In this document: positions 1 through 24,291 of the stretch, piece after piece
Position numbering within the stretch: position 1 is the first letter of the stretch
How the letters are laid out: the number at the start of each line of letters is the position of its first letter
Source of the DNA: a virus
Length of the DNA stretch: 24,291 nucleotides
Direction: 5' to 3' (one strand)
IMG/VR virus record: IMGVR_UViG_3300048925_000427
Span: 1-24,291 of that record
Made by a program: the position numbers and the translations under genes
The notes under the pieces: model-generated
What the model was told of the DNA's origin: nothing
Database searches by the model: none
What the model saw: only the letters and a program-made list of their open reading frames with translations

Positions 1-720
1 CATAATGAACGTATTGCTGATATTGCTCTGACTGAGTCAGATGACTCGCGTGAAGATATTGACTCTGATGCATCCCGATGTTCCTTACCCCTCAAGCTCA
101 AAGTTCAGGATCTCTTTTATACATACGATGTTCACACAAAGCCGGTTCTTAATGGCGTTAACTTTAAGGTTGCCGCCGGAGAAAGCGTTGCAATAGTGGG
201 CGCTTCAGGCAGGGGAAAAACTACTCTGATGAAAATCCTCTCAGGACTTTATTCCCCTACGTCAGGCACAATTTTCGCTGATGATATAGATATCAACGCA
301 TTCGGAAGAAAAAAATATCAAAAGCGGATTGGCTGCGTACTGCAGGATGACAGGCTTTTTGCGGGATCAATTCGGGATAACATTGTGGGTTTTACCCCTG
401 ATTATGATACTGAATGGATGGAGCAGTGCGCACGGAGCAGCTTTATTCATGATGATATTATGGCGATGCCAATGGGATACAATACCTTGGTGGGTGAATT
501 GGGCGATGGTCTCTCGGGTGGACAAAAGCAACGGCTGTTTATTGCCCGCGCACTATTTCGTAAGCCGGGAATGTTGTTGCTGGATGAAGCCACCAGTCAT
601 CTTGATCAGGAGAGTGAAAGAGCCGTTAATGATGCCGTCCAGCAGCTTAATATTACGCGAATTATCATTGCTCACCGCCCCTCCACCATTGCGTCGGCTG
701 ATCGCGTTATACATCTTTAA
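1..720 (+). CDS. CvaB/MchF-type microcin (bacteriocin) export ABC transporter, 3' part
   Basis: The reading frame is open from base 1, so this is the C-terminal 239 residues of a longer protein whose peptidase and membrane domains lie outside the window. What is present is a complete ABC nucleotide-binding domain. Walker A GASGRGKTT is at partial residues 67-75, the Q-loop Gln about 115, the signature LSGGQKQR at 171-178, Walker B LLLDEAT at 192-198 and the switch His about 225 (IIAHRPSTI). The run MPMGYNTLVGELGDGLSGGQ closely resembles the colicin V exporter CvaB and its relatives. In that family the ATPase powers export of double-glycine-leader microcins through the inner membrane, together with an adaptor and TolC. 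The gene ends at TAA. No microcin precursor or immunity gene could be recognised downstream. The family call is strong; the cargo is unknown. Confidence 0.93.
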   Translation, partial: HNERIADIALTESDDSREDIDSDASRCSLPLKLKVQDLFYTYDVHTKPVLNGVNFKVAAGESVAIVGASGRGKTTLMKILSGLYSPTSGTIFADDIDINAFGRKKYQKRIGCVLQDDRLFAGSIRDNIVGFTPDYDTEWMEQCARSSFIHDDIMAMPMGYNTLVGELGDGLSGGQKQRLFIARALFRKPGMLLLDEATSHLDQESERAVNDAVQQLNITRIIIAHRPSTIASADRVIHL

Positions 721-738
721 TAGCACTGGCAAGTCCGG

Positions 739-930
739 TTAAATGTTACCCAGATTATTTGATGCCAATTCTTCTGCTGTCATGAAATAATCAGCCAGGC
801 TGAACCGTACCGGTTTTGTTGGAGAGTTTTTAGCCCGGGAACGCAGGATTCTTACTGCTTCGCCTCTGCCGGCACTGCCGTATCTGAGACCAGCCCCATA
901 AAAAATCGCCATCTTTAGCGTGCTGAACAT
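739..930 (-). CDS. Small hypothetical protein converging on the exporter gene
   Basis: This possible 63-residue protein is not recognised. It is read toward the end of the ABC transporter gene, 18 bases away. Codon choice looks coding-like and the C-terminal half is hydrophilic (ending EELASNNLGNI). ATG at 930 was chosen; a GTG at 945 is also in frame, and neither has a clear ribosome-binding site. In the colicin V locus the microcin and immunity genes converge on cvaB in this position, but this ORF has no double-glycine leader and no hydrophobic mature part. It could equally be a remnant or a chance frame. Confidence 0.3.
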   Translation of the reverse strand: MFSTLKMAIFYGAGLRYGSAGRGEAVRILRSRAKNSPTKPVRFSLADYFMTAEELASNNLGNI

Positions 931-1596
931 TAATAAAATGTTCACATTTTACGGCAAATGCACAGGCTCCAGCAGGGGACCAGGTACCTCTTAAGCATGA
1001 AAAAATACCGTTCTGCAAGCCAGCACGCACTGCAGAAGGCAAAAAAATGGCTCCTGAAAGGGAGTCAGAAAAAACGCAGTGGTCTGGGTCGTTGCATATC
1101 TCTGGTGAAGGATGTTTTAAGTATCGGCAGGTTTGCAGCGGGCATAAGCCTTAGTACCACGATTTTTTCCGTACCCGCCAGGCATCACACTTTTGACATA
1201 ACAGTGTCTCCCCGCCGTGCCCTTCATCAGCGATGCTGACGCTTCCGGCCCGTTTAGGCAGTTTTCCCCCAGCCAGACGCTTGCCCCTGATTATTCCGGC
1301 ATATCTGCATGGGTGTACGGTGAGATCTGTTCTTCACGGGCTAGGAAATACAGACACTGTAAACGTCCTTTCTGGCACAAAGCAGACGTGCACCCTCGCT
1401 TCAGGTCCCACACGCACTGTGGAAGCTAAAACTGGCACGGTTCATAGAGAAGGTGCTTACTCAGCCATAATTATCGTCAGAGTTGCCATTTTGAACCCTC
1501 CATTTTGGGTGCTTTAGCAAGCATTTTTTAATTTTTGCTTGCTAAGGTATATGATGATGAAGACAATATCCTCATCACATCAGCGCGGAATTCAAT
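931..1596. other. Gene-poor region, possibly decayed sequence
   Basis: No convincing gene was found in these 666 bases. The plus frame that starts at 1233 and ends at 1517 has a beta-strand-like C-terminal half (for example GTVHREGAYSAIIIVRVAIL) that could be the end of a broken secreted or adhesin-like gene. It has no start signal and no recognisable N-terminus. A lysine-rich plus frame around 997-1239 also lacks a ribosome-binding site. The only clear structure is the inverted repeat at 1512-1547. Confidence 0.4.
1512..1547. promoter_or_regulatory. Inverted repeat upstream of the P63C gene
   Basis: Two 12-base arms (1512-1523 and 1536-1547, core TTAGCAAGCA / TGCTTGCTAA) match with one mismatch around a 12-base T/A-rich loop. 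The repeat ends about 50 bases before the P63C start codon. It could be an operator for that gene or a transcription terminator, since a T-run lies in the loop rather than after the stem. Operator is the better guess from position. Function is inferred only. Confidence 0.5.
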
Positions 1597-2628
1597 ATGA
1601 CTATCAAAGACGAATCACCTCAGGCGAAAGGCGGAAAAGCCCGAGCGGAGAAAATGACGCCTGATGAGCGAAAAGCTGTCGCTCAAAATGCAGCCAATAA
1701 GCGTTGGGAAAAAATCAAAAATAATCTTCCATCCGCTCAGTTCGAAGGTGTACTAAAAATCAATGACACTGAATTGGAAGTGGCCGTTCTTAACAATGGC
1801 AAGCGCATCATCTCTCAGTCCTCCGTTTTCAAAGCTCTTGGTCGACCAAGTCGAGGTGTCAGAGCAACGATTGACGGCGAGATCAAACTGCCTGCTTTTA
1901 TGGATGCTGCGAACCTACTTCCTTATCTTAATCATGACCTTATGGAAGCGATCAAACGCGAGCGTTTTACCGATAATTCAGGTGCAACGCTTGAAGGATA
2001 TGATGCATCAATTTTGCCATTAGTATGTGATGTTTATCTAAAAGCTCGTCAGGATGGGGCACTTAAAGCAAACCAAATGGATACTGCTCAAAAAGCCGAA
2101 ATCCTGGTTCGCTCACTTGCGAAGGTAGGGATCATTGCACTTGTCGATGAGGCAACGGGCTATCAGGAAATCCGTCCTAAGGATGCATTACAAGCTTATC
2201 TGGACAAAATTATTAGCAAAGAACTCGCTGCGTGGGCGAAAAAGTTCCCTGATGAGTTTTATGAAAATATTTATAAGTTGAGAAACTGGCCATGGAGTGG
2301 CATGAGTAAAAACCGATTCAGTGTGGTTGCCCATTATACTCGTGATCTTGTTTATGAACGACTCGGTGACTCTATCCTTCAAGAACTTGAGAAAAAAACG
2401 CCAAAACAATCCAATGGCCATCGGAAAAATAAAATGCATCAATGGCTTACTGATGATGTTGGCAACCCTATGTTATCACAGCATTTGCATTCTTTAATTA
2501 TGATTCAGCGTTTAGCCATCGCTAACGGGTATGGATGGAATCGTTTTATAAAAATGGTTGACCAGGTGATGCCACGTAAAGGTGGCACATTTGAACTTGA
2601 ACTGAACGATACATCCCGGGAACAGTAA
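1597..2628 (+). CDS. P63C-domain protein
   Basis: This 343-residue protein has two recognisable parts. The N-terminus (residues about 10-40) is a basic KGGKARAEKMTPDERK..ANKRW segment of a kind common in plasmid- and phage-encoded DNA-associated proteins. The C-terminal part (about 195-335) matches the P63C domain pattern: FPDEFYENIYKLRNWPW, then MSKNRFSVVAHYTRDLVYERL, then a HQWLTDDVGNPMLSQHL segment and a final GYGWNRFIKMVDQ. The domain occurs in bacterial mobile elements and its biochemical role is not known to me. The gene stands alone with an inverted repeat upstream. It is more AT-rich than the phage structural genes. The domain assignment is confident; no function is proposed. Confidence 0.88.
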   Translation: MTIKDESPQAKGGKARAEKMTPDERKAVAQNAANKRWEKIKNNLPSAQFEGVLKINDTELEVAVLNNGKRIISQSSVFKALGRPSRGVRATIDGEIKLPAFMDAANLLPYLNHDLMEAIKRERFTDNSGATLEGYDASILPLVCDVYLKARQDGALKANQMDTAQKAEILVRSLAKVGIIALVDEATGYQEIRPKDALQAYLDKIISKELAAWAKKFPDEFYENIYKLRNWPWSGMSKNRFSVVAHYTRDLVYERLGDSILQELEKKTPKQSNGHRKNKMHQWLTDDVGNPMLSQHLHSLIMIQRLAIANGYGWNRFIKMVDQVMPRKGGTFELELNDTSREQ

Positions 2629-2929
2629 TCTACTTATAATGACGAAAATTTAGGAGAGTTGTTTAATCTGACGCTTGTTAAGCATTTGTCAAAGTACATG
2701 AGTTTAGAGACAGCAGAGCACCACGCTATGAGGCTATTGCGAATGCTACTGTTAATAGTTACAAGGGCGATGAAGTTGCACTGACATGTGGCTGGCATCG
2801 TTTGGTTCGTACAAAAAGCGGAAAAAAGCTGATGCAGCGCAACATATCTTCTTGTCAGGGTTGAAAGCTCACGATACCAGGCGTATCAAAAAAGGCGGCA
2901 CTTTTGCCATTCTATTAGGAAAAGGAATT
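2629..2929. other. Non-coding or decayed region before the 43-residue gene
   Basis: No intact gene was found. One plus frame (about 2684-2863) reads as a protein-like tail (SRAPRYEAIANATVNSYKGD, then a GWHRLVRTKSGKK segment) ending at TGA, but it has no start codon. It may be the 3' remnant of a deleted gene. The last bases carry the ribosome-binding site for the next small ORF. Confidence 0.35.
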
Positions 2930-3061
2930 ATGGCGGATAGAAGACCACTCAATCCTGGCGTAGTTGTTCCTAAACCCGGCGGTGGTACCCAGCCCCGCGA
3001 TCGTAACAATGATGGAAGAGTTCGGGAGAAACGCTCGGATGCGGGGAAACCACGTAAATAA
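2930..3061 (+). CDS. 43-residue basic, Gly/Pro-rich small protein
   Basis: ATG at 2930 is preceded by AGGAAAAGGA at good spacing, which fixes this start over the upstream in-frame ATG at 2786. The product is hydrophilic and basic, with a Gly/Pro-rich centre (VVVPKPGGG) and a charged tail rich in Arg, Lys and Asp. It has no signal peptide or membrane segment and is probably disordered. A strong intrinsic terminator follows its stop codon by five bases, so it is the last gene of a transcript. I do not recognise the family; the strong ribosome-binding site and the terminator argue that it is real. Confidence 0.6.
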   Translation: MADRRPLNPGVVVPKPGGGTQPRDRNNDGRVREKRSDAGKPRK

Positions 3062-3065
3062 TTTT

Positions 3066-3090
3066 AAGCCGCCTCTGGGCGGCTTTTTCT
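3066..3090 (+). terminator. Intrinsic terminator after the 43-residue gene
   Basis: An 8-bp stem (AAGCCGCC / GGCGGCTT) with a TCTG loop is followed by a run of five T, on the plus strand. Confidence 0.9.
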
Positions 3091-3394
3091 TATGACGATC
3101 CAGCCTTAATCAGGATTAACCCTATTATATTCAATTCGTTTGATAAAATGTCAGCGTCCGCTTCTGGCACTCAGCGGACTTACGTAAAAGCCAACGTCCG
3201 CTATGAGCGAATAGCGGACATTCATATTTTGGAACTGAGCCATATACCTGGCGGTAAATCAGCCATTATTTCGCCATGCATCATGAACGCCTTGTTCTGA
3301 TCACTGGCGTACGCAGAATGCCGCCATTTACGGTAACGTTCGCTTCAACGGATATGGTGCCGGAAAAATAATAGATAAGTAATTTTTTCGGCTT
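3091..3394. other. Gene-free spacer with paired hairpins
   Basis: No coding region is apparent on either strand. The segment holds the two GTCCGC hairpins described separately (3156-3219) and otherwise unremarkable sequence up to the end of the minus-strand gene at 3395. Confidence 0.5.
3156..3219. repeat. Tandem GTCCGC...GCGGAC hairpins
   Basis: Two imperfect copies of a palindromic unit lie 16 bases apart. The first has arms GTCCGCT (3156-3162) and AGCGGAC (3173-3179). The second has arms GTCCGCTAT (3196-3204) and ATAGCGGAC (3211-3219). The shared stem sequence with different loops is typical of dispersed palindromic repeats in enterobacterial intergenic DNA. Neither copy has a T-run, so they are not simple terminators. 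Confidence 0.65.
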
Positions 3395-3694
3395 TTACGA
3401 TGGAAGAATGTCAGAAGCTATTGTTCCCTCAATGCGGCAGGCTACTGCCAGAGCCATTTGAGACATGACGTGAGTAGCGCGATGAGGCCGGTCAAAGCTT
3501 ACATAACGGTTAGGAATGCCTTCCAGAGCATTTCGATCGGGAGACATGACTCTGAGGTCGGGAACGCTTGTCCGGACAAGGCGCGCTTCGTCTTCATCCT
3601 GACAGAGCTTCATCATTTGTGAGGCTTTAACACGCAATTCAGCCATCATTTTCATATACGTTCTGTGAGCCACCAGGGGGGCTGGAATTTTCAT
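3395..3694 (-). CDS. Conserved-looking hypothetical protein
   Basis: About 99 residues, predicted soluble and largely helical. It has an N-terminal helical stretch (YMKMMAELRVKASQMMKL), an acidic patch (CQDEDEAR) and a C-terminal helix ending near residue 99. Codon use is natural over the whole length, which favours a real gene over a shadow. ATG at 3694 was chosen; GTG at 3721 would add nine residues, and neither has an ideal ribosome-binding site. The family is not recognised and no function is proposed. It is transcribed divergently from the lipoprotein gene at 3846. Confidence 0.55.
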   Translation of the reverse strand: MKIPAPLVAHRTYMKMMAELRVKASQMMKLCQDEDEARLVRTSVPDLRVMSPDRNALEGIPNRYVSFDRPHRATHVMSQMALAVACRIEGTIASDILPS

Positions 3695-3845
3695 CGCCTC
3701 TGATACCGGCCTCTTCTGCACTGATAATTATGTTCGCCAGTAATAATTATGCTGAATGCTATCGGGAAGGGAGCTTAAGGCCGAGGATTTTCAGAAAAAT
3801 GAATGTTTTGCTCATATAAAATGTTTTTTTGGGTAGAGGTTTAAT

Positions 3846-4523
3846 ATGAAAATGAAAGTTTCTCTTGTATTGATTCCAGTTATGCTCAGTGGTTGTGCTT
3901 TATTTCTTCCAGACAAGGATGCCGTTACCATCAGCTTCTCTGGTGAAATTCCTGATTCATCCAGAGTTTATGCTATTGTACCTGGAGGTGAAAAAGAAAT
4001 CAAAAAGCACTCTGTTGTTTATGCAGCTTTTAAAAAAGCACTCAGCGAATCACTGACAGCAAACGGCTATGATGTTAGATCAACATTTGGTGATGTCCAG
4101 CAGGTGATAAAAATTGGCATAGACCCTGTCAGGTCATTTACCACCAGTTACACATACAAATCACCAATTTATGGGGTCACGTCTATCCATAACGAAGTCA
4201 CAAAAATTTATGATAGCGATAAGCATGAAATGGTGAGTACAGAGAAAATGGTTCCTGATTATGGTATTACAGGCTATGAGGATAAGACAAGTTACAATAC
4301 ATGGTATTACACAGAAGTTGACCTGTATTATTATAGTCGCGATGAAAAAGGCAAGGAAAAATACTTAGGGTATACGTCTGTTAAACTTGACTCACAGTGG
4401 AAAATTGATCAAAAGGCCATGGTATGCCTTGCTCAATTTGTCAGACCTTATCTTTTCCCCTTAACGCATAATGATATTAAACTGAAAAGCTATCGGTGGC
4501 AGATGAAGAATAAATGTAAGTAA
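3846..4523 (+). CDS. Predicted outer-membrane lipoprotein (DUF4136-like)
   Basis: The 225-residue product starts with a short lipoprotein signal: basic KMK, a hydrophobic core and lipobox LSGC with Cys at residue 17. Ala follows the Cys, so sorting to the outer membrane is expected. The mature part resembles DUF4136-type periplasmic lipoproteins: a segment predicting a conserved YAIVPGG, an AFKKALSESLTANGYDV helix-strand typical of that fold, and many Tyr/Lys residues. The start has AGAGG about six bases upstream. The upstream region is AT-rich with a TATAAA at 3815. It is monocistronic as far as can be seen. The lipoprotein call is strong; the family link is from pattern only. Confidence 0.8.
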   Translation: MKMKVSLVLIPVMLSGCALFLPDKDAVTISFSGEIPDSSRVYAIVPGGEKEIKKHSVVYAAFKKALSESLTANGYDVRSTFGDVQQVIKIGIDPVRSFTTSYTYKSPIYGVTSIHNEVTKIYDSDKHEMVSTEKMVPDYGITGYEDKTSYNTWYYTEVDLYYYSRDEKGKEKYLGYTSVKLDSQWKIDQKAMVCLAQFVRPYLFPLTHNDIKLKSYRWQMKNKCK

Positions 4524-5068
4524 AGATAGTTTCACCCGATGCATTTTTTCCTGCCTGAAAAGAAATCAGGCAAGGTAGATTCATTATTGAAACTACTTAT
4601 TAGCCTATCGTCATCCTGTCACAACTCCTCACTTGCCTTCCCGCTACACCTCCCAACCATGCGCGCCAGCATACCGTAAAGCGTGATGCTTTCCCGGGTA
4701 CTGGTGATTTTATCTGTAAGTGACAGGCAGTTTATGAGTGAGCCCTTGCCAGACTTTCACTTCAAATCAGGGTGTAAGTCGGTTGTAAGCACGCCATTCT
4801 GGTAATAATCATTAAAATGAATTTTAAAGATCTGAAGTTAAGAAAGTTGCCTAGGCAAAGTTCTTAAATTAATTTCCGTTATTACTCGTATCAGAGAGTC
4901 TGTGCAATCAATTTGCGTATCACTCCCAATGCGGGAATGTTAAAGGATGTTTCTCAGGTAACGAATTTCGAAACATACATTATGAAACGATGAATTTAAG
5001 TGCTTTGAATGTTCGCTGCACTGTTTTATCTTTTTGTGCTGAACGTTGGGCAGGAGAGGTTTAATAGG
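4524..5068. other. 545-base gene-free regulatory region before the LuxR-type gene
   Basis: No gene is supported on either strand. A small hairpin (TGCCTGA / TCAGGCA) near 4553-4575 lacks a T-run. The second half is AT-rich and holds the 30-bp palindrome at 4838-4867. The stretch is long for phage DNA and is presumably the control region of the LuxR-type regulator. Confidence 0.5.
4838..4867. promoter_or_regulatory. 30-bp near-perfect palindrome, candidate operator
   Basis: The layout is TTAAGAA, AG, a perfect 12-bp palindrome TTGCCTAGGCAA, AG, TTCTTAA. Outer and inner arms are fully complementary and only the two AG spacers break symmetry. It lies about 200 bases before the LuxR-type gene start. 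It suits a dimeric or tetrameric DNA-binding protein; autoregulation by the LuxR-type protein is a guess from position. Confidence 0.6.
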
Positions 5069-5665
5069 ATGTTTCGTCGTGAAAATTGCGTACTTGTCGT
5101 AGGCAAGGAAAATATTCTTCATCAGGGCTTATTTTATCTGATTGAGAGGGAAGGGTTGATGTGCAGTAAAAAAACGATATTTGCTGAAAACATGGCTCAG
5201 CTGACACACTGCCAGCCAGCTTTTCTTCAGGGGAATTACGCCCTTTCGTTGATATGTATTTCGGGAAAGGACTTTTTTCCTGAATGGGTTAGTTTACTCG
5301 TAAAGGTGACCTTTGATTCGGGGGGTAGTGTCATCATTTTCACTGATAAATATGATACTCTTACCTGCCAGAGGAAAAAAACTATCGAACGGATAACAGA
5401 TCTCGACTTCATTCTCCATCCAGGCCTTCCGGTAGCGTATGTCAGCCATGTAATTCAACTCAAAATGGAAAGTGAAAGTCTTCAGAAAATGAAGTGCAAG
5501 CTGTCTGCCCGGGAGATGACTATTTTAGATAGCTTTATCAGCGGAGTCAGCGCAGCCAGACAAGCCACTCTCCTCGGCATCACTCTCAAGACACTTTATC
5601 AACACCGGAAAAACTGTGCTAATAAGCTTGGATTAAGCAATCTTAAAGAGCTGTTATACATGTGA
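5069..5665 (+). CDS. LuxR-type (FixJ/NarL-like) transcriptional regulator with degenerate receiver
   Basis: The C-terminus (residues about 145-195) is a LuxR-type helix-turn-helix: KLSAREMTILDSFISG, then QATLLGITLKTLYQHRKN and a closing KLGLSNLKEL. The N-terminal part (about 5-130) has the alternating strand/helix hydrophobicity of a response-regulator receiver. The strand that should end in the phosphoacceptor Asp instead reads LICISGKD, so phosphorylation is unlikely. ATG at 5069 was chosen because GAGAGG sits nine bases upstream; an in-frame ATG at 5009 has no ribosome-binding site. It lies 27 bases before a small HTH gene and just ahead of Q, which suggests a role in phage or host-dependent late control (inference). 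The product is 198 residues. Confidence 0.85.
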   Translation: MFRRENCVLVVGKENILHQGLFYLIEREGLMCSKKTIFAENMAQLTHCQPAFLQGNYALSLICISGKDFFPEWVSLLVKVTFDSGGSVIIFTDKYDTLTCQRKKTIERITDLDFILHPGLPVAYVSHVIQLKMESESLQKMKCKLSAREMTILDSFISGVSAARQATLLGITLKTLYQHRKNCANKLGLSNLKELLYM

Positions 5666-5692
5666 TTTTCAGAAGTTGAGGATGTTTTTCAA

Positions 5693-5959
5693 ATGCCTGT
5701 GATTAATACTCATAAAACAGATTGGTTTAGAATCCTGTGTGATTTAAATCGCAAAGGTCACTCGCTGCAGGTCATAGCTGAAGAGTTGAATGTAGTACCC
5801 TCTACGCTTATAGGCTGGAAAAGAGGTTCGGTGCCTTTACATCATACGGGGGAAGCACTTATTGATATGTGGTGCCGTGAAACGGGCAAAGCAAGGCATG
5901 AAGTCCCAAAAGAAAAATTGCTACAGAAATTCATCTTTCATCCTGTAAGTCGATCCTGA
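5693..5959 (+). CDS. Small helix-turn-helix protein preceding Q
   Basis: This 88-residue protein has a helix-turn-helix at about residues 20-47 (GHSLQVIAEEL...PSTLIGWKRG). It is followed by a short helical segment (HTGEALIDMWCRETGKAR) seen in small regulators that sit immediately upstream of antiterminator Q in lambdoid phages of enterobacteria. GAGGA lies upstream of the ATG at somewhat long spacing. It is probably cotranscribed with the LuxR-type gene and Q. DNA binding is inferred; the target is unknown. Confidence 0.8.
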   Translation: MPVINTHKTDWFRILCDLNRKGHSLQVIAEELNVVPSTLIGWKRGSVPLHHTGEALIDMWCRETGKARHEVPKEKLLQKFIFHPVSRS

Positions 5960-6030
5960 AGATATTCAGAAATCTGAATGGGATGTCATGCAAAGTGCCG
6001 GTAACCTCTTACCGGCACCGAGTCATTACA

Positions 6031-6732
6031 ATGAAGCTTGAAACCGTTGTAAAATATCATTGCCCGCGTTCTGTTACCCCATTTATACGCCGGTCATCCC
6101 TGTCACCTGATGCCATGAATAGCAGCGATATTATGGCCGCACTGGGCATGACACTGAAGCGCGCACCTCTGGGTTATTCCGCTTTTTTTGGCAAAATGAA
6201 TCTTAGCTCCCATGACAGAGACCGGGCTATCAGGCTTCTGGCCGAAGCTGGCCTTCAGGCATCCGTGTATTATCCTGCACTCACAAAGCTCCCGGAAGAG
6301 GAGCTTAAAGCCGTCATCACTGTTATAGCATGCTACGCCTTCCTCGATTACGCGCGCAGTCCTGATACTGAATCGCTATGCCATACCTGCAATGGTTCCG
6401 GGCTGTGGAAAGGAAAATGCTGCTGCAAATGTGATGGAAAGGGTGTGCTGCGGGCAGCATGCAAAGACTGTAAAGGTCGTGGCCACTCTGTTAACAGGAC
6501 GTTAACCCGGTTTCAGGGGGTACCAGTTTATCAGCCCTGCAAGCGGTGTTCAGGCAGGGGCGTTCAGCGCTTACCTTCGACTGCCGTATTCAGAGCCGTA
6601 TGCCAGGTCACTCAGGCTATTTCGGCAGATACTTGGAACAAAAGCGTAAAACAACTTCTTGATTTTCTCATCACCGTACTGCATCAGGAAGAGGCATGGG
6701 CAGAAAAGCAGCTGTCGCGCATTACTAAATAG
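6031..6732 (+). CDS. Q: Late gene antitermination protein Q (phage 82 type)
   Basis: Q loads onto RNA polymerase paused at the late promoter and lets it read through downstream terminators, switching on lysis and morphogenesis genes. The 233-residue product resembles phage 82 Q from start to end. It has an N-terminal MKLETVVKY (MNLEALPKY in Q82), IMAALGMT..APLGYS, and four Cys pairs at about 117-120, 131-134, 144-147 and 170-173 in a DnaJ-like CxxC-x-G-x-G zinc-binding arrangement. The C-terminus contains STAVFRAVCQ and HQEEAWAEKQ. ATG at 6031 is chosen from that alignment although its ribosome-binding site is weak; an upstream in-frame ATG at 5983 would add 16 unaligned residues. The probable target promoter lies directly downstream. 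Confidence 0.93.
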   Translation: MKLETVVKYHCPRSVTPFIRRSSLSPDAMNSSDIMAALGMTLKRAPLGYSAFFGKMNLSSHDRDRAIRLLAEAGLQASVYYPALTKLPEEELKAVITVIACYAFLDYARSPDTESLCHTCNGSGLWKGKCCCKCDGKGVLRAACKDCKGRGHSVNRTLTRFQGVPVYQPCKRCSGRGVQRLPSTAVFRAVCQVTQAISADTWNKSVKQLLDFLITVLHQEEAWAEKQLSRITK

Positions 6733-6769
6733 CAAGCGATAAAAAAGGTAACTATATTATCGTAAGCTA

Positions 6770-6809
6770 TTTACTTTTCCATTATTTGTGTTAATTTAAC
6801 TCTAACGAT
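6770..6809 (+). promoter_or_regulatory. pR'-like late promoter with sigma-dependent pause element
   Basis: The sequence TAATTTAACTCTAACGATGG (6792-6811) matches the start region of the lambda late promoter pR' (TAAATTTGACTCAACGATGG) almost base for base. This gives a -10 of TAATTT (6792-6797) and initiation near 6804. The -35 is probably TTTACT (6770-6775) with a 16-bp spacer. The AACGAT at 6804-6809 corresponds to the lambda -10-like sequence that holds sigma and pauses polymerase for Q loading. Promoter identity rests on comparison with remembered lambda sequence. Confidence 0.8.
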
Positions 6810-6840
6810 GGGTAAATGACCCTCGAGAGATTTTTTATTC

Positions 6841-6870
6841 AGCCCTGATATCACTGTCAGGGCTTTTTTT
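6841..6870 (+). terminator. tR'-like terminator of the late leader transcript
   Basis: An 8-bp stem (AGCCCTGA / TCAGGGCT) with an 8-base loop is followed by seven T. It lies about 60 bases past the pR'-like start, so without Q transcription should stop as a short leader RNA. Q is expected to suppress it. Confidence 0.92.
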
Positions 6871-6950
6871 ATGGCTGGATGCCTTCCCTGTGTCCTGCTC
6901 ATCCACCGGCTCCAGCCTTCTTTCTTCACCCCCCTTCGCGGCAAATTCTG

Positions 6951-7172
6951 ATGAGCAAACTGACTACTGGTATTGCATACAGCGCCTCTGCTGGTGAGAT
7001 AGCCCATGGTGTTCTTACTTATTTCAGTCCGGAGGAATGGAGTGCTGTGGGCGTTCTGATTGGCATCGGCATGGCTTTCGTTACCTGTGCCATAAACTGG
7101 TATTACAGGCGTAAGGCGACACTGGCTGAAATCAGTGCTTTGCGCTGCAAGCCACGTGATGTACCACGCTGA
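6951..7172 (+). CDS. Holin, phage 21 pinholin family
   Basis: Holins set the lysis time by collapsing the inner-membrane potential. The 73-residue product resembles phage 21 S: an N-terminal KLTTGIAYSASAGEI first segment that is only weakly hydrophobic, an EEWSAVGVLIGIGMAFVT second membrane segment (about 28-46), and a basic tail (YYRRKA). ATG at 6951 was chosen because it matches the family start; the upstream in-frame ATG at 6879 would add 24 residues with no membrane signal. Partnering a secreted, membrane-tethered endolysin immediately downstream fits a pinholin that depolarises the membrane without making large holes. Confidence 0.87.
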   Translation: MSKLTTGIAYSASAGEIAHGVLTYFSPEEWSAVGVLIGIGMAFVTCAINWYYRRKATLAEISALRCKPRDVPR

Positions 7173-7175
7173 GGT

Positions 7176-7679
7176 ATGGCTATATCCCCTGTTATGCGTA
7201 AAAGACTGCTGGCCACAGCAGGTGCGGGTGCATTTACCCTCGCAATTACACTCCTCGGCGGCGCGGATGGGCTCGAAGGGCGGCGTTATGTGCCGTACCA
7301 GGATGTCGCTGGCGTGCTCACCGTCTGTGACGGGCACACCGGTGCGGATATTGTCAGACACAAAACGTATACCGATCAGGAATGTGACAGCCTGCTGCGT
7401 GCTGACCTCAAACCCGTTCAGGAAAAAGTTGATAGTCTCGTTACCGTTTCTCTCAGTGAATACCGCCGTGCCGCGCTCTACAGCTTTGCCTATAACACCG
7501 GTACTGACGCTTTTTCCCGATCTTCTCTTCTTAGAAAACTTAACGCAGGCGACACAACAGGGGCGTGCAACGAATTGCGGCGCTGGGTCTTTGCCGGAGG
7601 AAAGAAGTGGGGAGGGCTGATGAACCGCCGTGAAACTGAGCGTGCACTTTGTCTGAAAGAGAACGGCGATGACCTTTAG
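7176..7679 (+). CDS. SAR endolysin (glycoside hydrolase 24 lysozyme)
   Basis: A muramidase that cleaves the peptidoglycan glycan backbone in the periplasm. The 167-residue product has the catalytic triad spacing of T4/P22/P21 lysozymes: Glu34, Asp43 and Thr49 (E-x8-D-x5-T). The N-terminus (residues about 9-30) is a weak, Gly/Ala-rich hydrophobic stretch, as in signal-anchor-release endolysins that are exported inactive and freed when the membrane is depolarised. Cys51 follows the triad, and such Cys residues often take part in activation. The ATG follows the holin stop by three bases with TGAGGT as ribosome-binding site. It overlaps Rz by 11 bases. Confidence 0.94.
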   Translation: MAISPVMRKRLLATAGAGAFTLAITLLGGADGLEGRRYVPYQDVAGVLTVCDGHTGADIVRHKTYTDQECDSLLRADLKPVQEKVDSLVTVSLSEYRRAALYSFAYNTGTDAFSRSSLLRKLNAGDTTGACNELRRWVFAGGKKWGGLMNRRETERALCLKENGDDL

Positions 7680-8070
7680 CAGAATCAAGTGGGATGTCAT
7701 CGTCATCGTGCTATTGCTTGTTCTGGCAACAGGGCTTGGTGTCACAGTGAAGCTTCAGTCCTCATCAAATGCCCGTCTGAACGAGCAGAAAAATCAGTTA
7801 CAGAGGGAAAAAGCCTCAGCGGAAGCTATCACGAATAACGTTCTCAAAACGACGACACTCTTTAACGACATTGCCCGGGCAACCCAGAATTATAAACAGG
7901 CAAACCATGCAGAAAGCGAACGCAGGGTGGTTGTTATCCGTAAGCTTGTCAAAGGCAACCAATGTGCCTCTGAGCCTGTTCCTCATCATGCTACTGACCA
8001 GCTGCGCGAGCACCTCGACAAATTACGTTCAGGTTCCGCCAGTGCCAATACCGTTAAGTCTGCTGGCTGA
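7669..8070 (+). CDS. Rz: Inner-membrane spanin (Rz-like)
   Basis: The i-spanin spans the periplasm with its lipoprotein partner and fuses inner and outer membranes at the last step of lysis. The 133-residue product has one N-terminal membrane anchor (VIVIVLLLVLATGLGV, about residues 10-25). A long periplasmic, Gln/Lys/Glu-rich helical region of coiled-coil type follows (about 35-100), then a low-complexity end. It begins inside the endolysin gene and contains the start of Rz1 in another frame, the usual nested arrangement. Confidence 0.9.
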   Translation: MTFSRIKWDVIVIVLLLVLATGLGVTVKLQSSSNARLNEQKNQLQREKASAEAITNNVLKTTTLFNDIARATQNYKQANHAESERRVVVIRKLVKGNQCASEPVPHHATDQLREHLDKLRSGSASANTVKSAG

Positions 8071-8245
8071 CTGCGAAGTGCCGCCTATCCCAGAGCCGCT
8101 GACCTGGGGAGACAGTCTGGAGCTTAATGAACAACTGCTGACGGCACTGCAGAAGTGCAATAATGACAAAGCGGCTTTACGCGATATAGAGCGGTTCCGC
8201 GCAGCGTCTAATGAAAGCACTCATCTTAAATGTTCCGATAAATGA
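7907..8245 (+). CDS. Rz1: Outer-membrane spanin lipoprotein (Rz1-like), nested in Rz and extended
   Basis: The frame begins inside Rz (ATG at 7907) and runs 175 bases past the Rz stop. A signal peptide (SLFLIMLLTSC) ends in lipobox LTSC with Ala at +2, followed by the Pro-rich PPVPIPLSLL typical of o-spanins. At 112 residues it is longer than the roughly 60-residue lambda Rz1; the extra C-terminal half is acidic and helical with a second PPIPEPLTW. It needs its partner Rz for function. Confidence 0.9.
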   Translation: MQKANAGWLLSVSLSKATNVPLSLFLIMLLTSCASTSTNYVQVPPVPIPLSLLADCEVPPIPEPLTWGDSLELNEQLLTALQKCNNDKAALRDIERFRAASNESTHLKCSDK

Positions 8246-8312
8246 GAATGATGCAAATGGAGTTTTCAATTTTATCCTCGTATGAATAAAGCAATAATGC
8301 CGCTTTTGTAAA

Positions 8313-9287
8313 TTACCAGATAGGTGCTGTTGCTGAATTATAAAATTCAACTTCAATGCGGCGAGTTTGCAAAAAGCGGGTTGCATTAGCCATGCTCTCT
8401 CTATTGGTTGCTGAATTTTCATCGCCAAAAATCCCGACAAATATTTTACAGACGCTACTGTCTTGGATTTTGTCAAATATGTGTTTGTCGTTTTCAGCCA
8501 TGGAGTGACCATGAATGAATAGGTAATCACCCAAGTTACTAATTGCTTGATAGCAAGCGTTTAAGTAAGGGTTGTGTTTGATCTTTTCCAGTTTCTTATC
8601 GGCTGTAGGTTCAGATACAAACAATGGAAATCGGTCGTGATTCAAAAGATTTCCCACTTGCTCGGAAATACTAATATTTAAAGCATCATTAAAAGTGTGT
8701 TTGCGAATCACAGTGCCGTCATCATATAAGTGAAGTCCGCCGTGCAAGAAAAACACATCTTGGGTTTGCCTTGCAATCCAACGATCCCCTAAGAAACCAT
8801 CGTTGTTTATGTGATTATATGGTGAAACTTCTGTTTTATTGATAATCCAGTAAAGCAAGAGATCGTAATTCACCGTAAAAACCTTATCAAACTGGCTAAT
8901 GAACGGTTTTGCTTTTGCATACTGTGATATAGTTACTTGACTAGAGCGAGAAGGATGGGAGAGAGTAATTGCTTGAATTAATGAGTCTTTCAGTTGCTCT
9001 TTATCTGCGTTAATGCTGTCAAGTATGGGCAGTTGTACATTGTATCCTCTGCATACAACCAAGGCAGATTCCAGAGCCTGCATTACCTTTTCGAAATCGT
9101 AAGTATATAATTCCCTGAAAATATTATATAACGCTTGATGCCTAACTCCGAAGTTAGCGCGCTGAAATAAATTCCTGTAATTGAATATATCGCTTCTCCA
9201 AGCTTGAGAAAATCCATTCCCCAACAAAATGGAAGGCACAGCTCCATCGATTGAATCAAGTTTTTGCTCAAATGAATCCAATGGCAT
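8313..9287 (-). CDS. SIR2-like protein (DUF4917 family), probable phage-borne defence gene
   Basis: A 324-residue protein with the motif order of the SIR2-like superfamily. LLGNGFSQAW (residues 21-30) is the nucleotide-binding turn, VFTVNYD (136-142) matches the conserved NYD strand, FFLHGGLH (179-186) gives the probable catalytic His, and LFIHGHSMAENDKHI (256-270) closes the fold. This last motif is characteristic of DUF4917. SIR2-like proteins of several bacterial anti-phage systems degrade NAD; that role here is inference. The ATG has GGGAG upstream. It is convergent with the lysis genes and divergent from terminase, is AT-rich compared with both, and sits in the classic lambdoid cargo position between Rz1 and the small terminase. 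Confidence 0.85.
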   Translation of the reverse strand: MPLDSFEQKLDSIDGAVPSILLGNGFSQAWRSDIFNYRNLFQRANFGVRHQALYNIFRELYTYDFEKVMQALESALVVCRGYNVQLPILDSINADKEQLKDSLIQAITLSHPSRSSQVTISQYAKAKPFISQFDKVFTVNYDLLLYWIINKTEVSPYNHINNDGFLGDRWIARQTQDVFFLHGGLHLYDDGTVIRKHTFNDALNISISEQVGNLLNHDRFPLFVSEPTADKKLEKIKHNPYLNACYQAISNLGDYLFIHGHSMAENDKHIFDKIQDSSVCKIFVGIFGDENSATNRESMANATRFLQTRRIEVEFYNSATAPIW

Positions 9288-9418
9288 TCAAATACTCCCT
9301 ATATGTTTAGCGTTTTCTTGATTGACACTGATAACCTAAAATTTCATAAACTTAAATGCTCCTTACCGTTATCGGCCTCCATCAAAAAAATTTTAATAAT
9401 TTTTATAGGTTGTAACAC

Positions 9419-9991
9419 ATGACCTTAAATGCTAAGCAAGAAATGTTCTGTCGCGAGTACCTCATCGATTTGAACGCAACGCAGGCGGCCATTCGGGCGG
9501 GGTACAGTGCAAAAACTGCGAATGAACAGGGTGCCCGTCTATTAGCAAATGTTAGCATTCAGATAAGAATCTCTGAACTGAAAGCACAGCGCAATGATCG
9601 AATCGATGTTGATGCTGATTATGTGCTGAGACGCTTGTTTGAGATTGACCAGATGGATGTGCTCGACATCATGACAGATGACATGAGCATCAAACCCGTA
9701 TCGCAATGGCCTTCATCATGGCGTCGGTATCTGAGCGGATTCGATCTGGCTGAGATGTTTGATGGTCGGGGCGAAGAACGGGAAATGGTCGGTATCCTCA
9801 AAAAAATTAAATGGCCGGATAAAGTCAGGAATCTGGAGTTGCTCGGTAAACATATTACGGTACAGGCCTTCCGCGAGCAGGGTACGACCTCACTAACAGG
9901 CAAAGACGGCGGCCCGCTTGAGGTTGCGCTGCTTACACGCGAGGAATACCGGCAGGCCCGCCGGGAAATGCTGAAGGATGACGACTGCTGA
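9419..9991 (+). CDS. Terminase small subunit
   Basis: Recognises the packaging site on phage DNA and loads the large subunit. The 190-residue product has the terminase_2 N-terminal DNA-binding domain: LNAKQEMFCREYLIDLNATQ, then AAIRAGYSAKTANEQGARLL (residues about 3-42). A central oligomerisation region and a C-terminal tail rich in Arg and Glu follow. AGG lies about ten bases before the ATG. The gene overlaps the large subunit start by 14 bases. It is the first gene of the morphogenesis block after the reverse-strand cargo gene. Confidence 0.93.
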   Translation: MTLNAKQEMFCREYLIDLNATQAAIRAGYSAKTANEQGARLLANVSIQIRISELKAQRNDRIDVDADYVLRRLFEIDQMDVLDIMTDDMSIKPVSQWPSSWRRYLSGFDLAEMFDGRGEEREMVGILKKIKWPDKVRNLELLGKHITVQAFREQGTTSLTGKDGGPLEVALLTREEYRQARREMLKDDDC

Positions 9992-11450
9992 ATTCAGGAA
10001 CGCCGCGCGCCGTATAGAGTGTGAAGAGGACGGGCTCTACTTTACCCGTTACTTCTTCAAGCAGCGCACCGGCAGCAGGATGATTGTCGCGCCTCATCAT
10101 CAGGTGATACAACGAACGCTGGACCGGGTGATTGATGGTGATATCCGGCGACTCATCATCAATGTTCCTCCCGGATATACCAAGACGGAGATGGCCACCA
10201 TCAACATGATGGGCCGTGGGCTTGCGCTGAACCGTCGTGCCCGCTTTATGCACCTGTCCTATTCCCACAACCTGGCATTACTGAACTCATCAACCACGCG
10301 CAGCATTGTGAAATCCGCAGCCTTTCAGGCCATGTGGCCAATGGCGCTGCGCGATGATGCAGACAGTAAAGCCATGTGGTGGACGGAATATGGTGGTGGC
10401 GTCTATGCCTCGTCCGCTGCCGGTCAGGTTACAGGCTTTCGTGCGGGGCATATGGAGCCGGGCTGGCAGGGCTGCCTGATTCTGGACGATGCCGTGAAAC
10501 CCGACGACGCTTATAGCGAAGTCATCCGTGACGGGATCAATACCCGCTTCAACGAAACCATTCGCTCCCGTCTTGCCATTGAAACCACGCCCATCGTGGT
10601 CATCATGCAGCGTATACATTACCACGACCTGAGCGGGTACCTGTTACGGGGTGGTGGCGGGGAACAGTGGCATCACCTCAACCTGCCGGTATTGATTGAT
10701 AACAGCGAACAGTATTCTGCGCTCTATCCGGAAAACTCGCACGCCATACCCATTAAACATGGTCTGCCTGATGGCTGGCTGTGGCCCTACAAGCACAACG
10801 AGTCGCATCGCGTTTCCCTGTTTTCACACCGGCGCACCGCTGAGGCACAGTACATGCAGCGCCCCCGGCGGTTCAACGCCGAAGGTGCGCTCTGGACCGA
10901 AGCTATGGTGTCCGGTGCGCGAGCGCTGGATATTGCCCTTCAGCCCTCACGTACTGTGGTCGCTATCGACCCTCAGGCAACCAACAGCGAAGAGAGTGAC
11001 GAAACCGGTATTGTCGTGGCGAGCAGTTATGGCCGCGGTAATGATCGGCTGTTCTCAGCTGATGCGGATTACTCCGGGAGGTACTCGCCGAACGGCTGGG
11101 CTAAGCGGGCCATGCGGGCGTATGACGATCACCACGCTGAAGCTATTGTTATCGAGACCAACCAGGGTGGTGACATGGCGGAGGACACCCTGCGTAATGC
11201 GGGCTTCCGCGGTCGCATCATTCGTGTGCACGCCAGTAAAGGTAAGTTTGCCCGCGCAGAGCCGATTTCAGCGCTGTATGAACAGGGCCGGGTGTCACAC
11301 CGCGGCAACCTTTACCAGCTTGAAAACCAGCTGCTGGAATACGTACCCGCCAGCGCAAAAAAATCACCTGACCGCCTCGACGCTCTGGTCTGGGCCATCA
11401 CCGAGTTATTCCAGCCGAAAGGCACCACAGTCCGACCATTCACTGCCTGA
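9978..11450 (+). CDS. Terminase large subunit
   Basis: The ATP-driven packaging motor and nuclease that fills the prohead. The 490-residue product has an N-terminal ATPase domain with a variant Walker A (NVPPGYTKTE, residues about 62-71), Walker B GCLILDDAV (165-173) and a coupling motif around 205-215. The RNase H-like nuclease domain begins near 325 with catalytic-type acidic residues in VVAIDP (Asp331), IVIETNQGGD (Glu393) and SPDRLDALVW (Asp465 or Asp468). Length is normal for the family. Its start overlaps the small subunit gene, so the two are probably translationally coupled. Confidence 0.96.
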   Translation: MTTAEFRNAARRIECEEDGLYFTRYFFKQRTGSRMIVAPHHQVIQRTLDRVIDGDIRRLIINVPPGYTKTEMATINMMGRGLALNRRARFMHLSYSHNLALLNSSTTRSIVKSAAFQAMWPMALRDDADSKAMWWTEYGGGVYASSAAGQVTGFRAGHMEPGWQGCLILDDAVKPDDAYSEVIRDGINTRFNETIRSRLAIETTPIVVIMQRIHYHDLSGYLLRGGGGEQWHHLNLPVLIDNSEQYSALYPENSHAIPIKHGLPDGWLWPYKHNESHRVSLFSHRRTAEAQYMQRPRRFNAEGALWTEAMVSGARALDIALQPSRTVVAIDPQATNSEESDETGIVVASSYGRGNDRLFSADADYSGRYSPNGWAKRAMRAYDDHHAEAIVIETNQGGDMAEDTLRNAGFRGRIIRVHASKGKFARAEPISALYEQGRVSHRGNLYQLENQLLEYVPASAKKSPDRLDALVWAITELFQPKGTTVRPFTA

Positions 11451-11462
11451 CAGAACATTATC

Positions 11463-12866
11463 ATGAGCAACGACGTCCGTAAGCGATCGCCGAAAATTGA
11501 GTCGATGGCCGGGTGCTGGCCGATGATCACAGCACTGCTGGGCGGTACGGCGGCCATGCGGCAGGCGGGTAAAACGTACCTGCCCAGATGGCCTAATGAA
11601 GAAGAGGCGTTCTATAAGAACCGGCTTGCAACGGCTACGCTGTTTCCGGCTTTTTCACGTACGGTCGAGGTGCTGAGCGGCAAACCCTTTTCCAGACCGG
11701 TGACATGGGATGAGAAAGACATCCCTGCACGTATTCTGGAAATGTTCGGAGATGTGGACCTGCAGGGTACCAATCTCCATTCATTCCTGGCTGACATCTT
11801 TGAAGAGGCTATGGCCTATGGTCTTTGCGGCATTCTGGTCGAGCATCCGCCAGCAGATAAACAACTTTCCCTGGCCGAAGAGCGTCAGCGCGGGCTGCGG
11901 CCCTATTTCGTTAAGGTCAATGCTAACAGTCTGCTGGATTACGACTCTGAGCGAGTGAACGGGCAGGAAACGTTCACCATGCTGCGCTTTATTGAGACAG
12001 TCAGTGAGCGTGACCCCCAGAATGAATTCGTTGTGAAAAACATCGAACAGGTCAGGGTGCTGAATCCTGGCCGCTGGCGGACTTACCGCGAAAAGCTGAA
12101 CGAAACCAGCGGCGTCCTTGAGTGGCAGCTGCACGAAGATGGCACCACCAGCCTGAACAAAATCACCTTTGTTCCGGTATATGGCGACAAGCGCGGGTTC
12201 ATGAACGGCAGGGCTCCCCTGGCTGAGCTGGCCTGGCTTAACGTCGAACACTGGCAGTCTCGCAGCGACCAGCAGACCATTCTGCATGTCGCCCGTGTAC
12301 CGGTTCTGTTTGGCAAAAAGCTGGGGGATGGCCCCATCTCGGTAGGTGCCGCGTCAGCAATCATGTCGGAAGAAGATGAGGCCGACCTGCGTTACGTTGA
12401 GCACAGTGGTAAAGCCATCGAAGCCGGTCGTACAGACATCATTGACCTGGAAGAAAAAATGCGTCAGATCGGGGCGGAGCTGCTGGTGATCAAACCTGGC
12501 CACCGTACCGTGGTTCAGACACTGACCGACAATGAGGCGAGTACCAGTGCCCTGCAGCGTATGGTATGCGACCTCACTGATGCTGCCCGTCTGGCACTGC
12601 AATATATGGCCGAATGGACAGGCGAAGCTGAGGGTGGTCACGTGACTATCTTTAGTGACTTCGGGGCCACCACGCTGGCTGAAGCATCAACAGACTTCCT
12701 CATCAGCATGTATGAAACGCGTGCGCTGTCTGACGAGACTCTTTTCAACGAGATACAGCGCCGCGGGCTCATTAACAGTGAGCTCCGCTGGGCAGACGAG
12801 CAGGTCCGTATTCGCGCCATGCCACCTCCCACTACAGAAAGGCCGGTGGCTACAATCCCGGAATAA
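11463..12866 (+). CDS. Portal protein (DUF4055 family)
   Basis: The portal ring is the DNA gate at one head vertex and the docking site for terminase and the tail. The 467-residue product resembles the DUF4055 portal family: an N-terminal YLPRWPNEEEAFYKNRLATA segment, a FLADIFEEAMAYGLCGILVEHP segment, a central RSDQQTILHVARVPVLFGKK block and an acidic EEDEADLRYVEHSGKA region. A long C-terminal helix (TSALQRMVCDLTDAARLALQ) completes the pattern. It starts 12 bases after the large terminase gene. Position and family agree. Confidence 0.88.
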   Translation: MSNDVRKRSPKIESMAGCWPMITALLGGTAAMRQAGKTYLPRWPNEEEAFYKNRLATATLFPAFSRTVEVLSGKPFSRPVTWDEKDIPARILEMFGDVDLQGTNLHSFLADIFEEAMAYGLCGILVEHPPADKQLSLAEERQRGLRPYFVKVNANSLLDYDSERVNGQETFTMLRFIETVSERDPQNEFVVKNIEQVRVLNPGRWRTYREKLNETSGVLEWQLHEDGTTSLNKITFVPVYGDKRGFMNGRAPLAELAWLNVEHWQSRSDQQTILHVARVPVLFGKKLGDGPISVGAASAIMSEEDEADLRYVEHSGKAIEAGRTDIIDLEEKMRQIGAELLVIKPGHRTVVQTLTDNEASTSALQRMVCDLTDAARLALQYMAEWTGEAEGGHVTIFSDFGATTLAEASTDFLISMYETRALSDETLFNEIQRRGLINSELRWADEQVRIRAMPPPTTERPVATIPE

Positions 12867-12970
12867 TCATTTTCAGGCCCGTGCATACGCAGGGCCTTAT
12901 TTATTGCCAGCCGCTGCGGATGCAGCGCGGTGCCTCGAGCCGGATGGCTCTTAACCGGTTGGATGACCCT

Positions 12971-13723
12971 ATGAAACTGAAACTCGACGAGAACGGCCAG
13001 GTGGTCGTAAACGATGGCAAACCTGTATACGTGCAGGATGACGGCAAAGAAGTTGCCTTTGATGCCCCCGGCACGCTGCAGACTATTTCCCGACTGAATG
13101 GTGAGGCGAAATCACACCGTGAGCGCGCGGAGAGCGCGGAGATGCAGCTGAAGAATTTTGAAGGCATCGATGATCCGGCTGCGGCGCTTACTGCGCTGGA
13201 AACCGTGAAGAACCTGGAAGACAAAAAGCTGGTGGATGCCGGGGAAGTCGAAAAGGTTCGCTCTGAAGCCGTGCGCGCCCTGGAAGAGAAATATGCGCCC
13301 ATCGTGAAAGAGCGCGATGACCTGAGCCAGAAGCTTACGACCGAGAAAATTGGCGGCAGCTTCGCCCGCTCAAAATTCATCGCCGACAGGATGAGTATCC
13401 CCGCGGACCTGGTTGAAGCCCGCTTCGGGAGCAACTTTCAGGTGGTGGGTGACGCTGTCACGGCGTTTGACCGCGAAGGAAACAAAATCTTCAGTGCTCT
13501 GAAGCCCGGCGAAGCGGCCGGGTTTGATGAGGCGCTGAGCATTCTCGTTGAGCACTACCCGTACAAAGACCAGATCCTCAAAGGTACCGGTGCATCAGGC
13601 GGCGGTTCCGTTGGCGGTAATGGTAACACCAGCCCCAACACGCTCACCCGTGAACAGTTTGAATCCCTCAGCCCTCATGAGCAGAGTGAAAGAGCATGCG
13701 CGGGTGTACAGATTATCGATTAA
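12971..13723 (+). CDS. Probable scaffolding protein
   Basis: A 250-residue, highly charged protein lying between portal and coat genes, the normal place for the head scaffold. The middle (about 45-150) is Glu/Lys-rich and helical (for example DAGEVEKVRSEAVRALEEKY). The later part is globular, with a Gly/Ser-rich linker (GASGGGSVGGNGN, about 212-224). ATG at 12971 was chosen; it has GGATGA upstream and gives a sensible N-terminus (MKLKLDENGQVVV). In-frame starts upstream from 12881 add Arg/Leu-rich residues that look non-coding. The scaffold role is inferred from position and composition. Confidence 0.75.
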   Translation: MKLKLDENGQVVVNDGKPVYVQDDGKEVAFDAPGTLQTISRLNGEAKSHRERAESAEMQLKNFEGIDDPAAALTALETVKNLEDKKLVDAGEVEKVRSEAVRALEEKYAPIVKERDDLSQKLTTEKIGGSFARSKFIADRMSIPADLVEARFGSNFQVVGDAVTAFDREGNKIFSALKPGEAAGFDEALSILVEHYPYKDQILKGTGASGGGSVGGNGNTSPNTLTREQFESLSPHEQSERACAGVQIID

Positions 13724-13737
13724 CAGGATATCCCTGA

Positions 13738-14868
13738 ATGGCTAATACCCTGACTCAACTTATACCAGACCTGTACCAGTCACTGGACATTGTGTCCCGC
13801 GAACTGTGCGGGTTTATTCCGTCCATCACACTGGACGCTTCGGCTGAACGTGCAGCCCTGAACCAGCCAATCCGCATTCCGCTGACTCCTGCTTCACAGG
13901 CTGAGGATGTGAAACCGGGTCAGCTTCCACCTGATGATGGTGATCAGGATATTGGTAATGTGCCTCTGGCCATCACGAAATCACGCATGGTGCCGTTCCG
14001 CTGGGAAGGCGAACAACAGAAGGGCATCAAATCCGGCCCGGGCTATCACGGCATTCGCCGCGACCAGGTCACTCAGGCGATGCGCACTCTGGTCAATGAA
14101 ATTGAAGCTGACCTGGGCCAGCTCTTCCGCCGCGCATCCCGTGCCGCGGGTGAAGCAGGTAAAACTCCTTTTAAAGATACCCTGACGGATACAGCGCAGG
14201 TGCGTAAAATTCTGACTGATAACGGTGCTCCTCTGAGTGATTTGCAATGTGTCATCGATACGACTGCCGGCGCGGCACTGCGCACAATGGCACAGCTGAC
14301 CAAAGCCAATGAAGCGGGTACCACAGCTTTGCGCGCGCAAGGAACTCTGCTTGAGTTGCATGGTTTTACGCTCCGTGAGTCTGCGGGTGTTGCTTCAGTT
14401 AATGGTCAGGCCGGGACAACATTGAAACTGGCTGGCGACGAAAAAATTGCTCCCGGAGCACATTTCATTCCCGCCGCCGTCACCGCTGCCCAGGCCTCTG
14501 CCGGAGATGTGCTGATTGCCGGACATCATAAATACATTATCGCTCAGGTAGAGCCTGAAAAAGGCATCCACATCTTCGCGCCAGGCGTGCGTGATGAGAT
14601 TTCGAAAGGGGCTGAGTTGAAGGTGGTGAGTAAGTTTACGGCCAATTTCGCATTCAGTCGCTCTGCCATCATTCTGGCTACCCGTGCCCCGGCGCTGCCG
14701 GAGGAAGGGGACATGGCTGATGATCGCATCATGATCACCGACCCGCGCACTAACATGTCGTTTGAAGTCTCCATGTACAAACAGTATCGCCGTGTGCGCT
14801 ACGAAATCGCTGCAGCATGGGGCTGTCAGAACATCAAGCCGGAACACAGTGCTGTGCTCCTTGCCTGA
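13738..14868 (+). CDS. Major capsid protein (P22 coat-like)
   Basis: Forms the icosahedral shell with an HK97-type fold. The 376-residue sequence resembles the P22 coat family: LTQLIPDLYQSLDIVSRELC at the N-terminus, the SITLDASAERAALNQPIRIP strand, a central AGDVLIAGHHKYIIAQVEPE insertion-domain region and a conserved C-terminus (MYKQYRRVRYEIAAAWGCQN). It is somewhat shorter than the P22 coat (430). An AGGATA ribosome-binding site lies just upstream, 14 bases after the scaffold stop. Expected to be the most abundant product of the operon. Confidence 0.92.
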   Translation: MANTLTQLIPDLYQSLDIVSRELCGFIPSITLDASAERAALNQPIRIPLTPASQAEDVKPGQLPPDDGDQDIGNVPLAITKSRMVPFRWEGEQQKGIKSGPGYHGIRRDQVTQAMRTLVNEIEADLGQLFRRASRAAGEAGKTPFKDTLTDTAQVRKILTDNGAPLSDLQCVIDTTAGAALRTMAQLTKANEAGTTALRAQGTLLELHGFTLRESAGVASVNGQAGTTLKLAGDEKIAPGAHFIPAAVTAAQASAGDVLIAGHHKYIIAQVEPEKGIHIFAPGVRDEISKGAELKVVSKFTANFAFSRSAIILATRAPALPEEGDMADDRIMITDPRTNMSFEVSMYKQYRRVRYEIAAAWGCQNIKPEHSAVLLA

Positions 14869-14913
14869 CCACATGCAATCGTTTCATCTTAAACCTTCCA
14901 GAAAAGGCAACTT

Positions 14914-15306
14914 ATGCTTACTACTCAGCAGCTGGCTGATGCTCGACGCTATATGGGCTATCCCATGGTGGGAGATACGTCGCCAGATGACCGCAGCGAT
15001 CTGGCATACGCGCAGGTTACATCAGGACGCTATCAGACGCTGGCTCATCGGCTGAATACGCTGCGGGCTGAGGAAGAAGCAATTGTTGCGAGCTATCTGG
15101 TGACACTGGCAGGCCTGGAAAATGGCATCGCCCGCGCAGCAGACAATCTGGATACAGATAAAGCTGCTGTCTGGCAGCGTAACCGGTCTGAAGTGTCAGA
15201 CCGCACCCGCCTTTACAATCAGTGGCGGCATCAACTCTGTGGTCTCCTGGGTATTCCACCTGGTCCATCCCTTGGCAATGGTGCCACACGTTTAGTAAGG
15301 AACTGA
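14914..15306 (+). CDS. Hypothetical head-tail connector protein
   Basis: A 130-residue, mostly helical protein directly after the coat gene. The start (TTQQLADARRYMGYPMVGDT) is like that of small adaptor proteins in phages with DUF4055 portals. The middle has a long Glu/Ala-rich helix (RLNTLRAEEEAIVAS) and the end a short LLGIPPGPS motif. The ATG has AAAGG upstream. The connector role is inferred from position; no catalytic motif is visible. Confidence 0.7.
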   Translation: MLTTQQLADARRYMGYPMVGDTSPDDRSDLAYAQVTSGRYQTLAHRLNTLRAEEEAIVASYLVTLAGLENGIARAADNLDTDKAAVWQRNRSEVSDRTRLYNQWRHQLCGLLGIPPGPSLGNGATRLVRN

Positions 15307-15307
15307 A

Positions 15308-15949
15308 ATGGACGCGCACATGCTGTCCGCGAAGGTGAACCAGGCCAATGGTAAGGCCGCAAAAAGGCTTGGGAGTCCAGCCCGACATTTTCGTGCAACA
15401 TCACCATTCAATCCACTTGAAGCACAGCCACTGCGGCAGATATGTGCCTCCTTCGTTACCGATTACAGTTACATGCGGGCAGCCAGATTTGGTCAGGCTG
15501 TACGGCTTGGCATCTTTGATGCGGCCGGGTTTGAAGCGGGTGATATGCTTATTTCAGGCGAGGGAACCTTTTACGTGGCGGCCATGCCGTTATTACAGCC
15601 CATCGTGTGCGTTAAGAGTGAGCGTCTGGTCAGTATTCGTCGTCCAGCTCAGCCCGGTAGTGAGGCCGGACTTCAGGAATATGGTGGCACCACTGCAGCA
15701 AATGAGAAGCTCATTATGTCCGGATGGCCAGCGAGTGTTCTGCTGAGTCGTGGCGGTGAGCACAGCCCGCTGAAGTTACCGGGCGAGACCCGAAGTGCAT
15801 GGCACAACATTCTGATGCCCGCATTCCGGGACGTATCTGTCTATGCCGGGGACTTTGTGACAGATGAATCAGGCCTTCGTTATGTAATCAGCGGTACGGA
15901 ACTGACTGACATGGGCTGGCGACTGACGGCGCTTCAGGGGACTATTTGA
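15308..15949 (+). CDS. Hypothetical head completion or neck protein
   Basis: A 213-residue protein, beta-strand-rich in its central part (DMLISGEGTFYVAAMPLLQP). The conserved-looking end (YVISGTELTDMGWRLTALQG) recalls head-tail joining proteins. Its ATG follows the previous stop by one base with AAGGA upstream, showing tight translational coupling in the neck block. No family is recognised; function is from position only. Confidence 0.65.
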   Translation: MDAHMLSAKVNQANGKAAKRLGSPARHFRATSPFNPLEAQPLRQICASFVTDYSYMRAARFGQAVRLGIFDAAGFEAGDMLISGEGTFYVAAMPLLQPIVCVKSERLVSIRRPAQPGSEAGLQEYGGTTAANEKLIMSGWPASVLLSRGGEHSPLKLPGETRSAWHNILMPAFRDVSVYAGDFVTDESGLRYVISGTELTDMGWRLTALQGTI

Positions 15950-15950
15950 A

Positions 15951-16757
15951 ATGGCTAGTACGGATGATGTCGTTCGCTACCTGGCCAGGCGTATTACTGA
16001 GGTTATTTATCCCGGCGGCACCCGCTTACCGGGTATTGTAAACGCTTCAGTAAAAATCTATCCGGGCTGGCCTGTTCCTGAAGCATTGCAGAAGGATATC
16101 AATAATGGCGGTGTTCACATCTCCGTCTGGCCTCTTCCGACTGAGCGTAAGATCAACACTGCGTTGGGCACCCCCGGTCAGACGATGAGCAAGGGTAAAC
16201 CGACGCTTCAGTTCAGGGTAAATGGCAGCTTAATCAATGTTGAGGGTATTGCCTCTGCGCCCACTAATGTGCGGGTCAGCCTCGCTGACAGAACATATTT
16301 CTTCCATTTCCAGACAGGCGCCACGGCTGAAAAAGTCATTGAAAAGCTCTCATTAGAATTGCCCGGAACATTCACTGTACTCAGTAAACTGTGCGTCCTG
16401 ATGGTAAATCAGATCAGCGTTTACGCAACAACCACAGGGACGACAGTTCGGGAGCTGCGAAGACAGTTGAAGGATTTTCAGGTAACGGTGTGGGCACCCA
16501 CGCCGGATCTGAGAGGCCGCATCGGCACTGCGATTGATACCGCTCTTTCTGCGAAGTGTCATATTGACCTTAAGGATGGCGCGCCAGCACAGTTGCTCTA
16601 TGCCCGACAGTTTGATTCAGACAGATCAGAGAACTGGCATGTCTACCGACGTGACCTGGTATTCAGCGTGAATTACGCCACAACGCAGACCATCGCTGCA
16701 CCCGGTGTGATAAATACAGTTGTCACTCTGAACGGGCAGCAGCAGAGCACGCGGTAA
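15951..16757 (+). CDS. Hypothetical tail completion or terminator protein
   Basis: A 268-residue protein lying just before the sheath gene, the usual place for the tail terminator. The N-terminus (DVVRYLARRITEVIYPGG) and the later KDFQVTVWAPTPDLRGRIG, then IDTALSA segment are typical of proteins in this slot. The middle (about 80-165) carries an extra beta-rich stretch resembling a binding module (NVRVSLADRTYFFHFQTG). Coupled to the preceding gene (one-base gap). Role inferred from order and weak resemblance. Confidence 0.65.
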   Translation: MASTDDVVRYLARRITEVIYPGGTRLPGIVNASVKIYPGWPVPEALQKDINNGGVHISVWPLPTERKINTALGTPGQTMSKGKPTLQFRVNGSLINVEGIASAPTNVRVSLADRTYFFHFQTGATAEKVIEKLSLELPGTFTVLSKLCVLMVNQISVYATTTGTTVRELRRQLKDFQVTVWAPTPDLRGRIGTAIDTALSAKCHIDLKDGAPAQLLYARQFDSDRSENWHVYRRDLVFSVNYATTQTIAAPGVINTVVTLNGQQQSTR

Positions 16758-16798
16758 TCACTTTTTCAGCATCATTTTACTCACCCGGAGTCTCTCCT

Positions 16799-18442
16799 AT
16801 GCCGATTTATTCTGCCGGCGATCTCAACACGTCTGCACTTACAGCACCAGACCTTTACGTTCAGGTTATTCCACCCCGCGCCCGGTACATAAATGGCGTA
16901 CCTACAGACGGGCTGGGACTGGTGGGAGTAGCCGACTGGGGACCGGTTAACAGTGCCTTCCGTATTAACTCAGATAACGACATGGCTTTTTATCTGGGGC
17001 CGCCAAAAGACCAAAAGTACGATCTGGCTACGGCAGCTGCTATTTCCCTACAGCTGGGAGCCTCGAATCTGAACTGTGTGCGGGTCACCAACGGTAAGGA
17101 TAAAGCAGCCAGTGGACGGCTGTACAAAAAGGATGGCAAGCAAGCCCTGCTGCTGACTGCAATTTACAGCGGGACGCGAGGAAATCAGATTGTCGCCGGT
17201 ATTAATAGCGGAACGGCAGTCAATTCGAAAAAGCTGACAATCAGTCTTCCTGGCATCAGTGCTGAAGTCTTCGATAACATTCAGGGGGAAGGTGATGCGC
17301 TATGGGAGGCTATGGCTCATGCGGTAAACCACGGACAGATGAATATCCGGGGACCAAGCCAACTGGTGCATGCGTCGCTGGGGACAGCTCCAGTGGCAAC
17401 AGTGTCTGAAGCCGATAATCAGGATACTGATAACAATTCTAAGAAAGAAAAAACTGCAGATGTTGTAAAACCCGTTCAGCTTACAGGCGGGACTGATGGC
17501 ATTGAAGATGCCACCAGTAGCGACAAAAATAATCCATCAGTAGCTGTTTCAGAGAAAACGTTATTGGGCTCGGACGGCACGGTCTCAATCCGTACCGGGA
17601 TGTACGCATTACGCGGCTCCGGTTCGCAGGTTATCAATCTTATTGATGTCACGACCAGTGATTGCTGGCCCGCTATGGCCACTTTCGCACGTTCTGAAGG
17701 GGCGTATGCTATCAGCCAGGGCTCGGCTTCAACCGACTGCAAAGCACTGTCAGAGGCACTGAATAAATCGGGTGTTGATGACTGGCATCTTAAACTGATT
17801 GTAGGTGACTGGCCCTACTGGAAGGATACCTCAAATGGTATCAACCGTATGATAGCCCCCGCCACGTTTGAAGCCGCGAATATTGCTGCCCGAGCACCTC
17901 ACATCTCCACACTGAACAAACGTATTCCAGGCATTATTGCTACCGAACGACAACTCGCAGGGCGCTCTTATTCAGTTTCAGAAATTGGAGCCATTAACTC
18001 TGCCCGTCTGGACGTCATCACCAATCCCTGTCCGGGAGGCAATTATTTCGGCATGCGCTCCGGGCGCAATACGTCATCGAATCCGACCCAGAACGATGAC
18101 ACTTACACCCGCATGACCAATTTCCTCTCACTTACCATTGCGAAAAGTTTTGGTGATGTCATTGGTCAGAACCATACCGCTGATTTACGTCGTGAGACGA
18201 AAAGTACGCTCGAGTCTTTCCTGTCGGATCTTGAGTCACTGAAGATGATTGGCGATCCGAATGGCGGACCAGCTTTTGCTGTGCGCCTTGATGCTGGCAA
18301 CAATCCGGATGACCGCGTCGCACTGGGCTATATGACAGCCGATGTGCAGGTGAAGTACCTGAACGTGGTCCGCTATTTCCTGGTTAACCTGGAAGGAGGT
18401 GGCAGCGTGTCCATCTCCGTTTCGGACAGCCTGTCGCGCTGA
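16799..18442 (+). CDS. Contractile tail sheath protein
   Basis: The sheath contracts to drive the tail tube through the envelope; its presence makes this a myovirus-type phage. The 547-residue product has a sheath-like N-terminus (TAPDLYVQVIPPRARYINGVP, with GLGLVGVADWGPVN). A middle LTGGTDG (about residue 227) occurs in the strand that typically precedes the conserved domain. The C-terminal part contains IGAINSARLDVITNPCPGGN, then GYMTADVQVKYLNVVRYFLVNLEGGGSV. An acidic, Asn/Asp/Lys-rich linker (about 200-220) is probably surface exposed. The gene is preceded by a 41-base gap with GGAG near the ATG. Confidence 0.92.
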   Translation: MPIYSAGDLNTSALTAPDLYVQVIPPRARYINGVPTDGLGLVGVADWGPVNSAFRINSDNDMAFYLGPPKDQKYDLATAAAISLQLGASNLNCVRVTNGKDKAASGRLYKKDGKQALLLTAIYSGTRGNQIVAGINSGTAVNSKKLTISLPGISAEVFDNIQGEGDALWEAMAHAVNHGQMNIRGPSQLVHASLGTAPVATVSEADNQDTDNNSKKEKTADVVKPVQLTGGTDGIEDATSSDKNNPSVAVSEKTLLGSDGTVSIRTGMYALRGSGSQVINLIDVTTSDCWPAMATFARSEGAYAISQGSASTDCKALSEALNKSGVDDWHLKLIVGDWPYWKDTSNGINRMIAPATFEAANIAARAPHISTLNKRIPGIIATERQLAGRSYSVSEIGAINSARLDVITNPCPGGNYFGMRSGRNTSSNPTQNDDTYTRMTNFLSLTIAKSFGDVIGQNHTADLRRETKSTLESFLSDLESLKMIGDPNGGPAFAVRLDAGNNPDDRVALGYMTADVQVKYLNVVRYFLVNLEGGGSVSISVSDSLSR

Positions 18443-18475
18443 ATTCTGCCTTATTACTCATTCCGGAGATAAACC

Positions 18476-18907
18476 ATGCCAACCCTGGGCTACACCGTCG
18501 GGCGTGATATTGCTGTCGATATCAATACCCCCACGGGGAAACTGCGCATTCCCAAAATCATGAGCTTTGACTCAAAACCGCAGGTCTCAACCCATAAAAT
18601 CACACCGCTCAATGGCATTACCGACGAATTGCAGATCCCCGTCGGCTGGAACGGCACCATCGCTGCAGAGCGAATGGATGCCACGCTCGATGATTTCTGG
18701 GCGAAATGGGAAGACAACTATTACAATGGCATCGATCAGCCCCGCGGCACCATCACGGAAACCATCACCGAAGCCAACGGCACTGTCAGTGTGTATCGGT
18801 ATGAGGGCGTGTCGTTTCATCTCACCGATGCCGGTAACAAGCAGGGTGAAAAGACCGTGAACCAGACCCTGTCATGGACGGCAAACCGCCGTAAAAAAGT
18901 GAACTGA
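18476..18907 (+). CDS. Tail tube protein
   Basis: Forms the inner tube enclosed by the sheath. The 143-residue product begins MPTLGYTVGRDIAVDINTP and ends with an NQTLSWTANRRKKVN strand, a pattern seen in tube proteins of contractile-tail prophages. Size and the place directly after the sheath gene fit. The ATG has CCGGAG upstream. Expected to be abundant and coexpressed with the sheath. Confidence 0.88.
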   Translation: MPTLGYTVGRDIAVDINTPTGKLRIPKIMSFDSKPQVSTHKITPLNGITDELQIPVGWNGTIAAERMDATLDDFWAKWEDNYYNGIDQPRGTITETITEANGTVSVYRYEGVSFHLTDAGNKQGEKTVNQTLSWTANRRKKVN

Positions 18908-18917
18908 GGAGTAATCA

Positions 18918-19289
18918 ATGGTGCAGGTCAGAGTGCATGAAAAGCCGCCCGCAGTAGCGAAATCGCCGGTGAGATCAGACCTGGTCCGGGATGCCAGTGG
19001 GCGCGTTATCACCCTGCGTGAGCTGGATCCGGTTCAGGAATCCCGGCTGACGGTTGCGGTGGGCCCGGAAATGGCCATCAACGTGATGTACATGAACATG
19101 TATGCTTTTCCGGCTGCCGCTGTAGCTGACATCGACGGTGAGGAATACCCGTTACCACAGAATCCGAAGCAGATTGAAAGCATGCTTGCCATCCTGGGCA
19201 AAAGCGGGCTTAAAGCGGTGAGTGCCTTCCTTCGTGCAAGGTCGAAAGACGACGAAGATGAGGCCACGGAGACCGCCGCAAAAAACTAG
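18918..19289 (+). CDS. Tail assembly chaperone, short form (gpG-like)
   Basis: The 123-residue product lies in the slot between tube and later tail genes used by tail assembly chaperones. It has a globular N-terminal part (ITLRELDPVQESRLTVAVGP, then a membrane-like MNMYAFPAAAV region) and an acidic tail (DDEDEATETAAKN). A slippery heptamer A AAA AAC is the last sense sequence before its TAG stop. As in the lambda G/GT pair, most ribosomes should stop here while some shift -1 to make a longer form. Function is inferred from the frameshift architecture and position. Confidence 0.85.
   Translation: MVQVRVHEKPPAVAKSPVRSDLVRDASGRVITLRELDPVQESRLTVAVGPEMAINVMYMNMYAFPAAAVADIDGEEYPLPQNPKQIESMLAILGKSGLKAVSAFLRARSKDDEDEATETAAKN
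19280..19286 (+). other. Programmed -1 frameshift site A AAA AAC
   Basis: The heptamer is in the correct register (gcA AAA AAC TAG) directly before the stop of the short chaperone form. A -1 slip lets translation continue at 19286 for 61 codons. A GGTTTATAAACC dyad about 14 bases downstream may aid shifting. Confidence 0.85.
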
Positions 19290-19471
19290 CGCAGAACCCC
19301 GGGTTTATAAACCAGTGCTGGCTGATGAAAGCGGGGGTTCCGTTCAGCGTGATTTTCCCTGACCTGACAGAGCTGATGCCCCATGAGCGAATTGCCATGG
19401 GTGTTGTCATTGGCGAGCTTGAGGGTGGTACCTACAACTGGTGCACACGCAGGTGGGAGGAGGGTAAGTAG
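19286..19471 (+). CDS. Tail assembly chaperone, frameshift extension (T-like domain)
   Basis: The -1 frame from 19286 gives 61 residues beginning LAQNPGFINQCWLMKAGVPF and ending in a Trp-rich basic tail (NWCTRRWEEGK). The fused product would be about 184 residues. A free ATG lies at 19325, but no good ribosome-binding site precedes it. In this arrangement the T domain is thought to bring the tube subunit or tape measure to the assembling complex. The stop TAG shares a base with the GTG start of the next gene. Confidence 0.83.
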   Translation, partial: LAQNPGFINQCWLMKAGVPFSVIFPDLTELMPHERIAMGVVIGELEGGTYNWCTRRWEEGK

Positions 19472-19908
19472 TGGACCTTGAACAGTTTGCGCGAGAGATG
19501 TCATCTGCATCAGCCAGTATCGCCACCGGACTGGAGGCAGGTTTCCGCGTCATCGTGAAAGAAATTGAGGAAACAGCGAAGGAAGAAATTGGTGTGTATC
19601 AGCCCGCTTACGGGCCCTTTGATGCATGGGCACAACTCGCTGAGTCTACCAAAGCAGACCGCGTTCGTCAGGGGTACAGCGAAGATGAGCCGCTATTGCG
19701 CTCAGGCGAGCTCAGAGATTCCATCCAAAGTGAGATTGTGGGTCTGGCAGCCATCGTTGGGACCAAAAGTGAAATCGGGCTCTGGCAGGAGGTCGGCACC
19801 GAACACATACCGCCGCGTCCTTTCATTGGACCTGCATATGTAAGGAAGTTTGATCCGCTGATGGATTCGATTGGATTGGCGATATTGCGAGGATTCAAAG
19901 CCTGGTAA
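19471..19908 (+). CDS. HK97 gp10-like neck or tail-completion protein
   Basis: A 145-residue protein with the gp10-like pattern: a helical N-terminus (IATGLEAGFRVIVKEIEETA), LLRSGELRDSIQS, a VGTKSEIGLWQEVGTEHIPP core and the conserved RPFIGPAYVRKF end. It starts with GTG, overlapping the stop of the chaperone extension by one base (AGGAGGG upstream), so translation is coupled. Such proteins join head and tail or finish the tail. It is the last plus-strand gene before the reverse-strand island. Confidence 0.88.
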   Translation: MDLEQFAREMSSASASIATGLEAGFRVIVKEIEETAKEEIGVYQPAYGPFDAWAQLAESTKADRVRQGYSEDEPLLRSGELRDSIQSEIVGLAAIVGTKSEIGLWQEVGTEHIPPRPFIGPAYVRKFDPLMDSIGLAILRGFKAW

Positions 19909-20070
19909 AACAGAAGCCCGTTAGTGGTGGCTTATCGTGTGGACAAAAATCTGAGTCAAACATTTCCAATGAGAGCAGGTCTCATCACAGGGAAGTAGGA
20001 GACGATATGAGCATAACTGGTTAGTTGAGGATTTCATGCGAAGCGGCAAGAGTTGGAGGATGTAAGACAA

Positions 20071-20093
20071 ATAAAACCCGGCCGTAGCCGGGG
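20071..20093 (-). terminator. Intrinsic terminator of the peptidase-like operon (minus strand)
   Basis: Read on the minus strand, a 6-bp stem (CCCGGC / GCCGGG) with a 4-base loop is followed by TTTTAT. It lies 12 bases past the stop of the 52-residue gene, marking the end of that transcript and helping to insulate it from the tail operon. Confidence 0.85.
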
Positions 20094-20104
20094 TAAGTGG
20101 CTGA

Positions 20105-20263
20105 TTACCAACAGAATAGGCTCTCAGTCTTCTTTTCAGGTTCAGTATTTTCTGACTGCTTCTTCTTTAAAATTATAGAGTTATTCTCAGTCGTTCTAGA
20201 AGGGTTAAATTTTTTTTGCCATTCTCTGAGTTCGATTTCTTTTTTGAGATTTTCGCCTTTCAT
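20105..20263 (-). CDS. 52-residue Lys/Glu-rich protein paired with the Ntn hydrolase-like gene
   Basis: A small, highly charged, probably disordered or helical protein (MKGENLKKEIELREWQKKFN, then a Thr/Glu/Lys-rich C-terminus ending SLFCW). It starts nine bases after the stop of the 434-residue gene, with only a weak TAGGG as ribosome-binding site. It ends just before a terminator, so the two form a tight unit. No family is recognised. A role as adaptor, inhibitor or substrate-recruiting partner of the hydrolase is speculation from linkage. Confidence 0.6.
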   Translation of the reverse strand: MKGENLKKEIELREWQKKFNPSRTTENNSIILKKKQSENTEPEKKTESLFCW

Positions 20264-20272
20264 TTCAATACC

Positions 20273-21577
20273 CTATGATATGCGAGAGAAAAAATGATGG
20301 TTAAGATCTTTATCAAAGTAATGCTTGCGCTTCACCCATATAAATCCATCTCCTTTTGATATTATAGCAACATCAATTGGGCCGCCAACGGTTTCATTGT
20401 CGTTGGATACTTTTCGCTTGAAAGCTGTGAGGTTTACCAACGATTCTGCCATGTACGCCAAATCTTGCTTTGGTAAAAACTCTATCATTTCAGTTACTTT
20501 TGAACTGTATTTATCTGATATATGCCCCTCTACAGTACGCTGAAAATCAGATAAACTGTTTTCTAATAAGTCTTTCGCTTTAGCTATTAATGTTTCCTTT
20601 TCTTTAGCTGTTATATTTATTTTATTGATTTCATTGGATATATTTTCAAGCATTCCGTCGTGTTCAACAGATACTCCTGCAAACATAAACTGCTTTAAAC
20701 TTTTGCTGATACCATGAAGGAATGTTTCGACTTCTTCTTCTTGTGCATAAGCAAAGACGTTACTTGCACCTCCCGATGAGCTTTTTTCAGTATTAGGAGA
20801 GAATCTCAATTTCCTATTAAAGAAACCCAGAACGTCAAAGGCTAGTATTGCTGGCATATATTCTTGCTCACCATATCCAGCAAAAACTAATCCCGTGTTA
20901 TGCCCAAATGGAGATTTCTTGCATGTAATATATGCAAATAACTCAGCAATAACCTCATATAAGCTGTCAGGAATTACAATACCATCCTCTTTAATCAGTC
21001 GACTGTCACATATTTCTTTAGCTATAGGTGTGGCAAACTCTTTAGCTGACTGTATATCGCTGTCATTCATTCCTTCAAGGAATTCAGCGTTGGTTAGACC
21101 AGATAAGACAACTTTACATCCCTGCTCGATAAGGGTATATGTCTCTAAAATTGTTGGGCTTAAGCCTGTCTCATCAATTTTAGGCTCAATTAGTGTTTTT
21201 TCAATATGTGTTATTAAGGCGGGAAAGAATCTATTGTCGTAAGTTTCGATTAAATAGTTTTCACGGATGTCCATTGGGATAATATGTTCACCAGAGCACA
21301 AAAATTGCCAAAAGTCCTCAGCATATTGTTGTACTGTATCAAAAGATGAGTCACCAATCTTTTTTCTGTACTGCTTGATAATCATCTCCCATGGAATTCC
21401 GCAAAGAGAAGCAGTACCGAAAATCATAATTCCTACAGGGTGGTGTTTGCTGAGGGAAAATAGTTTATCGGCACCATTATAGATTTTATTAATATTATCC
21501 CCGCCGGATATGGTTACTGCTGAATCCGCTGCAAGAGATACTGCTGATTTATTAAAAACTGCAATTTCTGCTGTCAT
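20273..21577 (-). CDS. Divergent proteasome-beta/HslV-like Ntn hydrolase (putative threonine peptidase)
   Basis: A 434-residue protein not annotated by simple family recall, but with an Ntn-peptidase pattern. Thr2 becomes N-terminal once Met is removed. The first strand pair (TAEIAVFNKSAVSLAADSAVTI) places Asp at mature position 17, the position of the acidic active-site residue of proteasome beta. KIYNGADKLFSL (31-42) resembles archaeal HKNGKKLFQI, whose Lys33 is catalytic, and MIFGTASL (51-58) follows. Later blocks are LVFAGYGEQEYMPAILAFDV (230-249), SSSGGAS (266-272) and GGPIDVAIISKGDG (398-411); archaeal beta ends with GGMIDVAVITRKDG. It is twice the usual length, the extra being helical insertions near 75-225 and 275-370. 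The gene is AT-rich and opposite to the tail operon. Confidence 0.7.
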   Translation of the reverse strand: MTAEIAVFNKSAVSLAADSAVTISGGDNINKIYNGADKLFSLSKHHPVGIMIFGTASLCGIPWEMIIKQYRKKIGDSSFDTVQQYAEDFWQFLCSGEHIIPMDIRENYLIETYDNRFFPALITHIEKTLIEPKIDETGLSPTILETYTLIEQGCKVVLSGLTNAEFLEGMNDSDIQSAKEFATPIAKEICDSRLIKEDGIVIPDSLYEVIAELFAYITCKKSPFGHNTGLVFAGYGEQEYMPAILAFDVLGFFNRKLRFSPNTEKSSSGGASNVFAYAQEEEVETFLHGISKSLKQFMFAGVSVEHDGMLENISNEINKINITAKEKETLIAKAKDLLENSLSDFQRTVEGHISDKYSSKVTEMIEFLPKQDLAYMAESLVNLTAFKRKVSNDNETVGGPIDVAIISKGDGFIWVKRKHYFDKDLNHHFFSRIS

Positions 21578-21757
21578 AGTTCTGCCCCACTACTTCCCTA
21601 GTAAGTGTTTAGCGAACCAGTCTTGGGCTGATTTCGCGACATTAATGAAAGCTTCAACACGATAAGTGAACGCTTCATCAAACGGTGTTCAATTGAAGGT
21701 TAAGAATTATCCTATCCTATAGGTTTGCTTACCACCACCCTGATGGATGATCAGTGC

Positions 21758-21949
21758 TTACCGATAAGGCGCAGTCGGCCACTTCCTATAGGCAAATACA
21801 TACAACATGATGAAATGAATACCTGGGCATGAAAGCAGCAAGGCCATCTTCCAGCCAAACCCAGCTTTCTGAGCCATGCGAAAGCAGGGTATAAACATCA
21901 GCAACCAGATGATCAATGATAGGGCTGCCAGAGGGTTTGGTTGTTCCAT
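21758..21949 (-). CDS. Small inner-membrane protein
   Basis: This 63-residue protein has two predicted membrane segments: residues about 8-24 (AALSLIIWLLMFIPCF) and about 35-54 (MALLLSCPGIHFIMLYVFAY), with a short AQKAGFGWK loop and a basic end. The ATG at 21949 has a very good AAGGAG ribosome-binding site. The pattern of aromatic and Pro residues in the second segment occurs in several small membrane proteins of unknown role. In a prophage cargo site a superinfection or membrane-modifying role is possible but unsupported. Confidence 0.75.
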   Translation of the reverse strand: MEQPNPLAALSLIIWLLMFIPCFRMAQKAGFGWKMALLLSCPGIHFIMLYVFAYRKWPTAPYR

Positions 21950-22023
21950 TGAGTGTTCTCCTTGAGTTGCATGCTTTTGGTATCGGCAGTCAGCCTTAAT
22001 TATTCAGTGAGAATGAGCACTGT

Positions 22024-22284
22024 TTATGGCTTCTTTAGAAAATCAATCTGCACAAGCAGACGCTTATGTGTCTCGATGGCATCCCATATCTGGTCTTGAG
22101 TGTCACCGTCCCATTCGGGGCAAACTGCCAGTTCGGAGCGAAATTGCTTCAGCCTGATGTGAATAGCCGCCACTTCGTCGCGATTGCATCTTGTAGCGAT
22201 AAACTTGAGTTGAGCGTCAGTAGGTGACTTATAAAGCGACTGAACATCTCGGGATTTTTCAAATAACCGGGAGAGCTTATCCAT
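22024..22284 (-). CDS. Hypothetical 86-residue helical protein, first gene of the reverse-strand island
   Basis: A soluble, mostly helical protein (MDKLSRLFEKSRDVQSLYK, then a RDEVAAIHIRLKQFRSEL stretch and a closing ETHKRLLVQIDFLKKP). ATG at 22284 was chosen over the in-frame GTG at 22296 because AAAGG lies at good distance. A promoter-like element with two dyads is just upstream. No family is recognised. It could be a regulator of the island given its position and size, but no helix-turn-helix is clear. Confidence 0.7.
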   Translation of the reverse strand: MDKLSRLFEKSRDVQSLYKSPTDAQLKFIATRCNRDEVAAIHIRLKQFRSELAVCPEWDGDTQDQIWDAIETHKRLLVQIDFLKKP

Positions 22285-22299
22285 AGCCTGAGGCACCTT

Positions 22300-22345
22300 T
22301 AATTGGCATCAGGCCAATTATCGACAGGTTAACGTTAAAGTTCAG
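22300..22345 (-). promoter_or_regulatory. Candidate promoter/operator of the reverse-strand island
   Basis: On the minus strand, GATAAT (plus 22317-22322) is a good -10, with CTGAAC (plus 22340-22345) as a weak -35 at 17 bp. Two dyads overlap it: TTAACGTTAA (22329-22338) in the spacer and TAATTGGC / GCCAATTA (22300-22307, 22313-22320) across the -10 and start region. The arrangement suits repression in the lysogen or autoregulation. Confidence 0.5.
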
Positions 22346-22381
22346 TATCCCTTTTGTATGTTGCGCTCCGCAAACAGAATC

Positions 22382-22398
22382 GCCGCGGCGGTTTTTTT
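22382..22398 (+). terminator. Possible weak terminator before the tape measure gene
   Basis: A GC-rich palindrome (CGCCGCGGCG, starting at 22381) runs into seven T on the plus strand, but the stem has almost no loop and would be short. It could stop transcription that reaches the end of the island region; Q-modified polymerase should ignore it. Confidence 0.25.
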
Positions 22399-22420
22399 AT
22401 GCCTATAAAATGAGGTATTC

Positions 22421-24291
22421 ATGGATGTTCAGGCTTACCGCGTAGCCGTGCGGCTGGCGCTGGATGACCAGATTACGCGCAACCTGCTTCAGGTGAGCCG
22501 TGATGCGATTGAACTGAATAAGAAGTTCGTCACCATCACCCGGAACATCAAAGCACTGACCCGTGCGGCCCGCGAGGCGACATCTGCGCTGCGGGCACTC
22601 AATCGCTCCCTCAATAATGAGTTCTCTGGTGCGTCACGCGGCGCGCGTGAGTATGCCGGTGCCATCCGCGAGATTGCTGACCAGACACAGCGCATCAACC
22701 GGGCCTCCCGTAATGTGCCACTGCTGGCGGGCAGCTACGGCGTAGCAATGACGCTGCCTGTTCTCGCTGTGGGTGCCGCGGCCGCAGGGGGCAGCGGTGG
22801 ATATGGGAACCATGGCGGAGGACCTGCGCTGCCTCCTCCTGCAGGAAACGGTCGCTGGTGGCATGGCTGGAATAACGGCGTCCCTCCTGGTGGATGGGGT
22901 GGTGGCGGGTCTGGCCACGGCGGTGGTAATGGCCGGCCACCAGGCGGAGGCGCATATTCAGACGGTATGACCAATCTGGCCACCGGCTATCTGGGCTTCA
23001 GGATGCTGAAGGGTTTTGTTGACGAAGCAGCCCGTTACCAGACCATGACTGAGAAATTCAGACAGTTCGGCATGGGTCAGGCGGCAACTGAAGAAGCACT
23101 GCATTTTGCCGAAACCACGCGGGTCCGTGGTTCATCAGCCACTGACATGCTGAAATATCTGGTGGAGGCGCAGGGGGTATTCAGCGAGTCAGGCATGAAG
23201 TCTGTGGAGGAGCAGCTGCGCGCGGCAAAACTGGCTGCCCTCGTGCTGGCGCGCATCACCTTCGCCTCACGCGGGCTGGATGAGCACCAGCGCGAAGCCA
23301 CGGTTGCGAAGCAGATGGATATGCTGCGTTTCACCGAAACCGCGGGCGGCCTGAAAAGCCCTGAGCGGTTTAATCAACTGATGGACGCTGCCTTCCGCGC
23401 AATACAGTCCTCCGGGGGCAACGTCGATTTCACCCAGTACCGCCAGTTTATGGCTAAAGCCGGCACTGCTGCGTTCGGCCTGAGCAATAAAGCCCTTTTT
23501 GCCGAGCTTGAGCCGATTATCGGCGAGCTGAAGGGCAGTTCAGCGGGTGATGCGCTGATGACCGCCTACAACCGGTTAAACGGCATTATCAAACTGCCGA
23601 ATCAGGTCGCGCATGAGCTGATGAAAATGGGCATATGGGATGCCAGCAAAATTGAGCTCAACGGCCTGGGAGGCATAAAACGCTTCCGTGGTAACCCGCT
23701 TATCAATGCTCAGCTCTTCAGCCAGTCGCCGGTTGAATACTATGAAAATGTCATCCTGCCCATCTATCGCCGTAATCATTACACAGAAGAACAGAAGCAG
23801 CGTGAGAATGCCCTGATATTTGGGCGGACCGGCGGCAAGATGTTTAACCTCATCGACAAACAGCTTGAGACCATCCATCACCATGTCGACGCCTATGGCA
23901 TCGCACGGGGACTGAATGACGCTTACGGTGCGGTCGGCGGAACCTACAACGGTAAGAAAATCGACTTCCAGAAAAAGTGGGAGAACCTGCAGCTGGTGAT
24001 GGGCAGAGATGGCGGCCTGCTGGACACGTTCACGCAGGGGCTGGATACGCTCACGCTCTCTCTGCAACAGATGGCAGAAATCGCGCACAGGCATCCGGAG
24101 ATGGCAAAGTTTGCCGGGCAGGCTGCACTGGCCGTTACAGGGCTCGCAGGTATTAGTGGCGGATTCTGGCTCATCAGACATGCGGCAGGCGCACTGCTCA
24201 AACCACTGAAGCTGGCGGGCTGGGGCATTGAACTACTGACTGGACGAAGCGCCACAACGGGTCTGACCGGTCTGGCTGCCGCGCTTACCGG
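22421..24291 (+). CDS. Tail tape measure protein, 5' part
   Basis: Sets tail length and is ejected with DNA. The frame is open to the window end (about 623 residues) with no stop. The N-terminus is a long helical, Arg/Ala-rich segment (about 15-100, including LTRAAREATSALRALNRSLN). A hydrophobic stretch (about 107-122) comes next, then an unusual Gly/Pro/Trp/His-rich stretch at about 121-178. Helical domains resembling tape measure proteins of contractile-tail prophages follow (QTMTEKFRQFGMG, then GVFSESG), and near the end the hydrophobic segment FAGQAALAVTGLAGISGGFW. The ATG has TGAGGT upstream. It should lie directly after the gp10-like gene in the ancestral order, now separated by the reverse-strand island. 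Confidence 0.88.
   Translation, partial: MDVQAYRVAVRLALDDQITRNLLQVSRDAIELNKKFVTITRNIKALTRAAREATSALRALNRSLNNEFSGASRGAREYAGAIREIADQTQRINRASRNVPLLAGSYGVAMTLPVLAVGAAAAGGSGGYGNHGGGPALPPPAGNGRWWHGWNNGVPPGGWGGGGSGHGGGNGRPPGGGAYSDGMTNLATGYLGFRMLKGFVDEAARYQTMTEKFRQFGMGQAATEEALHFAETTRVRGSSATDMLKYLVEAQGVFSESGMKSVEEQLRAAKLAALVLARITFASRGLDEHQREATVAKQMDMLRFTETAGGLKSPERFNQLMDAAFRAIQSSGGNVDFTQYRQFMAKAGTAAFGLSNKALFAELEPIIGELKGSSAGDALMTAYNRLNGIIKLPNQVAHELMKMGIWDASKIELNGLGGIKRFRGNPLINAQLFSQSPVEYYENVILPIYRRNHYTEEQKQRENALIFGRTGGKMFNLIDKQLETIHHHVDAYGIARGLNDAYGAVGGTYNGKKIDFQKKWENLQLVMGRDGGLLDTFTQGLDTLTLSLQQMAEIAHRHPEMAKFAGQAALAVTGLAGISGGFWLIRHAAGALLKPLKLAGWGIELLTGRSATTGLTGLAAALT

Follow-up and report, generated by a model that had tools for sequence, protein, structure and literature searches.

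A reversed gene between the lysis and terminase genes of a temperate phage encodes a member of the DUF4917 family with a predicted SIR2 fold of the anti-phage type and with residues that, by alignment, match the catalytic pocket of DSR2 and ThsA. The gene lies in the virus record IMGVR_UViG_3300048925_000427, whose 24,291 nucleotides are called the window below. A role in defence is likely, judging from sequence and model, and we consider it reasonably probable that this is a lysogenic-conversion ("moron") gene whose product, a free-standing SIR2-type enzyme, would cleave NAD+ on infection and abort it. The listing of DUF4917 as phage-defence candidate PDC-S21 was already known; the predicted SIR2 fold, the putative pocket and the proposed mechanism are added here. 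A search of the literature returned no assay, NAD measurement, plating data or published fold for the family.

The gene and its family

The window comprises the late region of a temperate phage, running from antiterminator Q through holin, lysozyme, Rz/Rz1 and terminase to the head and tail genes. The sole gene between the end of Rz1 (8245) and the start of terS (9419) is the reversed DUF4917 gene. The relevant features are as follows, with the codon coordinates of the three motifs calculated from the position of the open reading frame:

6879..7172 (+), holin of the P21 S type, left of the slot
7176..7679 (+), phage lysozyme
7669..8070 (+), Rz spanin, with an overlapping Rz1-like frame to 8245
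8313..9287 (-), DUF4917 gene (PDC-S21), 324 aa, predicted SIR2 fold (from reading frame, Pfam, PADLOC and predicted structure)
8739..8744 (-), H182-G183 codons, putative counterpart of DSR2 H171 and ThsA H152 (alignment, conservation)
8862..8870 (-), N140-Y141-D142 codons, putative counterpart of DSR2 N133-Y134-D135 and ThsA N112-Y113-D114 (alignment, conservation)
9207..9221 (-), G23-N24-G25-F26-S27 codons, conserved N-terminal GNGxS loop (alignment)
9419..9991 (+), terminase small subunit (terS), right of the slot
9978..11450 (+), terminase large subunit (terL)

The frame is intact from its ATG start. The initial annotation called the gene AT-rich and reversed relative to its neighbours, and both descriptions are borne out: its GC content is 38.6% (GC3 0.375), compared with 57.4% (GC3 0.648) in terL and 54.8% in the lysozyme gene, and it is encoded on the minus strand, opposite to the plus-strand genes for holin, lysozyme, Rz/Rz1, terS and terL. 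The motifs named there are also correctly placed, with NYD at residues 140-142, LHGG at 181-184 and GHSMAENDKHI at 260-270, so that the numbering of Asn140 and His182 stands. The further statement that the gene has no partner agrees with our scan of the window, a 24.3-kb fragment of a phage whose remainder may hold one. No HerA domain scored above the cut-off, the only trace being a 13.5-bit sub-threshold match inside the left-end ABC ATPase; no N6_Mtase was detected, and hence no location in an hsd operon; and no ThsB-type TIR partner was found among the window genes scanned. A search for promoters and terminators around the gene gave nothing convincing and no more than in shuffled sequences.

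Pfam PF16263 (DUF4917) covers residues 20-324 over profile positions 1-311 of 311 (E 1.1e-56, 193 bits, cut-off 28), and since the match extends over the whole profile, the reading frame is not a chance one. PDC-S21 matches still better (E 3.2e-112, 373 bits), and the protein is a member of the DUF4917/PDC-S21 family. Two other Pfam profiles remained below threshold on the window protein, SIR2_2 (PF13289; 13 bits, gathering score 24.5) and AbiH (PF14253; E 0.024, 15.1 bits, cut-off 30.9); the AbiH profile gives E 3e-4 on the 74% identical relative (L133/L002). An NCBIfam lipoprotein match (E 0.005, 16 of 80 bits) was dismissed as chance. Neither a phage collection nor E. coli genomes contained a close DNA or protein copy, and the gene is therefore rare in enterobacterial phages. 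Presence of the family is patchy (9/392 and 11/369 sampled genomes), and an occurrence of about 2-3% is as expected of mobile defence genes. Compared with its 74% identical relative in the viral contig L002, the gene has a dN of 0.17 with dS saturated and not estimable; amino-acid conservation is thus strong while synonymous sites are saturated.

Predicted fold and catalytic pocket

We aligned 100 relatives from viral and genome contigs and modelled the window protein with AlphaFold2 (pLDDT 93.3, pTM 0.91). The model shows a SIR2 fold from end to end, with a helical insert at about residues 37-131. The SIR2 part takes up residues 1-322, and there is no separate sensor domain. In a Foldseek search of the PDB, SIR2 chains from SIR2-HerA systems occupy each of the top 16 places, the best at E 2e-9. 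In VIA-align, the best of these chains align over 275-297 of 324 residues at Z 19-20, followed by ThsA (14.3), KomC (13), SPARSA (12.7), DSR2 (12.1) and Avs5 (12.1); classical sirtuins reach Z 11-12. A SIR2-like fold had been proposed from short motifs, with the absence of a Rossmann-like SIR2 fold from a predicted structure set as the refutation test. The fold is present in the model and the test does not refute the proposal, because Foldseek and VIA-align both place the model among SIR2 proteins. The predicted structure thus strongly supports a SIR2 Rossmann-type fold of the anti-phage SIR2 (defence-associated sirtuin) superfamily. A search of predicted viral structures with the model gave no matches, and when the protein alone served as query against the sequences of solved structures the result was noise only, with Kiwa KwaB at E 0.16.

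The active site of DSR2 consists of N133, Y134, D135 and H171, equivalent to N112, Y113, D114 and H152 of ThsA (PMC11263360), and FAM118B relies on N163 and H206, substitution of which abolishes activity (PMC12700824). The earlier reading of the NYD and LHGG motifs as SIR2-like is supported by our alignment, in which N140-Y141-D142 and H182 appear to be the counterparts of the DSR2 and ThsA residues. The spacing from N to H is 42 in the window protein vs 38 in DSR2, 40 in ThsA and 43 in FAM118B. A profile alignment to PsSIR2, weak when taken alone (E 0.05), places NYDL opposite NYDL and LHG opposite LHG. The 100-relative alignment is biased with respect to motif invariance, as loci had been fetched by NYDL..YW or HG patterns, and conservation was for this reason rechecked on relatives fetched with the whole-family HMM: among those covering the sites, N140, Y141 and D142 are kept in 14/14 and H182 in 15/15. 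The plasmid relatives, which were found by whole-protein tblastn, agree on the pocket motifs. The window protein has three scattered cysteines and no CxxC, and the four-cysteine module of classical zinc sirtuins is absent.

A variable slot between lysis and terminase genes

L002 has the same gene order as the window (lysozyme, Rz, reversed DUF4917, terS, terL). In L093, with a 64% identical protein, DUF4917 lies between another terminase pair (phrog_141 small subunit, phrog_15 large subunit) and Rz, endolysin and holin. The three DUF4917 proteins form one clade with 99% support. To survey the slot, 80 relatives of the window terS were collected, 51 of which show both slot ends. Slot length among these 51 phages ranges from 0.94 to 3.6 kb, the open reading frames within fall into 75 clusters, and 34/51 carry a reversed frame at most 200 nt from terS. 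The "cargo slot" label of the initial annotation is correct, given that contents vary across related phages, and the gap between lysis and terminase genes is a genuine hotspot. Two of the reversed occupants are TIR proteins (PDC-S66, E 1e-110; ThsB-like, E 2e-44), situated before terS:

L125:3894-4949 (-), TIR-domain slot gene
L131:3092-3961 (-), TIR-domain slot gene

Related phages thus carry TIR in the position of DUF4917, and two folds of NAD-degrading defence enzymes would alternate in one slot. Other occupants match PDC-S22, PDC-S29/S30, PD-T7-4 and HNH endonucleases.

Phage-borne copies are also found elsewhere. In P2-like prophages, DUF4917 is flanked by a baseplate gene and the gene for tail completion, which we take to be the position where P2 carries Z/fun. 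On the Bacillus velezensis plasmid p3 (L012), the gene adjoins one for an LXG toxin, and the holin and amidase genes of a phage-like element are close by; here the cargo is on the lysis side of an element unrelated to the window phage.

Neighbourhoods of bacterial and plasmid relatives

Most relatives belong to bacteria or plasmids and lie in defence islands, with further copies in integrons and prophage cargo sites. Plasmid copies adjoin type I restriction-modification (RM) genes, lie near the anti-phage protein Hhe, apparently in a cassette array, or neighbour retron Eco8 and an ABC-three-component system. The link to defence made in the initial annotation is backed by these neighbourhoods, the PDC-S21 models and the measured variability of the slot. 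A gene for a small DUF6232 protein is found just upstream of DUF4917 in 10 loci (L097-L103, L105, L108 and L033), mostly P2-like prophages. It is a possible partner in that subgroup; as an obligate partner it was rejected, being absent from the window, L002 and L093.

The least expected result is the repeated presence of DUF4917 inside bacterial type I restriction operons, which by analogy suggests that some members guard restriction enzymes. Genes of hsdM/hsdR type lie within 7 kb of DUF4917 in 28/76 bacterial loci. In 9 loci hsdR follows on the same strand, starting no more than 10 nt from where DUF4917 stops, and in 10 a gene of the hsdM/hsdS cluster, which mixes HsdM and HsdS owing to single linkage, precedes DUF4917 by at most 35 nt. 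Examples retyped by Pfam gave the order hsdM, hsdS, DUF4917, hsdR in L074 and L091, and a fused MTase-S gene immediately before DUF4917 in L036. The embedded form is seen in several separate clades. Among viral copies, 2/32 are beside hsd genes, and in the part of the tree to which the window protein belongs RM genes occur near L013 and L016 only. DUF4917 stands directly before hsdR, at -9 to +7 nt, in L074, L078, L082, L089-L092, L104 and L106. RM-embedded loci often continue with a gene of about 240 aa whose sequence appears to resemble a DUF45/YgjP-type metallopeptidase.

Discussion

The window protein probably belongs among the anti-phage SIR2 proteins, as judged from its model. The SIR2 subunit of SIR2-HerA (Nezha) is the closest solved fold, and the NYD and H residues pair with those of PsSIR2, but identity is about 15% and the protein is shorter (324 aa vs about 380-400 aa). 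Thoeris ThsA shares the SIR2 core and the N-Y-D/H pocket, but is about 470 aa long with the matched part ending near 270, and the window protein is without the second, C-terminal sensor domain. The DSR-type sirtuins share the pocket as well, whereas the C-terminal region with which DSR2 senses tail tube, some 700 residues, is missing. The protein is therefore not a Nezha, Thoeris or DSR2 system, the further defining parts of each being absent. AbiH resembles it in being a single-gene system and in the weak profile match, which is below the Pfam cut-off. PrrC of EcoprrI is comparable in genetic setting, since prrC and bacterial DUF4917 genes both lie inside type I RM operons, but PrrC is an anticodon nuclease whose catalytic domain is unrelated, and the window copy stands alone.

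The predicted shape and the active-site residues match those of NAD-destroying anti-phage enzymes, and the gene is thus probably a ready-made defence for the lysogen. Borrowing the NAD-depletion model from DSR-type sirtuins, we infer NAD as substrate, activation by infection, an abortive outcome and a benefit to the lysogen. The protein would be expressed from the prophage and stay inactive in the lysogenic cell until an incoming phage brings or does something that triggers it. It would then cleave NAD+ via N140/Y141/D142 and H182, and loss of NAD would halt the infected cell before the invading phage matures. The likeliest switch may be self-assembly or binding of a phage or host protein, since the protein has no extra sensor domain and the window no HerA.

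One alternative is that DUF4917 is a NAD-degrading guard of type I restriction enzymes. HsdR/M/S would then silence it, a phage that blocks restriction would set it free, and the phage copy would use the host's type I enzyme. The operon embedding in several clades argues for this model, and has a parallel in prrC, which sits inside the prrABD type IC operon (PMC3874165) and whose product stays silent under the control of the RM enzyme until a phage anti-restriction factor activates it (PMC2610378). With this parallel, a guard role for the embedded genes is a fair hypothesis. It is weaker for the phage copy, which is free-standing: the window lacks type I RM genes, such genes are rare beside viral copies and on this side of the tree, many bacterial loci are without an RM neighbour, and co-location may merely reflect a shared defence island. 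We find it doubtful that the family as a whole consists of single-domain NADases guarding type I enzymes, with phages carrying a free-standing version that plugs into the host restriction enzyme, and unlikely that the window gene works as such a PrrC-like guard.

A SIR2 fold by itself is no demonstration of NADase activity; the fold is common to the classical sirtuins, and the substrate cannot be read from it. Another use of NAD-type substrates, in signal processing, ADP-ribosylation or protein deacylation, nevertheless appears quite unlikely, as anti-phage SIR2 proteins match far better than sirtuins do, the zinc module is lacking and neighbourhoods are of defence rather than metabolic type. 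That the gene is phage-borne and adjoins late genes could point to counter-defence, aiding the phage against host systems, a very improbable role for a family found mainly in bacterial and plasmid defence islands and for a gene that, being reversed and AT-rich, is suited to being expressed on its own in the lysogen. It is highly improbable that the gene is passing cargo with no present function; the lack of a clear promoter and the in-frame stops in a few relatives are consistent with this, but the intact frame, the conserved pocket and the amino-acid conservation relative to L002 despite saturated synonymous sites argue against it.

If the proposed NAD-cleaving defence of the lysogen is true, the untested PADLOC candidate PDC-S21 acquires a fold, a catalytic pocket and a mechanism that can be tested. 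The gap between lysis and terminase genes in enterobacterial phages would then join the known prophage defence hotspots, and SIR2-type and TIR-type proteins would swap in the same position. The recurrent embedding in type I operons leads to the testable idea of a NADase as a back-up that would fire once restriction is defeated.

Other features of the window

A second reversed AT-rich gene (20273-21577, minus strand, 35-38% GC, 434 aa) is found in the tail region before a tape-measure-like gene. Its product matches phrog_5990 (unknown function, E 2e-143), with no Pfam match above threshold, and its N-terminus (MTAEIAVFNKSAVSLAADSAVTI) presumably resembles proteasome-like hydrolases; this is possibly a second cargo slot. 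At the left edge, 1-742 (+) is the end of an ABC-exporter-type ATPase, upstream of a P63C-domain gene (1597-2628), which could be host flank or bacteriocin-export cargo. Another possible cargo gene, 3846-4523 (+), is AT-rich (38% GC); its 225-aa product begins like a lipoprotein (LSGCALF) and matches nothing in Pfam. A LuxR/GerE-type regulator (E 4e-7) is encoded at 5009-5665 (+), upstream of antiterminator Q, and the related phages L127, L132 and L137 carry a similarly sized gene at a similar place.
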